Shown piece after piece: positions 1 to 64,000 of a stretch of DNA of 64,000 bases. Made by a program: the position numbers and the translations under genes. This stretch comes from Pseudorhodoplanes sp. (GTDB lineage Bacteria > Pseudomonadota > Alphaproteobacteria > Rhizobiales > Xanthobacteraceae). How positions within the stretch are numbered: the first letter of the stretch is position 1; every line of letters begins with the position of its first letter. Where the stretch lies: assembly GCA_032027085.1 (NCBI GenBank), contig JAVSMS010000001.1, positions 653,711 through 717,710 of the forward strand, read 5' to 3'. The notes beneath the pieces were generated by a model that was given only the letters and a program-made list of their open reading frames with translations, ran no database searches and was not told where the DNA came from.

Positions 1-2120
1 TCACGGTCGTTCAGCCGCACCAGAACGGGATTTTCACAGCTGGACGCTTTCCCGAACACCACCGCATGTCGCGCCTCAAGGCTTGGCAGAACCCCTGCAT
101 AATCGCCGCCAATGTAGTTCGACAGAAATTCTTTGCCGGTGTCGTCGAAAGTCCGCATTGCAAAAATAGTGTTGCACTGGTTCAGGATCGTCTTCGTTAC
201 GTTGGCGGTCCGCTGCGTGATCAACAGGCAACCGAGGCCGTACTTGCGACCCTGCAGGATGGCGCGAGCGGTGCGCGCCGTCGCCGCTTTGTCGCCCTCG
301 GCGACGACGGAGTTCCACTCCGGCACCAGTGAGTGCGCCTCCTCATAGACCAAGCACAGCCGGCCCTGATCGGTCATGCCGAGTTCCTGGCACACCCTAA
401 GCGCGGCATCCGAGATTAAGGCCGTGATCTCGGTCGGTGTGAGCGACGCCATCGACGCGTCGCCTGTTTTGAAATCCTTGAAACCAGTCTGCCGCCACAC
501 ATCAAATGCCGCAGGATTCACGATACGGAGATTGCGCCCATTTTCTGCCAGGAATGCGCGAATTTGCTCGGTCAGCTTCTGCGAGAAGCGTCCAACGGTA
601 CCGCCTTCCTCACGGTTCTGTTCGACCTTTCCCCGACCAGAAACCGCGTGGAGTTCATCGTCCAGTTGCTTTTCACGCGCTACGTCAACAAAATCCCCAA
701 GCAGCTTGGCGTACTGATCGGTGAGGTCGAGGCAGATCACCTTGATGCCATCGGCGATCATGCGCTCGACGAGCTCAATGGCGAGGTAGCTTTTGCCGAT
801 TCCGAGGATGCCAAGGACGGCGGTGTTATGCGTCACGGCCGCCGACATATCGAGACCGACGCCGAAGCCCGTATTTGGAAAATGGCCGATGGTCGAGGCT
901 GCGTCCGCCGCGCCCTCGTCGTCGCGCAGGAACACCGGCGCATTCATGCGCGGCAGCCATTTCACCGGCATGAATTTTCCAGCATCCGCATCCCATCGGC
1001 CGATCTTGCGCGCCTTGGCCCGCGCATAGCCGTAGGTGTTCTTCTGCTGGACGATCTCCTCGCGCGTCAGTCCGTCGATAATTTGAAAAATGACAAAGGA
1101 ATCACCAATCCGCGCTTCCACCAACCGACCTTCGGATAAGTTGCGCTCCTCGGTCACCTCAAAGAGGACGTAGTCCAGACTTGTGTCGCTGACGACTACA
1201 CCGCAAAGGCGATTGATCCACTGTATGGCAGGGACGTCCTCTAACTCCTCAGGGGTCGCGTTCAGCGCCAGCGCAGTCGCCGCGCCCTTCGAGTCCGGGA
1301 GGTTCCCGATCCTGTCCCGCAACCCGGCAGGCAGCGGAGCGGTCAGAACTCGCAGCAGATTTCCCTCGTCGCGACCGACATAGTTGAGCGCCACGCCAAG
1401 CATCCATGGTCCGTGGCTATCGGCGACCACGAGCGGCGTTCCCCGCTCCACATCGGCCTGACCCAGCTGCCGGACAAGCACGATGCCGGGCGACTGGTGT
1501 GCCGCAATCGCCCCCACGATCTGATCGGGACGGAGGACATTCCAATGCTCGCGCGCCCATCCAACGAAGTCCAAGACGGACTCTACCGGGCGCAGCACAA
1601 CGATCATGGCCCACGTGCTCAGGATCGCGATGACCTCGTGGGGGCGGGTACGGTGAAACAGCCAGACGCATAGCAGGATCACGATAGTGAAGATGACGAC
1701 TGGGCTGCCAAGGCTGCGAACAGCCCTATCGGCGAGGCGGACGACGGGGCGGGTTTCCATACCGATGGGGGGCCGGACCAGCAGGACGAGGACGGAGACG
1801 AGGCAAACGGCTGCGCAGAACACAATTGTCGTCCAAAGCAGCCACCAGTCGGCGCTCTCCGGCTGAACCGCGAGTGAGCTCGCGAGCAATGCCGCCAGCG
1901 CCATGAAAGAGTTCGTGGCCGAGTCCGCGGGCGGCGTGAAATGCGGGTTCAGGAGACGACTGCCGAACAGGAGGCTGGCGAACCCACTTAAGAGCCAGAT
2001 GGAGTTTTCGTTAGGGGTGAAGCCCGAGACGACAACGAAGTACTGGATGATGCCGAGCACAGCCGCGTAGATCGCCAACCCGGCGACGCGGTGTTGCGTT
2101 TGCCGTTTTCCCTTCTCCAA
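1..2120 (-). CDS. Membrane-anchored HerA/DUF87-type ATPase (3' end beyond window)
   Basis: The frame is open leftwards from a TTG start at 2120 to the window edge (706 codons). The start is chosen because a strong ribosome site (GGAGGGGGC, 2125-2133) sits just upstream and no ATG fits. The first ~200 residues hold several hydrophobic, membrane-like segments, for example a stretch reading AIYAAVLGIIQYFVVV. The ATPase part follows: Walker A GILGIGKS at residues 437-444, Walker B with the HerA-style acidic pair in LCLVYEEAHSLVPEW (E593-E594), and the arginine-bearing segment LLITQRTANV. These motifs define the HerA/FtsK-like P-loop helicases, which form hexamers that pump DNA. In defence islands HerA proteins pair with nuclease or Sir2-type effectors; any direct partner here would lie left of position 1. 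It is divergent from the HEPN and nuclease genes and sits inside a tRNA-linked element. The ATPase assignment is firm; a defence role is inferred. Confidence 0.85.
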   Translation of the reverse strand, partial: MEKGKRQTQHRVAGLAIYAAVLGIIQYFVVVSGFTPNENSIWLLSGFASLLFGSRLLNPHFTPPADSATNSFMALAALLASSLAVQPESADWWLLWTTIVFCAAVCLVSVLVLLVRPPIGMETRPVVRLADRAVRSLGSPVVIFTIVILLCVWLFHRTRPHEVIAILSTWAMIVVLRPVESVLDFVGWAREHWNVLRPDQIVGAIAAHQSPGIVLVRQLGQADVERGTPLVVADSHGPWMLGVALNYVGRDEGNLLRVLTAPLPAGLRDRIGNLPDSKGAATALALNATPEELEDVPAIQWINRLCGVVVSDTSLDYVLFEVTEERNLSEGRLVEARIGDSFVIFQIIDGLTREEIVQQKNTYGYARAKARKIGRWDADAGKFMPVKWLPRMNAPVFLRDDEGAADAASTIGHFPNTGFGVGLDMSAAVTHNTAVLGILGIGKSYLAIELVERMIADGIKVICLDLTDQYAKLLGDFVDVAREKQLDDELHAVSGRGKVEQNREEGGTVGRFSQKLTEQIRAFLAENGRNLRIVNPAAFDVWRQTGFKDFKTGDASMASLTPTEITALISDAALRVCQELGMTDQGRLCLVYEEAHSLVPEWNSVVAEGDKAATARTARAILQGRKYGLGCLLITQRTANVTKTILNQCNTIFAMRTFDDTGKEFLSNYIGGDYAGVLPSLEARHAVVFGKASSCENPVLVRLNDR

Positions 2121-2427
2121 ATGCGCCCCCTCCAAACTATTCACTGAATACTTATCGGCGTCGCGCGTCTCAGCAATGAACTCTGAAAGAAAAACTACCC
2201 CACACAAAGATGAGGCGGCAGTATAGATTGTGTCAACCTCGCAGGGAAATGACGCAAGGGAGATCAGGCTGGCAGCTCCCGTTCAACCCGGCAATTTCGT
2301 AAAAGCCGAGGCATCGAGGCTTACGACCTGTAGGTGACGGACGCGGTGAAATCCGCCATTTCGTGGCCGATCCACAGATCAGCGGGCCTCGTAACGTCAT
2401 GCGCGTGCTTCGGGGGACAGCGGCGAC

Positions 2428-2517
2428 ATGAACGCCGTCGAGATCGTAGAAGGCATATCGGAGCTGGCCGAGCAGCCGTCCCCGAAATACGCCTACGACC
2501 TAGAGCCGCTCGCCTGA
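2428..2517 (+). pseudogene. Possible N-terminal remnant of a DNA methyltransferase gene
   Basis: A 29-codon frame beginning MNAVEIVEGISELAEQP lies in the 440-bp gap between the HerA-like ATPase gene and the next gene. The opening residues resemble, from memory, the N-terminus of a class of SAM-dependent DNA methyltransferases found in defence islands, but the similarity stops after about 17 residues and the frame closes at 2517. No methylase motif follows. It may be decayed cargo of the element or chance. The rest of the gap (2121-2427 and 2518-2563) shows no further gene; it must hold the divergent promoters. Confidence 0.25.
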
Positions 2518-2563
2518 TTCAGTGCGAACGTGATTCCAGGGCAGAGTAGGCACAGGCTAGTAA

Positions 2564-3586
2564 ATGACGATGTTCAAAGAGACCATCCGCACCCTCCGCC
2601 AGCTGGAAGGACAGACGCAGGTTTCTGTCCCGATCAGCGACGATGAGGAAGGCTACTTTGATCGCGAGTGCCCCTCCGCGGAATGTCTGTTCCAGTTCAA
2701 GATTTTTGGTGAGGATTGGAAGGAAAAGGTCAGGGATAAGGAGGTGTTCTGTCCCAACTGCGGCCACACAGCAGATTCCGGCAGTTGGTGGACGCAGGAG
2801 CAACTTAAGTACGCCAAGCAGGCGGCGCTTGCCCAGGTGAAGGCCAGTATAAGCGGCGCCTTGCGCCGTGATGCCAACCAATGGAATCGGCGGCAGCCGC
2901 GCAACAGCTTCATTTCCATGACGATGAAGGTCGATAACCGGCCGCAGCATGTGCCGCTGCCGTCCGCGGCGACCGAGCCTATGCGGCTCAAGATTACGTG
3001 CCCCACATGCGCCTGCCGCTATGCGGTGATTGGCGCGGCTTACTTCTGCCCGGCTTGCGGTCACAACGCGGCCGACCAGCAGTTTGCGCTGACCATCGGC
3101 GGAATCAGACAATCACTTGACGCGCTCGACGCAGTACGCGCCGCCGTCGCCGACCGCGATACGGCTGAAAACACCGTCCGATTGATTGTGGAAAACGGTC
3201 TGCAGAACGCGGTCACGGCCTTCCAGAGATGCGCCGAAGCCATCTTTGCTGGCTTACCCTCTGCGCCAAAAGCACGTCGCAACGCTTTCCAAAATCTGAG
3301 CGAGGGCGATCAGCTTTGGCAGGGCGCAACCGGGAAGGCGTACATCGATCATCTGGCTTCCAACGAATTGGCTGACTTGCAGCGCGCGTTCCAGCTGCGG
3401 CACTTGCTGGCGCACACGCAAGGACTTGTCGATCAGGACTATCTCTCCAAGAGCGGTGATACGCGGTACAGGATCGGCCAGCGTATTGTCGTGCGAGCCG
3501 ATATGGTGCGCGATGTAACAGTCCTAATCGAAAAGCTGATTGGCGGCCTTCAGGCCGACGCAGGCGCGGCAGCGAGGCAGAAATGA
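2564..3586 (+). CDS. Double zinc-ribbon protein with C-terminal HEPN-like domain
   Basis: This 340-residue protein has two C4 zinc-ribbon modules: C36/C41 (CPSAEC) with C63/C66 (CPNC), and C146/C149 (CPTC) with C162/C165 (CPAC). They are separated by a basic, Gln/Arg-rich linker. The C-terminal half is helical and carries QLRHLLAHTQGLVD, in which R279-x4-H284 fits the R-x(4-6)-H active-site motif of HEPN RNases, followed by a Val-Asp as in the RiboL-PSP-HEPN group. There is no signal peptide or membrane segment, so it should be cytoplasmic. The next gene, a restriction-endonuclease-like protein, starts 10 bp downstream, so the two are probably co-transcribed. The ribosome site is weak (AGG upstream of the ATG at 2564). 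The zinc ribbons are clear. The HEPN assignment rests on the motif and helical context, and an RNA-targeting or abortive-infection role is inference. Confidence 0.7.
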   Translation: MTMFKETIRTLRQLEGQTQVSVPISDDEEGYFDRECPSAECLFQFKIFGEDWKEKVRDKEVFCPNCGHTADSGSWWTQEQLKYAKQAALAQVKASISGALRRDANQWNRRQPRNSFISMTMKVDNRPQHVPLPSAATEPMRLKITCPTCACRYAVIGAAYFCPACGHNAADQQFALTIGGIRQSLDALDAVRAAVADRDTAENTVRLIVENGLQNAVTAFQRCAEAIFAGLPSAPKARRNAFQNLSEGDQLWQGATGKAYIDHLASNELADLQRAFQLRHLLAHTQGLVDQDYLSKSGDTRYRIGQRIVVRADMVRDVTVLIEKLIGGLQADAGAAARQK

Positions 3587-3596
3587 TGGTCGCGCA

Positions 3597-4760
3597 ATGC
3601 CTCCGATAAACTACACGCGAACGGTCAATCCACTGCAATTCGAGGCCTTGGAGCCAAAGCGGTTCGAGGACCTGGTTCGCCAGCTCATCTACGACTTCCG
3701 AGTATGGCGACAGCTTGAGGCGACCGGAAGGTCTGGATCGGATGATGGCTTTGATGCGCGAGGTTGTGAGATCGTCGGGACCGGGTCAGCGGCGGAGCCT
3801 GTAGAAGAAGAAGGCGAACCATCAGTCCTAGAAGGAACGGACCGAATTTGGCTTGTTCAATGCAAGCGCGAGAAGTCCATCGGCCCTTCGAAGCTTATCG
3901 GCTATCTCGACACCATTCCCAAATCCGAGCGTCCGAATCTGTACGGCGTCATACTCGCCGCACCCGCAGATTTTTCCAAGAAGGCGCGCGATCAATTCAG
4001 GGACTGGTGTTCTGAAAACGGAATCTCCGAATGCTACCTGTGGGGCAGGGCCGAGCTCGAAGACGCGCTCTTCCAGCCCAAGAACGATCATCTTCTCTTT
4101 GCCTATTTCGGCTTGTCCCTCTCCATTCGGAAGCGCTCCGATCAAGCGAGGCTAAGGGCGCAGACGACGATCAAGCGCAAGATCAAACGCGCGTTCAGCG
4201 ACAAAATCGAAGTGCTATTCCGCGACGTTGATGATCGCGAATATCCATTCGCACACCGCGAGAGAGACGATCACCGATGGTGGGTGTACCGCAACCTAAA
4301 ACTCACGTTCCGGGGTCTGGAATGTGAGGCCAAACGGTTCTTCGCCTTCATCGACGATGACCAGACCCACTGGGACTATGCCAACGTACTCGATGATGCA
4401 TCGCTAAGCTCGCACAGCGATCCTTGGCGGGGAAAGGACGGTGGCTCCCCCGAGAGACAAGAGCTTTGGGAGTTTTGGTCATCACTCCCGCGCGGTAATC
4501 AGGCGTGGCTGATCGTCAAGGGCGTCATCGCACTCGACAACATCCTCGAAGTGGACGAGATCGGCGACGACATCACCGGCAGCGTCCATATCTATGTGCG
4601 TACCGATCCCAGTCAGCCCCATCCGTTCTCGAATTTCTATCCCGAGTTCGCCACGGACGGATGGAGCGGTGCTCGCTCCACCGAACCCAGTCCCACTAAC
4701 CGTATCGAAAAATTCCCGGCAAAGTTTCGGAAGCCTATGCCCGGTCAATCACAGACCTGA
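3597..4760 (+). CDS. Mrr-like restriction endonuclease (PD-(D/E)XK fold)
   Basis: A 387-residue protein when started at the ATG at 3597, 10 bp after the previous stop; a longer start at 3540 would overlap the upstream gene by 47 bp. The N-terminal 110 residues match the Mrr_cat/PD-(D/E)XK pattern: helix FEDLVRQLIYDF (residues 23-34), the metal-binding Asp in SDDGFDARG (D53), and the Q-x-K motif in WLVQCKRE (Q88, K90). The remaining ~280 residues have no family I recognise; they are rich in charged and aromatic residues and may serve target recognition or regulation. Mrr-type enzymes are type IV restriction nucleases or effectors of multi-gene defence systems. No methylase gene accompanies it, which favours a type IV or complex-system role. 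The nuclease fold is well supported; the substrate is unknown. Confidence 0.8.
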   Translation: MPPINYTRTVNPLQFEALEPKRFEDLVRQLIYDFRVWRQLEATGRSGSDDGFDARGCEIVGTGSAAEPVEEEGEPSVLEGTDRIWLVQCKREKSIGPSKLIGYLDTIPKSERPNLYGVILAAPADFSKKARDQFRDWCSENGISECYLWGRAELEDALFQPKNDHLLFAYFGLSLSIRKRSDQARLRAQTTIKRKIKRAFSDKIEVLFRDVDDREYPFAHRERDDHRWWVYRNLKLTFRGLECEAKRFFAFIDDDQTHWDYANVLDDASLSSHSDPWRGKDGGSPERQELWEFWSSLPRGNQAWLIVKGVIALDNILEVDEIGDDITGSVHIYVRTDPSQPHPFSNFYPEFATDGWSGARSTEPSPTNRIEKFPAKFRKPMPGQSQT

Positions 4761-5360
4761 TGCGCCGCCGAGGCCGAGCAAATCGTGTCGGTCCTGCCGA
4801 GGCGGCTATAAGCTTGCTCAAAACGGATCAGGAACTGACCGCGCCAGGACTGATCGCCAAGTGCCAGCCATGCTAGCGCATCATCGCCCTGCCGGCGCCA
4901 GCGGCAAGTCAAATCCTTCGTATACGAATGCGCCAGAGATCCCGTTCCGATACGCCGGGCCAGTTTTGGACGCCTATCCCCGACTCAGGGGGTCAATATT
5001 GCAGGCCCAATAAACAGCCCGCGTGGTTCATAGCCCCAATGGCACAGGCCGGGCGCGCCGCGCGCCCGGAAAGAAGATTCTTCGCGCGACAACCGACAAA
5101 AATATCCAGCGGCGGAGACCTGTTCGCGTACACTTGCGGGATGGCAGCTGGAAAAATTGGTCCTGAGACGCCGGGAAAGGCTCTTCTCAGAGGTCTCGAG
5201 GACCAAGCTGGGAGGAAATGCTTCGCGCGCCTCCCTAGTGCTGTAAGGTCCGTTTGCGGCCGTTACAAATACATTGCGTCCAAACTTCGCTCATGACGTG
5301 GCGCGCCCGGACTACGCGGCGATTGATCCGGGGTTTGACCCCGGCGACGAGCGCTTTCCG
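4761..5360. other. 600-bp gap without a convincing gene
   Basis: Short open frames exist on both strands (for example 4928-5296 plus, 4985-5206 minus), but none has a ribosome site, family signature or protein-like composition. A short hairpin, GGGGT-TTG-ACCCC, lies near 5330-5342. The stretch sits between the endonuclease gene and the 3' end of the integrase gene and probably holds convergent termination signals or decayed element DNA. Confidence 0.5.
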
Positions 5361-7166
5361 TTAAGAGTTCAGACCACGCAGCCACGGCTTCAGCACAGTC
5401 AGTTGTCCGCAATCCGCCTTTGTCTTCGCATTCAGCAGGACCTCACGCATTTTCTTGATTACAGGAGGCTCAAGGGCCGCGATCGCAGCGGATTGTTCCG
5501 GAGAAAGCATTCCCTTCCTGCCATATCCATCAGGCACTGAACCGACATGGCCGAGAATACGATTGCGAGTGCGCTGCGCTACTGCTTCGTTATCGAGGAG
5601 GTCCGCCATCAAATGGCGAGTGCCATACAAGGTGAGATCCTTGCGAGTGATCTCAAGCAGGCCTTTCACATACTGCCAGGATTTCGTCATGGGCTGTCCC
5701 CAGCGCAGTTCGCCGGTCGGCTTTTTATAAGGCTGCCACTGGGGGAACAGGCGGTCGATCTTATTTTTCTGCAGCTCCCAAACTCGGTCCAGCAAACCCA
5801 AGTCGATCAAGAGCGGGTGAATTGGAACGACGCGTGCCGAAGACTGCGTCTTGAATTTGCGCTGATCCTTCAGGGCTACGCGCCCGGCACGAGCATCAAA
5901 AGGTCGCAAATCAAAGAAGAAAAATTCACCGTCCGTCACCACATCGGCACAACGCAATTGCCCAACCTCACCTGCACGCATGCCGGTCAAGATCAGAATA
6001 AGAAAGCCCCAGTAGATATGGTTTTGCAGGAAATAGCCGCCCTTTGTCCACATCCGACTAGTTCCTCGGCACCCCGTAAATAAAGGAAGATTTACAAGGG
6101 CGAGCAATTCATCGTCCTCGAAGGCGTCCCGGGGCAACGCAGTCAGGTTTTCTGGACTGATCTTTTTAAAAGTGGGTTTGGGCCCGTGAAAGTAACCGTT
6201 GTCGATCGCCCAACCGAAGAACGCACGTAAAGCAATATGGTATGATTTGATCGTCGTCACGGTCATACGCTCGAGCTTGTCCCAACCATTCGCCTTGGCG
6301 AACTTGAAGCGAGACATCAGCGTTACCCGATCACCCGTTGGCAATCCTTTTCTGTTCGGGATTTCGGGGAGCGCATCGTCGATCTTTTGGAAATCTGAAG
6401 GCGTCATCGAACTCAGCTCGGGGTCACCCAGCAACTTGATGACAAATGAAATCAGCGGCTCATACTCGCCGCGCGCCCTGTCGTCATCGTTGAGTTTATA
6501 CTTATCTTCGTAAAACAACTTGGCTACTTGCGATAACCGAAGTGCCGACTCGGCCGGAAGCGGACCAGGCATTGCCTCCTGTTTCCCATTAATCGGTCGG
6601 AGTTCGCTCAAGTGCGGTGCCACCGAGACGCCGTCCGTGCTCCGCATTTGATGCATCAATGGGCTGTGGGTCCATCCATGGCCGATCGCCTCGCCCGCGT
6701 CCGCCCTGCCACGTTCGTATTCACGACGTTGTCCAGCGCGGATCAGACACTCTTCGCTGGTCTTATTCTGGTTGACGAAATCGACCCAGTTGCTCGCAAA
6801 CGAATGAAAGCGCTGGCAGAATGAATAGCCACGCTCCTGCGAGCGCACGATAAAGCTCCTAACCTGGTTCTCGAACGCAACGCGCTCCGCCAACTCTCGC
6901 TCGGTCACCGGTGCGCCTCGGCCGGAATAGGCTACGAGCCGTGAATGAAGCACCGTCCCGAGCGTTTCGAGGTCGGGTGCATCAATGAGTTCGCAGGCCC
7001 AGCCGAGACTGTCCACAAGTCGCCTCCTTGCTTCCGCATAGTTGGACGTCCTCAAGGACGCCCTCAAAAGCGCGCGTCCGTAAAGATCGGCGGCGACTTT
7101 TCCCAGCCGAATTTGGAGGTAATAACGACCGCCATCTCGGCGGGTCAGATAAGGCGCGCGCGCCAT
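5361..7166 (-). CDS. Tyrosine recombinase / integrase of the tRNA-Met element
   Basis: A 601-residue tyrosine recombinase when started at the ATG at 7166, which has AGGAG seven bases upstream; the longer frame to 7217 lacks such a site. The N-terminal ~60 residues (YLTRRDGGRYYLQIRLG) form the DUF6538-like arm-binding region. The central part (about 200-330) is the core-binding, SAM-like domain. The catalytic part shows Arg I in TGMRAGEV (R397), Arg II with its neighbour in YGTRHLMADLL (R517), the His of ILGHVGS (H540) and the Tyr nucleophile in DGYGRKG (Y548). The usual His three residues before Arg II is not seen (Tyr/Gly there). The gene lies 120 bp beyond the 3' end of tRNA-Met and reads away from it, the normal layout for elements that integrate into a tRNA 3' end. 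It most likely catalyses insertion and excision of the island to its left. Confidence 0.92.
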   Translation of the reverse strand: MARAPYLTRRDGGRYYLQIRLGKVAADLYGRALLRASLRTSNYAEARRRLVDSLGWACELIDAPDLETLGTVLHSRLVAYSGRGAPVTERELAERVAFENQVRSFIVRSQERGYSFCQRFHSFASNWVDFVNQNKTSEECLIRAGQRREYERGRADAGEAIGHGWTHSPLMHQMRSTDGVSVAPHLSELRPINGKQEAMPGPLPAESALRLSQVAKLFYEDKYKLNDDDRARGEYEPLISFVIKLLGDPELSSMTPSDFQKIDDALPEIPNRKGLPTGDRVTLMSRFKFAKANGWDKLERMTVTTIKSYHIALRAFFGWAIDNGYFHGPKPTFKKISPENLTALPRDAFEDDELLALVNLPLFTGCRGTSRMWTKGGYFLQNHIYWGFLILILTGMRAGEVGQLRCADVVTDGEFFFFDLRPFDARAGRVALKDQRKFKTQSSARVVPIHPLLIDLGLLDRVWELQKNKIDRLFPQWQPYKKPTGELRWGQPMTKSWQYVKGLLEITRKDLTLYGTRHLMADLLDNEAVAQRTRNRILGHVGSVPDGYGRKGMLSPEQSAAIAALEPPVIKKMREVLLNAKTKADCGQLTVLKPWLRGLNS

Positions 7167-7286
7167 GCCCTCGCTCCTGGGGCCGAATCCCTGTGTCACC
7201 TCGCAGTGAGACGTCACACAGAAGTCCGGAACCCCTTTGAGGGCGAACCATTTGAATTCAAAAGCTTTTTAGGCAGTTTGCGAATT

Positions 7287-7363
7287 TGGTAGCGGAGGAC
7301 GGATTCGAACCGCCGACACAAGGATTATGATTCCTCTGCTCTAACCACCTGAGCTACTCCGCC
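7287..7363 (-). tRNA. tRNA-Met (CAU), elongator type
   Basis: Read on the minus strand, the 77 bases fold into a full cloverleaf: acceptor GGCGGAG pairs with CTCCGCT (first pair G-U), the D-arm is GCTC/GAGC, the anticodon stem GAGGA/TCCTT carries loop ATCATAA with anticodon CAT, the T-arm has the TTCGAAT loop, and the 3' ACCA is encoded. The first base pair and the D-arm fit elongator rather than initiator tRNA-Met; a tRNA-Ile2 with a modified CAU cannot be excluded from sequence alone. The integrase gene starts 120 bp past the 3' end, so this tRNA is the probable attachment site of the element. Confidence 0.95.
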
Positions 7364-7491
7364 GCCGGTCAGGCGTGGACGTCCCGGAAGCCGGGCACGC
7401 CATTTGGCCTGCAAGCGAGGCCGCATATAGGAAGCCACCGGAAAAGCTGTCAAGTTCAGCAAATGGCGGCGGGAAAACCAGCCAGCCCTGA

Positions 7492-7821
7492 TCACTTCGG
7501 CTCAGCCGGCGGCGCCCCGGGGGCTGGCGGCGGGATCACCGGCGTTCGGCCGCCATTCGGCGCCGGCGCGCGGATCTCCGGATCGAGCCCTTGCGGCGGG
7601 CAAATCACCCCGCCCGATTGCGCGAGCTTGTCGCTGAGGTCCTGACCGGACGGCGCACGGCCCTGCGTCTCGTGGGTGTCACCCGGTCCTTGCAGATTGT
7701 GCTCGGCACAGGCTTTGCGGTCGAGCGGCGCCGCGTCCAGACCGGGGGGCCTCGCCTGCGCCGCGGCGATGCCATTCGCCGCGAGCAAAAACGCCAGGAC
7801 AAGCGGCATCCATCTGATCAT
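7492..7821 (-). CDS. Small secreted proline-rich protein
   Basis: The ATG at 7821 is preceded by GGGAG six bases upstream, giving a 109-residue protein rather than the longer frame from 7854. It begins with a signal peptide (MIRWMPLVLAFLLAANGIAAAQA, cleavage after the AQA). The mature part has two cysteines, one near the start (KACAEH) and one in GGVICPPQG, and a proline-rich tail (VIPPPAPGAPPAEPK). I do not recognise a functional family; similar short periplasmic proteins are common in this order. It stands alone between the tRNA and the methyltransferase gene. Confidence 0.75.
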   Translation of the reverse strand: MIRWMPLVLAFLLAANGIAAAQARPPGLDAAPLDRKACAEHNLQGPGDTHETQGRAPSGQDLSDKLAQSGGVICPPQGLDPEIRAPAPNGGRTPVIPPPAPGAPPAEPK

Positions 7822-7880
7822 ATCGATCTCCCGCATCACGAGAGACAACGGCAAGCGCGCGCATCAGGTTCCGGCGAAGA

Positions 7881-8516
7881 TCAGACCTTGCCGAACCGGA
7901 TCATGGAGAAATGGCCAAGCGGCGGCATCGGCATGCGCGCGATCACCCGCATATCGGGCCGCGCGTCGATCCAGCGCTGCAGCCGCGCCCATTCGAATTC
8001 CGGCCGCCAGCCAAGCTTCCGTGCGACCGGCGCAAAGCCGAGTTCGAAGGCGCGCCGCAATCCGCTTTCCGCGCTGATGTGATTGACCAGGATCATCTCG
8101 CCGCCCGGCTTCAGCACACGCGCAAACTCGTTGAGGGCGGCTTCGGGGTCGGGGACCGCAGTGATGACATACTGTGCCACCACGACGTCGAAAAAGCCGT
8201 CGGCGAAGCCGAGATGGGCGACATCCATCACCGCCAGCGCCTCGACATTGGCCAGATTGAACTGCGCGACGCGTTCCTTCGCCTTGCGCAGCATCGGCTC
8301 CGATATGTCGATGCCGACAAGCCTGTTGGTCCGCGCATAATCCGGCAGCGAAATGCCGGTGCCGACCCCGACCTCCAGAATCCGTCCGCCGATGTGCTCC
8401 GCCGCGGCGATCGAGGATTTGCGCCCGGTTTCGAACACGCGGCCGAAGACGAGGTCATAGACCGGCGCCCAGCGCGCATACGCCTTCGTCACGCTCGCCT
8501 TGTCGATGTCCCCCAT
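7881..8516 (-). CDS. pmtA: SAM-dependent methyltransferase, PmtA-like
   Basis: A 211-residue class I methyltransferase. The SAM-binding motif I is ILEVGVGTGISLP (residues 46-58), followed by the acidic VGIDISEPML, motif II-like VEALAVMDVAHLGF and the post-motif ARVLKPGGEMILVNHI. The opening AYARWAPVYDLVFG and the closing part match the Rhodobacter-type phosphatidylethanolamine N-methyltransferases that make phosphatidylcholine in the membrane. The fold is certain; the substrate rests on overall resemblance, and related enzymes methylate quinones. It ends the leftward pair mnmA-pmtA with an 17-bp gap, and an AGGCGGGG ribosome site precedes the ATG at 8516. Confidence 0.7.
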   Translation of the reverse strand: MGDIDKASVTKAYARWAPVYDLVFGRVFETGRKSSIAAAEHIGGRILEVGVGTGISLPDYARTNRLVGIDISEPMLRKAKERVAQFNLANVEALAVMDVAHLGFADGFFDVVVAQYVITAVPDPEAALNEFARVLKPGGEMILVNHISAESGLRRAFELGFAPVARKLGWRPEFEWARLQRWIDARPDMRVIARMPMPPLGHFSMIRFGKV

Positions 8517-8533
8517 TCGCCCCGCCTGCCGAC

Positions 8534-9730
8534 TTATGCACGCATCGAGACAGCCGAAAGGTTTTCGGGATTGCGGTCCGCGACCGCGTCAAACATCGCG
8601 ATGGTGCTGCGGATGAAGCCGCCGCCCAGAACGCGCGCCTGGCCGTCGATCGCGTCGTAGAAGACGCAGGCCTGGCCGGGGGACACGCCGTCTTCGCCGT
8701 CAATCAGCTCGACTTCATAGCCGTTCTCGCCGTAAATCAGCCAGCCCGGCTGCGGCGCGCGGGTGGATCGCACCTTCACGAACACCTCGCAGCGCCCGGA
8801 CGCGACCGCATCGGAGATCGTGCCGTCGCCGATCCAATTGATGTCGCGCAGCAGAATGCGACGCGTGCGCAGCGCATCGCGCGGACCGACAATCACGCGG
8901 CGGTTTGCGGCATCAAGCTTGATCACATAAAGCGGCGCGCCGGCGGCAATGCCAAGTCCCTTCCGCTGGCCGACGGTGAAGCGGATGATGCCGTCATGAT
9001 GTCCCAAGACATTGCCGGCGAGATCGACGATATCGCCCTTCTCTGCAGCGCCCGGCATGAGCTTCTCGATCACATCGGTATATTTGCCCTGCGGCACGAA
9101 GCAGATGTCCTGGCTGTCATGCTTGTCGGCGACCGGCAATCCGAAGCGGCGTGCCAGCTCCCGCGTCTCGCTCTTCGTCAGATCGCCGAGCGGAAACCGC
9201 AGCACGTCGAGTTGCTCGCGCGTCGTGGCGAACAGGAAATAGCTCTGGTCGCGCTCCTCCTCGCGCGCGCGAAACAGGCCGCGCTGGCCCGATGGCAGAA
9301 TGCGCGAGGCGACGTAGTGACCGGTCGCCATCACGTCGGCGCCGAGTTCTTTCGCGGTTTCCAGAAGATCGCGGAACTTGATCGACTGGTTGCAGGAGAT
9401 GCACGGCACCGGCGTTTCACCGCCGGCATAGCTTTCGGCAAAACGGTCGATCACCTCTTCCTTGAAGCGGCTCTCGTAATCCAGGACGTAGTGCGGAATG
9501 CCGAGCTTTTCGGCCACCGCGCGCGCATCATGGATGTCACGGCCGGCGCAGCAGGCGCCCTTGCGGTGGCTTGCGGCGCCATGGTCGTAAAGCTGCAGCG
9601 TGACACCGACCACGTCATAGCCTTCCGCCGCGAGGATCGCCGCCGTCACCGAGGAATCCACCCCGCCCGACATCGCCACGACCACGCGCGTATTCTTCGG
9701 CTCGCCCTTCACATCAAGACTGTTCAGCAT
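8534..9730 (-). CDS. mnmA: tRNA 2-thiouridylase MnmA
   Basis: Complete MnmA (TrmU), about 398 residues from the ATG at 9730; a start at 9754 would only add a basic octapeptide. It thiolates U34 in the wobble position of tRNAs for Lys, Glu and Gln in the cytoplasm, using sulphur relayed from IscS. The PP-loop SGGVDSS is near the N-terminus, the catalytic cysteines lie in ISCNQSIKF and [19 protein letters not shown] precedes the tRNA-binding region, and [11 protein letters not shown] marks the C-terminal beta-barrel. All landmarks are in order, so the gene should be functional. It is followed closely by the methyltransferase gene on the same strand. Confidence 0.96.
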
Positions 9731-10004
9731 TCCGGGTCGCGGCCGCCGCCGCACTCCTTTATTCTTGTCTTGCCCCCAAAGGTCCTGCCTCGATGCGCCT
9801 CATCCGGTGGATCCACCTGACTTTTTACTATAGGCGTCAGCGGGCCCACGCAATGCGGAGCGATCTGCGCCGGCCCAGCACGGCATATAGGGATTGCCAC
9901 ACGGCATTTCTTGCCGGGCAAAGCCCTTCCTGCGCAAGCCTAAAAATGCTCAACGCCAAGCATAAATAATTGTAATTACTAGACTTTTTTAAGAACTCCA
10001 GCTT

Positions 10005-10020
10005 TGGCGCAATGATTGCA
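10005..10020 (+). promoter_or_regulatory. Sigma-54 promoter upstream of fliK
   Basis: TGGCGC-N5-TTGCA matches the sigma-54 consensus TGGCAC-N5-TTGCW with one change and the exact GG/GC spacing of 10 bases. It lies 44 bp upstream of the fliK GTG start, in the 333-bp gap between the divergent mnmA and fliK genes, which shows no other feature. The enhancer-binding activator FlbD is encoded in the same window, consistent with FlbD control of this late flagellar operon. Confidence 0.75.
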
Positions 10021-10063
10021 AAGCTCTTGGCAGAGCCATTTTGCCCATGCCTGAGGTCGTCCC

Positions 10064-11518
10064 GTGACAAGCGTCGCGTCAGAATCGGTCACTTTCTCCA
10101 GCCGAACCCCGCAGTTCCAGCGCAGCCATTCCGCGAACCAGGCGCCGGACAACGACACGCCCTTTGCGATGATGCTGGAGGCGAGCGCGCCCCCTGCCGA
10201 CACGGCCCCGCGCCAGCCGGAACAGGTGAAGCCCGCGGAAAAGACCGCCGCCGCACCGGCCGACCCCAAGAAGCCCAGCACAGCCGACACGCCCGAGCCC
10301 GAGAAAAGGGCAACCGAAACCTCCGCGCCAGCGGACAAAAACCCGGCGGAAGAGAAGGCAGCGCAGGAAGCCGCGGCGGAAGGCGAAACGCCGATTGCCG
10401 AGGGAGATTTGCCCGAAATCCCGCAGACGGACGACCTGACGGAAGTTGGTTCGGATTCTGTCGATGCTGACGCCGTTGTTGTTCAGGTCCAGACCGACCC
10501 CGCCCGGCCGCAGCCGGCCGCCGCGCCGGAAGGTCCGATTGCAGCGCCCGCACTGACAACCCCTGATGTCACTGCACCGGCGCAAGGCGAAAGCGACGGC
10601 AAGGCCGACCCCAATCTGACCGTGAAGCCTGTTGCCGCCGGTAATACCCCAGCCGCAGAGCCGGTCGACGCGCCAGTTGATATGCCGGTCACCGACATTC
10701 CGGAGAGGCCGGTCGTCGAAACGCAAGGCGGCAAGGATGTTCCGGAGATCAAAGGGAAGATCGAACTGAAGGTAGCCGAGCAGCCGGCAGCCCCCGCCGA
10801 TCAGACCGCAGAGGCGGAAGGTGAGACCGTTCTGCCGCAACAGCCGGCCAAGGCTGATCAAATCCGGCCGCAGGTCCAACAGGCAGATGCGAAACCGCAG
10901 CCCGCCGAAGTCAAGCCGGAGGCTGACGCGAAGCAGCCGGCTGAGCCCGTACAAAACAAACCGGCAGCAATGCCGCATCTGGCGGCCTTTGACACCGAGA
11001 CAGCGAGCACGCCCCTGCCGCAGGTCCATCAGCCGGTCGCAACCGATGTCGCCTCGCTCACGGCCAGTCCGCGCGCGGCGACATTGATGGCGCAGACGCC
11101 CGTGCCGGTCTCCGGCCTCGCCGTCGAAATCGCCGCGCAAGCGCGCGCAGGGAATAACCGTTTCGAAATTCGCCTCGACCCGCCGGAACTGGGACGCATC
11201 GACGTGCGCCTGGATGTCGATCAGGACGGCAACGTGAAATCCCGTCTCGTCATCGAACGGTCCGACACCTACGATCTTCTGCGCCGCGATTCCTCCACGC
11301 TCGAGCGCGCGCTGCAGCAGGCGGGCCTGAAGACATCTGATAACGGACTGGAATTCACCTTGCGCGATCAAGGTTCGGCGCAGCGCGATGCGCGCGAGCA
11401 GAACCTGCGCAATGCCGAGCGGGGCATCATTCCCGACGCCGATATTCCGTCGGCCGAAGCGGCGAGCGGCTATGGCCGCGTGCTCGGCCTTGGCGGCGGC
11501 GTCGATATCAGGATCTAG
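10064..11518 (+). CDS. fliK: Flagellar hook-length control protein FliK
   Basis: A 484-residue protein starting at GTG 10064 with GAGG eight bases upstream. The first ~340 residues are a low-complexity, Pro/Ala/Glu-rich region that acts as the molecular ruler. The last ~140 residues form the conserved Flg_hook domain (NRFEIRLDPPELGRIDVRL, LERALQQAGL), which contacts FlhB to switch export from hook to filament subunits. The protein is exported through the flagellar type III system. flgD follows after 9 bp, the usual fliK-flgD pairing. A sigma-54 promoter lies directly upstream. Confidence 0.93.
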   Translation: MTSVASESVTFSSRTPQFQRSHSANQAPDNDTPFAMMLEASAPPADTAPRQPEQVKPAEKTAAAPADPKKPSTADTPEPEKRATETSAPADKNPAEEKAAQEAAAEGETPIAEGDLPEIPQTDDLTEVGSDSVDADAVVVQVQTDPARPQPAAAPEGPIAAPALTTPDVTAPAQGESDGKADPNLTVKPVAAGNTPAAEPVDAPVDMPVTDIPERPVVETQGGKDVPEIKGKIELKVAEQPAAPADQTAEAEGETVLPQQPAKADQIRPQVQQADAKPQPAEVKPEADAKQPAEPVQNKPAAMPHLAAFDTETASTPLPQVHQPVATDVASLTASPRAATLMAQTPVPVSGLAVEIAAQARAGNNRFEIRLDPPELGRIDVRLDVDQDGNVKSRLVIERSDTYDLLRRDSSTLERALQQAGLKTSDNGLEFTLRDQGSAQRDAREQNLRNAERGIIPDADIPSAEAASGYGRVLGLGGGVDIRI

Positions 11519-11527
11519 GAGCAAGTC

Positions 11528-12232
11528 ATGGCCGTCAACGGCGTTACCACCAACGTCACCTCGGCAATCACCGGCAACGGCACGACGAATGACAGTCCGA
11601 CGCTGGCCGACAACTTCCAGACTTTCCTGCAGTTGCTGACGACGCAATTGCAGAACCAGAATCCGCTCGATCCGCTCGACACCAACCAGTTCACGCAGCA
11701 GCTCGTGCAATTTGCGCAAGTCGAGCAGCAGCTAAAGTCCAACGACCAGCTCGCCACGCTGATTTCAGTTCAGCAGTCGATGCAGACCACGCAGGCGCTG
11801 GGCTATGTCGGTCACATCGTGGCAATCGAAGGCAAGACGACGACGCTGGTGAATGGCATGGCCGGCTGGAGCTTCAACGCGACCAAGCCGTCGACTGCTA
11901 CCATCAACATCCAGAACGCCGCCGGCTCCACCGTTTATACCGGCACATTCTCGCTGCAGGCGGGCACACAGAATTTCGTCTGGGATGGTAAGGATAACAA
12001 CGGCAACACGATGCCGGACGGTGAATACACGCTGTCGATCACGGCAACCGATGCCAACGGGCAGACGACCGCCGTTTCGACGGAAATCCAGGGTGTCGTC
12101 GATTCAGTCGACGTCTCGAAGACGCCGCCGATGCTGAATGTCGGCGGCAAGGATTATACCATCGACAAGATCAAGCGCGTTGTGCGTTACCAGGCGCCGA
12201 GCGAAAGCGACAACAGCGGCACCTCTTCGTAG
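11528..12232 (+). CDS. flgD: Flagellar hook-assembly scaffold FlgD
   Basis: A 234-residue FlgD, which caps the growing hook and guides FlgE assembly. The N-terminal signature NFQTFLQLLTTQLQNQNPLDP with TNQFTQQLVQFAQVEQQ is diagnostic, and the central/C-terminal part contains the FLN-like domain with DGKDNNGNTMPDGEYT. GGAG precedes the ATG. It is co-transcribed with fliK (9-bp gap). Length is normal for the family. Confidence 0.95.
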   Translation: MAVNGVTTNVTSAITGNGTTNDSPTLADNFQTFLQLLTTQLQNQNPLDPLDTNQFTQQLVQFAQVEQQLKSNDQLATLISVQQSMQTTQALGYVGHIVAIEGKTTTLVNGMAGWSFNATKPSTATINIQNAAGSTVYTGTFSLQAGTQNFVWDGKDNNGNTMPDGEYTLSITATDANGQTTAVSTEIQGVVDSVDVSKTPPMLNVGGKDYTIDKIKRVVRYQAPSESDNSGTSS

Positions 12233-12260
12233 CGCGTTGCTTGCAATTTTATCTATCGCA

Positions 12261-12275
12261 TTAAGAAGCGGTTAA
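12261..12275 (+). promoter_or_regulatory. Perfect CtrA box upstream of sciP
   Basis: TTAA-GAAGCGG-TTAA is an exact match to the full CtrA binding consensus TTAA-N7-TTAA. It lies 122 bp upstream of the sciP start in the flgD-sciP gap. In Caulobacter CtrA activates sciP, so the site fits known regulation. Confidence 0.8.
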
Positions 12276-12328
12276 GACCTTGGTGACGGCTTCGCATCTG
12301 CCGATCATTTCCCAATTGAATGTGACGC

Positions 12329-12343
12329 TTAGGCAAATCTTAA
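12329..12343 (+). promoter_or_regulatory. Second, near-consensus CtrA box upstream of sciP
   Basis: TTAG-GCAAATC-TTAA matches the CtrA consensus with one base changed. It is 54 bp upstream of the sciP ATG and 68 bp after the perfect box; the pair may give graded control or autoregulation around the sciP promoter. Confidence 0.6.
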
Positions 12344-12396
12344 GCGGCAGGGACTACATTCCCGGGAGTTTGTTGGTCGAGTGTGTGAGTTTTCCA

Positions 12397-12672
12397 ATGA
12401 CAGAGGCCCATCGCCCGAGGGTGAAGTACGTCATCGGGCCGGACGGTTCTCCGCTGACGATTGCGGATCTGCCGCCTCCGAGCACGAAACGTTGGGTGAT
12501 CCGCCGCAAGGCGGAAGTTGTTGCTGCCGTACGCGGCGGGCTCCTTTCGCTGGAGGAAGCCTGCAAGCGCTACACTCTGACCACCGAAGAATTTCTGTCC
12601 TGGCAATATTCCATTGATCAGCATGGGCTTGCCGGGCTGCGGACCACCCGCATCCAGCAATATCGGCAATAA
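12397..12672 (+). CDS. sciP: CtrA inhibitory protein SciP
   Basis: A 91-residue DUF1153 protein starting at ATG 12397 (MTEAHRPRVKYVIGPDG). The family's conserved core is complete: LTIADLPPP, RRKAEVVAAVRGGLLSLEEAC, and the helix-turn-helix end TTEEFLSWQ and HGLAGLR. In Caulobacter SciP binds CtrA at target promoters and blocks RNA polymerase recruitment in G1. An upstream extension of the frame to 12280 is rejected because it would run over the second CtrA box and lacks family similarity. Two CtrA boxes precede the gene, closing a likely feedback loop with ctrA in this window. It lies between flgD and a terminator, so it is probably its own unit. Confidence 0.95.
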   Translation: MTEAHRPRVKYVIGPDGSPLTIADLPPPSTKRWVIRRKAEVVAAVRGGLLSLEEACKRYTLTTEEFLSWQYSIDQHGLAGLRTTRIQQYRQ

Positions 12673-12695
12673 GCGCTCCGAGCAGCTTCCGCCTG

Positions 12696-12726
12696 AACGC
12701 CAGCCGCGAGGCTGGCGTTTCGCTTT
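12696..12726 (+). terminator. Rho-independent terminator after sciP
   Basis: A 10-bp perfect stem AACGCCAGCC / GGCTGGCGTT with a GCGA loop is followed by TCGCTTT. It begins 24 bp after the sciP stop. Confidence 0.75.
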
Positions 12727-12819
12727 ACCGCGCGTCTTGCGTGGACGATCGCAAACGCCCGTTTCAACAGCCCGATTTTGCCCTATAAAGGGGACTCGAG
12801 ACGAGTCACGGAGGCGACG

Positions 12820-13221
12820 ATGCAGCGGGTCATTCTTGCTTTAGCAGCCACGGCCTTTGCGTTTTTGGGCGCAACCGACGCTTTCGCCGGACGCCGCCTG
12901 GCCGTGGGCGCCGCCGCTGGCTACGAAGTGCCGCCGGGCTATGAGGCCGTTGCCGTGTTCAACCGGTCGGTCGGCTATGCCTGGACGCCCACTGACACAA
13001 GCCTCGGCTATGCCTTCCGCGAGCCGATTTATGCCACCCCCAAGGGTTACAGATATGTCTATGTGCGAGGCTATTACCTGCGCCGGGCCGCGGACTACAG
13101 CCGGCCAGTCGTGAAGCGCGTCTATGTAAAGAAGGCCTCAGTCAAGAAGACCTCCGTCCGCCGCCATCGTGGAATCTGTGTGACCGACATCGGCTTCGGC
13201 CGCCACGATTATTGTAATTGA
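12820..13221 (+). CDS. Tyrosine-rich secreted protein with basic C-terminus
   Basis: A 133-residue protein from the ATG at 12820, which has GGAGG five bases upstream. A signal peptide (LALAATAFAFLGATDAFAG) is followed by a mature part rich in Tyr, Gly and Arg, including EVPPGYEAVAVFNRSVGYAW and VYVRGYYLRRAADYS. It ends with Lys/Arg clusters (KRVYVKKASVKKTSVRRHR) and two cysteines (GICVTD, HDYCN). I recognise no domain. It could bind the cell envelope through its positive tail. A strong terminator follows at once, so it is monocistronic. Confidence 0.75.
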   Translation: MQRVILALAATAFAFLGATDAFAGRRLAVGAAAGYEVPPGYEAVAVFNRSVGYAWTPTDTSLGYAFREPIYATPKGYRYVYVRGYYLRRAADYSRPVVKRVYVKKASVKKTSVRRHRGICVTDIGFGRHDYCN

Positions 13222-13250
13222 GAGTTCACCGTTCGGATCATTTCGCGCGA

Positions 13251-13276
13251 AGGCGGGCCCAAAAGCCCGCCTTTTT
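13251..13276 (+). terminator. Rho-independent terminator
   Basis: Stem AGGCGGGC / GCCCGCCT with loop CCAAAA is followed by a T-run. It separates the secreted-protein gene from the fliF operon. Confidence 0.85.
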
Positions 13277-13383
13277 CGCGTCTGCCCCGCATCACGGAAC
13301 CCCGCATTAACCAGATGGAAACCATGAACCGGGCATTTTTTGCCGGGTGAACATGTGGTGTTCGAATCCCTGGGGGGACATTC

Positions 13384-15012
13384 GTGCAGGGCCTGGTCGA
13401 GTTCGTCAAAACGTTGGGCGCGACCCGCATCGCGGCCATGGCCGCGGTCGCTGTGGCCCTGATCGGCTTCTTTGCCTTCATCATCTTGCGGGTGACCGCG
13501 CCGCAGATGGCAGTTCTGTATTCCGACCTCGCGATGGAGGATTCCGCCGCCATCATGAAGGAACTGGAACGGCAGGCGATCCCCTACGTCGCCCGCAATG
13601 AAGGCGCCCTGATCCTGGTGCCCAAGGATTATGTCACCCGGCTGCGCATGAAGATGGCCGAGTCGAACCTGCCGAAGGGCGGCGGCGTCGGCTACGAGAT
13701 TTTCGACAAGTCCGACGCGCTCGGCGCCACCAGCTTCGTCCAGAACATCAATCATCTCCGCGCCCTGGAAGGCGAACTCTCCCGCACCATCCGCGCCATC
13801 GACCGTGTGCAGTCGGCGCGCGTGCATCTCGTCCTGCCGGAGCGGCCGCTCTTCTCCCGTGACAAGCCGGAGCCCTCGGCCTCCATCGTGCTGAAGCTGC
13901 GCGGCTCCCTCGACAGCCAGCAGGTGCGCGCCATCCGCCATTTGGTGGCGTCCGCCGTCAATGGTCTGAAGCCGACCCGCGTCTCGATTGTTGACGAGAA
14001 CGGCCGTCTGCTCGCCGACGGTGCCGACGATGCGCAGGGCATCTCGCTCGGCGCCGATGAGCGCAAGATCGCGTATGAACGCCGACTGCGCGATCAGGTC
14101 GAGCAGATCGTCTCCTCCGTCGTCGGACCGGGTCGCGCCCGCGTGCAACTCACCGCCGATTTCGATTTCAACCGCATCACCCAGACCTCCGACCGCTACG
14201 ATCCGGAAAGCCGCGTGGTCCGCTCCAGTCAGACGCGCGAGGAAAGCGCCTCGAGCGCGGATGGACGCGACAATCAGGTCACCGTCGGCAACGAATTGCC
14301 GAGCGCCCAGGCCGCCCAGCAGGGCGCCGGCAATCAGCGGCAGGACCAGAGCAAGAAATCGGAGGAAATCGTCAATTACGAGATTTCCCGCACCACGAAG
14401 ACGGAAGTGATCGAGGGCGGGCGGGTCAACCGCATCTCGGTCGCGGTGCTGGTCGACGGCAATTACAGCCGCAACGCGCAGGGTCAGCTTGTCTATTCGC
14501 CGCGCGATCCGGCGGAGATCGACCGTATTTCCGCACTGGTCCGCTCCGCCATCGGCTTTGATCAGAAGCGCGGCGACCAGGTCGAGGTGGTCAATCTCCG
14601 CCTCGCCGAGACACCCCCCGCCGCCGTCGCCGAACCGAGCGACTGGCTGGAGCGGCTTGCACTGACCAAGGAAGACATCATGCGCGGCGTCGAAATGATG
14701 GTGATGCTGCTGCTCGGCCTTGTCGTCCTCTTCTTCGTCGTCCGTCCGCTGGTCCGCCGCATCATCACACCGGAAGCGAAGGAAATCCCGGCGGTCGACT
14801 CGCCTGCTCTCGTCCCCGCCGGACCCAACGTCTCGCTCGTCGGCGGAGAGCAGGCCGTGCAGATATCCAATCACGCCTCGGCCATGATAGACATCGCGCA
14901 GGTGCAGGGACAGGTGCATGCGCAAACCGTGCAGAAGGTCGGCGAACTCGCCGACCGCAACCCGCACGAAACCGTCGCGATCATTCGCCAGTGGCTGCAC
15001 GACACACCGTAA
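13384..15012 (+). CDS. fliF: Flagellar MS-ring protein FliF
   Basis: A 542-residue FliF starting at GTG 13384 with GGGGGG upstream. The first membrane helix is at residues ~18-36 (MAAVAVALIGFFAFIILRV) and the second at ~441-461 (VMLLLGLVVLFFVV), flanking the periplasmic ring-building domains (LYSDLAMEDSAAIMKEL, QNINHLRALEGELSRTI, LVLPERPLF). The C-terminal cytoplasmic tail ends in ELADRNPHETVAIIRQWLH, the FliG-binding segment. FliF forms the inner-membrane base on which the flagellar rotor and export gate are built. It is the first gene of fliF-fliG-fliH-fliN. The 107-bp leader holds a T-rich palindrome (CCGGGCA-T4-TTGCCGG) but no clear CtrA or sigma-54 site. Confidence 0.97.
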   Translation: MQGLVEFVKTLGATRIAAMAAVAVALIGFFAFIILRVTAPQMAVLYSDLAMEDSAAIMKELERQAIPYVARNEGALILVPKDYVTRLRMKMAESNLPKGGGVGYEIFDKSDALGATSFVQNINHLRALEGELSRTIRAIDRVQSARVHLVLPERPLFSRDKPEPSASIVLKLRGSLDSQQVRAIRHLVASAVNGLKPTRVSIVDENGRLLADGADDAQGISLGADERKIAYERRLRDQVEQIVSSVVGPGRARVQLTADFDFNRITQTSDRYDPESRVVRSSQTREESASSADGRDNQVTVGNELPSAQAAQQGAGNQRQDQSKKSEEIVNYEISRTTKTEVIEGGRVNRISVAVLVDGNYSRNAQGQLVYSPRDPAEIDRISALVRSAIGFDQKRGDQVEVVNLRLAETPPAAVAEPSDWLERLALTKEDIMRGVEMMVMLLLGLVVLFFVVRPLVRRIITPEAKEIPAVDSPALVPAGPNVSLVGGEQAVQISNHASAMIDIAQVQGQVHAQTVQKVGELADRNPHETVAIIRQWLHDTP

Positions 15013-15027
15013 GTGAGAAATTGACGC

Positions 15028-16131
15028 ATGGTTGCAGTTGACGAAAAAGCCGCCGAGAAATCGCAACAGGATATTGCGAACATCGTCGCCACGCTGGCCG
15101 CGAGCCGGCAGGGCGAGCAGGCGCCGGTTCCGCTCAAGGAGCTGACCGGACCGGAACGTGCCGCCGTGCTGATGCTCTCGCTCGGCGAAGAATATGGCGG
15201 CAAGATCTGGAACATGCTGGACGACGACGAGCTGCGCGAATTGTCGATCACCATGTCCACGCTCGGCACGATCGATTCCGGATCGGTGGAAAACCTGTTG
15301 CTGGAATTCGTCGGCCGCCTTTCCGCTTCAGGCGCGCTGATGGGCAATTACGAGGCGACCGAGCGCCTGCTGCAGCAATTCCTGCCGCCCGAGCGCGTCG
15401 GCGGCATCATGGACGAAATACGCGGTCCGGCCGGCCGCAACATGTGGGAGAAACTCTCCAATGTCCAGGAAGAGGTGCTCGCCAATTATCTGAAGAACGA
15501 ATATCCGCAAACCATCGCCGTCGTTCTCTCCAAGCTGCGGCCGGAGCACGCCGCGCGCGTGCTGGCGATCCTGCCGGAGGACATCGCCTTCGACGTTGTC
15601 TACCGCATGCTGAAGATGGAGGCGGTGCAGAAGGAGGTCATCGACCGCGTCGAGATGACGCTGCGCACCGAATTCATGTCCAATATTGCGCAGACACGCC
15701 GCCGCGATGCGCACGAGGTCATGGCGGAAATCTTCAACAATTTCGACCGTCAGACCGAAACCCGCTTCCTCACTGCGCTGGAAGAGGAAAACCGCGAGGC
15801 CGCCGAGCGCATCAAGACGCTGATGTTCACCTTCGACGACCTGATCAAGCTCGACACCGGCTCGGCGCAGACACTGATGCGCCATATCGACAAGGACAAG
15901 CTCGCCGTCGCGCTCAAGGGCGCCGGCGACGGCGTGCGCAAATTCTTCCTCTCCAACATGTCCTCGCGCGCCGCCAAGATGCTGGTCGACGACATGCAGG
16001 CCATGGGACCTGTGCGTCTGCGCGATGTGGATGAGGCGCAGGTGCTGCTTGTCAATCTCGCCAAGGATCTGGCTGCCAAGGGCGAGATCGTGATCGCCAA
16101 GCAGCGCGGCGATGAAGAACTGGTGTATTGA
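15028..16131 (+). CDS. fliG: Flagellar motor switch protein FliG
   Basis: A 367-residue FliG. Family landmarks are [19 protein letters not shown] (N-domain that binds FliF), [21 protein letters not shown] (middle domain with EHPQ-like surface) and the C-terminal torque domain with [35 protein letters not shown] and [15 protein letters not shown], whose charged residues face the stator. It starts 15 bp after fliF and its TGA overlaps the fliH ATG by one base, so the genes are translationally linked. Confidence 0.97.
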
Positions 16132-16778
16132 TGACCGCGCCCTCGAAATTTCTGTTCGATCTGGACTTCGCCACGCCGAAAGTCGCGAACACGATCCCGC
16201 TCGCCGACCATCAGGCGCAACTGACCGAGGCGGAATCGCGCGGCTATGCCAAGGGCTTCGCCGCCGGACAGCAGGAAGCGGAAGCGCAGACCGCGCGCCG
16301 CCTCGCGCAGACGCTGGAACGGATCAGCCAGACCCTGACCACGATTGTCGGCGGGCTGCAGACCATCGAAAACCGGCTGGAGGCGGAAGCGGTGGAAGTC
16401 GCCGCCGCGGTGGCCAGAAAGCTTGCCGCCGAGCTCGTCGCGCGCGAGCCGCTGGTCGAGATTGAGACGCTCGTGCGCGACTGCTTCCGGCAATTGTCGA
16501 CGACCCCGCATGTCGTGGTCCGTGTCGGCGAAGACCTCTATCCGCATATTCTGGAAAGGCTCGATGTCATCGCCAACGAATCCGGCTTCCAGGGCCGGCT
16601 CGTGGTGCTGGCCGAGCCCGATATCCGCGACGGCGACTGCCGCATCGAATGGGCCGATGGCGGCGTCACCCGCGACACAACCCGTACAGAAGCCGCGATT
16701 GCCGAGAATGTCGGCCGCTTCGTCGCCGCCCGGCGCGGCGTTTCCGATTTTTCCGTGAAAGGCACAGAACATGAGTGA
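16131..16778 (+). CDS. fliH: Flagellar export regulator FliH
   Basis: A 215-residue FliH from the ATG at 16131, which overlaps the fliG stop by one base (TGATG). It shows the expected Glu/Gln/Ala-rich helical N-terminal part (YAKGFAAGQQEAEAQTARRL) and a C-terminal V-ATPase-E-like domain with IENRLEAEAVEVAAAVARKL and ending RIEWADGGVTRDT. FliH binds the ATPase FliI, encoded further right, and holds it at the export gate. It overlaps fliN by 8 bp. Sequence is divergent, as usual for FliH, but the position between fliG and fliN makes the call safe. Confidence 0.9.
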   Translation: MTAPSKFLFDLDFATPKVANTIPLADHQAQLTEAESRGYAKGFAAGQQEAEAQTARRLAQTLERISQTLTTIVGGLQTIENRLEAEAVEVAAAVARKLAAELVAREPLVEIETLVRDCFRQLSTTPHVVVRVGEDLYPHILERLDVIANESGFQGRLVVLAEPDIRDGDCRIEWADGGVTRDTTRTEAAIAENVGRFVAARRGVSDFSVKGTEHE

Positions 16779-17127
16779 CGACGACAATCAGGTCCCGCTA
16801 CCCGATCTGGAGAATAACGGCGGCGTGCTGGCGGTCGAGAATGAGAGCCCGCTCGCGCCCGGCGATCAGGACACGGACCGCACCGCCGCCGATTTGGAAG
16901 CGATGTTCGACGTGCCGGTGCAGGTGTCGGCGGTGCTCGGCCGCTGCAAGGTCGATGTCGGCGATCTGTTGCGCCTGGGGCCTGGCACGGTGCTCGAGCT
17001 CGACCGCAAGGTCGGCGAAGCCATCGACATCTACGTCAACAATCGCCTGGTCGCGCGCGGCGAAGTCGTGCTGGTCGAGGAGAAGCTCGGCGTGACCATG
17101 ACGGAAATCATCAAGGCGGACCGGTGA
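16771..17127 (+). CDS. fliN: Flagellar C-ring protein FliN
   Basis: A 118-residue FliN with an acidic, unstructured N-terminus (~45 residues) and the SpoA-type surface-presentation domain: FDVPVQVSAVLGRCKVDVGD, LRLGPGTVLELDRKVGEAID, NNRLVARGEVVLVEEKLGV. It builds the lower C-ring with FliG and FliM and helps dock FliH-FliI. It overlaps fliH by 8 bp. fliM is not in this window, so it must be encoded elsewhere. Confidence 0.96.
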   Translation: MSDDDNQVPLPDLENNGGVLAVENESPLAPGDQDTDRTAADLEAMFDVPVQVSAVLGRCKVDVGDLLRLGPGTVLELDRKVGEAIDIYVNNRLVARGEVVLVEEKLGVTMTEIIKADR

Positions 17128-17149
17128 TGAAGACCCGCATCGCTCGTCG

Positions 17150-17235
17150 TTGTCGGGCGCCCGCCAAAGGCGGGCAGACCCGCAATCCAGACAAGACAAA
17201 TGGATTGCGGATCGCGCTACGCGCGCCCGGAATGG
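17150..17235. repeat. Dispersed palindromic intergenic repeat (fliN-flbD gap)
   Basis: The gap holds a hairpin GCCCGCC-AAA-GGCGGGC followed by CGCAATCCA (17181-17189) and its inverse TGGATTGCG (17201-17209), then a GCGCTACGCGC palindrome. This composition is typical of REP-like elements scattered in Nitrobacteraceae genomes. It may fold in the fliN-flbD mRNA and damp read-through. Confidence 0.6.
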
Positions 17236-17260
17236 CCAACAAGAATAGAGGAGAAGAAAC

Positions 17261-18634
17261 ATGCGCCTCCTGATCGTCGGCACACTGAAGGGCCAGCTCA
17301 CGCTCGCCACCAAATACGCCATCGACAAGGGCGCCGCGGTCACGCATGCGACCGATATCGCGCAGGCGCTGGCCGTGCTGCGCTCGGGCAAGGGCGCGGA
17401 CCTCCTGATGGTTGACGTTGCCATCGACATCGCCAGTCTGATTGCGCAACTGACAAGCGAGCGCATCCACGCCCCGGTCGTCGCCTGCGGCACCGAGAAC
17501 AATGCCCGCGCCGCGGTCGCGGCCATCCACGCCGGCGCGAAGGAATACATCCCGCTGCCGCCCGATCCCGAACTGATCGGCGCCGTGCTCGCCGCCGTCG
17601 CCGAAGACAGCCGCGACCTGATCTGGCGCGATGAAGCCATGGGCAAGGTCATGAAGCTGGCACAGCAGATCGCGGGCTCCGACGCCTCGGTGCTGATCAC
17701 CGGCGAGAGCGGCACGGGCAAGGAAGTGCTGGCGCGCTATGTGCACACCCGCTCGCCTCGCGCCAACAAGCCATTCATCTGTGTCAATTGCGCCGCGATC
17801 CCGGACACGCTTCTCGAATCCGAACTGTTCGGACATGAGAAAGGCGCCTTCACCGGCGCCATCGCGCGCCGCATCGGCAAGTTCGAGGAGGCCAATGGCG
17901 GCACGCTTCTGCTCGATGAGATCTCCGAGATGGACGTGCGGCTGCAGGCCAAATTGCTGCGCGCGATCCAGGAGCGCGTGATCGATCGCGTCGGCGGCGG
18001 CAAGCCGGTGCCGGTCGACATCCGCATCATCGCGACGTCGAACCGCAATCTGACCGAAGCTGCCCGCAACGGGCAGTTCCGCGAGGACCTGCTGTTCCGT
18101 CTCAATGTTGTGAATCTCAAAATCCCGCCGCTGCGCGAGCGCCCGCAGGACGTGCTGGCCCTCGCCGAGCATTTCGTCACGAAATATGCGGCGGCCAATG
18201 GCCTGCCGGTGCGGCCGCTGTCGCCGGAAGCACGCGATGTGCTCGCCGCCAATCGCTGGCCGGGCAATGTACGCGAGCTGGAAAACACGCTGCATCGCGC
18301 GGTGCTGCTCACCTCGGGCGAGACCATCGGCGCCGACGCGCTGATGACGCCGGACGGCGGCACATTCGAGCCGTCCGCCAATTCGTCGGTCGCCTCGCAG
18401 GCGGCGCAGACCGCCGAGCAGGTCACCCGCTCGCTGGTCGGGCGCACCGTGGCCGATGTTGAGCGTGAGCTCATCCTTGAGACACTGAAACATTGCCTCG
18501 GCAACCGCACGCACGCTGCCAACATCCTCGGCATTTCGATCCGCACCCTGCGCAACAAGCTGAACGAATACGCCAATGACGGCATCGCGGTGCCGCCGCC
18601 GGGCAATGCAGCGGATGCACGATACGCGGTTTGA
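17261..18634 (+). CDS. flbD: Sigma-54-dependent flagellar activator FlbD
   Basis: A 457-residue enhancer-binding protein with a receiver-like N-domain (~1-115), an AAA+ domain with Walker A GESGTGKE (148-155) and the sigma-54 contact loop GAFTGA (195-200), Walker B GGTLLLDEISEM, and a C-terminal Fis-type helix-turn-helix (LILETLKHCLGNRTHAANILGIS). The receiver has an Asp in LLMVDVA (D52) but lacks the acidic pair near its start (LLIVGTLKG), as in FlbD proteins whose activity is set by FliX rather than phosphorylation. Its place after fliN supports flbD over other NtrC-type regulators. It most likely activates late flagellar sigma-54 promoters such as the one before fliK. Confidence 0.9.
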   Translation: MRLLIVGTLKGQLTLATKYAIDKGAAVTHATDIAQALAVLRSGKGADLLMVDVAIDIASLIAQLTSERIHAPVVACGTENNARAAVAAIHAGAKEYIPLPPDPELIGAVLAAVAEDSRDLIWRDEAMGKVMKLAQQIAGSDASVLITGESGTGKEVLARYVHTRSPRANKPFICVNCAAIPDTLLESELFGHEKGAFTGAIARRIGKFEEANGGTLLLDEISEMDVRLQAKLLRAIQERVIDRVGGGKPVPVDIRIIATSNRNLTEAARNGQFREDLLFRLNVVNLKIPPLRERPQDVLALAEHFVTKYAAANGLPVRPLSPEARDVLAANRWPGNVRELENTLHRAVLLTSGETIGADALMTPDGGTFEPSANSSVASQAAQTAEQVTRSLVGRTVADVERELILETLKHCLGNRTHAANILGISIRTLRNKLNEYANDGIAVPPPGNAADARYAV

Positions 18635-18643
18635 GCGATAGAC

Positions 18644-18676
18644 AAAGAACCGGGGTCATTGGCTCCGGTTCTTTTT
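18644..18676 (+). terminator. Rho-independent terminator after flbD
   Basis: Stem AAGAACCGG / CCGGTTCTT closes an 11-base loop and is followed by TTTTT. It begins about 10 bp after the flbD stop. Confidence 0.8.
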
Positions 18677-18743
18677 ATGAGCTCGTCACAACAGGTGAAT
18701 CGCAACACCCGATTGCCGGCTCGCTTTGCGGCAAAGGAGAGTC

Positions 18744-19085
18744 ATGCCGACCATCTACAAGATCTGTCCCGCCGACTTGTGGGAGGACGCCAAAAGCCTC
18801 GGCGTTCTCCGCGGCGCGCCGATCGATCTCGCCGACGGCTATATCCATTTCTCGACTGCGCAGCAGGTGAAGGAAACGGCTGCGAAGCATTTCGCCGGGC
18901 AGAATGATCTGGTGCTGCTGTGGATCGACAGCGCGGCGCTCGGCGACAAGCTGCAATGGGAACCCTCGCGCGGCGGCGATCTGTTTCCACATCTGTATGA
19001 TGTGCTTGACGTGAAGCACGTCACACGCGCCGAAAAGCTGCCGCTTGGCCCTGACGGCCGCCACGTCTTTCCTGATCTGGCTTGA
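18744..19085 (+). CDS. DUF952 family protein
   Basis: A 113-residue protein starting at ATG 18744 with GGAG six bases upstream. The conserved DUF952 features are present: YKICPADLWEDA at the start, DGYIHFSTAQQVKETAAKHF in the middle, LVLLWIDSAALGDKLQWEPS, and a final FPHLYDVLDVKHV. The family is small and cytoplasmic with an ADP-ribosyl-cyclase/ART-like fold suggested for it; its reaction is not established. It stands alone between the flbD terminator and a repeat. Confidence 0.85.
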   Translation: MPTIYKICPADLWEDAKSLGVLRGAPIDLADGYIHFSTAQQVKETAAKHFAGQNDLVLLWIDSAALGDKLQWEPSRGGDLFPHLYDVLDVKHVTRAEKLPLGPDGRHVFPDLA

Positions 19086-19096
19086 ACCTTATCCAC

Positions 19097-19211
19097 GTCA
19101 TCGCCGGGCTTGTCCCGGCGATCCCGCTGAGAAAGGCTCTGCGTCGCTGGATGCCTTCGACACGTTTATGCTCCGGCCGGCTTCGGCCGGATCGGGGCGC
19201 GCGGGCATGAC
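19097..19211. repeat. Dispersed repeat with TCGCCGGG-CTTGT-CCCGGCGA core
   Basis: The element begins GTCATCGCCGGG-CTTGT-CCCGGCGAT and ends GGCATGACG, with a second palindrome CCGGCCGGCTTCGGCCGG inside. Similar repeats with a (G)TCATxGCCGGGCTTGTCCCGGC core occur widely in Hyphomicrobiales intergenic DNA. A shorter relative of the core is seen at 28053-28077. Confidence 0.65.
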
Positions 19212-19218
19212 GCACGTT

Positions 19219-19256
19219 AAAAAAGAAGCCGGAGCTTTCGCTCCGGCTTCTTCCTT
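19219..19256 (-). terminator. Terminator after the DoxX gene (bidirectional)
   Basis: An 11-bp perfect stem GAAGCCGGAGC / GCTCCGGCTTC with loop TTTC; on the minus strand it is followed by TTTTTT. It lies 14 bp past the DoxX stop. Confidence 0.85.
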
Positions 19257-19269
19257 CCTCACGCCGCGA

Positions 19270-19704
19270 TCAGGCATGCGCGAGGCGGCTGCTCAGATAA
19301 GGCAGCTTGACCGCATAGGCGCCGGCGCCGAGCAGGGCCTGCACCACCGCCAGCACAATCCAGAGCGCCGGAAACTCCCAGCCGCCATTGGGGGCGGAGA
19401 ACACCCAGCCGTTCGGCAGATGCACGGCCAGCGCGCCGACAAGGATCGGCAGGCTCGCGATGGAGGCCACGCGCACCAGGATGCCGAGGATCAACCCGGC
19501 GCCGATCGCAAGTTCGCCGGCGACCACCGCATAGGCGGTCCAGCCCGGAAAGCCCTGCGCGGCGAAATAAGCCGCGGTGCCCGGCAGGGTGAATACGAAA
19601 ATCTTCAACCCGGCATGGGCAAGGAACAGAACGCCGAGCGATACACGAAGAATGAAAGCGGCGAGATCCCCGGGATCGGTCGCCGAAGCGGTGTTTGCAG
19701 CCAT
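19270..19704 (-). CDS. DoxX family membrane protein
   Basis: A 144-residue protein from the ATG at 19704, which has AGGAGA upstream. Four hydrophobic helices are visible: LAAFILRVSLGVLFLAHAGL, YAVVAGELAIGAGLILGIL, ASLPILVGALAVHL and ALWIVLAVVQALLGAGAYAV. RVSLGVLFLAHAGLK is the DoxX signature. DoxX proteins sit in the inner membrane and are linked to thiol/oxidative stress or act as quinol-oxidase-like subunits; the role here is unknown. It is divergent from a LysR gene 140 bp away, which probably regulates it. Confidence 0.88.
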   Translation of the reverse strand: MAANTASATDPGDLAAFILRVSLGVLFLAHAGLKIFVFTLPGTAAYFAAQGFPGWTAYAVVAGELAIGAGLILGILVRVASIASLPILVGALAVHLPNGWVFSAPNGGWEFPALWIVLAVVQALLGAGAYAVKLPYLSSRLAHA

Positions 19705-19844
19705 AACACGTCTCCTGTTCCGACCTTTGAGCCTGCGGCGAGCCATTCGCCGCTCTTGACCGGGCCGGACAATTTCGATGTCGCGTATCTAGTCGTTGCC
19801 GATTCGCAATGATATAAGCGTATCTGCCAATCAAGTTTGCAAAA

Positions 19845-20747
19845 ATGCAACGCCGCGCCTTTGCCTGGGATGACCTGCATGTGGCTCTCGCCATCGCCCG
19901 CAACGGCAATCTCGCCGCTGCGGCGCAGGCGCTCGGCGTCAATCACTCCACCATGTTCCGAAGACTGAACGCGCTGGAGAAAGCGCTTGGGTCAAAGCTG
20001 TTCGAACGGCTTCCCGCCGGCTACCGCGCAACCGACAGCGGCCTTCGCCTGATTGAAACCGCCGAGCGTATGGAAACCGAAGCTCTCGCGCTCGACCGTG
20101 AACTGACCGGTCGCGACACGCGGCTGAGCGGGCACTTGCGCGTCACCTGTTCGGAGACGCTGGGTTTCAAGATTCTCACCGGCGAGATTGCGCGCTTCGG
20201 CAAACAGCATCCCGGCATCATTGTGGACCTGTCGGTGGACAACAAAACCATCGATCTGTCGCGCCGCGAAGCGGATGTCGCCTTGCGCGCCATGCGCCCA
20301 AGCGAAGGCGACCTGTTCGGCCGCAAGCTCGCCGATATTCGCTGGGGCTTTTTCGCGTCCGCCGATTACGCGAAGGCGCATGGATTGCCGAAACGCGCCG
20401 ACGATCTGGCCAAGCACGTCATCATCGGCTGGTCGGATTCAGCGCCGCAAACCAAGGCGGCCGCCTGGCTGCTGAAGCATGTGCCGCCGTCGGCGATGAA
20501 CTTCCGTTCCAGCACGCTGCTGAACCAGTACATCGCCGCGAAAGACGGACTTGGTGTCGCGCTGCTCCCGATCTATCTGCCGGCCGGCGACGCAAGCCTC
20601 ATGCGCGCCTTTGGTCCGCTCAAAGACCTCGTCACCGAAATGTGGATCGTCACCCACCGCTCGCTGAAGGATACAGCGCGCGTGCGCGCTTTCATGGAGA
20701 TCGTCGGCGACGGCGTCAGGCGCAGCATCGCTGAACTGAGCCGCTGA
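19845..20747 (+). CDS. LysR family transcriptional regulator
   Basis: A 300-residue LysR regulator. The winged helix-turn-helix is at residues ~8-66 (LAIARNGNLAAAAQALGVNH, STMFRRLNALEKALGSKLFE), followed by the linker helix and the periplasmic-binding-like effector domain (LRVTCSETLGFKILT, GLGVALLPIYLPAGD). It is transcribed away from the DoxX gene; LysR proteins commonly control such a divergent neighbour. The inducer cannot be read from sequence. Its stop lies 5 bp from the stop of the DUF411 gene coming from the right. Confidence 0.92.
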   Translation: MQRRAFAWDDLHVALAIARNGNLAAAAQALGVNHSTMFRRLNALEKALGSKLFERLPAGYRATDSGLRLIETAERMETEALALDRELTGRDTRLSGHLRVTCSETLGFKILTGEIARFGKQHPGIIVDLSVDNKTIDLSRREADVALRAMRPSEGDLFGRKLADIRWGFFASADYAKAHGLPKRADDLAKHVIIGWSDSAPQTKAAAWLLKHVPPSAMNFRSSTLLNQYIAAKDGLGVALLPIYLPAGDASLMRAFGPLKDLVTEMWIVTHRSLKDTARVRAFMEIVGDGVRRSIAELSR

Positions 20748-20752
20748 CCGGA

Positions 20753-21223
20753 TCAGGCTTCGCGGTCGCCGCGGAATTTTCCGTAAGAGCGCGCGGGACC
20801 CGCACCGAACAGGATCACGTCATAGGTTTCCGGTTTGCCGCCCATGCCGGGAGAACCCAGCGGCATGCCGGGCACGGCAAGTCCTTTGGCCTGCGGTCGT
20901 TCGCGCAAGAGCCGCTCGATCGCGCGCGCCGGGACATGGCCCTCCACGACATAGCCGTCCAGCTCGGCGGTGTGGCATCCGGCGAGATCATCCGACACGC
21001 CGAGCCGCGCCCGCACGGCATTCAGGTCACGACTCTCGATGATGGTGACCGGAAATCCTGCCGCCTTCAGATGATCGGCCCAGCCGCTGCAGCAACCGCA
21101 ATCGGGATCCTTGTGAACGGTGACGCGCGGCTTGTGCGCGCTGGCGGCGGCCTGGCCAGGCGACAGCAGGATCGCGGCAAGCCCCGCAAGGAATGACCGG
21201 CGACCGCAGGTTTCAGGGTGCAT
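20753..21223 (-). CDS. DUF411 metal-binding protein with Tat signal
   Basis: A 156-residue protein from the ATG at 21223 (GGAG seven bases upstream). The N-terminus CGRRSFLAGLAAILLSPGQAA carries a twin-arginine motif, implying export of a folded, probably metal-loaded protein. The mature part has the DUF411 signature KDPDCGCCSGWADHLKAAGF, HTAELDGYVVEGHVPARAI, and GLAVPGMPLGSPGM. The clustered Cys, His and Met residues suggest copper or related metal binding; DUF411 genes often occur in copper-resistance loci, though none is seen beside it. Transport by Tat is inferred from the RR motif. Confidence 0.88.
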   Translation of the reverse strand: MHPETCGRRSFLAGLAAILLSPGQAAASAHKPRVTVHKDPDCGCCSGWADHLKAAGFPVTIIESRDLNAVRARLGVSDDLAGCHTAELDGYVVEGHVPARAIERLLRERPQAKGLAVPGMPLGSPGMGGKPETYDVILFGAGPARSYGKFRGDREA

Positions 21224-21410
21224 GGCAAGACTCCGGCTCTCACAGCATTCTGACAGCATGTCGTTCCGGCCGCCCCTTCCGCAAGTCACCTCTTCTTGCA
21301 AGGTGCTACTTCTTGCAACTCACAGGCACGTGCTAGAGCAGCCGGGCTGCCGGAATTGAACCTGACCGCCTCCCGCACGACCAAGAGAATCAAACCGGAC
21401 CATCGCCGCC

Positions 21411-22499
21411 ATGCGTTTGATCACGACGCTGCTCGCCACGACATTGCTCGCCCTGCCCGCCTCGGCATCCACCGACAAGGAATTCCGCGACTGGTGGGCC
21501 GCCTGCGACAATCTCCGCAATTGCTCGGCCTATGGTTTCGATACGCAATTGACCGGCGGCGGCTATATCCGCATCGAACGTGGCGGCGGGCCGTCAGCGC
21601 AGGCGAAAATTATTCTCGTGGCCTATGCGCCTGACGGCGTGACCTTCAGACTCTCGTTCGACGATCCTGCCTTGCCCGGCCTGCCCGCTGATGTGCAGTC
21701 CGGTGACGAGGTCGATGCCAGCGACATGCGCCGCGTCACGTTTGACGGCGATACGGTCGCGCCGCTGATCGAGTCCCTGCGCAAGGCGAAGACCATCGTC
21801 ATCACCCGCGTCGATCCGCCGGGCAAGAAGAGTGAGACGGCCGTGTCGACGATTTCCCTCAACGGCGCCGTCGCCGCCCTGCTCTGGATCGACGAACAGC
21901 AGAAGCGCCTCGGCACGGCGACCGCTTTGATCCGGCGCGGCGACAAGCCCGAGTCCTCAGTTCCACCGCAGCCGAAAGCGCCGGTCATCGTCGCCGCCAA
22001 GGGATTGTCCGGCGCCTCAGCCGACAGGACGCCGTCGGAACGCGACTTGGCCGCCATCAAGAAGAAAGCCGTGCAGCAATGCGGCGAAGGCGACGAGGGC
22101 GAACTGGAAGAGGCAAGCGCCCTCTCCCCCGATACGTTCCTTTATCCGATCCGCTGCCCCGACTCGAGCGGCGCCTACAATCACGCATATACATTCCTGA
22201 TCGCGCGCGCCGGCCAGCCGCAATCCGCCCGCACGCCGAAATTCCGCTGGCCGGTGAAAATCGGCGACAGGGAAAAAGATTCCGAGGGCGAGGATTTGCT
22301 GATCAATGCCGACTTCTCGAATGCCGACATGACCATGACCACCTTCAACAAGGGCCGTGGCATCGGCGATTGCGGCGACGAGGAACGCTGGGTCTATGAC
22401 GGCAAGATGTTTCGGCTGGCCGAAGTGAAAACCATGCCGCATTGCCGCGGCGTGCCGTTGGAAGACTGGCCGACGGTCTATCGCGCCACCGTGAAGTGA
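21411..22499 (+). CDS. DUF1176 secreted protein
   Basis: A 362-residue exported protein. The signal peptide (LITTLLATTLLALPASAS) is followed by FRDWWAACDNLRNCSAYGF, the typical DUF1176 opening with paired cysteines, then SLNGAVAALLWIDEQQKRLG. The C-terminal part has further cysteines (YPIRCPDSSGAYNH, GIGDCGDEERWVYDG, MPHCRGVP) that may form disulphides. The family is periplasmic and of unknown function. It is followed by a decayed small gene on the same strand. Confidence 0.87.
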   Translation: MRLITTLLATTLLALPASASTDKEFRDWWAACDNLRNCSAYGFDTQLTGGGYIRIERGGGPSAQAKIILVAYAPDGVTFRLSFDDPALPGLPADVQSGDEVDASDMRRVTFDGDTVAPLIESLRKAKTIVITRVDPPGKKSETAVSTISLNGAVAALLWIDEQQKRLGTATALIRRGDKPESSVPPQPKAPVIVAAKGLSGASADRTPSERDLAAIKKKAVQQCGEGDEGELEEASALSPDTFLYPIRCPDSSGAYNHAYTFLIARAGQPQSARTPKFRWPVKIGDREKDSEGEDLLINADFSNADMTMTTFNKGRGIGDCGDEERWVYDGKMFRLAEVKTMPHCRGVPLEDWPTVYRATVK

Positions 22500-22808
22500 G
22501 GTCTGCCGACGCGCCGTCTTGTGCTTGCAGCTGCGGTCGTGGTGCTGGCGCTGCCCCATTTCCGCGGACGCCGCGCCGAAAAGGGGGCCCGGCTGCCACC
22601 GCTGACAGCAGCGTGCACGGCATCACGCTTGGCGATGCTGACAGCACCCGCCGCGTACTCGGCGAGAATTACAGAGCCGTGCCGAACGAACCGAACACCG
22701 ATTTTCCCTGGTACGCCTTTGCCTGCGCGACGGCCAGCAGATCTTGCGGCTGCGCAGCCATGCCGGCGGGGTGATCGATTCCTATCTGGAATTCGAGGTG
22801 CGGCGTTT
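22500..22808 (+). pseudogene. Frameshifted remnant of a small exported protein
   Basis: Protein-like stretches appear in three different frames in order: a hydrophobic signal-like RRLVLAAAVVVLALPHF near 22510, then VHGITLGDADSTRRVLGENY and EPNTDFPWYAFA (about 22612-22725), then LRDGQQILRLRSHAGGVID with SYLEFEVRR (about 22722-22808). A single gene broken by two frameshifts explains this best. I do not know the intact family. The remaining 260 bp to flhA hold the repeats and CtrA box listed separately. Confidence 0.5.
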
Positions 22809-22869
22809 AGCGCCGCGCGACTCGACTCCTCCCCGCGCCCCTCTGTGTGGCCGCAGCGCAACTCCGGCT

Positions 22870-22903
22870 GCAATAAGTACCGCATTTCCGCAATAAGTAC
22901 CGC
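22870..22903 (+). repeat. Two direct copies of GCAATAAGTACCGC, 20-bp period
   Basis: GCAATAAGTACCGC occurs at 22870-22883 and 22890-22903, two helical turns apart, just upstream of the CtrA-like box and about 170 bp before flhA. The spacing suits cooperative binding of a regulator on one face of the DNA, or it may be a small tandem duplication. Confidence 0.6.
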
Positions 22904-22905
22904 CG

Positions 22906-22920
22906 TTAACACCTTGCTAA
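22906..22920 (+). promoter_or_regulatory. CtrA box (one mismatch) upstream of flhA
   Basis: TTAA-CACCTTG-CTAA differs from TTAA-N7-TTAA by one base. It lies 150 bp before the flhA ATG. The flhA orthologue of Caulobacter is a CtrA target, supporting the call. Confidence 0.6.
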
Positions 22921-23069
22921 CCATAAGGCGGCAAATTTTACCTAGGGGACGGGTCCGGTCGCGGGTTGCGATTGGGGCTGTGGCATCCAGCCGGGGGGCT
23001 GACATGCATTTCACGCGTCTGTTGTTTCAGTGATTTCCCGCTGATTACCTAAGCTTTAGTCCGGAACGC

Positions 23070-25199
23070 ATGACCGACGTCACCGCAGCAGAGGCCGCCC
23101 CGAGGGGCGGTCCGAAATTCACGTTCCCGCCGCTGTCGGATTTTACCGCCGCGCTCAAGCGTGGCGACCTGCTGCTCGCCATCGGCGTGATGACCATCCT
23201 GGTCATCCTCATCCTGCCGCTGCCGCCGGTATTGCTGGATGTCTGCCTCGCCATCTCGATCACCATTTCGGTGCTGATCCTGATGACGGCCCTGTTCATC
23301 CAGACGCCGCTGGAATTCTCGTCCTTTCCGACCGTGCTCCTGATCGCCACCATGCTGCGGCTGGCGCTCAATCTCGCCTCGACCCGCCTGATCCTGTCGA
23401 ACGGGCATAACGGCACCGCCGCCGCCGGCCACGTGATCGAGGCCTTCGGCAATTTCGTGATGGCAGGCAACTTCGTGATCGGCATCATCGTGTTCACGAT
23501 CCTGATCATCGTGAACTTCGTGGTCATTACGAAGGGCTCCGGCCGCATCGCCGAGGTTGCCGCGCGCTTCCACCTCGACGCCATGCCCGGCAAGCAGATG
23601 GCGATCGACGCCGATCTCTCCGCCGGCCTGATCACCGAGGACGAAGCCCGCAAGCGGCGCAAGGAGCTGGAGGACGAGAGCGGCTTCTTCGGCGCCATGG
23701 ACGGCGCCTCCAAATTCGTGCGCGGCGACGCCATTGCCGGCCTCCTGATCGTGTTCATCAACGTGATCGGCGGCATCATCATCGGCGTCGCGCAGCAGAG
23801 CATGGGTTTCATGGATGCCGCGCGCACTTACACGCTGCTCACCGTCGGCGACGGCCTTGTCACCCAGGTGCCGGCGCTGATCGTATCCACTGCCGCCGGT
23901 CTGCTTGTCTCCAAAGCCGGCGTGTCCGGCGCCGCCGACAAGGCGCTGGCGAAGCAACTCTCCGGCTATCCGAAGGCGCTCGGCATGGCGGGCGGCGTGA
24001 TGATCCTGCTCGGCATGCTGCCTGGCATTCCGATGCTGCCCTTCTTCATTCTCGGCGGCGGCGCCTCCACACTCGCCTGGTACAGCGCCAAGCGCATCAA
24101 GACCGAACAGGCGCAACAGAAACAGACCGAAGCCGCCGCGGCAACGGCGGCAGCACCGGCGGAAGAACCAATCTCCAGCGCGCTGAAGATCGACGATCTG
24201 AAGATCGAGCTCGGCTACGCGCTGCTACCACTCGTCAACTCGCCCGAAGGCGGCGACCGCCTGACCGAGCAGATCAAGGCGTTGCGGCGCGCGCTCGCGA
24301 TCGAGATGGGCTTTGTCATGCCGGCGGTGCGCATTCTTGACAATGTGCAGCTTGAGGCCAACCTCTATTCGATCAAGATCAAGGAAGTGGAAGCCGGCTC
24401 CGGCCGAATCTGGCCCGGCCAGTTCATGGTCATGGATCCGATGGGCGGTCAGGTGAATCTGCCCGGCGTGCACACGACAGAGCCGACCTTCGGCCTGCCC
24501 GCGACCTGGGTCGATCCCGCGCAGAAAGAAGAAGCGGCGGTCCGCGGCTATACTGTGGTCGATGCCGCGACCGTATTGTCTACGCATCTGACCGAACTGT
24601 TGAAGAACAACACCGCTGACCTTCTCTCCTATGGCGAGGTCTCCAAGCTCCTGAAGGAATTGCCGAAGGAACAGAGCGAGCTGATCAAGGACATCATCCC
24701 CGGCCAGATCACCATGTCGGGAGTCCAGCGCGTTCTGCAGTTGCTGCTGAGCGAGCGAGTATCGATCCGCGATCTGTCGACCATTCTCGAAGGCATTGCC
24801 GACGCCCTCTCCTTCACCCGCAACCCGTCGAGCATTGCCGAGCATGTGCGCACACGCCTTGCCCGCCAGATTTGCGCACAATACACGACGCCATCGGGCT
24901 ATCTGCCGCTGATCGGGTTGTCGCCGAAATGGGAGCAGGCCTTCGCCGACTCCATCGTCGGCCAGGGCGAGGAGCGCAGCCTCGCCATGCAGCCCTCGCG
25001 GTTGTCGGAATTCATCACCCTGGTGCGCGAGCGCTTCGAGGAAGCCGCCCGCCAGGGCGAAAACCCGGTGCTGGTCACCTCCGCTGGCATCCGCCCCTTC
25101 GTGCGCAACATTACCGAGCGGTTCCGCGCGCAAACCACCGTATTGTCACAGGCAGAAATCCATCCGCGTGTCCGGCTGAAGACGGTGGGCAGCATCTAG
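23070..25199 (+). CDS. flhA: Flagellar export gate protein FlhA
   Basis: A 709-residue FlhA. The N-terminal half has eight predicted membrane helices (for example LLAIGVMTILVILILPLPPV, FVIGIIVFTILIIVNFVVIT) with the FHIPEP signature represented by RLALNLASTRLIL and RFHLDAMPGKQMAIDADLSAG. The C-terminal cytoplasmic domain forms the nonameric ring that receives FliH-FliI cargo (GYALLPLV, LPATWVDP, VLSTHLTELLKNN). It is the major export-gate component. A CtrA-like box and a direct repeat lie upstream. Other gate genes (fliPQR, flhB) are not in the window. Confidence 0.97.
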   Translation: MTDVTAAEAAPRGGPKFTFPPLSDFTAALKRGDLLLAIGVMTILVILILPLPPVLLDVCLAISITISVLILMTALFIQTPLEFSSFPTVLLIATMLRLALNLASTRLILSNGHNGTAAAGHVIEAFGNFVMAGNFVIGIIVFTILIIVNFVVITKGSGRIAEVAARFHLDAMPGKQMAIDADLSAGLITEDEARKRRKELEDESGFFGAMDGASKFVRGDAIAGLLIVFINVIGGIIIGVAQQSMGFMDAARTYTLLTVGDGLVTQVPALIVSTAAGLLVSKAGVSGAADKALAKQLSGYPKALGMAGGVMILLGMLPGIPMLPFFILGGGASTLAWYSAKRIKTEQAQQKQTEAAAATAAAPAEEPISSALKIDDLKIELGYALLPLVNSPEGGDRLTEQIKALRRALAIEMGFVMPAVRILDNVQLEANLYSIKIKEVEAGSGRIWPGQFMVMDPMGGQVNLPGVHTTEPTFGLPATWVDPAQKEEAAVRGYTVVDAATVLSTHLTELLKNNTADLLSYGEVSKLLKELPKEQSELIKDIIPGQITMSGVQRVLQLLLSERVSIRDLSTILEGIADALSFTRNPSSIAEHVRTRLARQICAQYTTPSGYLPLIGLSPKWEQAFADSIVGQGEERSLAMQPSRLSEFITLVRERFEEAARQGENPVLVTSAGIRPFVRNITERFRAQTTVLSQAEIHPRVRLKTVGSI

Positions 25200-25431
25200 A
25201 TTTGCGCTATTGCGGCGGCGCGATCTCCTCGAAAGATGACGGCCGCCACCCGACGATCCGGGATTTTCCCGGGATCGGATTCAACAATGAGCTGTCGGCA
25301 AAAGCCGGTATGCGATGGCTCGCCGCTTATTCGGCTCGCACCTCCGGGTGTTGGAAACGGGTCGCGTAAGCCACCCTTCACGCCCCCTCACGGGCCATCA
25401 AGCGAACGTGAAGTCTCATGATACCCCCTTG

Positions 25432-25456
25432 GGAACCAGCAGCGGGTTCCTACGTT
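25432..25456 (+). promoter_or_regulatory. EcfG-type general stress promoter
   Basis: GGAAC-N16-CGTT matches the EcfG (general stress sigma) consensus of alphaproteobacteria exactly in both boxes and in spacing. It lies 138 bp upstream of the small membrane protein gene at 25595 and on the same strand. The stretch 25200-25594 shows no other feature. Confidence 0.7.
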
Positions 25457-25594
25457 TCTTGGGTATCAAGGGATGCGGGAGCCGGTACCGCCGCGGGGCC
25501 AAGGTCTTGCTGCGGAACGGGTTTCTGCATCCAAAGGAAACGGTGAACCGGAAGGGCGCCGGCTCCGACAAAAGGAAAACGAAGGTCCCGTGCC

Positions 25595-25816
25595 ATGAAC
25601 AATACGTCGCTGACCAGCGCCGACAGCCACACCCACCTGAAGGTGGTCGTGGTTTCGCTGATCGCCGGCATTCTGGTGATCGGTGTGGGCATCGCCGCCA
25701 GCCCTTCGTTCAATCAGGGCGGCGCGACGGCGACCCGTATGGAAGCAACCGGACCTGTCATCCGCGCCGGCAAACCGATGGCCGTCACAGCCGGAGAGAC
25801 AGCAACCATTCGCTAG
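25595..25816 (+). CDS. Small single-pass membrane protein, probably stress-induced
   Basis: A 73-residue protein with one hydrophobic helix (LKVVVVSLIAGILVIGVGIA, residues 16-35) preceded by a polar, His-containing N-terminus and followed by a Thr/Ala-rich tail. An AAGG lies 10 bases before the ATG. An EcfG-type promoter upstream and a strong terminator downstream make it a monocistronic gene of the general stress response, if the promoter is used. I recognise no family; small membrane proteins of this kind recur in Nitrobacteraceae. Confidence 0.75.
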   Translation: MNNTSLTSADSHTHLKVVVVSLIAGILVIGVGIAASPSFNQGGATATRMEATGPVIRAGKPMAVTAGETATIR

Positions 25817-25871
25817 TTTTTTCAGAACCCAATTTTTTCCGAAGTGATCCCTAGTTGAACGCCCAAGACTG

Positions 25872-25908
25872 CAACGCGCCTTTCCCCCGAAGGCGCGTTG
25901 TTTTTTTT
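25872..25908 (+). terminator. Strong Rho-independent terminator
   Basis: An 11-bp stem CAACGCGCCTT / AAGGCGCGTTG with loop TCCCCCG is followed by eight T. It ends the small stress gene and lies between it and the convergent anti-sigma gene. Confidence 0.9.
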
Positions 25909-25943
25909 CTTCCCTCTCCCGCGTGCGGGGAGAGGGAAACGAA

Positions 25944-26681
25944 CTACCTCTCCGCCTCAATCAGCCTGCCGGTGAACACCACCGGCCCCGTCGGCGCGCC
26001 GGTTGGCGAACCGCCCGGCGGTTCGACCGACACCGCATAGGTCGCCTCGTTGATGACCTGCGGATCGTAATTGGCAAAGGCTGCGGGCCGCGTGAATTCA
26101 TGCTCGCTGACGACACCGAGCGAGCGCGGGCCTGGGAATTTGTCATGCACCAGCCACAGTTCATAGGCGCGCCCCTGCGGCGGCTCGGCACCGACCCTGC
26201 GCACGGTGAAGGATTTGTTGCCCGTGTCGACGGTGAGCAGAAATGCCGGCGCATCCTTGCTCTGCTGGATCACCGCCACATAGCGCACGCCATCAGGCCG
26301 CAACGCTGACGGCAGATAGTTGGGTGCGAAATCGCGTAGGGCCACAAACACAAGCAACGATGCCGCGAGCGCCGACGCTGCGACAGCCGCGCCGCGCCAG
26401 CGATTCAGCCGCCGCGTCAGGTCGACGACGTTGGCGCCGCGCACACCGCTCGTTGCGGCCTCGCGCGCGATGCGCGCCTTGATGCCCGGAAACAGGTCGC
26501 GGCGCGGTTCGACCGGCGCAACGCCGTCCACGAGCCCGCCCAGATAATTCTCCCAGTAACGCACGCGCGCTGCGAATTCCTGATCCGATGCATGCAACGC
26601 CTCCGCCTGAGCCCGCTCGTTCGCATCGAGCGTGCCCAGTACGTATTCGGCGGCCAGCGCCTCGCGATCTTCACTCAGCAT
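25944..26681 (-). CDS. Anti-sigma factor, RskA/ChrR-like
   Basis: A 245-residue protein from the ATG at 26681; a GTG at 26690 that overlaps the sigma-factor stop is also possible. The N-terminal ~75 residues form the zinc-less or degenerate anti-sigma domain (LAAEYVLGTLDANERAQAEAL, WENYLGGLVDGVAPVEP). A single membrane helix (AAVAASALAASLLVFVALRD) follows, and the C-terminal RskA domain is periplasmic (AFLLTVDTGNKSFTVRRV, YELWLVHD, FTGRLI). It should hold the co-transcribed ECF sigma factor at the membrane until an envelope signal arrives. It follows the sigma gene with almost no gap. Confidence 0.9.
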   Translation of the reverse strand: MLSEDREALAAEYVLGTLDANERAQAEALHASDQEFAARVRYWENYLGGLVDGVAPVEPRRDLFPGIKARIAREAATSGVRGANVVDLTRRLNRWRGAAVAASALAASLLVFVALRDFAPNYLPSALRPDGVRYVAVIQQSKDAPAFLLTVDTGNKSFTVRRVGAEPPQGRAYELWLVHDKFPGPRSLGVVSEHEFTRPAAFANYDPQVINEATYAVSVEPPGGSPTGAPTGPVVFTGRLIEAER

Positions 26682-26686
26682 CGTCG

Positions 26687-27244
26687 TCACTCGTCTCCAG
26701 GCGCGCCAAGACACGCCCGGATTTCCATCAGGCTGCGGCGCAGCCAGGTCTTGATCGTGTTCACAGGCTTCGCCAGTCGCGCCGCCAATTGCTCGCGCGA
26801 CAGTCCATTATAATAGGCAAGCAGCACGAGTTCTTTACGCTCCGCGTCGAGCTTGCCAAGGCAGGCCATCAGTCGCTGCAAATCTTCGGTCATCTCGCGC
26901 GCTGCGAGCGGGTTCGGCACATCGGCCGCGATGTCCATCGCTTCGGGCTCCTCCTCGATCGAAGCCTCGCCCCGCTTGCGCACAAGGTCGATCGCGCGGT
27001 TGCGCGCGATCGTCGCCATCCAGGTGATCGGGGATGCGACCGAAGCGTCGAAGCGCCCGGCGCTGCCCCAAATCTTCACATAGGTCTCCTGCACGACCTC
27101 CTCGGTGAGGTCGTGGCGTTTCAAGATACGCAGCGCCACGCCATAAAGTTTCGCCCGCGTCGCCTCGTAAAGCCGCTGAAAAGCCGCCTCATCGCCCCGC
27201 GCGGTGGCGGCCAGAAGATCGGCAAGATCGGCGGAGGTGAGCAT
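26687..27244 (-). CDS. ECF sigma factor (SigK-like)
   Basis: A 185-residue sigma factor started at ATG 27244; upstream extension of the frame has no sigma similarity. Region 2 is LYEATRAKLYGVALRILKRH with DLTEEVVQETYVKIWGSA and the DNA-melting TWMATIARNRAIDLVRKRG; region 4 is LVLLAYYNGLSREQLAARL followed by PVNTIKTWLRRSLMEIRACL. Its partner anti-sigma factor is encoded immediately downstream. The pair resembles the SigK-RskA type that responds to envelope or redox stress. It is not EcfG, because no PhyR or NepR gene lies nearby. Confidence 0.92.
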   Translation of the reverse strand: MLTSADLADLLAATARGDEAAFQRLYEATRAKLYGVALRILKRHDLTEEVVQETYVKIWGSAGRFDASVASPITWMATIARNRAIDLVRKRGEASIEEEPEAMDIAADVPNPLAAREMTEDLQRLMACLGKLDAERKELVLLAYYNGLSREQLAARLAKPVNTIKTWLRRSLMEIRACLGAPGDE

Positions 27245-27576
27245 GAAGGGTCCCGGGCGGCGGGAGCCTCTTTGCCCCCGGATTAGGCGCGCCTTATAGC
27301 AGGTCCGGCCGACGCTTCGTAGGGCCGACCCGGAGACCCGCCCTCGGCTTGACTTTCTCCGCCAGCTTCCTACTTTTGGCACATGCTTTATATCGCGCAC
27401 CAACTCCGCTCGTTCCTTCGCGCCGGTCGCCTGCACACAGGCCACTGACCCGGACGGCTGCGCATTTGTCAGCCTTCCGGGCTGACACTCATCCGCTCAC
27501 TCCCGCATATTCTTCGACAGGCCTGTCGTCGCACAGGCTGTCCATGCGTTTGCAAACTCCAGAGAAAGGAGAAACC

Positions 27577-27975
27577 ATGACCAGCTATTTGCTGCCCGAC
27601 TTGCCGCCGATCGCCATCACGCGCGGCGATTCCGAAAAGCTCGCCCGCATCGCCAACGCGGCGGCGGAAACATTTCCGCGCACCGCGGACTTTCTTGCCC
27701 GCGAAATCGAGCGCGCGCAGCTGATCGATGACATCGAAACCCGCCCCGGTCTCGTGAAGATGGGATCGCGCGTCACGTTTCGCGACGATACCACCAACCA
27801 GGAGCGCACGGTGACGCTAGTCTATCCGCCCGACGCCGATGTCACAGAAGGCAGGATCTCCGTGCTCACGCCAGTCGGCGCGGCGCTGATCGGCTTGTCG
27901 GTCAGCCAGTCGATTGAATGGCAGACGCCGAGCGGCGGCTGGCGTTCACTGACGGTGCTGAAGGTGGAAAATTGA
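27577..27975 (+). CDS. rnk: Nucleoside diphosphate kinase regulator Rnk
   Basis: A 132-residue protein from the ATG at 27577 with AGGAG five bases upstream. The N-terminal coiled-coil part (SEKLARIANAAAETFPRTADF) and the C-terminal GreA-type FKBP-like domain (RVTFRDDTTNQERTVTLVYP, ISVLTPVGAALIGLSVSQ) define the Rnk/GreA family. Rnk binds RNA polymerase near the secondary channel without transcript cleavage, because the short coiled coil lacks the acidic tip. The 330-bp stretch before it (27245-27576) shows only an AT-moderate leader with no clear promoter box. Confidence 0.92.
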   Translation: MTSYLLPDLPPIAITRGDSEKLARIANAAAETFPRTADFLAREIERAQLIDDIETRPGLVKMGSRVTFRDDTTNQERTVTLVYPPDADVTEGRISVLTPVGAALIGLSVSQSIEWQTPSGGWRSLTVLKVEN

Positions 27976-28050
27976 ACGAGCGAACCTGGGTTGGGCGCCG
28001 GTTTAACCGGCGCACATGCCGATAGGGGCTGCATTCTGTCTGCCGACGCG

Positions 28051-28079
28051 AAAATGGCCGGGACAAGCCCGGCCATTCA
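28051..28079. terminator. Bidirectional hairpin between rnk and fliJ
   Basis: A 10-bp stem AATGGCCGGG / CCCGGCCATT with loop ACAAG lies between the convergent rnk and fliJ genes. On the minus strand it is followed by TTTT. Its core is related to the dispersed repeat at 19097-19211, suggesting that a repeat element has been recruited as a terminator. Confidence 0.7.
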
Positions 28080-28110
28080 ACGTTCCAGCTTGAGATAAGT
28101 GAAGAGGGGT

Positions 28111-28530
28111 TTACGCCCGGGCAGCATCCCGGATGCGCATGATGCCGATCGAGTCGAGCTCGCGCTGCTCCTGCGCATTCTGTTCGGCCCGCTCGTTGGC
28201 CTGATCGCGCTCGTTGAGCAGTTCGACCTTCTTCAATTCCTCAAAGGCTTCGGCGAGCTCGGCTTTGGCGCTATCGAGTTGCACCTTCAGGTCGTCGACC
28301 GAGCGCACCAGATTTTCACGCCGCTGCTTGGCGGCCTTGGCATAGGTCGGATAGGCGAAATGCGCGGGATCGGAGATGCCGACCTTGTCCTGTTCGGATT
28401 TGATTTCGCGGTCGAGATCGGCGGTCATGCGCTCGAACTCGGCGATCATGCTTTCGATCTGGGCGGTGCGGCGGCGCTTCTCGTCCACCTGAAATTTCCG
28501 CAGCCGGATCAGCGTCTCTCGTGACTTCAT
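28111..28530 (-). CDS. fliJ: Flagellar export chaperone FliJ
   Basis: A 139-residue, almost wholly alpha-helical protein from the ATG at 28530 (GGGGAG upstream). It opens MKSRETLIRLRKFQVDEKRR and has heptad-like repeats through QLDSAKAELAEAFEELKKVE. FliJ is a coiled-coil stalk that sits in the FliI hexamer and links it to FlhA. It lies downstream of fliI on the same strand with a 92-bp gap, the usual pairing. Sequence conservation in FliJ is weak, so the context carries much of the call. Confidence 0.88.
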   Translation of the reverse strand: MKSRETLIRLRKFQVDEKRRRTAQIESMIAEFERMTADLDREIKSEQDKVGISDPAHFAYPTYAKAAKQRRENLVRSVDDLKVQLDSAKAELAEAFEELKKVELLNERDQANERAEQNAQEQRELDSIGIMRIRDAARA

Positions 28531-28622
28531 CGACTCATACTCCCCGAAGCCCCCCAACACACGAGGGCCGCGCCGGCAACAGGCGGGCGCGGATCAACCG
28601 TGGCGATTGTGTCCCGCTATCG

Positions 28623-29951
28623 TTATTTTTCCGTATCCGAGACCGGGAGAATTTGTTCAAGCTGCTGGTATCCTTCGAGAAGCCCGGTCGCTTCATCCTT
28701 GCCCTGAGCCAGAAACGCCTCCAGCGGCTTGTGCAGCCGGATCGCCTCGTCGACTTCGGCGCTCGAGCCCGGCCGGTAGGCCCCGAGCCGGATCAGTTCT
28801 TCCATGTCGGCGTAGGTCGCCATCACCTGCTTGGCCTGGTTAACGAAGGGTAAATATTGCGGGTCTGCCGCACGCGGCATGGTGCGCGAGACCGACTTCA
28901 GCACATTGATCGCCGGATAACGTCCGCGCTCGGCGATCGCGCGCTGCATCACGATGTGCCCATCGAGAATGCCGCGCACCGCGTCGGCCACCGGCTCATT
29001 GTGATCATCGCCATCGACCAGCACGGTGAAGATGCCGGTGATCGACCCCTGCTCCGCCGTGCCGGGACCGGCGCGTTCGAGCAGGCGCGGCAATTCGGTG
29101 AACACGGTCGGCGTGTAACCCTTGGCGGTGGGTGGTTCACCGGCCGACAGGCCGATCTCGCGCTGTGCCATGGCGAAGCGCGTGACCGAATCCATCAGCA
29201 CCAGCACGTCCTTCTTCTCGTCGCGGAAATATTCGGCGATCGAGAGCGTGAGATAGGCCGCCTGCCGGCGCATCAAGGCCGGTTCGTCGGAGGTCGCGAC
29301 CACGACGACCGAGCGCGCAAGTCCCGCCTCGCCGAGGTCTTCCTGCAGAAATTCCTGCACCTCGCGGCCGCGCTCGCCGACCAGGCCAATGACCGACACG
29401 TCGGCCTTCACGTTGCGCGCCATCATCGACAGCAGCACCGACTTGCCGACGCCCGAGCCGGCGAAGATGCCCATGCGCTGGCCGCGGCAGCAGGTGGTGA
29501 ATGTGTTCAATGCGCGCACGCCGAGATCGAGCGCATCGCCGACACGCTGGCGCGCATGCGCGGGCGGCGGATTGTTGCGGAAAGGAACGGGATCGGGTCC
29601 CGCCGGCAGCGGCCCCTTGCCGTCGATCGGCTCGCCCATCGCGTTGACCACGCGTCCAAGCCAGCCGGAGGTGGGCCGCACCGCACCCGGCACCGCGGTG
29701 ACGATGGCGCGGCAGCCGCGCCGGACGCCTTCTAGGTTGGAGAACGGCATCAACAGCGCATGCGCGCCGGTGAACCCCACGACTTCGCAGGCGATCGGCC
29801 GGCCCGGCCCGGTCTCCACCAGCACCCGCGCGCCGACCGACATCGCATGAATGGGACCGGCGACCTCCACCATCAGGCCGCGCACGCCCACGACCCGGCC
29901 ATAGATCTCGACGCCATCCAATTCGGCGATCTGCTCGGCCAGAGCCTTCAT
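28623..29951 (-). CDS. fliI: Flagellum-specific ATPase FliI
   Basis: A 442-residue ATPase related to F1-beta. Walker A is [14 protein letters not shown], Walker [21 protein letters not shown], and [20 protein letters not shown] is the type III secretion ATPase signature. The N-terminal 20 residues contact FliH. FliI energises unfolding and chaperone release at the export gate. It is followed by fliJ, and a CtrA-like box lies 25 bp upstream of its start, with ctrA divergent beyond. Confidence 0.97.
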
Positions 29952-29975
29952 GGAAGGTTTCCGGTCGATCGAATT

Positions 29976-29990
29976 TTAACCGCCTGTTTA
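29976..29990. promoter_or_regulatory. CtrA-like box upstream of fliI
   Basis: TTAA-CCGCCTG-TTTA has one mismatch to TTAA-N7-TTAA and lies 25 bp upstream of the fliI start, in the fliI-ctrA divergent region. The site could serve fliI or, at a longer distance, ctrA. Confidence 0.5.
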
Positions 29991-30062
29991 CTCGCGTCGT
30001 TAATCATTGCGTCACCGTTTCTGCGACGAAACGCGAACCGCCAGGACCAGAATGGAAGCGGC

Positions 30063-30231
30063 GAGTCCGGAGAGTCGGTTACCACCGACTCTTAAGGTGG
30101 AACATGAACTGACGCGTGGTAGAAAACCCTTACGTTGAAAGATTTTAGGCCGATTCGACATTTTCTGCCTAGTAATGCTTGCAACGGAGAATCAGGTTTT
30201 GTTAACCATGTCAAATTAGTGTTCCCGAATC
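30063..30231. promoter_or_regulatory. Six GANTC sites upstream of ctrA
   Basis: GANTC occurs at 30063, 30072, 30087, 30152, 30189 and 30227, within 170 bp of the divergent region before ctrA. GANTC is the target of the cell-cycle methylase CcrM, and in Caulobacter a methylated site in the ctrA promoter gates its transcription. About one site per 256 bases is expected at random. Confidence 0.6.
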
Positions 30232-30312
30232 GTAGCGTTGCGAAGCGTTTCGAGGGCCGCCGCCTGCGGCGTGCCGACCTTAAGCCCCGCAGCGGCGAAA
30301 GAGGGGACTGGC

Positions 30313-31014
<702 letters not shown>

Positions 31015-31033
31015 TCTCGTTACAAAGACCAAC

Positions 31034-31066
31034 AAAAACCCCGCCGGAAACGGCGGGGTTTTTTTG
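31034..31066 (+). terminator. Strong terminator after ctrA
   Basis: Stem AACCCCGCCG / CGGCGGGGTT with a GAAA tetraloop and a run of seven T. It starts 20 bp after the ctrA stop. The AT-rich 150 bp that follows shows no gene. Confidence 0.93.
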
Positions 31067-31217
31067 TTTGCAGCGGAGCGCCGCACGGAGCGCCCCCGAA
31101 GCTCGTATTTCTATGCGCTGATAATGCCCGATATTCAACAATAACCGTCGGTGATTTGATATTTCTCAGAATGCAGTCCACGTTTGAATTAGTTCAAAAA
31201 AACTCGTGGGACGTCAG

Positions 31218-32267
31218 ATGCGAGGGTTGAAACGGGCCACATTGGCGGTCGCGCTGTTGGCCGGCCTGCCGATGACCCAGCTGATCGACGCCGCCCATGC
31301 AGATCAGGGTGGCGTAAGCTTCTGGCTTCCCGGCACCTATGGAAGTCTCGCGGCCACACCGCAGATGCCGGGCTGGGCGCTGGCGACGGTCTATTATCAT
31401 ACATCCGTCAGTGCGGGCGGTGCGGTGTCGGCGTCCCGGCAAGCCACGCTGGAGAGGCTCAGTCCGACGCTGAACATCAATCTCAACGCCAATCTCGACG
31501 CCCGCGCCGATATGGCGCTGATCATTCCCAGTTACGTGTTCGAAACCCCGGTTTTCGGCGGCCAGCTGGCCCTGAGCATGGCGACCGTCATCGGCCGCAA
31601 CAGGACCAGCCTCGACGGAACGCTGACCGCGTCGGTCGGCGGTCTGGCGGTCACGCGACAGGGCTCGATCGACAGCTCCGTCGCCGGCTTCGGTGATCTC
31701 TACCCCAGGGCCGAACTGCGCTGGAATGCCGGCGTGCACAACTTCATGACCTATGCCATGGGGGATATTCCGGTCGGCTCCTACGAGGTCACGCGGCTCG
31801 CGAATCTCGGGATCGGACACGCCGCGATCGATGGCGGCGCGGGCTATACCTATTTCGATGCGGCCCAAGGCAACGAATTCTCCGCCGTCGCCGGCCTGAC
31901 CTACAATTTCAAGAATTCCGACGTCGATTACCGCAACGGCATCGACTTTCATGTCGAATGGGGACTGTCGAAGTTTCTCTCCAAGCAGTTCCACATCGGC
32001 GCGGTCGGATATTATTACAACCAGCTCACCGACGACAGCGGCGCGCCCGCCATGCTGGACGGCTTCCGCTCCCGCGTCGCCGCAATCGGCCCGCAGATGG
32101 GCTTTGTTTTTCCTGTCGGCAACATGCAGGGCTATCTCAATCTCAAGGGCTACTGGGAGTTTGATGCGAAGAACCGGCCAGAGGGTTGGAATACATGGGT
32201 CACATTCGTGATTTCACCGCCGCATCCTCATCCGACCAAGGCGTCAGCGCGGCCGAACCTCAAGTGA
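31218..32267 (+). CDS. Outer-membrane SphA/MetA-pathway transporter-like protein
   Basis: About 349 residues from the ATG at 31218; a GTG at 31206 is possible. A signal peptide (LAVALLAGLPMTQLIDAAHA) precedes a beta-barrel-like body of alternating hydrophobic strands: GVSFWLPGTYGSLAATPQMP, YYHTSVSAGGAV, LTYNFKNSDVDYRNGIDFHV, FHIGAVGYYYNQLTDDSG, MQGYLNLKGYWEFDAKNRPE. This fits the family annotated as 'phenol degradation MetA / SphA-type transporter', proposed to pass hydrophobic compounds through the outer membrane. It heads the gene group with the isomerase, HupE/UreJ and DUF3604 genes. The assignment rests on the general pattern; the substrate is unknown. Confidence 0.75.
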   Translation: MRGLKRATLAVALLAGLPMTQLIDAAHADQGGVSFWLPGTYGSLAATPQMPGWALATVYYHTSVSAGGAVSASRQATLERLSPTLNINLNANLDARADMALIIPSYVFETPVFGGQLALSMATVIGRNRTSLDGTLTASVGGLAVTRQGSIDSSVAGFGDLYPRAELRWNAGVHNFMTYAMGDIPVGSYEVTRLANLGIGHAAIDGGAGYTYFDAAQGNEFSAVAGLTYNFKNSDVDYRNGIDFHVEWGLSKFLSKQFHIGAVGYYYNQLTDDSGAPAMLDGFRSRVAAIGPQMGFVFPVGNMQGYLNLKGYWEFDAKNRPEGWNTWVTFVISPPHPHPTKASARPNLK

Positions 32268-32302
32268 CAGCCTCTGCCCAGCGATCGGGCAAGGTGAGGA
32301 GC

Positions 32303-32830
32303 ATGATAAGGCTGCTCAGAGAGCCTTTGCTTCATTTCGCGGTCGCTGGCGGGGTGCTCTTTGGCGGCTATTCGATCCTCAAAGGCAAGGATGCGGCGCC
32401 CGAAGCGGTGGCACAACGTATCCACGTTACCTCGGGCGATGTGACCTGGCTCGCCGAGAACTGGACGCGGCAATGGCGTCGCCCGCCCACACAGGATGAA
32501 TTACGGGGATTGGTGACGGATTATGTCAACGAGCAATTGCTCGCGCGCGAGGCACGCGCGCTCGGACTCGAGGACAATGACCTCGTCATCCGGCGGCGGC
32601 TGGCGCAGAAGCTCTCCTTCATCATCGAGGATACCTCGCGCCGCGCCGAACCGACAGACGACGAACTGCAGAAATTCTATCAGGCACATCGCGAGCGTTT
32701 TCGTACCGAGGCGCGCATATCGTTCCGGCATGTGTATTCGAGCACATTTTGCTCGGCATCGATCATCTTCTTTTCGTGCTGGGTCTTGTGCTGCTCACAC
32801 GCGGGATGTGGCCGCTCGTTAGGACTGTGA
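32303..32830 (+). pseudogene. Truncated PpiC/SurA-like peptidyl-prolyl isomerase
   Basis: From the ATG at 32303 (GAGG just upstream) the protein begins with a membrane anchor (MIRLLREPLLHFAVAGGVLF) and the SurA-N-like helices VTDYVNEQLLAREARALGL, IRRRLAQKLSFIIEDTSRR and ELQKFYQAHRERF, typical of membrane-bound PpiC isomerases. The similarity stops at FRHVY (residues 141-145, about 32737), where the parvulin catalytic domain should start. The frame then runs 30 codons through HupE/UreJ DNA in the wrong frame to a stop at 32830. The parvulin domain is missing, so it cannot act as an isomerase. A deletion fused it to the next gene. Confidence 0.75.
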
Positions 32831-33276
32831 CGGCTTTCACTGTCGCGCACAGCATCACGCTGGCGCTTGCGACGCTTGGCTATGTGCATGTGCCGCCCGC
32901 ACCGGTCGAGGCGCTGATTGCACTGAGCATTGTCTTTGTTGCGGTGGAAGTTGTGCACCTGCATCGTGGGCGTGAGGGCCTGACCGCCAGAAAGCCCTGG
33001 CTTATCGCCTTCGCATTCGGCCTGCTGCACGGACTCGGCTTCGCTGGCGCGTTGAGCGAAGTCGGGCTGCCGCCTGGTCACATTCCAACGGCGTTGCTGT
33101 TCTTCAACCTGGGCGTCGAAATTGGCCAACTCGTGTTTATTGCAGCGGTGCTGGGCCTGGCTGCCCTGATCCGTCGAATTCCCGTGGCGCAGCCGAGATG
33201 GGTGAAACTCACAGCGCCGTATGCGGTTGGCAGCATCGCGATGTTCTGGGTGTTCGAACGTGTTTCCGCTTTTTGA
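32737..33276 (+). pseudogene. 5'-truncated HupE/UreJ family membrane protein
   Basis: The frame FEHILLGIDHLLFVLGLVLL begins at 32737, straight after the isomerase remnant, and runs to 33276. It carries the six-helix HupE/UreJ_2 domain (RTVTAFTVAHSITLALATLG, VEALIALSIVFVAVEVVHL, AFAFGLLHGLGFAGAL, ALLFFNLGVEIGQLVFIAAV). Full proteins have a signal peptide and an N-terminal extracytoplasmic domain of 150-200 residues that is absent. The only starts are a TTG at 32749 or internal codons, without a ribosome site. HupE/UreJ proteins are nickel or cobalt permeases or related. A residual product is possible, but the gene is most likely dead. Confidence 0.7.
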
Positions 33277-33304
33277 TGCAGCGATCCTACTTGGGAGAAA
33301 AATC

Positions 33305-35263
33305 ATGACCAAGTTTCCATCGCGGCGGATAGCCTTGGCGGGATTCCTGGCGGTTGGCGTGGCATGGCCGGCAGTCGGGCAAACCCCGCCAGCGGGGGTT
33401 GGGATTTCCGGCACGCTGGAGAAGGAGCAAGCCGACAAGGCTTTTCCCGCGAAGCCGCCGTATTCCCCCTATGCCAATCGAGACTTCCCGACCCGCCCGC
33501 TTTTTGGCGACACGCATCTGCACACCTCATTCTCCTTCGACGCCGGTGCGTTCGGCGCGCGGCTCGGCCCGCGGGACGCTTTTCGGTTCGCCAGAGGCGA
33601 GCAGATCACGGCCTCAAGCGGACAGCCGGTCAAGCTTTCGCGGCCGCTGGATTTTCTCGTGGTCGCTGATCATTCCGACAATATGGGCTTCTTTCCGGAC
33701 TTGCTCGCAGGCAAGCCGGAGATTCTGGCCGACCCGAAGGGTAAGCGATGGTACGAGATGATCCAGTCGGGCAAAGGCGGCGAGGCCGCACTGGAAATCA
33801 TCTTTTCGTTCACGGACGGCACTTTCCCGAAGGACCTGATCTACAATCCAGGCACGCGTCCCTACCGCAATGCATGGCAGGAGACGATTGCGGCAGCGGA
33901 GCACTATAACGATCCGGGTCGCTTCACGGCCTTCATTGGCTACGAATGGACGTCCACGACCGCAGGCAACAACCTGCACCGCAACGTCATTTTCCGCGAT
34001 AACGGCGACAAGGCCAGCCAGGTCGAGCCGTTCACCACTTTCGCCCCGCTTGGAAGCGACAATCCTGAGCAACTCTGGAAGTGGATGGAGGACTATGAAA
34101 AGAAAACCGGCGGCAACGTTCTGGCGATCGCGCATAACGGCAATCTGAGCAACGGCCGGATGTTCCCGGTTGTCAAAGCCTTTGGCAAGAAACTCGACCG
34201 CCAGTACGTCGAGACGCGCGCAAAATGGGAACGGCTTTACGAAGCGACACAGTCCAAAGGAGATGGCGAGACACATCCCGTCCTGTCGCCGAACGACGAG
34301 TTCGCCAGTTTCGAGCGCTGGGACGTTGGTAATCTGGACGCCAGTGAGGCCAAGAAGCCCGAAATGCTCGAGTTCGAATACGCCCGTTCGGCGTTGAAAA
34401 ACGGTCTCAGGCTGGAGCAATCGCTTGGCACGAACCCCTACAAATTCGGACTGGTCAGCGGCAGCGACGCGCATACGGGTCTCGCAGCGATGGAGGAAGA
34501 AAATTTCCTCGGCAAGACGACCCCGCAGGAGCCAAGCCCCCATCGCACGACGGCGACATTTGTCAAAAACGACAAGACCGGCATCAATATCATGGACTGG
34601 CAGGTCTCATCGTCCGGCTATGCAGCAGTCTGGGCGACGGAAAATAGCCGTGCCTCGATCTGGGACGCGATGCAGCGGAGGGAGACTTATGCCACCACCG
34701 GTTCGCGCATGGTCGTCCGCTTCTTCGGCGGCTGGGATTTCGAGCCTCAGGATGCCGGCAACCGCATGCCGGCCTATGTCGGCTACACCAAGGGTGTCCC
34801 GATGGGCGGCGACCTGCGCGACGCACCGCAGGGTAGAGCTCCGACGTTCCTTGTCGCCGCGCTCAAGGACCCGATCGGTGCCAATCTCGATCGCTACCAG
34901 ATCGTGAAAGGCTGGATGGACAAGGACGGCAAGCTGCACGAGAAGGTCCACGACGTGGCGTGGTCCGGCAATCGGAAGCCTAGTGCGGACGGCAAGCTCC
35001 CCTCGGTGGGCAGCACGGTCGACATTCCGAATGCCACATGGACCAATACCATCGGTGCACCGGAGTTGATCGCGGTATGGAGAGATCCTGATTTCGATCC
35101 GAACCAGCGCGCCTTCTATTACGGGCGGGTGATCGAGATTCCGACGCCACGCTGGACCGCCTATGACGCCAAACGCTTCGGCATCAAGTTGCTGCCAGGG
35201 ACGCAGACGACCGTGACGGAGCGCGCATATACCTCGCCGATCTGGTATACGCCGGCGAAATAA
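33305..35263 (+). CDS. DUF3604 protein, PHP-like metallohydrolase candidate
   Basis: A 652-residue exported protein from the ATG at 33305 (GGGAG upstream). The N-terminus FPSRRIALAGFLAVGVAWPA is a signal peptide with a twin-arginine-like pair. The body has the DUF3604 signature of a PHP-type metal site: LFGDTHLHTSFSFDAG, LVVADHSDNMGFFPDL, NVLAIAHNGNLSNGRM and LVSGSDAHTGLAAMEEE, with repeated His and Asp residues as metal ligands. YAVWATENSR and AIWDAMQRRETYATTGSRM complete the family pattern. The substrate is unknown, possibly a phosphoester. It follows the isomerase-HupE scar and probably belongs to the same transcription unit as the barrel protein; in other proteobacteria these families occur together. 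Confidence 0.9.
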   Translation: MTKFPSRRIALAGFLAVGVAWPAVGQTPPAGVGISGTLEKEQADKAFPAKPPYSPYANRDFPTRPLFGDTHLHTSFSFDAGAFGARLGPRDAFRFARGEQITASSGQPVKLSRPLDFLVVADHSDNMGFFPDLLAGKPEILADPKGKRWYEMIQSGKGGEAALEIIFSFTDGTFPKDLIYNPGTRPYRNAWQETIAAAEHYNDPGRFTAFIGYEWTSTTAGNNLHRNVIFRDNGDKASQVEPFTTFAPLGSDNPEQLWKWMEDYEKKTGGNVLAIAHNGNLSNGRMFPVVKAFGKKLDRQYVETRAKWERLYEATQSKGDGETHPVLSPNDEFASFERWDVGNLDASEAKKPEMLEFEYARSALKNGLRLEQSLGTNPYKFGLVSGSDAHTGLAAMEEENFLGKTTPQEPSPHRTTATFVKNDKTGINIMDWQVSSSGYAAVWATENSRASIWDAMQRRETYATTGSRMVVRFFGGWDFEPQDAGNRMPAYVGYTKGVPMGGDLRDAPQGRAPTFLVAALKDPIGANLDRYQIVKGWMDKDGKLHEKVHDVAWSGNRKPSADGKLPSVGSTVDIPNATWTNTIGAPELIAVWRDPDFDPNQRAFYYGRVIEIPTPRWTAYDAKRFGIKLLPGTQTTVTERAYTSPIWYTPAK

Positions 35264-35303
35264 AAGCCGTGGCCACCCACTGGCCTGTTCTCCACCGGCA
35301 ACA

Positions 35304-35333
35304 AACCCCCGCCGGAAACGGCGGGTTTTTTTT
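35304..35333 (+). terminator. Terminator after the DUF3604 gene
   Basis: CCCGCCG-GAAA-CGGCGGG followed by eight T. Stem and loop nearly equal those of the ctrA terminator. Confidence 0.9.
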
Positions 35334-35523
35334 GCGCTCATCATGCAACTTCGGATTCTGATCGTTGCAGCATGATAAGGTGGAACATATCCGCGGAGCC
35401 AATCTGTGCGAAATCCCTTCAAAGGCGGTGGATGATGATTCATACAGAGGTCAGCAGTGACGTCGAACATAGACGACGGCGACACCGGAAATTCGGTTCG
35501 CCAACACAGAGGGCGATCGTGCC

Positions 35524-35799
35524 ATGAGGACGAATCTTTATTGCACGGGCTTCGGCTTCATTCTTGCCGCCGCCCTGGCCATCGAGCCAATCCCGGCGGC
35601 GGCGCAGGAGATGCCGCCCGAAATTCTGGCGGTCCAGATCCGCAGCCAGGGCTTTGCCTGCGAGAAGCCGTTGAGCGCAGTGCGCGACAAGGCGCTGTCG
35701 CGGCCTGACCAGGCAGCCTGGATCCTCAAGTGTCAGAACGTCACCTACCGGGTGCGATTGAATCCGGGGATGGCCGCGCGGGTGCAGCGGATCAACTGA
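35524..35799 (+). CDS. Small secreted protein
   Basis: A 91-residue protein with a signal peptide (GFILAAALAIEPIPAAAQ) and a short mature part containing two cysteines (SQGFACEKPLSAVRDKALS, AWILKCQNVTYRVRL), likely a disulphide. Such small proteins recur in this order without a known function. There is no convincing ribosome site. The flanks 35334-35523 and 35800-36023 show nothing else. Confidence 0.7.
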   Translation: MRTNLYCTGFGFILAAALAIEPIPAAAQEMPPEILAVQIRSQGFACEKPLSAVRDKALSRPDQAAWILKCQNVTYRVRLNPGMAARVQRIN

Positions 35800-36023
35800 G
35801 CCATCCACTTCGTTTGGGCCGCTCGGACGCCCTGCTGGAATGGATGGCGTAACTCCGCGCCCTGTCGGGCCCCCTCTGGACCGGAGGCAGTGAGCGCAGG
35901 AGACGCGCCCGGTCGCGAAGAGGCCATCTTTTCGTCCCGCCAGCACCCTTTTGCCGCCCTTTACGCGCGCTTAACCACCGTCAGGGATGGTCAAGGGGAC
36001 CTATCCGGGGACGAAGTTGCGTA

Positions 36024-37004
36024 ATGTCTGTTTCGGGGGAGGCCGTGCCCGCTCGGCACGGCAGGGCGCCTAAACGCCCGGGAAAATCGTCTGCCAATCG
36101 ATGGCTCGCTGCGCTCGCGCGCGGCGGCGCCGCGGCGGCGATCGCTTGCACGGTCGCGGGCACGACCATCGCTGCGGCTGGACATGTGCTGGCGCTGGCC
36201 ATCGACGCTCGTTCCGATACGCGATCGCTGGTCGGCCTGGCCCGGCCGTCCGCCGGGCTGGCCTGGTTCGCCGAGCCCGACACGACAATGATACCGCAGA
36301 TCCTTGAAGCCGAGTCTTCGGCGGCGCCCGACGGATGGCGCTTCGTCCTGCAGGCCGCCTCCGGCTCGCTCAGTGATGACGATGTGATCTTTACCGGTTC
36401 CATCGGCGGCATCACCGCGGCCAACCCCGGCGCCGAACCCGCGCCGCCAACGGTCCGCATCGAAACGTCCCTGAGGGTGGACAATCCTCCGCCCCGGCCG
36501 CTGCCGCGCGCGCGTCCGCAGCTTGCCTCGCTCACGCCCGCCGATATGCCGATCCAGCTCGAGGAGGATGCGCAAACCGCGAAAACGGCGATCTATGACA
36601 TCACGGCGCGCACCGTTTACATGCCCAATGGCGACAAGCTCGAAGCGCATTCGGGCTTCGGCGAATTCATGGACAATCCGAAGCATGTGCGACTTCGCAT
36701 GCGCGGCGTCACCCCGCCGAACAGCTACAAGCTGACCATGCGCGAAGCGCTGTTCCACGGCCACGAGGCCATCCGCATGAATCCCGAGAACAGGGAGGCC
36801 ATGTTCGGCCGCGCCGGCATTCTCGTGCATCCGTATCTGCTTGGCCCGAACGGCCAGTCGAATGGCTGCGTCTCCGTCAAGGACTATCAAAAATTTCTCG
36901 CCGCCTTCAAACGCGGCGAGGTGGAGCGCATGATTGTGGTCGCCCGCCTTGAGAAAGCGCCGGCATTCGCCGCGAAACGCAGCTTCTGGCCGAAATTGTT
37001 CTAG
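36024..37004 (+). CDS. L,D-transpeptidase-like protein (DUF2778)
   Basis: A 326-residue protein with an N-terminal membrane anchor or signal (GGAAAAIACTVAGTTIAAAGHV, residues ~35-56), a long low-complexity linker rich in Pro and Ala, and a C-terminal DUF2778 domain from ~residue 190. The catalytic pattern of YkuD-type enzymes is visible as ILVHPYLLGPNGQSNGCVSV, with the His and Cys of the H-x(n)-S-x-G-C motif, and PNSYKLTMREALFHGHEA precedes it. It probably acts on peptidoglycan in the periplasm, forming 3-3 cross-links or attaching proteins. It is a single gene, convergent with cheR. Confidence 0.88.
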   Translation: MSVSGEAVPARHGRAPKRPGKSSANRWLAALARGGAAAAIACTVAGTTIAAAGHVLALAIDARSDTRSLVGLARPSAGLAWFAEPDTTMIPQILEAESSAAPDGWRFVLQAASGSLSDDDVIFTGSIGGITAANPGAEPAPPTVRIETSLRVDNPPPRPLPRARPQLASLTPADMPIQLEEDAQTAKTAIYDITARTVYMPNGDKLEAHSGFGEFMDNPKHVRLRMRGVTPPNSYKLTMREALFHGHEAIRMNPENREAMFGRAGILVHPYLLGPNGQSNGCVSVKDYQKFLAAFKRGEVERMIVVARLEKAPAFAAKRSFWPKLF

Positions 37005-37052
37005 TGGGGTGGCTCAGACCTTCGCGGCGCGTCCATCAAGCGAAGTTCTGAT

Positions 37053-37098
37053 CCAAAACCACACTCGAATTATAATTTTGCGAGTGTCCTTCGAATCA
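37053..37098. repeat. Repeat related to the element at 52.0 kb
   Basis: The stretch CCAAAACCACACTCG followed by AATTATAATT and CGAGTGTCCTTCGAAT matches, with gaps, the middle of the element at 51933-52120 (CCAAACCACACTAGG, then TTTGCCGGAGTCCTTCGATT). ACACTCG (37061) and CGAGTGT (37081) form an inverted repeat around a palindromic AATTATAATT. It lies between the stops of the DUF2778 gene and cheR. Confidence 0.5.
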
Positions 37099-37112
37099 GC
37101 GGCTTGCCTGCG

Positions 37113-38000
37113 TCATGCGCTGCCGGCGGCGACCAGCGGACGCTGCACCGGAAATTTCAGCAGCACCGCCTCAGCGCCCGCTTCGGCCGCATGGTTCGGC
37201 ATATAAAGCCCGCGCTTGTCGGACAATGCGCGGAAGCTGTGCGTCAATCCGATGACCGTTTCCGCGGCACCGAGGACCAGATAGCCGTCGGCCGCGACGA
37301 CGCGGCTGAGACGGTCAAGGATGTCGATCTTGGTCGCCTGGTCCAGATAGATCAGCACATTGCGGCACATGACGAGGTCGAAGGTGCCAAAGCGCGAGAA
37401 ATCGTGCAGCAGGTTGAACGGCCGGAACTGCACCATGGCGCGGATATCAGGCGCGATCTGCCACATCTCGCCGACCTTGGTGAAATACTTGACCAGAAGC
37501 TGGATCGGCAGTCCGCGCTGCACCTCGAACTGGCTGTAGATGCCGGATTTCGCCTTTTCCAGCACCTCGGTGGAAATGTCGGTCGCCAGGATTTCGAAGC
37601 GGCAGCCGTCGAGCCGATGCTCCATCTCCTTCAGGATCATCGCCAGCGAATAGGGCTCCTGCCCGGTCGAGGCCGCCGCGCACCAGATGCGGATGCGCTG
37701 ATGCTTGCCGCGCGCGCCCATCAGGGTCGGCAAAATGAATTCGCGGAAATGCTCGAAGGGAATCTTGTCGCGGAAGAAGAAAGTCTCGTTGGTGGTCATC
37801 GCCTCGACCACCTCGGTCGTCAGCGGTTCGGCGGTGAAGCCTTTCAGCTTCTGCACCAGTTCGCCAAGGTCCGCAAAGCCGGCCTTGCGCGCGACCGGCA
37901 AGAGGCGGCTCTCGACGAGATAATGCTTGTCAGCCGACAGCATCAGGCCGGACCGTTCCTTCAGCAGCTTGCGCAGGAAGTCGTAATCGCTCGGGGTCAC
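37113..38000 (-). CDS. cheR: Chemotaxis methyltransferase CheR
   Basis: A 295-residue CheR from the GTG at 38000, whose GTGA overlaps the cheB stop; the open frame to 38525 is only a shadow over cheB. The N-domain (YDFLRKLLKERSGLML) and the SAM-binding domain (RIWCAAASTGQEPYSLAMIL, FEILATDISTEVLEKAKSGI, FDLVMCRNVLIYLDQATKID) are complete. CheR methylates glutamates of chemoreceptors, opposing CheB. It is the last gene of cheA-W-Y-B-R. No chemoreceptor gene is in the window. Confidence 0.96.
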   Translation of the reverse strand: MTPSDYDFLRKLLKERSGLMLSADKHYLVESRLLPVARKAGFADLGELVQKLKGFTAEPLTTEVVEAMTTNETFFFRDKIPFEHFREFILPTLMGARGKHQRIRIWCAAASTGQEPYSLAMILKEMEHRLDGCRFEILATDISTEVLEKAKSGIYSQFEVQRGLPIQLLVKYFTKVGEMWQIAPDIRAMVQFRPFNLLHDFSRFGTFDLVMCRNVLIYLDQATKIDILDRLSRVVAADGYLVLGAAETVIGLTHSFRALSDKRGLYMPNHAAEAGAEAVLLKFPVQRPLVAAGSA

Positions 38001-39178
38001 GTGCGCTCCCCGGCTGTGAACATGCGGACCAGCTTCGGCGCGATCTCCCCGATCGGCAGGACGGCGGAACACAGGCCCGCGCCGGCCGCCGATCCCGGCA
38101 TGCCCCAGACCACGCTGGTCGCCTCGTCCTGTGCGATGATTGAGCCGCCGGCGGCGACAATATCTTGACCGCCACGCGTACCATCGGCGCCCATCCCGGT
38201 CAGGATCAGCCCCAGCACCCAGGCGCCCCAGACATCGGCCGCCGAGGAGAACAGGACATCGACCGATGGCTTGCAGAAATTCACCGCCGGCGAGTCGTCG
38301 ATCGCAATCACCGCCTGGTTGTCGCGGCGCGATACGCGCATGTGGCGCGCGCCCGGCGCGATATAAACGTGCCCCGAGCGGATATGCTCGCCATGCTCGG
38401 CTTCCCGCACCGGGCGCTCGATCGCGCGTGACAGATGCTCGGCGAGGATGGTGGTGAAGGTCGGCGGCATGTGCTGGGTAATCAGCACCGGCGCGTGATC
38501 GATCACCGGGCCCAGCCCGGCGCAAAGCGCCGTCAGCGCCTGCGGGCCGCCGGTCGAGGAGCCGATCACCAGCACGCGCGGCATGCTCTTCGGGAACGGG
38601 CGCAGCCGGGTTTCCGGCCGCCGCGCCGGCTCGAAGGGAACGATCGAGGGATCGGTGAATTCGGGAACACGCCGGACTTCGGCGGATGGCGGCGCGTTCC
38701 GGCGCAGCGCCACGCGGCGCGCGCGCGCGCCGAATTCGCGAATCTTGGCGAGCAGATCGCGGCGGAATTCCGGGTTGGTGACGACGCCGTTCGCTTCCGG
38801 CTTCTGCACATAATCGAGCGCGCCGAGCGCCAGCGCCTTCAGCGTGATCTCGGCGTTGCGGCGCGTCAGCGTCGACGCCATGATCACCGCCAGATCCGGC
38901 CGCTTCTTCAGCATCAGCGGCAACGCCGAAATGCCGTCCATGTCCGGCATGTCGACATCAAGCACGACGACGTCGGGATGCGTGCGGTCGAGATAATCGA
39001 TGGCCTCGCGCCCGGTCCGCAGCGAGGCGACGATCTCGAGGTTGGGCTCTTCCTCGACCCAGCGGCGCACCAATCCGCGCGCCACCGCTGAATCATCAAC
39101 CACCATGACCCGCACCGGCCCGAGCAGGGCGGGCGCGACGGTCTCTTCTGCTGACACTGCGACTGGCACGATACGCAC
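37997..39178 (-). CDS. cheB: Chemotaxis methylesterase CheB
   Basis: A 393-residue CheB with a receiver (DDS near residue 28, phospho-acceptor D74 in VVVLDVDMPDMDG), a basic linker, and a C-terminal methylesterase with the catalytic triad in IGSSTGGPQAL (Ser), ITQHMPPTF (His) and GMGADGTRGGQD (Asp). It demethylates or deamidates chemoreceptors when phosphorylated by CheA. It overlaps cheR by four bases and follows cheY. Confidence 0.96.
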   Translation of the reverse strand: MRIVPVAVSAEETVAPALLGPVRVMVVDDSAVARGLVRRWVEEEPNLEIVASLRTGREAIDYLDRTHPDVVVLDVDMPDMDGISALPLMLKKRPDLAVIMASTLTRRNAEITLKALALGALDYVQKPEANGVVTNPEFRRDLLAKIREFGARARRVALRRNAPPSAEVRRVPEFTDPSIVPFEPARRPETRLRPFPKSMPRVLVIGSSTGGPQALTALCAGLGPVIDHAPVLITQHMPPTFTTILAEHLSRAIERPVREAEHGEHIRSGHVYIAPGARHMRVSRRDNQAVIAIDDSPAVNFCKPSVDVLFSSAADVWGAWVLGLILTGMGADGTRGGQDIVAAGGSIIAQDEATSVVWGMPGSAAGAGLCSAVLPIGEIAPKLVRMFTAGERT

Positions 39179-39211
39179 TACTCAACGCTTACGAGGCACG
39201 GGAAATAGCGG

Positions 39212-39577
39212 TCAGATCAGGCCGACTTCCTGAAGCTTGGCCTCGACGATTTCCTTGTCGAACGGCTTCATGATGTATTCATTGGCGCCGGCATGCAGCG
39301 CGCGGGCGATATGCGCGACATCGTTTTCGGTGGTGCAGAACACGACTTTCGGACGGTCGCCGCCCGGCAGCCGCCGCAGCGCCTTCAGGAAATCGTAGCC
39401 GTCCATCTTCGGCATGTTCCAGTCGAGCAGGATTGCATCCGGGAGATCGCGCTGGCAGGCGTCGAGCGCCTGCTGGCCGTCTTCGGCCTCAACGATCTGG
39501 AAGTCGAGCCCTTCCAGTATGCGTCTCGCCACCTTGCGGATGACGCTGGAGTCATCGACGACAAGACAGGTTTTCAT
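39212..39577 (-). CDS. cheY: Chemotaxis response regulator CheY
   Basis: A 121-residue single-domain receiver from the ATG at 39577 (GAGG five bases upstream). It has DDS near the start, phospho-acceptor D52 in ILLDWNMPKMDGYDF, Thr in VVFCTTENDV and the Lys of IMKPFDKE. As a lone CheY-type domain in a che operon it should bind the FliM/FliN switch when phosphorylated by CheA, though this FliN lacks sequence evidence for the contact. Confidence 0.93.
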   Translation of the reverse strand: MKTCLVVDDSSVIRKVARRILEGLDFQIVEAEDGQQALDACQRDLPDAILLDWNMPKMDGYDFLKALRRLPGGDRPKVVFCTTENDVAHIARALHAGANEYIMKPFDKEIVEAKLQEVGLI

Positions 39578-39634
39578 CACATCCTCGCTTTCGCAGACGC
39601 CTTCCGCGCCCGCATTCATCCTTCGCAGTCTTTC

Positions 39635-40108
39635 TCAGGCCGCCATGTCGCGCGGCTTGACGTCGAGCACACGCGCGACGTTAAGAACCACAAGAAGCTC
39701 GCCATCAAGCCGGTGAACGGCGGCGGTCACCTGCGCCAGCCGCGCGTCGAGATTGATGGGCACCGGTTCGCGGGTGTTCTCATGCAGCTTGAGAACCTCC
39801 CCGACCGTGTCGATGATCAGGCCATAGGACTCGCCGTTCAGATCGATTCCGACCGCCATCGCATTCTGCCGCGTGTCGCGTTTCGGCAATCCGAGCCGGC
39901 AGCGCATGTCGACGGCGGTGACGATGCGGCCGCGCAGATTGAGCACGCCGGTGATCTCTTCGGGCGCCAGCGGCACCGGCGTCAGATGGCCGGGGACGAA
40001 GACGTCCTGCACCTGTCCGATCGGCAGGCCGAACAACTGGCCGCCGATCGTGACGGTGACATATTCAAGACGATTCTCGGTCTGGACCTCGGTCATGGCG
40101 TCACTCAT
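39635..40108 (-). CDS. cheW: Chemotaxis coupling protein CheW
   Basis: A 157-residue CheW from the ATG at 40108, overlapping the cheA stop (ATGA); upstream extension of the frame is a shadow over cheA. The two SH3-like subdomains are seen in EYVTVTIGGQLFGLPIGQVQ, GVLNLRGRIVTAVDMRCRLG and YGLIIDTVGEVLKL. It links CheA to the chemoreceptor tips. The gene is the second of the operon. Confidence 0.95.
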   Translation of the reverse strand: MSDAMTEVQTENRLEYVTVTIGGQLFGLPIGQVQDVFVPGHLTPVPLAPEEITGVLNLRGRIVTAVDMRCRLGLPKRDTRQNAMAVGIDLNGESYGLIIDTVGEVLKLHENTREPVPINLDARLAQVTAAVHRLDGELLVVLNVARVLDVKPRDMAA

Positions 40109-42708
40109 GCGGCCCTGTGAACGTTGCCGATCTGCTCTTTCAGCGCGGCAATCAGCCCCTGCCGATCGAACTTGGCAACAAAATCGTGGAAGCCCGCCTG
40201 GCGCACACGCGCGATAGCGTCGTCCGTCGCAACCGACGACAGCGCGATCAGCGGAATGCCGGCCCATTGCCTGTCGGCGCGAATGGCGGCCGCGAGCGCG
40301 ACGCCGTCCATGTCCGGCATGTCGAGATCGGTCACAATGGCCTCGAAGCGTGCGCCGTTCCTGAGAATGGACAACGCCTCCTGCCCGCCCCCGGCGGTGG
40401 TGACGTTGTAACCGGCGGCGCGCAGGACCGGCACCAGCATGTTCTGGAAGAAGGCCGAATCCTCGACAAAGAGAAGGTTGCGGCGCGCATCGGCGCGCAC
40501 GTCCTTGCGGCGGAACCAGTCGGCAAAGGCGAGAGGCAGGAAATGCCCGACATCGATGATTTCGGTCGCCTCACCCTTGACGATGGCCGAGCCCAGGATT
40601 CCCGGACGATCGCCCACGACCTGGATGTCGAGCGTGTCTTCCACGATGTCGACGATCTGATCCACCACCAGCGCCATGGAGCGCGCGCCGTCGGAGAAGA
40701 CGAGCAGCGGCTGCGTGCCGTCTTCCCTGATCTTGACGTCGCTGTTGACCTGGATCAGCGGCATCAGGTGGCCGCGATACTGGATCATGTGGCGGGAATT
40801 CGCGATTTCGATCTTCTTGACGTCGATTTCTTCCAGACGCGTCACCAGCGACAGCGGGACCGCCTTCGGCGCGACCGAACCGGCGCGGAAGACGAGAAGC
40901 GAGGTTTTCTCGGCACCGGAGTCTTTTTCGGCGTCGTCGGCGAACACATCGGCGATTTTCGCAACCTGTGAAACCGCCGATCCGAACGCATTGGCGATGC
41001 CGTTCGGATCGAGAATCATGATCACCGATCCGTCGCCCAGAATGGTATTGCCCGAGAAGGTGTTGATGTGGCGCAACCGCGTCGCCATCGGCTTGACCAC
41101 TATCTCCTCGGTGTGAAAGACCGCGTCGACGACCATGCCGAAGCTGTGCGGTCCCACCTGCATGACCACGACAAATCCGCGGTCGGATTCAGCGTCCGGA
41201 TTGTCGCCGAGCCGCAGCAACTTGCTGAGATAGATGAGCGGCAGCAACTTGTTGCGCAGCCGCAGTACCGGCGTGTTCTTGATGCGCTCGATCTTGTGCT
41301 CGGAGCCCTGCTTCACCCGCACCAGCTCGACGACGGCGGGCTGTGGTACGGCGAAGCGCTCGCCGCCGGACGAGATGATCAGCGCCGAGATGATCGCCAG
41401 CGTCAGCGGGATCTTGATGATGAAGACCGAGCCTTCCCCGCTGACGGATTTGACGTCGATCGCGCCGCCAAGCTGATCGATGTTGTTTTGCACAACATCC
41501 ATGCCGACGCCGCGGCCGGAAATGTTGGTAATCTCTTTGGCGGTCGAAAATCCCGGGGCAAAGATGAAGCGGTGGATCTGCGTTTCCGTCATCTTCGCGA
41601 TCTCGCTCTCGGTGGCGAGACCTTGCGCAATGGCCTTGGCCTTGATCTGCGCCGTATTCAGGCCGCGGCCATCGTCGGCGACTTCAATGATGATGTGCCC
41701 GCTCTCATGATAGGCGGTGAGCCGGATCGTGCCCTTTTCCGGTTTGCCCGCGACCACGCGTTCCTGCGGGAATTCGATGCCGTGATCGGCGGAATTGCGG
41801 ATCATGTGCGTGAGCGGATCCTTGATCCGGTCCAGCACCTGGCGGTCGAGTTCGGTGTCGGCGCCGTGCATTTCGAGTTCGATATGCTTGCCGAGTTCGC
41901 TCGACAGATCGCGCACGATGCGCGGCAGCTTCTGCCAGGCATTGCCGATGGGCTGCATGCGCGTCTTCATGACGCTTTCCTGCAATTCGGCGGTGACATG
42001 CGACAACCGCTGCAGCGGCACCTTGAATTCGGATTCGGATTGCCGGCGCGCCAGCTCGAGGAGCTGGTTGCGGGTCAGTACCAGCTCCGACACCATCGTC
42101 ATCAGATGTTCAAGCGTGTCGACATTGACGCGGATGGACTGGTTGGCGACCCGTTGATCCGGTTTGTCATCGTCTTTGCCGGCGCTCTTTTCCTTGGCTG
42201 CCGCGGGCGTCGGTCCCGGGGTTTCACGGAACACGCGCTCCAGTTCGTCGAGCGACACTTCGCCCGGACGCAGCGGCCGTTCCAGCACCTGATAAACGAG
42301 AGAACCGCTGGTGTGGGCGACCGCCGGACGCGTGCCCTGCGCCGCCATCTGATCGAGCCTGCTGATCAGGTCGGCATCGTCGCCGTCCGGCTCGCGCTGT
42401 TCGGTCTCGAGCGCGTCAAGAATGTCCTTGATGCGGTCGATGGTGGAGAGAATGAGTGTGATCGCGTCGCCGGTGACCGGCGCGCCGTCACGGAATTTGC
42501 CGATCATGGATTCGGCGGCATGCGCGAGCGCGGCCAGCCGCGGCAGGCTCAGAAACCCGCACGTGCCCTTGATGGTGTGAACGAGCCGGAAGACATTGGC
42601 GATGATGTCGGCGTTATTGGGCTCCTGCTCCAAGCGAACAAGCTCGACGTCCACGACGTCGAGGCTTTCGTTGGTCTCGGTCAGGAACTCGCGCAGCAAC
42701 TCGTCCAT
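40105..42708 (-). CDS. cheA: Hybrid chemotaxis kinase CheA with C-terminal receiver
   Basis: An 867-residue CheA from the ATG at 42708, lacking a clear ribosome site; the frame to 42753 adds 15 unlikely residues. Domains in order are the Hpt domain with phospho-His H44 (RLVHTIKGTCGFL), a linker, dimerisation (VNVDTLEHLMTMVSELVLTR), the HATPase (MIRNSADHGIEFPQERVV, GRGLNTAQIKAKA, GRGVGMDVV), two CheW-like regions, and a receiver at the C-terminus (FVEDSAFFQNMLVPVLRAAG, EAIVTDLDMPDMDG). Such CheA-receiver fusions occur in alphaproteobacteria and may act as a phosphate sink. It is the first gene of the operon, behind a perfect CtrA box. Confidence 0.96.
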   Translation of the reverse strand: MDELLREFLTETNESLDVVDVELVRLEQEPNNADIIANVFRLVHTIKGTCGFLSLPRLAALAHAAESMIGKFRDGAPVTGDAITLILSTIDRIKDILDALETEQREPDGDDADLISRLDQMAAQGTRPAVAHTSGSLVYQVLERPLRPGEVSLDELERVFRETPGPTPAAAKEKSAGKDDDKPDQRVANQSIRVNVDTLEHLMTMVSELVLTRNQLLELARRQSESEFKVPLQRLSHVTAELQESVMKTRMQPIGNAWQKLPRIVRDLSSELGKHIELEMHGADTELDRQVLDRIKDPLTHMIRNSADHGIEFPQERVVAGKPEKGTIRLTAYHESGHIIIEVADDGRGLNTAQIKAKAIAQGLATESEIAKMTETQIHRFIFAPGFSTAKEITNISGRGVGMDVVQNNIDQLGGAIDVKSVSGEGSVFIIKIPLTLAIISALIISSGGERFAVPQPAVVELVRVKQGSEHKIERIKNTPVLRLRNKLLPLIYLSKLLRLGDNPDAESDRGFVVVMQVGPHSFGMVVDAVFHTEEIVVKPMATRLRHINTFSGNTILGDGSVIMILDPNGIANAFGSAVSQVAKIADVFADDAEKDSGAEKTSLLVFRAGSVAPKAVPLSLVTRLEEIDVKKIEIANSRHMIQYRGHLMPLIQVNSDVKIREDGTQPLLVFSDGARSMALVVDQIVDIVEDTLDIQVVGDRPGILGSAIVKGEATEIIDVGHFLPLAFADWFRRKDVRADARRNLLFVEDSAFFQNMLVPVLRAAGYNVTTAGGGQEALSILRNGARFEAIVTDLDMPDMDGVALAAAIRADRQWAGIPLIALSSVATDDAIARVRQAGFHDFVAKFDRQGLIAALKEQIGNVHRAA

Positions 42709-42786
42709 AAGCACACGCCATGGCGCGCCTGGGCAAATCCCGGCGGCCTCCACCCAACGGCTGTCGCGGAGTGTGTTCGGTAACGA

Positions 42787-42838
42787 TTAAATTTTGGGTA
42801 AGGCAGAGCGCAAAAACGGACGATTAACGGCTTGTTAA
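42787..42838 (-). promoter_or_regulatory. CtrA boxes upstream of cheA
   Basis: On the minus strand a perfect box TTAA-CAAGCCG-TTAA lies at 42824-42838, 116 bp before the cheA start, and a near match on the plus strand, TTAA-ATTTTGG-GTAA, at 42787-42801. The perfect box suggests that CtrA controls the che operon directly. Confidence 0.7.
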
Positions 42839-43055
42839 GGGAGCGGCCTCGGCGAATGATCAAATGCAAGAGATGTGGAAACTGCGGTGCTCATTGTTCT
42901 GTCTTAACCAGGCGGGCTGGCCCTACATCAGTTCGGCTGGCAGGGCTACCCTCACCTAAAGCGTTAGCGAATCAGTCAACGATGCCCCGTTCACGTTTGG
43001 CGGAGTGGATGCTGCCTGGGACTAGCTGCCTTACAAGCTGAGTCGCGGCCAGCAG
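42839..43055. other. Gap between the cheA promoter and the response-regulator gene
   Basis: No convincing gene, terminator or promoter box is seen. A T-poor stretch follows the stop of the response-regulator gene. It marks one end of the mixed-strand block between cheA and chpT. Confidence 0.4.
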
Positions 43056-43649
43056 TCAGCCCAATGCCATGACCTTGCGCACCAGATCGGCGAGATTCTT
43101 TGCGCCCATCTTTTCCATTACCCAGGCGCGGTAATTCTCGACTGTCCGTGGGCTGATACGAAGCTTGAGCGCAATTTCCTTGTTGGAGAGGCCTTCCGCC
43201 ACCAGCCACATCACCTCCAACTGACGCGGGGACAATTCTGACATCTGCTGCTGCAGCCGCACCCGCTCATTGTGCTCGATGCGAGCGCGCATTCCCCGCT
43301 CCACCGCCAATCCAATGCTTTCCACGAGCCGTTCAGCATCAAAAGGCTTCTCGATAAAATCAAACGCCCCACCCTTGATTGCACTGACCGCCATCGCGAT
43401 GTCGCCGTGTCCGGTGATGAGAATGATCGGAACGGCCGCATCGCGCTCGCGCAACTCACGCTGCAATTCGAGCCCTGACATTCCTGGCATCCGAATATCG
43501 GAAATCACACAATCCAGTGGGTCCGTCCCAAACGATCCCAGAAAGCTCTCCGCGGTTGCAAAGCAGCGCACGGTCATGCCGCGTGTCTCGAGTAGCTGGC
43601 TTAGCGATCTGAGAATCGCTTCATCATCCTCGATTAGCGCGATAGTCAT
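43056..43649 (-). CDS. FixJ/NarL-type response regulator
   Basis: A 197-residue protein from the ATG at 43649. The receiver has IEDDEA, phospho-acceptor D51 in CVISDIRMPGMSG, and the Lys of FIEKPFDAERL; the C-terminal LuxR/FixJ helix-turn-helix is LSPRQLEVMWLVAEGLSNKE with ALKLRISPRTVENYRAWVME. It overlaps the kinase gene (ATGA) and is its cognate regulator. The DNA target is unknown; the divergent antiporter/Usp genes beyond the kinase are the natural candidates. Confidence 0.93.
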   Translation of the reverse strand: MTIALIEDDEAILRSLSQLLETRGMTVRCFATAESFLGSFGTDPLDCVISDIRMPGMSGLELQRELRERDAAVPIILITGHGDIAMAVSAIKGGAFDFIEKPFDAERLVESIGLAVERGMRARIEHNERVRLQQQMSELSPRQLEVMWLVAEGLSNKEIALKLRISPRTVENYRAWVMEKMGAKNLADLVRKVMALG

Positions 43650-45289
43650 GCTGCATGCTCTCCACTGGCGACGGCGCGCAGCGTGAAGGAAACACAAAAT
43701 CCACTGGTGCTGCTATCTATCTGTAACTGGCCGCCGTGTGCTTCCACAATGGAGCGGGACAAAGCCAAGCCTAACCCGAGACCGTCGCTTTTCGTTGTCG
43801 TAAAGGCATTAATGGGCTGACCGACAAGATCAGGGTCGAGACCAGGACCGTTGTCACGCACCCGTATGACAATCTGGTCGGGCGCCGCTCGCTCGGCTTC
43901 AATCTCGATCCAGCCGTCATAGCGTCCGGCGTGAACGAGCGCCTCCAACGAATTGCGCAGAAGATTGAGAATCACCTGCTCTATCTGCAGCACATCGGCC
44001 ATCACAGGGGGAAGATCGCGTGCGATCCGCGCGTGGCATTCCACATTGTGCCGTTCAAGTTCGGGGCGGCAGATTGAATAGGCGTCGTCGACCAGCCGCG
44101 CAACCAAGGTCGGACTCTGTTCGATCCGCCCAAAGTTGATCAGATCGCGTAGGCGACGGATGACTGCTGCCGCGCGATCCACCTGATCGATCGCGCCTGA
44201 CGCGGCTTGCGCGGCAGCCCTGTTGTCGGGAGGACTTCTCTCTGCAGCGTCCTTCGCCAACTGCGAATAATTGGCGATGGCGGTCAGTGGCTGGTTGATT
44301 TCGTGCGCGACAGCCGCTGCAAATTCGCCCATCGTTCCGAGTCGTGCCGCGCGACTGAGCGCTTCCTGATGAAGCCGCAATTGTTGCTGCGTACGCCTCT
44401 GCTCATTGACAATCACCCCGATGGCAAGTCCGGTGATCGTGAGCACAACCATCAAGGCCTGATAGGACACGACATCGACTGCGCTCTGACCCGATATATG
44501 AATGGCGACGAGCAGTCCGATTTGCGTGATGACGAGCGCAAGCGTCACTCCTTCCAGGCCGAAGCGGACTGCAATCCAGACAACCGGTATGAAAAAAGCA
44601 TAAAAGAGCTGGAAGCGGTAGGCCTCGGTGAATCCGAAAACACCCCACAATGCAAGAAAGGTGAGAGCGACGATAAACGCGAGCTCCCAGGAGAGAGATG
44701 GTAAATGGCGGCGCGTGAATACGATCAGAAGAAATGGCGTAAAAACCATGACGCCAATGAGATCGCCGACAAAAGCGCGCATTGTCGCCGACCAAAAATC
44801 GGCCGACGACACCATGCCGTGCGCAAACAGAATTAGGACATGGCTGGATGCCACCAGCCCAATGCTGACAATCGCCACTGCTAGGAGCCACAGCAGAGAA
44901 CGTCGTGAGGACAATGTGTGATCGAATTTAATGTGCGGCGACAGAAGAAGCGCCGCGGCTGCGCCGTAAGCCAGCCCATTGATCAGAACGGTCGGAACTT
45001 CTGCCGTGATTGGCAGTGGCAGGCCACGCACAATTAGGTCGCCAAGCAGGGGAGCCAAAACAAGCCAGGGCACGAAGTAATAGCCAAACAACAAGATCAG
45101 GGCGAAGCTCAAGCCGACGTGGGGATTCCAGGGCGTGATTCCAAACGTCGCAAACGGGTGGACGTAACTAACCCAATCCAGCAACACATAGGCGGCAAGA
45201 TAGAGAAGTCCGATTCCGACATGCGAGCGTGAGATCAGACGCGCAAGCGGCATGCGAGGATCGACCCTTTCCCAAGGCTGTCTCGTCAT
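43646..45289 (-). CDS. MASE1-type sensor histidine kinase
   Basis: A 547-residue kinase from the ATG at 45289. About eight membrane helices (residues ~20-300) form a MASE1 sensor (LLYLAAYVLLDWVSYVHPFA, PWNPHVGLSFALILLFGYYF). A cytoplasmic kinase follows with the His in FAAAVAHEINQPLTAIANYS (H329), N-box NLLRNSLEAL, G1 RDNGPGLDPDL and G2 GLGLGLALSRSIVEAHGG. The MASE1 signal is unknown. It and the downstream regulator form a two-component pair, divergent from a Na+/H+ antiporter gene. Confidence 0.92.
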   Translation of the reverse strand: MTRQPWERVDPRMPLARLISRSHVGIGLLYLAAYVLLDWVSYVHPFATFGITPWNPHVGLSFALILLFGYYFVPWLVLAPLLGDLIVRGLPLPITAEVPTVLINGLAYGAAAALLLSPHIKFDHTLSSRRSLLWLLAVAIVSIGLVASSHVLILFAHGMVSSADFWSATMRAFVGDLIGVMVFTPFLLIVFTRRHLPSLSWELAFIVALTFLALWGVFGFTEAYRFQLFYAFFIPVVWIAVRFGLEGVTLALVITQIGLLVAIHISGQSAVDVVSYQALMVVLTITGLAIGVIVNEQRRTQQQLRLHQEALSRAARLGTMGEFAAAVAHEINQPLTAIANYSQLAKDAAERSPPDNRAAAQAASGAIDQVDRAAAVIRRLRDLINFGRIEQSPTLVARLVDDAYSICRPELERHNVECHARIARDLPPVMADVLQIEQVILNLLRNSLEALVHAGRYDGWIEIEAERAAPDQIVIRVRDNGPGLDPDLVGQPINAFTTTKSDGLGLGLALSRSIVEAHGGQLQIDSSTSGFCVSFTLRAVASGEHAA

Positions 45290-45324
45290 TCCGTCATACT
45301 CCCGGCAACGCCTCACTCCGATTA

Positions 45325-45348
45325 GGTAGTTCTACTCTAGTAGCTACC
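45325..45348. promoter_or_regulatory. Inverted repeat in the kinase-antiporter divergent region
   Basis: GGTAG-N14-CTACC lies between the two divergent starts (45289 and 45456), followed by CCCT-GT-AGGG. It is a candidate operator for the FixJ-type regulator. The inner bases do not pair well. Confidence 0.4.
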
Positions 45349-45455
45349 CTGTAGGGCAAATCCTCGGGCGACGCACCGGATTGTCTGCTGAAGGGTGCGG
45401 CCGCCAACTTGCACCATCGGCGTATCCAGCCCCTTCGCCCGGAGCAGTCGGCCGC

Positions 45456-46733
45456 ATGGTTTCGCAAATTTCCGCGCCAGACACAGTCGCCATTGCCTCG
45501 GCCATAATTTTCGCTGTGGCGATCATTCATACCTTCGCAACCCGCGCATTCGAGCGGCTGGCTCATCTCGACACGGCACATGCCGGCTTCTGGAGGCTCA
45601 TGGCCGAGGTCGAAGTCGTGTTCGGCTTCTGGGCGGCGATCCTCATCCTGTTTATGGCCTCCCATGTCGGAACACGCGAGGCCCTGCAATATCTTGAGAG
45701 CCGCAATTTCACCGAGCCTGCATTCGTCTTCGCCATTATGGTGATCGCCGCCAGCCGGCCGGTCATCGATTTCGCGGCGTTGCTGCTCAGCTTCATTTCT
45801 TCAACGCTGCCAATTGCACGGCCAATGGCCTATTACGTGACGTTGCTGTCGGTTGGCCCCTTGCTTGGATCGTTCATCACGGAACCGGCGGCGATGACGC
45901 TGACCGCGTTGCTATTGCGCAACCGTTATTTCGGCGCCAATGCTCCGCAAAAATTCATGTACGTCACGATTGGCGTGCTGTTCGTCAATGTCTCGATCGG
46001 CGGAACGTTGACGCCCTATGCGGCGCCCCCGGTGTTGATGGTTGCGGAGCGTTGGGGCTTTGATCTGGCCTTCATGCTGCAAACATTTGGCTGGAAAGCG
46101 GCGGTTGCCGTCGTCGTAAATGCGACGGGCGCGACGTTTCTGTTTCGCTCCTATCTCAATGAACTTCCCGGCCTGCCGCCCTCTCTCGGCAAACTCGAGA
46201 CACCAATATGGATCGTCGCCGTGCATCTTGCATTCCTCGCGGCGATTGTAATCTTCAATCATCACCTCGTGGTCTTCCTGGCTCTGTTTCTGTTCTTTCT
46301 CGGCTTTGCCCATGCATACAAGCAATACCAGTCATCCCTGATACTGCGTGAGGGGCTGCTCGTTGGTTTCTTTCTTGCCGGGCTCGTCGTGCTCGGCGGC
46401 CAGCAGAAATGGTGGCTTCAGCCGCTGTTGAGCGACATGGGTCCGACCGCCCTGTTCACGGGCGCAACGCTTCTCACTGCTATCACCGACAACGCGGCGC
46501 TGACCTATCTTGGCTCGCTGGTTGAGGGAGTGTCAGACGAGTTCAAGTACTCGCTCGTCGCCGGTGCTGTAACCGGCGGCGGTCTGACCGTGATTGCCAA
46601 CGCACCAAACCCCGCAGGCTTTGCCATCCTCAAGGGCAGCTTCAAAAACGGGGTCATCAGTCCGGCCGGACTGTTTGCAGGCGCGGCCGTGCCCACGCTG
46701 GTCGCCGCGGCGGCCTTCATGCTCTTGCCTTGA
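45456..46733 (+). CDS. Putative Na+/H+ antiporter (Na_H_antiport_3)
   Basis: A 425-residue integral membrane protein from the ATG at 45456 with about 11 hydrophobic helices. The pattern LLSVGPLLGSFITEPAAMTLT, VSIGGTLTPYAAPPVLMVAE, LLTAITDNAALTYLGSL and TGGGLTVIANAPNPAGFAIL fits the putative Na+/H+ antiporter family, with polar/acidic residues (ITEPAA, TDN) inside helices. It lies 3 bp before a Usp gene and is divergent from the sensor kinase, suggesting ion or pH stress response. The transported ion is inferred from the family only. Confidence 0.85.
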   Translation: MVSQISAPDTVAIASAIIFAVAIIHTFATRAFERLAHLDTAHAGFWRLMAEVEVVFGFWAAILILFMASHVGTREALQYLESRNFTEPAFVFAIMVIAASRPVIDFAALLLSFISSTLPIARPMAYYVTLLSVGPLLGSFITEPAAMTLTALLLRNRYFGANAPQKFMYVTIGVLFVNVSIGGTLTPYAAPPVLMVAERWGFDLAFMLQTFGWKAAVAVVVNATGATFLFRSYLNELPGLPPSLGKLETPIWIVAVHLAFLAAIVIFNHHLVVFLALFLFFLGFAHAYKQYQSSLILREGLLVGFFLAGLVVLGGQQKWWLQPLLSDMGPTALFTGATLLTAITDNAALTYLGSLVEGVSDEFKYSLVAGAVTGGGLTVIANAPNPAGFAILKGSFKNGVISPAGLFAGAAVPTLVAAAAFMLLP

Positions 46734-46736
46734 ACA

Positions 46737-47273
46737 ATGACGGAGACCGAGTCCATGGCCACGACTGGCTCAGAACTAGCTTCACAGAGCGCACAATCTC
46801 CGACGCATCAGGGTCGGGACGCAATGCGGATTCTTGCCGTGGTAGAAGGAACCGCGCAGACAAATCGGGTCGTAGAATACCTGACCATGCTTGCTACGCG
46901 CGGCGCGCCGATTGATATCTTCGTTCTCAACGTGCAATCCAAGCGGCGGGACCATCGATTGAGGGGCTACCAGACTTTCAAGCAGAGCGAGATCGACAAC
47001 AGGCTGATCAAGGAATTCGGAATGCCGATTGTCTCGCATATCAGCCGCCGTCTTGAGAAAGCGGGTCTTCGTGTCCAAGGCCGTGTCGAGATTGGAGAGC
47101 CGGTTGAAACCATTTTGGGAAAGGCGATGCAGGAGCATTGCGATGCCATTGTGATCGGCGGGGAAAAGCCGGGAATGCTGCATCGTTGGCTTGCCGGAAC
47201 ATTGGGCTTGTCCTTCGGGCCGGCGGCGTCCCTCACCGTCTTGTCGAAACTGCCCGTCGTCGTCGTCAAATGA
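46737..47273 (+). CDS. Universal stress protein, UspA family
   Basis: A 178-residue protein (start at 46737; 46755 is also possible). The Usp domain begins MRILAVVEGTAQTNRVVEYL after a ~29-residue polar extension, continues FVLNVQSKRRDHR and ends with the nucleotide-binding pattern AIVIGGEKPGMLHRWLAGTL then GPAASLTVLSKLPVVVVK, of the G-x2-G-x9-G-S/T type. Usp proteins bind ATP and act in stress survival. It is co-transcribed with the antiporter gene (3-bp gap). This pairing suggests a regulatory subunit of the transporter. Confidence 0.88.
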   Translation: MTETESMATTGSELASQSAQSPTHQGRDAMRILAVVEGTAQTNRVVEYLTMLATRGAPIDIFVLNVQSKRRDHRLRGYQTFKQSEIDNRLIKEFGMPIVSHISRRLEKAGLRVQGRVEIGEPVETILGKAMQEHCDAIVIGGEKPGMLHRWLAGTLGLSFGPAASLTVLSKLPVVVVK

Positions 47274-47341
47274 CTTGGTGACAGAGATCAGCCTGCGATT
47301 TCCCCGTCAGGTTTGTGAGTACACGCCCCTGGCGAGCGGCC

Positions 47342-47385
47342 CTACTGCGCCGTGATCGCCACTGCTTCGTCTTCCGGCACAGTCA
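47342..47385 (-). pseudogene. Remnant of the chpT 3' end
   Basis: Read on the minus strand, codons TVPEDEAVAITAQ-stop parallel the ChpT C-terminus IAPDGESVVITAQ-stop at 49228. The last 16 bases, GATCACGGCGCAGTAG, are identical and 21 of 22 agree at the end. The region between the two copies holds marR and two membrane protein genes. It is probably a duplication left by insertion of that block. The rest of the 140-bp gap (47274-47412) is featureless. Confidence 0.45.
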
Positions 47386-47412
47386 TCGCAAGATTTGAAT
47401 CATCGGAAGCGA

Positions 47413-47889
47413 TCAGTCTCGCTCTTCACGTTCGTCGTTGCGCTCCAGCTTTTGGCGGAGGGCAGTTATCACCCGATGGACACCGTCTATCTCCGTGACC
47501 GAGAGCCCATGCGCGAGGCTGTTGATCCAGGGGGCCTGCAGGTCCATGGCCGCTTCGAAGGCCCGCTTTCCCTTGTCAGTCAGGATGACGAGTTGCGCCC
47601 GCCGGTGATGCGGGTTGGTCTTGAATGCGACGAGCCCTTCCCCGTGAAGGTCGTTGACGATGCGCTGAACGTTCTGGCGGTTGGCACCCATGTCGCGCGC
47701 GAGCCATGCGACCGGCTGCGGCCGGTCCGCCGCGACGATGGTGCCAAGAATCTGCCAGCGGGCGCTGGTCAGCCCGAGCCGGGCCACCAGACGATCCCCC
47801 GCGGTCAGAACATGACTGTTGAGCCGGAACAGATCGAGCATGAGGCCGCTCAGGGCTTCGCCCGCCGGCGTTCGCTTGGCCTTACGCAT
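47413..47889 (-). CDS. MarR family transcriptional regulator
   Basis: A 158-residue MarR protein with the winged helix-turn-helix LTSARWQILGTIVAADRPQP and MGANRQNVQRIVNDLHGEGL, wing NPHHRRAQLVILTDKGKRAF, and dimerisation helices at both ends. It is divergent from a membrane protein gene, and a perfect palindrome sits between them at 47908-47927. MarR regulators usually repress such a divergent gene and themselves until a small phenolic or oxidant ligand binds. Confidence 0.92.
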   Translation of the reverse strand: MRKAKRTPAGEALSGLMLDLFRLNSHVLTAGDRLVARLGLTSARWQILGTIVAADRPQPVAWLARDMGANRQNVQRIVNDLHGEGLVAFKTNPHHRRAQLVILTDKGKRAFEAAMDLQAPWINSLAHGLSVTEIDGVHRVITALRQKLERNDEREERD

Positions 47890-47907
47890 TTGTAACCATA
47901 GTCACCT

Positions 47908-47927
47908 ATTGACATCATAATGTCAAT
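47908..47927. promoter_or_regulatory. Palindromic operator for the MarR regulator
   Basis: ATTGACAT-CATA-ATGTCAAT is a perfect 8-bp inverted repeat with a 4-bp spacer. It sits 18 bp from the marR start and 16 bp from the start of the divergent gene, so one dimer could repress both. Confidence 0.75.
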
Positions 47928-47942
47928 GAGGTACGGGCGCAC

Positions 47943-48467
47943 TTGAGAATTTCACCTGTCTTCGGACCCAAAGCTTCAGGACAAGGCACTCAATGTACAA
48001 AGGCGGCGCATTTCGTCGGTTTGGCCATGTTCCTTGGCAGCATCCTCGGCCACATCACGATCGGATTCGTGCCCGGTGCCAAAGACCAGACGCAAGCGAT
48101 GCTGTTCGGGCGGCTGGCCATCGAAATCGCCACATGGTCGCTGACGATCCCGGGGCTCGCGCTCCTCGTCGTCACCGGTCTGTTCATGACTCTTTACGGC
48201 AAGCTCGGCTTCGGGCGGAGGCGATGGCTCACCGCGCATCAGATGATTGGCGTCCTGATCATTCTCAACGCTGCATTTGTCCTGGTGCCGGCTGGGGTCA
48301 GCCTTCTCGATGTGGCCGCCGAAATGATCCGAGGCGGTGGATCGATGGAGACCTTTAACGCAATCAAAAATCGGGAAGCCATGTTCGGTGCTGCTAATCT
48401 GGTTCTGGCCCTGGTCACCATCTTCCTCGCCACGCTGAAACCAGCGTTTGGACGATCCCGGAATTGA
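47943..48467 (+). CDS. DUF2269-like membrane protein
   Basis: The frame opens at TTG 47943 (174 residues); no ATG fits before the first helix and the ribosome site is poor, so the exact start is uncertain. Four hydrophobic helices are visible: KAAHFVGLAMFLGSILGHIT, LTIPGLALLVVTGLFMTLYG, HQMIGVLIILNAAFVLVPAG and GAANLVLALVTIFLATLKPA. The pattern resembles the DUF2269/DUF2214-type four-helix membrane proteins, function unknown. It is followed after 9 bp by a similar gene and is probably under the MarR operator. Confidence 0.65.
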   Translation: MRISPVFGPKASGQGTQCTKAAHFVGLAMFLGSILGHITIGFVPGAKDQTQAMLFGRLAIEIATWSLTIPGLALLVVTGLFMTLYGKLGFGRRRWLTAHQMIGVLIILNAAFVLVPAGVSLLDVAAEMIRGGGSMETFNAIKNREAMFGAANLVLALVTIFLATLKPAFGRSRN

Positions 48468-48476
48468 AGGCCGGCG

Positions 48477-49067
48477 ATGGACCAGTTCCTGCTCCTGCGG
48501 TTCGCACATCTTGTCGGCCTCATGCTCATGTCGGCCGGCCTCATTGGCGTCTTTGTGTCGGATATGCGCTCCCGTCAGGTGCGCGATCTGAAGCTGTTTG
48601 CGCAGGCGGTGACGCTGATCGCGGTGTTCTACGACGGGCTGGTCGTTCCGGGCGCTCTTCTTCTGCTCGGAAGCGGCACCTGGTTGATCATCTCCTACCA
48701 TGACGGATGGAGCTTCGTCGCGGTTCCGTGGCTTGCCGGCATGGTGCTTCTTTTCGCCTTCGAGTTCATCGAGGGGAACACGATCACGCGGCTGTACTTC
48801 ACGCGATTGCGCCGTCTCGCGAGAGAGGCCCTCGCGGCCGGGCGCCTGACCCCGGAGCTCGCGCGCGCCCGCAGCGAGCAGCTCGCCTCGTTCACACATT
48901 TCCTGGATATCCCGATCCTTGTTGTGATCGTGTCGCTCGGGGCGCTGCGACCGAACGACTGGACGCAATTCTTTGTAGCAACAACGCTTGCGGTCGCAGT
49001 CGCTTCGCTGCTGAACTATGCGATCCCGCGTATCTATCCGTGGGATGGCGAAGGGGAAACAGCTTGA
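48477..49067 (+). CDS. DUF2269-like membrane protein
   Basis: A 196-residue protein with AAGG seven bases before the ATG. Helices include LRFAHLVGLMLMSAGLIGVF, LFAQAVTLIAVFYDGLVVPG, WLAGMVLLFAFEFIEGNTIT and a C-terminal IPILVVIVSLGALRP. The charged loop LREALAAGRLTPELARARSE separates the helix pairs. It looks like a partner of the upstream protein, with which it forms an operon controlled by MarR. Function unknown. The 160-bp gap to chpT holds a hairpin GCTACC...GGTAGC, a possible terminator. Confidence 0.75.
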   Translation: MDQFLLLRFAHLVGLMLMSAGLIGVFVSDMRSRQVRDLKLFAQAVTLIAVFYDGLVVPGALLLLGSGTWLIISYHDGWSFVAVPWLAGMVLLFAFEFIEGNTITRLYFTRLRRLAREALAAGRLTPELARARSEQLASFTHFLDIPILVVIVSLGALRPNDWTQFFVATTLAVAVASLLNYAIPRIYPWDGEGETA

Positions 49068-49227
49068 GCGGAAGAGCGCTCGCATTTGTGCCCTCTTCCC
49101 TGGTGAGGCAGGGCAATCACATATGGTTTTGGTTTGACTGCGCCGCGACCGACCTGCTACCTCCTTTGAAAAGGGCGGTAGCCTGACTTGCTGCACGCTC
49201 ACCAGACAATGACAGCGCCTTCACGAG

Positions 49228-49863
49228 CTACTGCGCCGTGATCACCACGCTCTCGCCGTCCGGCGCAATCCTCACAGACAGCCCGCAATGCCTCGCCAGC
49301 AGCCCCGTGTAATAGGGCTGGATCGCGTGCGCATCGACGCCGCCCTCATGCGAGCCGCCGGCGAGCAGCGGCGGGATGGCCTGCGGGACCTTGGCATTGA
49401 GGCCCGTGGTCGTCACCTTGAAGGCCAGATCGTCGTTCGTGCCGATCGGGTCCACCGTCACCACGCCACCGCGCGGAATCGTCTGCCCGGCGATGATCAG
49501 CATGTTGAGCAGAAGCTTCACCCGGTTCTTCGCCAGCAGCAGCCGCGGCAGATTCCATGTCAGCTTGGTCTTGTCGTCTTCCATGAAGCCACGCGCGACC
49601 TTTTCGGCATCGCCAAGGTCAATCTGGGCGCCGGCCGAGCCCGCGGCGCCGAAGGCCAGCCGGCAGAATTGCAACCGGGCCGACGCCGTCTTGACGCTCT
49701 TCTTGATCAGTTCGAGCGCAAAGTCCTTGGTCTCCTGATCATTGTCGTCCTCCATCACCTCGAGGCCATTGACGATCGCGCCGACTGGGCTGATCAGATC
49801 GTGACAGACCCGCGAGCACAGCAGGGCGGCAAGATCGAGCGACTCGAGGGCAGTGGCAGTCAT
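49228..49863 (-). CDS. chpT: Histidine phosphotransferase ChpT
   Basis: A 211-residue protein from the ATG at 49863. The N-terminal Hpt-like four-helix part carries the phospho-His in CSRVCHDLISPVGAIVNGLE (H21). The C-terminal domain is a degenerate HATPase fold (VKLLLNMLIIAGQTIPRGG, AIQPYYTGLLARHCGL) without ATP-binding glycine boxes. ChpT passes phosphate from CckA to CtrA and to CpdR. It lies on the same strand as cheA, 6.5 kb away, with the mixed-strand block between them. Confidence 0.95.
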   Translation of the reverse strand: MTATALESLDLAALLCSRVCHDLISPVGAIVNGLEVMEDDNDQETKDFALELIKKSVKTASARLQFCRLAFGAAGSAGAQIDLGDAEKVARGFMEDDKTKLTWNLPRLLLAKNRVKLLLNMLIIAGQTIPRGGVVTVDPIGTNDDLAFKVTTTGLNAKVPQAIPPLLAGGSHEGGVDAHAIQPYYTGLLARHCGLSVRIAPDGESVVITAQ

Positions 49864-49971
49864 TGAACCTGTCTCCGGGATTTCGGTGACGCGGATGAGC
49901 GAATCAGATGGACGTGCGGGGCCGACGGGTTGATACACTGCAGCCGCCGACCCGCCAAGATGCGGCGGACA

Positions 49972-50068
49972 AGAGCGTTTTCCGGCGAAGTGGAAACCGG
50001 TTCGCCGTAGAAAACGCGATCAAAAAAAGGAATCTAGGGCATGATCCGGCTCAATCTGAACGGATCAT
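49972..50068. repeat. Dispersed repeat AGCGTTTTCC...GAAAACGCG
   Basis: Between the divergent chpT and cysQ genes. GAGCGTTTTC (49973) is mirrored by GAAAACGC (50010), with GAAGTGGAAACCGGTTCGCC between, then AGGAATCTAGGGC and an imperfect palindrome ATGATCCG (50041) / CGGATCAT (50061). I recognise this as a repeat common in Bradyrhizobium-like genomes. Confidence 0.65.
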
Positions 50069-50120
50069 ACCCCAGGTGCAATTTCACCATGGCTGAGAAC
50101 GGGCCGAAGCGAGCGAGCGC

Positions 50121-50936
50121 GTGAAGGATTTTCTGCAACCGCGTCTGGTCGACGAGATGACTGACCTGGTCTCGCGCGCGGCCGCGGCCGTGATGAAGAT
50201 CCGTTCCTCCGCGCTCGCGGTCCGGCATAAATCCGATTCGAGCCCGGTCACGGCCGCCGACGACGCATCTGAAGACATCATTGCGCGGGGCCTGCAACGA
50301 CTGCTTCCGGGCCTGGACATCATTTCGGAAGAAGCGGCGGCGCATTCGGCACCGCAATCGGTCGGCGCAACTTTCGCGCTGATCGATCCGCTCGACGGCA
50401 CCCGCGAATTCGTCGCCGGGCACGATGATTTCACCGTCAACCTCGCCATCATTGCGCAGGGCCGCCCGGTTGTCGGTCTGGTGGCGGCGCCGGCGCTGCA
50501 ACTGGTCTGGCGCAGCAAGGCCGAAGGCGGCGCCGAGCGGCTGCATCTGCAACCCGGCGCGCCTTCGCAGGAGGCGCACGACAGGACCGACATCCGCACC
50601 GCCATGCCGGAGGCCAATCGCCTGCGCGCGCTGGTCAGCCGCTCGCATCTGGATGAGCGCACCACGGCCTGGCTCGCGCAGCGCAGCGGCGTCGCATTAA
50701 CCGCATGCGGATCGTCGCTGAAATTCTGCCGTCTGGCCGAAGGCTCGGCCGATGTCTATCCGCGCCTTGCGCCGACAATGGAGTGGGACGTCGCGGCCGG
50801 CGACGCAGTGCTGACCGCCGCCGGCGGCGCCGTGCTGACGCCCGACGGCGCGCCGCTGGTCTATGGCCAGACCGGGCGCGGGCTTCGCATTCCGGAATTC
50901 ATCGCCTGGGGCAGGCCGCCGGCGGCCGGGAGATGA
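50121..50936 (+). CDS. cysQ: 3'(2'),5'-bisphosphate nucleotidase CysQ
   Basis: A 271-residue inositol-monophosphatase-fold protein from a GTG at 50121. Metal-binding motifs are SSPVTAADDASEDII, IISEEAA, DPLDGTREFVAGHDDFTVNL and, at the C-terminus, WDVAAGDAVLTAAGGAVL. The WDxAAGD with DPLDGTREF is the CysQ pattern. It hydrolyses 3'-phosphoadenosine 5'-phosphate to AMP during sulphate assimilation. It is a single gene, divergent from chpT. Confidence 0.9.
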   Translation: MKDFLQPRLVDEMTDLVSRAAAAVMKIRSSALAVRHKSDSSPVTAADDASEDIIARGLQRLLPGLDIISEEAAAHSAPQSVGATFALIDPLDGTREFVAGHDDFTVNLAIIAQGRPVVGLVAAPALQLVWRSKAEGGAERLHLQPGAPSQEAHDRTDIRTAMPEANRLRALVSRSHLDERTTAWLAQRSGVALTACGSSLKFCRLAEGSADVYPRLAPTMEWDVAAGDAVLTAAGGAVLTPDGAPLVYGQTGRGLRIPEFIAWGRPPAAGR

Positions 50937-50985
50937 AAAACGCTGGAACCTGATTCAGCTTGGTTGAAGCGGTTGTCTCAATCGG

Positions 50986-51084
50986 CCTCATCCTGAGGAT
51001 CATTGCGAAGCAACGTGGTCTCGAAGGATGGGGCCGCCCTCGCCCTTCGAGACGCGCTTCTGCGGAGCGCTGCTCAGGATGAGG
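50986..51084. repeat. Inverted dispersed repeat CCTCATCCTGAGG...CTCAGGATGAGG
   Basis: Outer arms CCTCATCCTGAG and CTCAGGATGAGG enclose inner arms GTCTCGAAGGATGG and CCTTCGAGACGC. This is a long palindromic element of a family I know from Nitrobacteraceae intergenic DNA. It would form a strong stem in RNA after cysQ. Confidence 0.75.
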
Positions 51085-51102
51085 CGGAAGCAATTCAACA
51101 TG

Positions 51103-51376
51103 AGAGCAATGGCAAACACCGTGCTCGCAGGCGAGGAAGCGGCGCTCGTCGCCAAGGAAGCCGAACTCGCGCGTGTTTCGGCCGAGCTTGGCGAGAAGCG
51201 GCGCTCGTTGGCGAGAAGCGGCGCTCGCTGGCGAGGAAGGGGCACTCGCGGCCGAGGAAGCGGTGCTCACTCGGGAGGAAGCGGTGCTCGCGGCCGAGGA
51301 ACGGCATTTCTACGAGCATGACCGGGACGGTTTTTCAGATCGGCACGCGTGGCGCGATAGGAATTTTTTCACGTGA
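51103..51376 (+). pseudogene. Broken heptad-repeat (coiled-coil) gene fragment
   Basis: The ~180 bp from 51127 consist of 20/21-bp units near GGCGAGGAAGCGGCGCTCGC, which code for E-E-A-x-L-A heptads: GEEAALVAKEAELARVSAEL in the first frame, then, after two 20-bp units shift the frame, AGEEGALAAEEAVLTREEAV and ERHFYEHDRDGFSDRHAW in another. KEAELARVSAELGE recurs almost exactly in the intact coiled-coil protein at 52905 (ADKEAELARVSAELGEH). It looks like a duplicated, expanded and frameshifted piece of such a gene. Confidence 0.55.
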
Positions 51377-51409
51377 AACAGGCCACCTCCGGCTTGAAAA
51401 TCAAGGACT

Positions 51410-51931
51410 TCACGGCGCCAGGATGCGCAACACCTCGGCCCATTTCTCGTCGGCGAGATGAATCGCTTCGTTCGGATTGCTGAGGAATCTCGCCCGCGAC
51501 CGCTCATCATGGAAAAGATAAAGCCGGTTGCCGGAAATCGCCCAGATTTGCGGATGGCCCGCCGTCGCCACGCCGCGTCCGACGGCAACCGGGTCGTAAC
51601 CGCCAAAGCGCGGCCGGTAGACATGGACATCGGCGGCAAAAGCTGAGCGATTGCCTTCGTTGCGGAACCGCCAGATCACGCCTTCCGCACGGTATTCGAA
51701 ATCGGCGCTGCCGATGCTGGGTTTGCCGTCGGTAAAATAGGCCACCGGGTCAAAGCCGCTGATCGCGAGCCCGCTCAGCGGATCGGTGACGACGCGTTCT
51801 GTGATGTTGTCTGCCCGTACTGGCTGCGCCGTTCCGAGCACCAGAGCAAAAAACAGCCCCGCAAGCTGCACGCCGATACCGGCTGGCGGTCCAATCCGTT
51901 GACGGCGTCGTGCGGTCATGATTCGGTCCAT
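51410..51931 (-). CDS. YHS-domain exported protein
   Basis: About 173 residues from the ATG at 51931 (51919 and 51988 are alternatives). A signal peptide (GVQLAGLFFALVLGTAQPVRA) precedes a YHS-type domain (DPLSGLAISGFDPVAYFTDG, FEYRAEGVIWRFRNEGNRSA, YDPVAVGRGV, LYLFHDERSRARFLSNPNEA). YHS domains are found in metal-handling proteins, though the paired Cys residues are absent here. The start codon abuts the MITE-like element at 51933. Confidence 0.85.
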   Translation of the reverse strand: MDRIMTARRRQRIGPPAGIGVQLAGLFFALVLGTAQPVRADNITERVVTDPLSGLAISGFDPVAYFTDGKPSIGSADFEYRAEGVIWRFRNEGNRSAFAADVHVYRPRFGGYDPVAVGRGVATAGHPQIWAISGNRLYLFHDERSRARFLSNPNEAIHLADEKWAEVLRILAP

Positions 51932-51932
51932 A

Positions 51933-52120
51933 AGTGTTCCGATTCGGATGCTGAAACCCCTGGTGTGGTGGTTCGGAGATTCGCTCATTTCTTGCGGTTA
52001 GCCCGAGAGCGAATTTCCGAACCAAACCACACTAGGCTCATAGGTTTGCCGGAGTCCTTCGATTCCGAAGTTCGCCGAGAGCGGGCGCCATATTGTTGCG
52101 GATTTCGGAATCGGGACACT
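51933..52120. repeat. MITE-like element with terminal and nested inverted repeats
   Basis: Terminal arms AGTGTTCCGATTCGGA (51933) and TCGGAATCGGGACACT (52105) are inverted repeats with 14 of 16 matches. A second inner pair lies at 51959-51985 and 52008-52036 (CCTGGTGTGGTGGTTCGGAG versus its inverse, ending CCACACTAGG). The element holds no gene and fills the divergent region between the YHS and DUF1134 genes. A related fragment is at 37053-37098. Confidence 0.6.
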
Positions 52121-52183
52121 AGCAGCCTCACCATGAGCATCGGGTTAAGCGGCCCTGTCTGATCGCAAGCGATGGAGCACTCA

Positions 52184-52744
52184 ATGCGCGCCGTAATTCG
52201 GAGTTTTGGCCTGGCCCTGTTTGTGCTTTGGGCGGCAACCCTGCCGGCCGCGGCACAGCAGAGCCAATATTCGTCCAACGAAATTCTGGACGCCGGTCAT
52301 CGCTTCTTCGGCGGCGTCTCGCGCGGTCTGGCGCAGGTGGTCGAAAAAGCCTTCAGCCAATGGGGTCTGCCGAACGGTTATGTCCTTGGCGAAGAAGCGG
52401 GCGGCGCTTTCGTCGCCGGCCTGCGCTACGGCGAGGGCACGCTTTACACCAAGAATGCCGGTGATCTGCGGGTGTTCTGGCAGGGGCCATCGCTCGGCTT
52501 CGACGCCGGGGGCGACGGCGCCCGCACCATGATGCTGGTCTATAACCTGCCGGCCACCGAGGCGATCTATGAGCGTTTCGCGGGGATCGACGGCTCGGCT
52601 TATTTCATTGGCGGCTTCGGGATGACCGCCCTCACCGCCAACAACGTGGTCCTGGTGCCGATCCGCTCCGGTGTCGGCCTCAGGCTGGGCGCCAATATCG
52701 GCTATCTGAAGTTCACGCCGAAGCCGACCTGGAACCCGTTCTGA
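52184..52744 (+). CDS. DUF1134 periplasmic protein, EipA-like
   Basis: A 186-residue protein from the ATG at 52184, which has GGAG six bases upstream; 52172 is also possible. The signal peptide is SFGLALFVLWAATLPAAAQ. The mature part has the DUF1134 core: FGGVSRGLAQVVEKAFSQWG, LPNGYVLGEEAGGAFVAGLR, YGEGTLYTKNAGDLRVFWQG and GLRLGANIGYLKFTPKPTWN. The family includes EipA of Brucella, a small periplasmic barrel needed for envelope integrity. It is divergent from the YHS gene across the MITE-like element. Confidence 0.9.
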   Translation: MRAVIRSFGLALFVLWAATLPAAAQQSQYSSNEILDAGHRFFGGVSRGLAQVVEKAFSQWGLPNGYVLGEEAGGAFVAGLRYGEGTLYTKNAGDLRVFWQGPSLGFDAGGDGARTMMLVYNLPATEAIYERFAGIDGSAYFIGGFGMTALTANNVVLVPIRSGVGLRLGANIGYLKFTPKPTWNPF

Positions 52745-52904
52745 AACAGAAATTGCGCCGCATGCCCGTGTTCTCGCGTTCGACCGGCAAGAAATGAGCT
52801 TCACCGCGCCCCGGCTTCCGGTTTAGGGTACCGGCGTCGCAATATCGCCTTTACCTTCATGGTCTTGTCATGACAGCGTTTTTCAGTGGGGTTGGAGTGA
52901 GACC

Positions 52905-54191
52905 ATGATTGAGCCGGCCATGTATTTCGGCATCGGCTTCCTGTTCGCCAGCCTCCTCGGCATCGTCTTTATCCCCCTAGTCCATGCCCGCGCCGTGCGC
53001 CTCACCATGCGCCGGCTGGAAGCGTCCACCCCCCTGTCGATGGCCGAAATCCAGGCTGACAAGGACCAGTTGCGGGCCGAATTCGCCATGTCCACACGCC
53101 GGCTGGAAATGAGCGTGGACCAGTTGAAGGCCAAGACCACCAGCCAGTTGGCCGAGCTGGGCAAGAAATCCGACGCAATCAACCGCCTCAAGGTCGAGCT
53201 GGGCGACAAGACGGCGACGATTTTCGCGCTGGAGGCGCGGGAAAAGGCGCTGAAGGATCAAATCCGCACGACCGAGGAGGAATATTCGGTCAAGACGACG
53301 GCCTTGCGGGAAACGGAACGCTCGCTGGCCGACAAGGAAGCCGAACTTGCGCGGGTTTCGGCCGAACTTGGCGAGCACAAGGCTCAAAATGACGGCCAGC
53401 GGGTGGAGCTCATTGCGCTGAAGACCCAGATCGACGCGCTGAAATTGCGGATCGAAGATTACGAGCGCGAGATCAAGACCACCGAAGAGCGGCTTGAGCG
53501 CGAGCGGCAGGAGGTCGCCAGCGCCACCAAGGACCTGAACGAAGAGCGCGGCCGCGTGCAGAATCTTGGCGCGCGGGTGGCGCAACTCGAGCAGCAACTC
53601 GCCAAGCAGACGGAAGAAGCCGAAAATTTCGCGCGGCGCGTGCAGGAACTGGAAGGCCGCGTCGCCGATCAGGGCCGCTTGCTGACGGAACGAGATTCCG
53701 AGTGCGGAACACTGCGCAAGGACCTTGCCGCCAGCCGTCAGACCGAAACCAATCTGCGCGAGGAACTCGCCTCGACGCGCGAGCATCACAATGAGGCGAC
53801 CGCCAATCTGCGCCGCGCAAAAGAACAGCTTGAAAAAGAGCTCACGCAGGCGAAAGCCGATCGCATGAAGCTGGAGCACGACATCGCGGCGATGAAGCGC
53901 GATGCCGAATCGAGCTGGGCGGCGGAGCGGGTCGAGAATGCCTTGTTGCGCGAGCGGATCAACGATATCGCGGCGGAAGTGACCAAACTTGCCGTGGTGT
54001 TGGAAGGACCGAACTCCCCCATCGACACCATTCTCGGAAATGAGGCGCAAAGGCGCGCGACATCCAATGGCCAGACGGTCCAGAGCGACGTCGGCAAGGC
54101 CAAAGCCTCACCGGCGCAAGCCTCTGGAAATCTCGCAGATCGCATGCGCGCCCTGCAGAGCCGCGCCTCAAGGCTCACGCCAACCACCTAG
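52905..54191 (+). CDS. Membrane-anchored coiled-coil protein
   Basis: A 428-residue protein with a single N-terminal membrane helix (MYFGIGFLFASLLGIVFIPL, residues 6-25) and a very long coiled coil from about 45 to 370 (DKEAELARVSAELGEHKAQ, RIEDYEREIKTTEERLERE, RVAQLEQQLAKQTEEAENF), ending in a Ser/Thr/Ala-rich tail. GGAG precedes the ATG by 11 bases. I recognise it as a conserved protein of Hyphomicrobiales without known function; it could span the periplasm or organise the envelope. A fragment of its repeat unit occurs in the broken gene at 51103-51376. Confidence 0.85.
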   Translation: MIEPAMYFGIGFLFASLLGIVFIPLVHARAVRLTMRRLEASTPLSMAEIQADKDQLRAEFAMSTRRLEMSVDQLKAKTTSQLAELGKKSDAINRLKVELGDKTATIFALEAREKALKDQIRTTEEEYSVKTTALRETERSLADKEAELARVSAELGEHKAQNDGQRVELIALKTQIDALKLRIEDYEREIKTTEERLERERQEVASATKDLNEERGRVQNLGARVAQLEQQLAKQTEEAENFARRVQELEGRVADQGRLLTERDSECGTLRKDLAASRQTETNLREELASTREHHNEATANLRRAKEQLEKELTQAKADRMKLEHDIAAMKRDAESSWAAERVENALLRERINDIAAEVTKLAVVLEGPNSPIDTILGNEAQRRATSNGQTVQSDVGKAKASPAQASGNLADRMRALQSRASRLTPTT

Positions 54192-54266
54192 CCGACTCGG
54201 CATCGAACCATACTTGCAGGGCCCCTATGACGCGGCGATGATGCGCCGGGACCGGATTTCACCACC

Positions 54267-55112
54267 ATGTCAGAAACCTTATCCAGCGTCCCGCACCGCG
54301 GGAACCCGGCAAGATGCTCCCGCTCTCTGACAGCGCCCCTCGTCGCAGCATGTCTGGCTTTTGTGGCGGTGGCGGTATGGCAACCGGCTCGCGCCCAGGA
54401 TCCTCAGATCGCGAAAAGCCAGGCCGCCGAAAGAAAAAGCTTTACCGATCAGGAGATCATCGACGGATTTTTCAAGATCGTATTTGGCGCGGAGTTCCAT
54501 GTGGCCGGCCGGACCGACCGCATCCGCAAATACGCTGTGCCGGTCCGCGTCTATATCGACAACCGCGCCAAGCCCGACCGCCGCGCGCAAATCGCCGCCG
54601 TGATTGCGGATATCCGCGACAAGGTCAGGGGTCTGGACATCGATGTCATCAAGAACCGGAAAGAAGCCAATGTCACGGTCACTCTGGTGCGGGACCGCGA
54701 CATCGAGAAAACCATCCGCTCATTTTACGGCCGCGCCCGTGCAAAGACGATCCTGCAATCGCTGGAACCACAATGCCTGTCCGGTTTCCGCAAGGACGAC
54801 TTTTTCCGCATCGTGAAGTCCGATGTCATCATCGTGACCGACGCCGGCGACTTCATCTTCTACGACTGCGCCTACGAGGAAATTCTGCAGTCTCTGGGTC
54901 CCATCAATGATGACGCAAGCCTCCCCTGGACGATGTTCAACGACGACGTGCAGATGGGATTCTTCGACATCTACGACCAGTATCTGCTGAATATTCTCTA
55001 TGATCAGCGGATCAAGCCTGGCATGAGCGCCGACGAAGTGCGCCAATTGCTGCCATACATCCTGCCGGACGTGCGCGCCTGGGTAGCCAAGGTCAACAAC
55101 CTCGCCAATTGA
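54267..55112 (+). CDS. DUF2927 exported protein
   Basis: A 281-residue protein with a signal peptide after ~20 polar residues (LVAACLAFVAVAVWQPARAQ). The DUF2927 body contains FTDQEIIDGFFKIVFGAEFH, VPVRVYIDNRAKPDRRAQIA, ANVTVTLVRDRDIEKTIRSF, QCLSGFRKDDFFRI and FYDCAYEEILQSLGPINDD, with two cysteines that may pair. The family resembles a periplasmic zincin-like fold but lacks a visible HExxH motif, so activity is unknown. It is convergent with the hydrolase gene, 12 bp away. Confidence 0.88.
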   Translation: MSETLSSVPHRGNPARCSRSLTAPLVAACLAFVAVAVWQPARAQDPQIAKSQAAERKSFTDQEIIDGFFKIVFGAEFHVAGRTDRIRKYAVPVRVYIDNRAKPDRRAQIAAVIADIRDKVRGLDIDVIKNRKEANVTVTLVRDRDIEKTIRSFYGRARAKTILQSLEPQCLSGFRKDDFFRIVKSDVIIVTDAGDFIFYDCAYEEILQSLGPINDDASLPWTMFNDDVQMGFFDIYDQYLLNILYDQRIKPGMSADEVRQLLPYILPDVRAWVAKVNNLAN

Positions 55113-55124
55113 CGCTCTATCCGC

Positions 55125-55913
55125 CTACAGCGACTTGAGCCATTCCACGATCGAATTGCGCGCCTGGAACGGCGTGGTCAGATGCAGGCCGGGAATGACC
55201 AGATATTTGCTTTTCGGATGCTTGGCGCCGGGATCAAACCCGTAATCGCGGCCATGGAAAAAGATCGGATCGCCAATGCCGACCACCCACAGAAACGGCA
55301 CCGCGCCCATCGCCGCGGCGTTTTTCGGAATGACCGCCGGCCCATCCGGGTCGAACATGCTGAGATAGACATTGGGCGTCGCCGTGACCTGAAACGGGAT
55401 GCCCTGCGCCAGGTCGGGAAACGACATGCGGACATCGCCCTTGCCGTCGGCAACGAGCTGCTTGGCTCTCGCGATCGCGCCTTTGGTCCGGATCCGTAGC
55501 GCCCAGGCCTCCGGCAAATGGCCGGGCGCCAGCGTAATAACCGCGGCAAGATCCTGCCGCCGCGCCGCATATCCGATGGCGGCATTGCCGCCGAGACTGT
55601 GCCCGGCGACGACAATGCGCGTGGCGCCCGCCCACTTGAGCTTTTGCACGGCGAGATCAATTTCCGCCATTGCCTGATCATAGGTCGCGTCATAGATGCG
55701 CCGGCTCGACCACGGCAATTCCGGCGCTTCAACCAATGCGCCTTCCTTCCTGAGCGTCTCGCTGAGACCTTCGATCATGCTGGTAGGCGTGCCGCCCTTA
55801 CCATGCAGCAATACGACGCCAAAGCCAGCCAGCGTCGATCCCTGCGCCAGGGCTAGCGACAGCGAGACAATTAGCCAGGCAAGGGGCGCCAAAAGGCGCA
55901 GGAAGGCCTTCAT
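55125..55913 (-). CDS. Secreted alpha/beta hydrolase
   Basis: A 262-residue protein from the ATG at 55913; the upstream frame to 56141 overlaps the Crp/Fnr gene and is rejected. A signal peptide (LLAPLAWLIVSLSLALAQG) precedes an alpha/beta hydrolase: VVLLHGKGGTP oxyanion region, nucleophile elbow VVAGHSLGGNAAI (Ser of GHSLG), the Asp region VGIGDPIFFHG and the His in VIPGLHLTTP. It is probably an esterase or lipase in the periplasm; the substrate is unknown. It lies 160 bp beyond the stop of the Crp/Fnr gene on the same strand. Confidence 0.9.
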   Translation of the reverse strand: MKAFLRLLAPLAWLIVSLSLALAQGSTLAGFGVVLLHGKGGTPTSMIEGLSETLRKEGALVEAPELPWSSRRIYDATYDQAMAEIDLAVQKLKWAGATRIVVAGHSLGGNAAIGYAARRQDLAAVITLAPGHLPEAWALRIRTKGAIARAKQLVADGKGDVRMSFPDLAQGIPFQVTATPNVYLSMFDPDGPAVIPKNAAAMGAVPFLWVVGIGDPIFFHGRDYGFDPGAKHPKSKYLVIPGLHLTTPFQARNSIVEWLKSL

Positions 55914-56073
55914 CCCAAGGTCCGTCGAGCGAATCACCTCGTAATATAAAGCGAGACCGGCCGCGCCGCTCCCCTCGTTGCGGCCCCGGCCCGCAGACCG
56001 AAGAACAGGATCGATCACAGCGCCTATCCGGTCTATTCGAGGGCTCAGCCAGACGGCCGCCGCAATTACAGAA

Positions 56074-56787
56074 TCATATCTCAGCGTCCGCGCAGTCCGA
56101 CAGCGCCTCGGGCGACAACAGAACAAGCCCCCCTCTTTCAATGCGGATCCATTTGCGCTCCTCCCATTCGCGCAATTGCTTGTTGGTGCTTTCGCGTGAC
56201 GCGCCGATGATCTGGGCGATTTCGTTCTGTGTCAGCAGGACCTTCCTGTTGCCCGGTGCAGCCTTCGGGTTGCTCATGCGCAGCAACGTCTTGGCGAGCT
56301 TGCCGGACAAATCAAGAAACATGACCTCCTCGAGCTGGCGGCTGGTATTGCGCAAACGCGCGCACAACATTTCGATCAGCTTCTGCGCGATATCCGGCTT
56401 GCTGTGAATAAGCGGCAGGAAGTCCCTCCGGTCAATCACCATCAGCTTGCAATTGGTGACGGCGGTCACATCCGCCGTGCGCGCGCCTCCATCCAGCAGA
56501 GCGATTTCACCAAAAATATCTCCAGGACCCAGGAAATTCAGCACCGCATTCTTGCCCTGTATCGAAAACGAAACGACCTTCACCTGCCCTTCGAGGATGG
56601 CGAAGAGGCTGGTCCCCGAATCGCCCTTGGCAAAAATCGTTTGCCCGCGCCCGATCAATTGCTCCGACACATGCGCCTGCAACTGCTGCAGCAGCTCCGG
56701 CCCGAGCACGCTGAAGATCGGATGGTTGCGCAGGAACGCCAGCCTGTCGCCGGGTTTCGTGTGCTGACTTGAAGGTGTCGGGCCCAT
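56074..56787 (-). CDS. Crp/Fnr family transcriptional regulator
   Basis: A 237-residue regulator. The cyclic-nucleotide-binding fold spans residues ~15-135 (GQTIFAKGDSGTSLFAILEG, LNFLGPGDIFGEIALLDGGA, RTADVTAVTNCKLMVI), with FGEIALLDGGARTADV matching the cAMP phosphate cassette (Gly-Glu...Arg-Thr). The helix-turn-helix is LLTQNEIAQIIGASRESTNK and QLREWEERKWIRIERGGLV. There are no Fnr-type N-terminal cysteines, so it is more likely Crp-like than oxygen-sensing. It is the last gene of the run cyclase-patatin-Crp and may respond to the cyclase's product. Confidence 0.92.
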   Translation of the reverse strand: MGPTPSSQHTKPGDRLAFLRNHPIFSVLGPELLQQLQAHVSEQLIGRGQTIFAKGDSGTSLFAILEGQVKVVSFSIQGKNAVLNFLGPGDIFGEIALLDGGARTADVTAVTNCKLMVIDRRDFLPLIHSKPDIAQKLIEMLCARLRNTSRQLEEVMFLDLSGKLAKTLLRMSNPKAAPGNRKVLLTQNEIAQIIGASRESTNKQLREWEERKWIRIERGGLVLLSPEALSDCADAEI

Positions 56788-56807
56788 CTTTCACCTGCAA
56801 CGTACGT

Positions 56808-58019
56808 TCAGGGTGTCCATCCTTCCGCTATCAGTTCATCCGCCAGATCTTCTCCAGTCACGTATCCAAGGTCGAACAGATATTCCAGATTGGAGCGCGA
56901 CCAATCGAACACGAACGGGAGACGATCGGGATCAATGTCGAACTTCGCCTCGTACCAGCGGTCCTGCACCTGCGGGAACAGGCTTGATAGGGGCACGCAA
57001 CCTCCCGGCTTGCACACAGCCGCTTCGTCAAGTCTCCTTTTCTGCGCATAAGCGATGGCGTCCTTTGCAAGACCGCAGACGGTTGAATACTCTTTCTTCT
57101 CGATCTTCCGCTTCGAGATCCTCGCAACCGTCGCGATAAGCTGTTCGTCGATGTCAAGGATCGCGGCGTCCTTGACCACCTCGGTTCCATATTGTGCCAA
57201 CGCCGCCACCGGCATCATGACCGATTGGGCATAAGCGTCCCACAGGTTACGGGGGCTGCGGATCTGTTGCGACGCCATCGGCTGCAAGACGACGAAATGA
57301 TCGATAATCTCCGGGTTTAGCCGGGCTGGATTGATGCACTGGAACGCCGCGCCTTCGTAATAATATTCATCACCGATCTTGTGCGGCGGATAGATGAACG
57401 GAAATGAAAGCGCGGCGCGCAGGTGATCCGGAGTGATGACATCCTTGGAAAAATCGACAACGGTCTGGTCGCGCAGACGAAAGGCATTGACCTCGATGTC
57501 CTGCTCAACATTTGGCAGATTGTCGAAATCGATGAGGTTGTCGATGAAATGCGGATGCTCGCAAAGGCCAAGGCTCGCATAGGTCAAATCGGACGGGCAC
57601 AGCATTGCGCCGAGAAACAGCAGCCAGTCGGCCCGAAGCTTTTCCTCGGGACTCATTCCGTACTGATGCGCGGCGGCTTGCACTTGCGGCAGATTGAACC
57701 AATAAGCGTTGAATTCATCGGCCGAGCGTCCCCATTTTGTGAAAGTCTTGTAGTTCACCGGAAACATTGCATAGATCTGGTCGGAGATGCCGAAATTGAC
57801 GGTGTTCTCCAGCGCCTGTTCGGCGGTCAGTCCTTTGGGAGACACATACATCAGGCCGACGACGGCGCCGGCGCCCGCCATGGATATGATGTCAAACCGG
57901 ATGCCTTTCTGGTGAAGCGCCAGAAGTGCTCCTGACATCAGAGTAAAATTTGGCGCACCTCCTCCCAGGAAAAGCGCCGTCATCTTCTCTTTCTTTTGCA
58001 GATTTTCCCGCCGATTCAT
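56808..58019 (-). CDS. Patatin-like protein with altered catalytic dyad
   Basis: A 403-residue protein from the ATG at 58019 (a TTG at 58058 is also open). The patatin oxyanion loop is intact (LFLGGGAPNFTLMSGALLAL), but the nucleophile elbow, normally G-x-S-x-G, reads SMAGAGAVVG with Gly in the Ser place (about residue 49), and the dyad D-G-A/G motif reads YYEGAAF. Both catalytic residues thus appear changed, so phospholipase activity is doubtful. The rest resembles the family (LRAALSFPFIYPPHKIGDEY). It lies between the cyclase and Crp genes, 48 bp and 20 bp apart, and may have a binding or regulatory role. Confidence 0.85.
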   Translation of the reverse strand: MNRRENLQKKEKMTALFLGGGAPNFTLMSGALLALHQKGIRFDIISMAGAGAVVGLMYVSPKGLTAEQALENTVNFGISDQIYAMFPVNYKTFTKWGRSADEFNAYWFNLPQVQAAAHQYGMSPEEKLRADWLLFLGAMLCPSDLTYASLGLCEHPHFIDNLIDFDNLPNVEQDIEVNAFRLRDQTVVDFSKDVITPDHLRAALSFPFIYPPHKIGDEYYYEGAAFQCINPARLNPEIIDHFVVLQPMASQQIRSPRNLWDAYAQSVMMPVAALAQYGTEVVKDAAILDIDEQLIATVARISKRKIEKKEYSTVCGLAKDAIAYAQKRRLDEAAVCKPGGCVPLSSLFPQVQDRWYEAKFDIDPDRLPFVFDWSRSNLEYLFDLGYVTGEDLADELIAEGWTP

Positions 58020-58068
58020 CTGGTTCCCATCCGTCCTGGCAAGGCCCCAGTCGCGCAAAGCTGATTTT

Positions 58069-61000
58069 TCAAGAATGGCTATAACGATGCATGTTTACAC
58101 TTGCCGCTTGCTGGCCAGCGAGGCCCGCCAATGACGTCGTCAGATCGCGCAGCGTCGCTCTTGCAGTCACGAGGTCTTCACTGATCTCGGTTGACTTGAA
58201 CTGGCCAATGACATCCTGAAGCAAGAGCAGCGCATCATGCGGGCGACCGTTCTGCTGCCAGAGCCGCGCCAGATCGCAGGACGCGCGCAACTCCCAGGAC
58301 CGTGCCTGCTGCGTTCTTGATACAGTGATGCTCTCGGACAGAAGCGCCTCTGCTTCCGCCGTACCGGCGCTGCTGGCGGCCAAAATCAGCGCCGCCTTCA
58401 CACGAAGTATTTCGGCGATGGCCCAACGTTCGCCTGTCTCTGAGGCAACCGCAATGGCCTGTTCGATCGTGACCAGCGCCCGATCCATCCGGCCGATCGC
58501 GGCATAAGCTTGCGCTTCGATGGCCAGGAACAAGGGCAGCCACAAGCGGGCGCCGGTCTTGCGCCATTTTTTTAGACCGGCCTGTAGCACCTCGATGCCC
58601 TCCGCAGGCTGATTCTGCATGAACTTCGCCCAGCCGTTCAGGATCTCTGCACCGGCTGCCCAGAACGGGAAGCCGTGTTCCTGGCAGAGCGCAATGACAA
58701 CCTCGGTATAAGCGATGGTGCCGGAAGCATCGCGCCGGAATACGTCGAGCATCCCGCGGGCGTGACAGATCGTATAGGCCGTTGTGTGCGGGTGACCGAG
58801 CCGTTCGGCCGACGCGACGGCTTCTTTCGCGACCTGCGCGGCCTGTTCGACATGGCCGAGATGCCACAGCGCCCATGACAGATAGCAAAGACCTGCAGCG
58901 CCGATATCCTGCCCGTATTGATAGCGGAAGCGCGCGTGATTGAGCGGATCGTAAAGCGATCTCGCTTCCTCAAGATGCCGCCGCCCCGGGACAAATTCTC
59001 CCATCGTTACATACGTGGTGCCGAGCGTACGGTGCGCTATACAAAGCGCCGCGCGGTCCTTGGCCTGTTCGGCTGCCTTCAGGAATTCGACGGCCGCCTG
59101 CTGCTGAAGCGCAACTTCTCCGGCGACATAATAACAAGCCCAAATCCCGTACAGGACGGCGAAGCGGTCCGACGATTCGGTCAGATGATGGAGCAGACCT
59201 TTGGCGCGCAGCAGCACGTCCTTGGTTTCGGAGGCCGCATAGCCGCGGCCTGCAATCAGCGCCTGCCCAAGGATGACGTCGATGCCAAGCTGAACCCTTT
59301 CCCGCTCCGACGATTCGGGCAGCATTTGCAGCAGATCCAGCCCTTTCTGCAGATGCCGGATGGCTTCCACATTCGCCGACCGCAGAACCGCGCGCTCACC
59401 GGCCTTGCGCAGATAGGCGATCGCTTCCTCAAGGCGGCCGGCCTGCGCGAGATGGTGCGCCATAATTTCAGGCTCGTTCTCGACCGTGTCGGCGAAATGA
59501 CCGCTGAGAACGTCGGCAATGCGGCTGTGCAATTGCGAGCGCCGGCTGCGAAGCAGACTCTCATAGGCGACATCCTGAACCAGCGCATGCTTGAAGATAT
59601 AGGTCGCATCCGGCGGCTCCCCGCGCCGATACACGAGATCGGCCGCGGATAGCTGATGCAGTGCCGCGTGCAAGGCCTTTTCAGAGATCGGCGCAACCGC
59701 TGCGATCAACTGGTGCGAGAACGAGCGGCCAAGCGCCGCCCCGATCTGGGCAATCTCGCGGCTCGGGCCCAGCCGATCCAGCCTCGCCATCAGCGAGTCC
59801 TGCAGCGTCGCAGGGATCGCGAGCGCTGGCAGCGTCCCGCTGATCGCGAAGCGATCGCCCTGGTCGTGCATGAGACCTGATTCAATGACGGTTCTTGTCA
59901 GTTCTTCGATAAAAAGTGGTACGCCATCCGTCTTGCTGACGATCTGCTCGTGAATTTCCGCCGGCAATGTCTTGCCGTCCGTCATGTTGAGAAGCAGCGC
60001 CGAGCATTGTTCACGGGACAGCCGGTTCAAGCGGATCATGGTGGCGTTCGGATTGTCGGCCCAGGGGGCGACGAATTCGGGCCGCGCGGTCACCACGACG
60101 CAAATGGCGGCAGAGGCAAGGTCCTGGATCAGGCGATCGAGCAATTCGAGCGTGGTCGGATCGATCCAATGCGCATCCTCGACGATAATCAGAACCGGCT
60201 GTGATTGCGAGGATATCCGAAAATAACGGATCAGCGCATTGATCGTCAGTTCCTTGGTCCGGCGTGGGGTCATGTCGGCGTCGGCAGGACGGGTCGCACC
60301 GGGAATCGACAGCAGCGAGGCATACAGCCCAAAATCGGCATTCGCCGACGGCCCCGTTTTGTTCAGAAGCTTCTCAAGCTTGCAAAGCTTCGTTCCCGGA
60401 TTGTCGTCACGCTCAAATCCCGCCTCTTGCTCGATCTGTCCGATGATGGGCCGTAGCGGCGTGTTGTCGTAATACGGAGAACAGTGATAGCGAAGGACAA
60501 TGTGATCCTCATCGGCGATTTGCTCCTGCAACGCCTCGACGATCCGCGATTTTCCGATTCCCGCCTCTCCGGAAATCAGAATCGCCTGTCCGTCCGTTTG
60601 TCGTGAACGGTTCCACAATCTTGTAAGCTGTTCGAGTTCGTCTTTTCGGCCGATGAATGGGGTCAGGATTTCCCTGTGCCTCCTTCCAAACCGCCCGCCC
60701 CCGGCGCTTTCAGAAACGACACGCCAAACCGGAACCTCGCCTGCAATGCCTTTGAGTTCGTGTGTGCCTTTCGATTCGCAAACGAAATGTCCGTGCACAA
60801 GCCGAAACGTATTCTCGGCGATCAGAACCGAGTTGGGGTCGGCCATACTCTGCAGCCGGGCTGCCAAATTTGGTGTTTCGCCAATGGCCGCCTTTTCGTT
60901 CGCCTGACCGCCGGCAATCGTGTCGACGACGACGAGACCGGTCGCAATTCCAATTCTGACTTGCAACGGCTCGCCCGACGGGAGCGACAAGGCCCCGACC

Positions 61001-61530
61001 TTCTCCACAAGACTCAACCCTGCCTTGACCGCGCGACCGGCATCATCCTCGTGCGCGCGCGGATAACCGAAATAGGCTAACAGACCATCGCCCATGAAAC
61101 GGGCCGTATACCCGCCCAGTTCCGCGATCGCTTGGGCGCAAACGGACTGAAAGTCGCTGATGATGCGGCTGAAGTCTTCAGGATCAAGATGGCTCGACAA
61201 TGTTGTGGATTCGACCAGATCGCAGAACAGGACGGTCAGATGCCGCCGTTCAGCCGGGCGCTGGGCGGCCGCAGCCTGCATGACTGAACGAGACTCAACA
61301 ACGGAAGGAGTTAACGCGTGGTCTGTTGCACCGGACGATGCGCCTGACTCGGCTGCCATGGCGCGAATGCTGCGCAGCATGGCTTTTCGATGCCCAAGCA
61401 GAACCCCCATGCGTTCAAGATCCGCATCGGTGAGTTCAGTCAGGATATCGATGTCTACAGCATTGTCCGCAAAAACTGCGGCGTATTGTCCAAGGCCGAT
61501 CTTATCGAGCCAGACCGCAATCGCGCTCAC
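58069..61530 (-). CDS. SAM-cyclase-ATPase-TPR signalling protein
   Basis: An 1153-residue multidomain protein. An N-terminal SAM domain (residues 1-60; WLDKIGLGQYAAVFADN) is followed by a class III nucleotide cyclase (~95-270) with metal-binding D104 (LFCDLVEST) and D148 (FMGDGLLAYFG) and the transition-state Asn-Arg pair N221/R225 (PNLAARLQ), so it should be active. Then comes an AAA/STAND-like ATPase with Walker A GEAGIGKS (321-328) and Walker B-like ILIIVEDAHWID, and a C-terminal TPR-like helical half (~700-1150). Such proteins make cAMP under control of the ATPase switch. The leading gene of the run with the patatin and Crp genes. The 160 bp upstream to 61694 show no gene. Confidence 0.9.
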   Translation of the reverse strand: MSAIAVWLDKIGLGQYAAVFADNAVDIDILTELTDADLERMGVLLGHRKAMLRSIRAMAAESGASSGATDHALTPSVVESRSVMQAAAAQRPAERRHLTVLFCDLVESTTLSSHLDPEDFSRIISDFQSVCAQAIAELGGYTARFMGDGLLAYFGYPRAHEDDAGRAVKAGLSLVEKVGALSLPSGEPLQVRIGIATGLVVVDTIAGGQANEKAAIGETPNLAARLQSMADPNSVLIAENTFRLVHGHFVCESKGTHELKGIAGEVPVWRVVSESAGGGRFGRRHREILTPFIGRKDELEQLTRLWNRSRQTDGQAILISGEAGIGKSRIVEALQEQIADEDHIVLRYHCSPYYDNTPLRPIIGQIEQEAGFERDDNPGTKLCKLEKLLNKTGPSANADFGLYASLLSIPGATRPADADMTPRRTKELTINALIRYFRISSQSQPVLIIVEDAHWIDPTTLELLDRLIQDLASAAICVVVTARPEFVAPWADNPNATMIRLNRLSREQCSALLLNMTDGKTLPAEIHEQIVSKTDGVPLFIEELTRTVIESGLMHDQGDRFAISGTLPALAIPATLQDSLMARLDRLGPSREIAQIGAALGRSFSHQLIAAVAPISEKALHAALHQLSAADLVYRRGEPPDATYIFKHALVQDVAYESLLRSRRSQLHSRIADVLSGHFADTVENEPEIMAHHLAQAGRLEEAIAYLRKAGERAVLRSANVEAIRHLQKGLDLLQMLPESSERERVQLGIDVILGQALIAGRGYAASETKDVLLRAKGLLHHLTESSDRFAVLYGIWACYYVAGEVALQQQAAVEFLKAAEQAKDRAALCIAHRTLGTTYVTMGEFVPGRRHLEEARSLYDPLNHARFRYQYGQDIGAAGLCYLSWALWHLGHVEQAAQVAKEAVASAERLGHPHTTAYTICHARGMLDVFRRDASGTIAYTEVVIALCQEHGFPFWAAGAEILNGWAKFMQNQPAEGIEVLQAGLKKWRKTGARLWLPLFLAIEAQAYAAIGRMDRALVTIEQAIAVASETGERWAIAEILRVKAALILAASSAGTAEAEALLSESITVSRTQQARSWELRASCDLARLWQQNGRPHDALLLLQDVIGQFKSTEISEDLVTARATLRDLTTSLAGLAGQQAASVNMHRYSHS

Positions 61531-61694
61531 GACACATGATGCCTTAAGATAGAGACAAGCAGCGTCTAACCGTCGATTTCGCCAAATTTTATATCAGCTT
61601 CGGTGCGGCGTGTCATGGCATCGCCCGGTACCCGTTCCGGTAGAAACGCAGCCAAGCCGCTCAGTTTTCTTGGACTTTGGCGCGCGGTCACTTT

Positions 61695-64000
61695 TTAGTC
61701 ACAATTGCATTCGCGGTTAATGACGTTGACGATGAAGTCTTTGTCGTCGACCACGGCAAAATGCGCGCCCTCCCGCATATAGGTCTGCAACCTGCTGTTG
61801 GTGAAGCGGCCCCAGCCGAGCGCATGCTCGCGCGTGACGTAAGGATCCTCCCGTGCGTAGAAACACGTCACCGGAATGTCCCAAGGCGGCTCCGCCTTAA
61901 AGATGTAGTTATTGGCCATGCGGAACTCCGCGCGGATGACCGGCAGCATCAGCTCGCGAAGCTCGGGCTCATCCAGAAGCTGCTCTGTCGCGAGGATGTT
62001 GAAGCGGCGGATAATAGTGGCGAAGACATCGTCGGGCTGGGCATGGGACGGCAAATTCATGCGGAAGCCGGCGAGATGCATCAAGTCACGCAGCAATTGC
62101 TCCTCAAACGCACCTTGGTCGGCAAGCTTGTCGGGAGGTCGGGCACCTGACACGAACAAATGATGTGGCCGATATGGCGTCGTGTGCACAAGCCGGCGTG
62201 TGGTCTCATACATTGTGAGCCCGCCGAGACAATGCCCGAAAAAGGCGAAAGGCCGATCCAGCCTGCCCTCAAGCTCCGACACCACATGGTCGACGAATTC
62301 ATCAATGTCGCTGACGGCCTCTTCCGAGATGCGATTCAGCCGGCCCGGCGGCTCCGTCGCGATGACTTCAATATCCTTGTCAATGGATGGCACCCATGTG
62401 CGGTAGACTGCCGACCCGCCGCCGGCAAAAGGAAAGCAGAACAATCGAAAGCGCGGATCGTTGCGCGGACCAATCGGCGTCAGCCACCTCCCGCTTTCCG
62501 CTTGCGGCTGCGTCGGCTCATCTGCTTGCACGCCGGCAAATGCCCCGCCGGTTCCAGCCATGATGCCATCGACCAATTCGTTCAGGCTCGGCCCGCGGAT
62601 CAGCTTTGCCATCGGAATGCGCGTGCCCAATGCGCTTTCCAGCCGGTTGATCAACGTGATCGACATCAATGAATCGAGACCATATTGCTGCAGTGAGCGC
62701 GCAGGATCGATCGATCCTGCAATGCCCAACGTGCTCGCAACCGCCTTCGCAGTAAAATCCGCCAGCAGCGCGCGCTGCTCTGGAGCCGTCGCCTTCGCCA
62801 GGTGCGCGCGCAGATCGGCAGCATCGCGTTCGGGCTGCGCAGCAGGCGCGGCGGCGGAAAACTCGCGCCGCAACTCATCATAGAGCGGCGGCACGTTCTT
62901 GAATTGACGGAAAAACACTGGCCAGTCGGTGATGGTAATCGCCGCATGCCCCTGGCATTTGCCGATCAATGCATCGAACGCGGCCCAAGCCTCATTCGTC
63001 TCGATATATTGCGTTCCGCGGGCGCGCCACAAGGCGCGTCCCTTGTCGCCGGAGGCGGTCGCCAGTCCCTCTGCGGCCCACGGCCCCCAGTTCAAGGCAA
63101 GGCTCGCAAGCCCCTCCTGCCGGCGGCGGGCGGCAAGCGCATCGAGGAACGTGTTGGCCGCGACGTAATTGGCCTGCCCGGCCGAACCCATGAGGCTGAG
63201 TACAGACGAAAACAATACGAAATGCTCGAGCGGATATTTGCGGGTGAGCTTGTCCAGAAGCCAGGCGCCGACGACTTTCGCCTCCATCACGCGCCAGAAT
63301 TTCCGCCAATCCATCTGCGCAAGAATGCCGTCGTCGAGCGATCCGGCGCAGTGGAACACGCCCTTGACGGGCTTGCTTCTGTCCAGCTTCGCAAACAGCA
63401 CCTTCAGGTCGCGTTCGCTTGTGACGTCGGCCTGACGCACAATGACCTCTGCGCCCAAGGTCGTCAGTTCGTTACAAAGCATTGGCGCGCGCGGATCGCC
63501 CTCGCCTTGCCGGCTGACCAGTACGAGATGCCTGATCTTGTGCCGCGTCACCAGCCACTTTGCGAGTTCGGAGCCAACAGCGCCAAGCCCTCCCGTAATG
63601 AGATAGCAAGCATCGGGATCGAAATGCGCCTGAACGCCAGGCGCTGGCATGCGGACCAGACGCGCTGCGAAACGCTTGCCGTCGCGCATGGCAGCCTGGT
63701 CTTCGCGCCCGCCATTCAGGATGTGCTCAAACACCGTTTCGGCCGCTATCCGCGCTGAAGCCTGTGGGTCAAGATCAATCAGCCCACCCCAGGCATTCGG
63801 ATGCTCCAACGCGGCGCTGCGGCCCAATCCCCAGATCGTGGCGCCCATCGGATCGACAGGTGCACCATCTCCCTGGACGGCAACGACGCCCCGCGTCACC
63901 AGCCACACGCGCGCTGCCGCAGATTGCGACACGGGCGCTTGCGCAAGCGCGCGGAATACGGCGGCAGCGCCTCCCACAATCCTGTGCTGCAGACGGTCGA
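61695..64000 (-). CDS. Type I polyketide synthase, C-terminal part: KR-ACP-TE (5' end beyond window)
   Basis: The frame is open to the right edge, so the upstream domains (KS, AT and others) lie outside. Visible from the left end of the protein are a ketoreductase with the Rossmann motif LITGGLGAVGSELAKWLV, an LDD-type loop (HCAGSLDDGILAQM, typical of B-type KRs) and the catalytic Ser/Tyr/Asn (FSSVLSLMGSAGQANYVAAN); an acyl carrier protein with the phosphopantetheine Ser in YGLDSLMSIT; and a thioesterase with FGHCLGGLTMYE, in which Cys stands where most have Ser (GHSxG), and the His in EGAHFAVVDD. The product is unknown. It points to a natural-product cluster extending right. Confidence 0.9.
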   Translation of the reverse strand, partial: DRLQHRIVGGAAAVFRALAQAPVSQSAAARVWLVTRGVVAVQGDGAPVDPMGATIWGLGRSAALEHPNAWGGLIDLDPQASARIAAETVFEHILNGGREDQAAMRDGKRFAARLVRMPAPGVQAHFDPDACYLITGGLGAVGSELAKWLVTRHKIRHLVLVSRQGEGDPRAPMLCNELTTLGAEVIVRQADVTSERDLKVLFAKLDRSKPVKGVFHCAGSLDDGILAQMDWRKFWRVMEAKVVGAWLLDKLTRKYPLEHFVLFSSVLSLMGSAGQANYVAANTFLDALAARRRQEGLASLALNWGPWAAEGLATASGDKGRALWRARGTQYIETNEAWAAFDALIGKCQGHAAITITDWPVFFRQFKNVPPLYDELRREFSAAAPAAQPERDAADLRAHLAKATAPEQRALLADFTAKAVASTLGIAGSIDPARSLQQYGLDSLMSITLINRLESALGTRIPMAKLIRGPSLNELVDGIMAGTGGAFAGVQADEPTQPQAESGRWLTPIGPRNDPRFRLFCFPFAGGGSAVYRTWVPSIDKDIEVIATEPPGRLNRISEEAVSDIDEFVDHVVSELEGRLDRPFAFFGHCLGGLTMYETTRRLVHTTPYRPHHLFVSGARPPDKLADQGAFEEQLLRDLMHLAGFRMNLPSHAQPDDVFATIIRRFNILATEQLLDEPELRELMLPVIRAEFRMANNYIFKAEPPWDIPVTCFYAREDPYVTREHALGWGRFTNSRLQTYMREGAHFAVVDDKDFIVNVINRECNCD

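Follow-up and report, generated by a model that had tools for sequence, protein, structure and literature searches.

A probable integrated element at a tRNA-Met gene of Pseudorhodoplanes sp. carries an Hma system and three defence-type genes, among them a widely distributed zinc-ribbon protein with a suggested HEPN half

The locus

The DNA analysed here (the window, 64,000 nucleotides) covers bases 653711-717710 of the single-contig, 4.97-Mb genome of Pseudorhodoplanes sp., and its left-hand end holds a tRNA-Met(CAU) gene, a tyrosine recombinase and three genes of defence-type families (Table 1). All five features had been named in an initial annotation made from the letters of the DNA, and all five were recovered at or near the places it had assigned to them. 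The gene for the membrane-anchored HerA-type ATPase is divergent from that for the zinc-ribbon HEPN protein, hereafter HEPN-ZR, with 356 bp between the two starts. HEPN-ZR and the Mrr-like frame lie on one strand and 10 bp apart, so that a predicted operon of the two is plausible; no sigma-70-type promoter pattern was found at window positions 2100-5400.

Table 1. Features of the locus. Positions are those of the window unless marked as genome positions; zero and negative values lie to the left of the window. Identifiers beginning with L and G are our own for loci and genomes.
Feature	Position	Strand	Details
Hma system: SNF2 helicase, DUF1156 methylase, DUF499 ATPase	genome 637030-646849 (L005:3031-12850)		outside the window
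HmaA	genome 637030-640593		PADLOC 2081 bits
DUF1156 methylase, HmaB-type	genome, about 641077-644001		Pfam DUF1156 95 bits; HmaB identity by Pfam only
HmaC	genome, in frame 643820-646849		PADLOC 1438 bits
HerA/DUF87 ATPase, membrane-anchored	2207 to -123	minus	776 aa from TTG start; Pfam DUF87 and PADLOC
HEPN-ZR: two N-terminal zinc ribbons and C-terminal HEPN-like half	2564..3586	plus	340 aa
Mrr-type PD-(D/E)XK nuclease-like protein	3597..4760	plus	387 aa; 10 bp 3' of HEPN-ZR
Tyrosine recombinase	5361..7217	minus	618 aa; DUF6538 N-terminus; phrog_1 integrase 84 bits
Putative right attachment-site repeat, 22 bp	7282..7303	none	last 17 nt of tRNA-Met and 5 nt beyond
tRNA-Met(CAU), presumed integration target	7287..7363	minus

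A probable integrated, mobilisable element

The second copy of the tRNA 3' end proposed in the initial annotation does exist: an exact 22-bp repeat lies at genome positions 635658-635679 (window -18052 to -18031), the sole other same-strand match of at least 12 bases to window 7261-7363 in the stretch searched (genome 534000-717710). The two repeats frame 25,356 bp. With the tRNA 3' end repeated exactly at this distance, the whole 25.3 kb is probably one integrated, mobilisable element, of which window 1-7303 would form the right quarter; its own tyrosine recombinase most likely placed it at the 3' end of tRNA-Met. An integrase at a tRNA gene and direct repeats, two of the marks of an integrative mobilisable element, are both present, and the repeats give likely borders for a defence-carrying element. 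The G+C content is 0.593 inside the element versus 0.619 outside, a small difference. No clean empty site was found in relatives, and the left flank is not simply syntenic with the flank of the relatives' tRNA: in one relative (G681), about 7 kb separate the tRNA from genes matching our genome's 609.5-614.5 kb, with other genes in between.

Reading leftward beyond the window, as had been recommended, revealed the 3' end of HerA, a relaxase-like gene, a primase and an Hma system. From the left repeat the order is HmaA, the DUF1156 methylase, HmaC, an IS-type integrase-core gene, RepB_primase (82 bits), a ribbon-helix-helix protein of CopG type, the relaxase-like gene with LPD7, HerA, HEPN-ZR, the Mrr-like gene and the recombinase. 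The relaxase-like gene scores 22.0 bits against Pfam Relaxase, just under the cut-off of 24.6, and 45.2 bits against LPD7, over the cut-off of that family; together with the CopG-type protein and the RepB-type primase it would provide mobilisation and replication functions. Phage origin was considered and rejected, since neither HEPN-ZR nor the Mrr-like protein has a match in 50,697 phage records, and viral contigs hold no relative of the latter. The IS-type integrase-core gene (L005:13298-14167) lies between the Hma system and the mobilisation genes, and a possible remnant of a similar IS was seen by eye near the left repeat (genome 636455-636997).

The defence-type island at the tRNA, beside its integrase, that the initial annotation had supposed from the window is supported, and it also includes the Hma genes outside the window. 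Hma was put forward as a candidate defence system on the basis of 1,638 instances (PMC8565338), and the element holds HmaA, an HmaB-type gene and HmaC in order in one locus, a further instance with no notable difference from the system as outlined in that source. The defence cargo would thus consist of Hma (HmaA, HmaB, HmaC) and three genes that were probably acquired independently, for the membrane HerA, HEPN-ZR and the Mrr-like protein. The reading as a whole, that is, one 25.3-kb element with independent cargo and a HEPN-ZR that acts alone, is our preferred one, with a probability of roughly 0.68.

The HerA-type ATPase

The full HerA frame ends 124 bp left of the window, and the first 735 of its 776 residues served as the query in searches. 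It matches DUF87 at 38 bits (cut-off 23) and the PADLOC HerA model at 81 bits, has a Walker A motif (GILGIGKS), a candidate Walker B (LVYEE) and four transmembrane-like segments within its first 210 residues, and reaches the cut-off of none of the NCBIfam HerA equivalogs. The TTG start is uncertain, as full-length relatives align only from residue 27-57 on. HerA/FtsK-type ATPases are coupled to nucleases in known anti-invader systems, as described in PMC10853773. The neighbours here are HEPN-ZR and the relaxase-like gene, among which Pfam shows none of Sir2, DUF4297 and NurA, so that the locus does not belong with Sir2-HerA, DUF4297-HerA or NurA-HerA.

It is also conceivable, though we consider it unlikely, that this HerA is part of the element's own transfer or maintenance module rather than a defence protein. 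Some 0.7 kb to the left of HerA, and convergent with it, is the relaxase-like gene; 338 plasmid records match HerA (just one over at least 80% of its length, and 28 of the 40 matches listed only over residues 533-734), and the neighbours of its relatives in two genomes (G662 and G519) read as chromosomal housekeeping genes. Against this, AbiE genes lie 2.5 kb upstream of the closest relative found, which is on an Aminobacter plasmid and 80% identical, and reverse-transcriptase genes lie downstream of it, while a relative on an Arcobacter plasmid is surrounded by R-M and SLATT genes, with no relaxase annotated in either stretch; nor do any T4SS or VirB4 families rise above cut-off among the matches. 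HerA may thus serve either defence or the upkeep of the element.

Several arrangements of its relatives may be recorded here. On the Aminobacter plasmid (L021:10055-16063) two reverse-transcriptase genes follow HerA on the same strand. On the Arcobacter plasmid (L022:5673-9920) the membrane HerA relative comes directly after a SLATT gene and a nucleotidyltransferase-looking gene, a layout that suggests a CBASS-like setting for this branch. On two Bradyrhizobium plasmids (L024:6554-9473 and L023:6600-9803) a DUF87 protein is divergent from a 318-aa hypothetical protein, in a layout like that of the window; BLAST found no match to HEPN-ZR or Mrr at these two loci.

The zinc-ribbon HEPN protein

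The eight cysteines of the two HEPN-ZR ribbons (C36/C41/C63/C66 and C146/C149/C162/C165) are invariant in an alignment of 63 members of the family, as are R279, H280, L282, H284, G287 and D290 in the C-terminal half. The motif RHLLAH at residues 279-284 fits the Rx4-6H pattern of the HEPN superfamily, including the polar residue (N, D or H) that follows the arginine according to the HEPN survey (PMC3710099). Pfam HEPN families give no match to the window protein, and the 17 Pfam families that one or more of the 63 members match at E<=0.01 include neither HEPN nor DUF4145 (PF13643); the NCBIfam HepT_toxin model reaches 13 bits over residues 181-249, against a cut-off of 60. A sequence search of the PDB returned just a Zn-ribbon protein (E 0.07). 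An AlphaFold2 model built from the 63 sequences (mean pLDDT 85.7, pTM 0.67) found HepT-type toxins in the PDB with Foldseek at probabilities up to 0.98, with E values of 0.06-0.5 and none at E<=0.001; the HepT chains 7ae6, 6m6u and 7bxo have probabilities of 0.94-0.98 (E 0.09-0.2), while a 14-3-3 protein heads the list at probability 0.23, and further 14-3-3 rows are interleaved at 0.23 or less. By this model, a HEPN fold is suggested for the C-terminal half.

Zinc ribbons often bind nucleic acid, and the protein might be an RNA-binding regulator, or antitoxin-like, with ribbons and HEPN half used for binding only. The zinc-ribbon part weakly matches a phage Lar-like restriction-alleviation family (phrog_6422, 28 bits), on account of which the role of HEPN-ZR may differ from that proposed below, and some HEPN classes lack catalysis according to the survey (PMC3710099). 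That source, however, reports loss of the motif from nucleotidyltransferase-fused HEPNs and from some MtlR proteins, whereas RHxLxH is kept in all 76 intact copies of HEPN-ZR (64 RHLLAH, 6 RHILAH, 6 other; four of the 80 copies, interrupted by a stop or with a length that is no multiple of three, were left out of this count) and its arginine and two histidines are invariant in the 63 aligned members. A purely binding role thus seems improbable.

Among the closest known systems is the PADLOC candidate PDC-M14 (PDC-M14A with PDC-M14B), all 63 members matching PDC-M14A. That model has 152 positions and ends ahead of the HEPN half, and its match to the window protein (61 bits) covers residues 18-168 only, that is, the zinc-ribbon half. 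PDC-M14B has no match in the whole of our genome, while as a control the model matches in 2 of 14 genomes; with this partner absent, membership in PDC-M14 was rejected. HepT, of the MntA-HepT (HEPN-MNT) pair, has, with Rx4H, the HEPN fold that is suggested for HEPN-ZR and gives the best HEPN matches of the structure model, but to our knowledge is without zinc ribbons, and there is no MNT nucleotidyltransferase beside HEPN-ZR, the adjacent HerA and Mrr-like proteins having no nucleotidyltransferase family matches. PD-T7-3 is likewise described as a single-protein defence system with a HEPN domain (PMC10952713, PMC10799925). Its model matches 1 of the 63 members weakly and the window protein not at all at E<=10, has no match in our genome and matches in 3 of 240 genomes of the class; a PD-T7-3 homologue (L185) has Rx4H near its N-terminus and no CxxC, unlike HEPN-ZR. 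Membership in PD-T7-3 was rejected on the lack of a model match and this difference in layout.

The Mrr-like protein

The Mrr-like protein of the window has no Pfam match at E<=1, but five aligned relatives match Mrr_cat at that threshold, the best at 2e-5. In the alignment of the six sequences G44, D49, G51, D53 and Q88-C89 are invariant and K90 is found in five; D53, Q88 and K90 would correspond to the D...QxK motif of Mrr-type nucleases. It reaches 17 bits against PADLOC PDC-M58A; the structure model is too poor for use (pLDDT 39.5), and a sequence search of the PDB returned nothing. Matches to the family are few (3 of 385 genomes of the class, our own included and one weak, and 3 plasmid records). 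The relatives have different neighbours, in one case a further restriction endonuclease and a VPA1262-type gene. The Mrr-like protein probably cuts foreign or modified DNA.

Three genes side by side

The initial annotation had proposed a joint function for HerA, HEPN-ZR and the Mrr-like protein, to be given up should the three genes fail to co-occur elsewhere, and the neighbour comparison went against it. In the flanks of 80 HEPN-ZR loci (48 of them with about 10 kb on each side, 59 with at least 3 kb on each) no HerA or Mrr homologue was found (tblastn, E<=1e-4), and none of 18 other loci, namely eight of HEPN-ZR (seven plasmids and G119), three of Mrr and seven of HerA, holds two of the three genes together. 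By sequence search, which very distant Mrr or HerA partners would escape, none of 51 genomes with HEPN-ZR (50 of the scanned loci and G119) has an Mrr homologue at E<=1e-3, with a query that as a control matches our genome and two others, and in one of the 51 there is a HerA of this type (E<=1e-20), in a frame of 749 aa whose match starts at residue 331. Among 385 genomes of the class HEPN-ZR is found in eight (our own included, some weak), Mrr in three and HerA in 73; the HerA matches span membrane part and core in six of the 73, our own included, and nearly all others concern the C-terminal core only (in G536, residues 46-249 only). Our genome is the only one of the 385 with two of HEPN-ZR, Mrr and full-length membrane HerA; C-terminal-only HerA matches occur in the HEPN-positive G308, G361 and G366 and the Mrr-positive G648. 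As the three genes are found apart from one another in other microbes, the likeliest reading is that they are independent cargo and not one new machine. A joint system was a tempting reading, but neighbouring genes of a defence island do not necessarily work together, and here the comparison of neighbourhoods tells them apart.

A two-gene system of HEPN-ZR and the Mrr-like protein (RNase with DNase, or toxin with regulator), to which HerA would be unrelated, would suit the 10-bp gap and shared strand as a functional pair in this lineage, and at one locus (L056) a different, Mrr-like-looking frame was seen by eye to overlap the 3' end of HEPN-ZR by 41 bp. The Mrr family of the window, however, is absent from the flanks compared at all 80 HEPN-ZR loci, the genes directly downstream of HEPN-ZR change between the 76 loci viewed, and the relatives of Mrr in Agrobacterium, on two Deinococcus plasmids and in G478 and G648 have no HEPN-ZR nearby, so that we hold such a pair to be doubtful, with a chance of little over one in ten. 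Least probable, and largely refuted, is one new multi-gene system, in which a membrane translocase would sense or pump DNA and license an RNase and a DNase: it would account for the contiguity of the trio, with its short gap and its divergent HerA, and recalls the ATPase-nuclease couplings described in PMC10853773, but it was rejected on the neighbour and genome searches above, which find the trio nowhere else, and the closest HerA relative found, in Aminobacter, has neither partner within about 10 kb.

Distribution, neighbours and proposed role of HEPN-ZR

Relatives of HEPN-ZR numbered 141 in a scan of genome contigs, and the best 80 were used here; the family ranges from Proteobacteria to an ANME-1 archaeon. 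Within the order it is found in 2 of 297 genomes, our own included, and of the 12 plasmid records that match it nine are typed as conjugative. Immediate neighbours vary between loci (76 of the 80 were viewed), and the commonest protein cluster other than HEPN-ZR itself, at whatever distance, is shared by no more than 9 of the 80. Two loci (L084 and L095) have HEPN-ZR after genes that read as type I R-M subunits.

Taking the longest frame of at least 200 aa within 2 kb on each side gave 96 near neighbours, which match 169 PADLOC families at E<=1e-15, while 68 proteins at least 6 kb away match 87. Among the 25 families listed for the near set are CapP and AriA (five proteins each), MADS, the CBASS cyclase and GajA (four each) and type ISP/IIG R-M (three); the 25 listed for the distant set have mostly one member each. 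AriA, GajA and CapP we take to stand for PARIS, Gabija and CBASS, respectively. The defence matches near HEPN-ZR are a tendency and not a measured enrichment, because the two sets are of unequal size, several models can be matched by a single ATPase and 25 families are listed for each set; since genes at least 6 kb away also match defence models, the island rather than the HEPN-ZR gene may drive part of the signal. There is no fixed partner for HEPN-ZR among these R-M, Gabija, CBASS and PARIS-type neighbours.

HEPN-ZR probably works alone, as a ribonuclease of the abortive-infection type: the HEPN half would cut RNA once the zinc-ribbon half meets a phage-borne signal, and the resulting abortive outcome would protect against phage. 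The best precedent for such a mechanism is, by analogy, BxaP, a single HEPN-superfamily protein (DUF4145) reported from several different defence loci, BREX and R-M among them, which by itself confers protection on E. coli, probably through abortive infection (PMC10799925). The two are built differently: in BxaP, as described there, DUF4145 is N-terminal and the C-terminus HEAT-like, whereas HEPN-ZR has its zinc ribbons first and its HEPN-like half last; PF13643 matches none of the 63 members. More tentatively, at somewhat less than even odds, HEPN-ZR may represent a widely spread family of stand-alone immune ribonucleases, its paired ribbons the phage sensor, that is plugged in as an effector beside unrelated systems (R-M, Gabija, CBASS, PARIS, Hma) and forms a second, suicidal layer when these fail. 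In the literature on HEPN defence proteins with zinc ribbons or fingers and on PDC-M14, a literature taken mostly from outside subscription papers and preprints, we found no description of the family. Conserved but fitted by no Pfam HEPN model, the family keeps its predicted catalytic residues and has no constant partner, and so lends itself well to a simple phage test of the single gene.

Some individual neighbourhoods of HEPN-ZR may also be mentioned. On the Sinorhizobium meliloti plasmid pSmeSM11a (L011:7742-10990) 27 bp separate it from an upstream gene with the annotation P-loop NTPase. In G119 (L009:11590-13183) and at L072 it is convergent with, and 43 bp from, a small gene that reads as TIR/ThsB-like, and ThsA_Macro is matched by one of the near neighbours scanned. 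At three loci (L037, L039 and L040, two of them alike) an 87-aa frame, perhaps a small regulator or antitoxin, overlaps the stop of HEPN-ZR by 4 bp.
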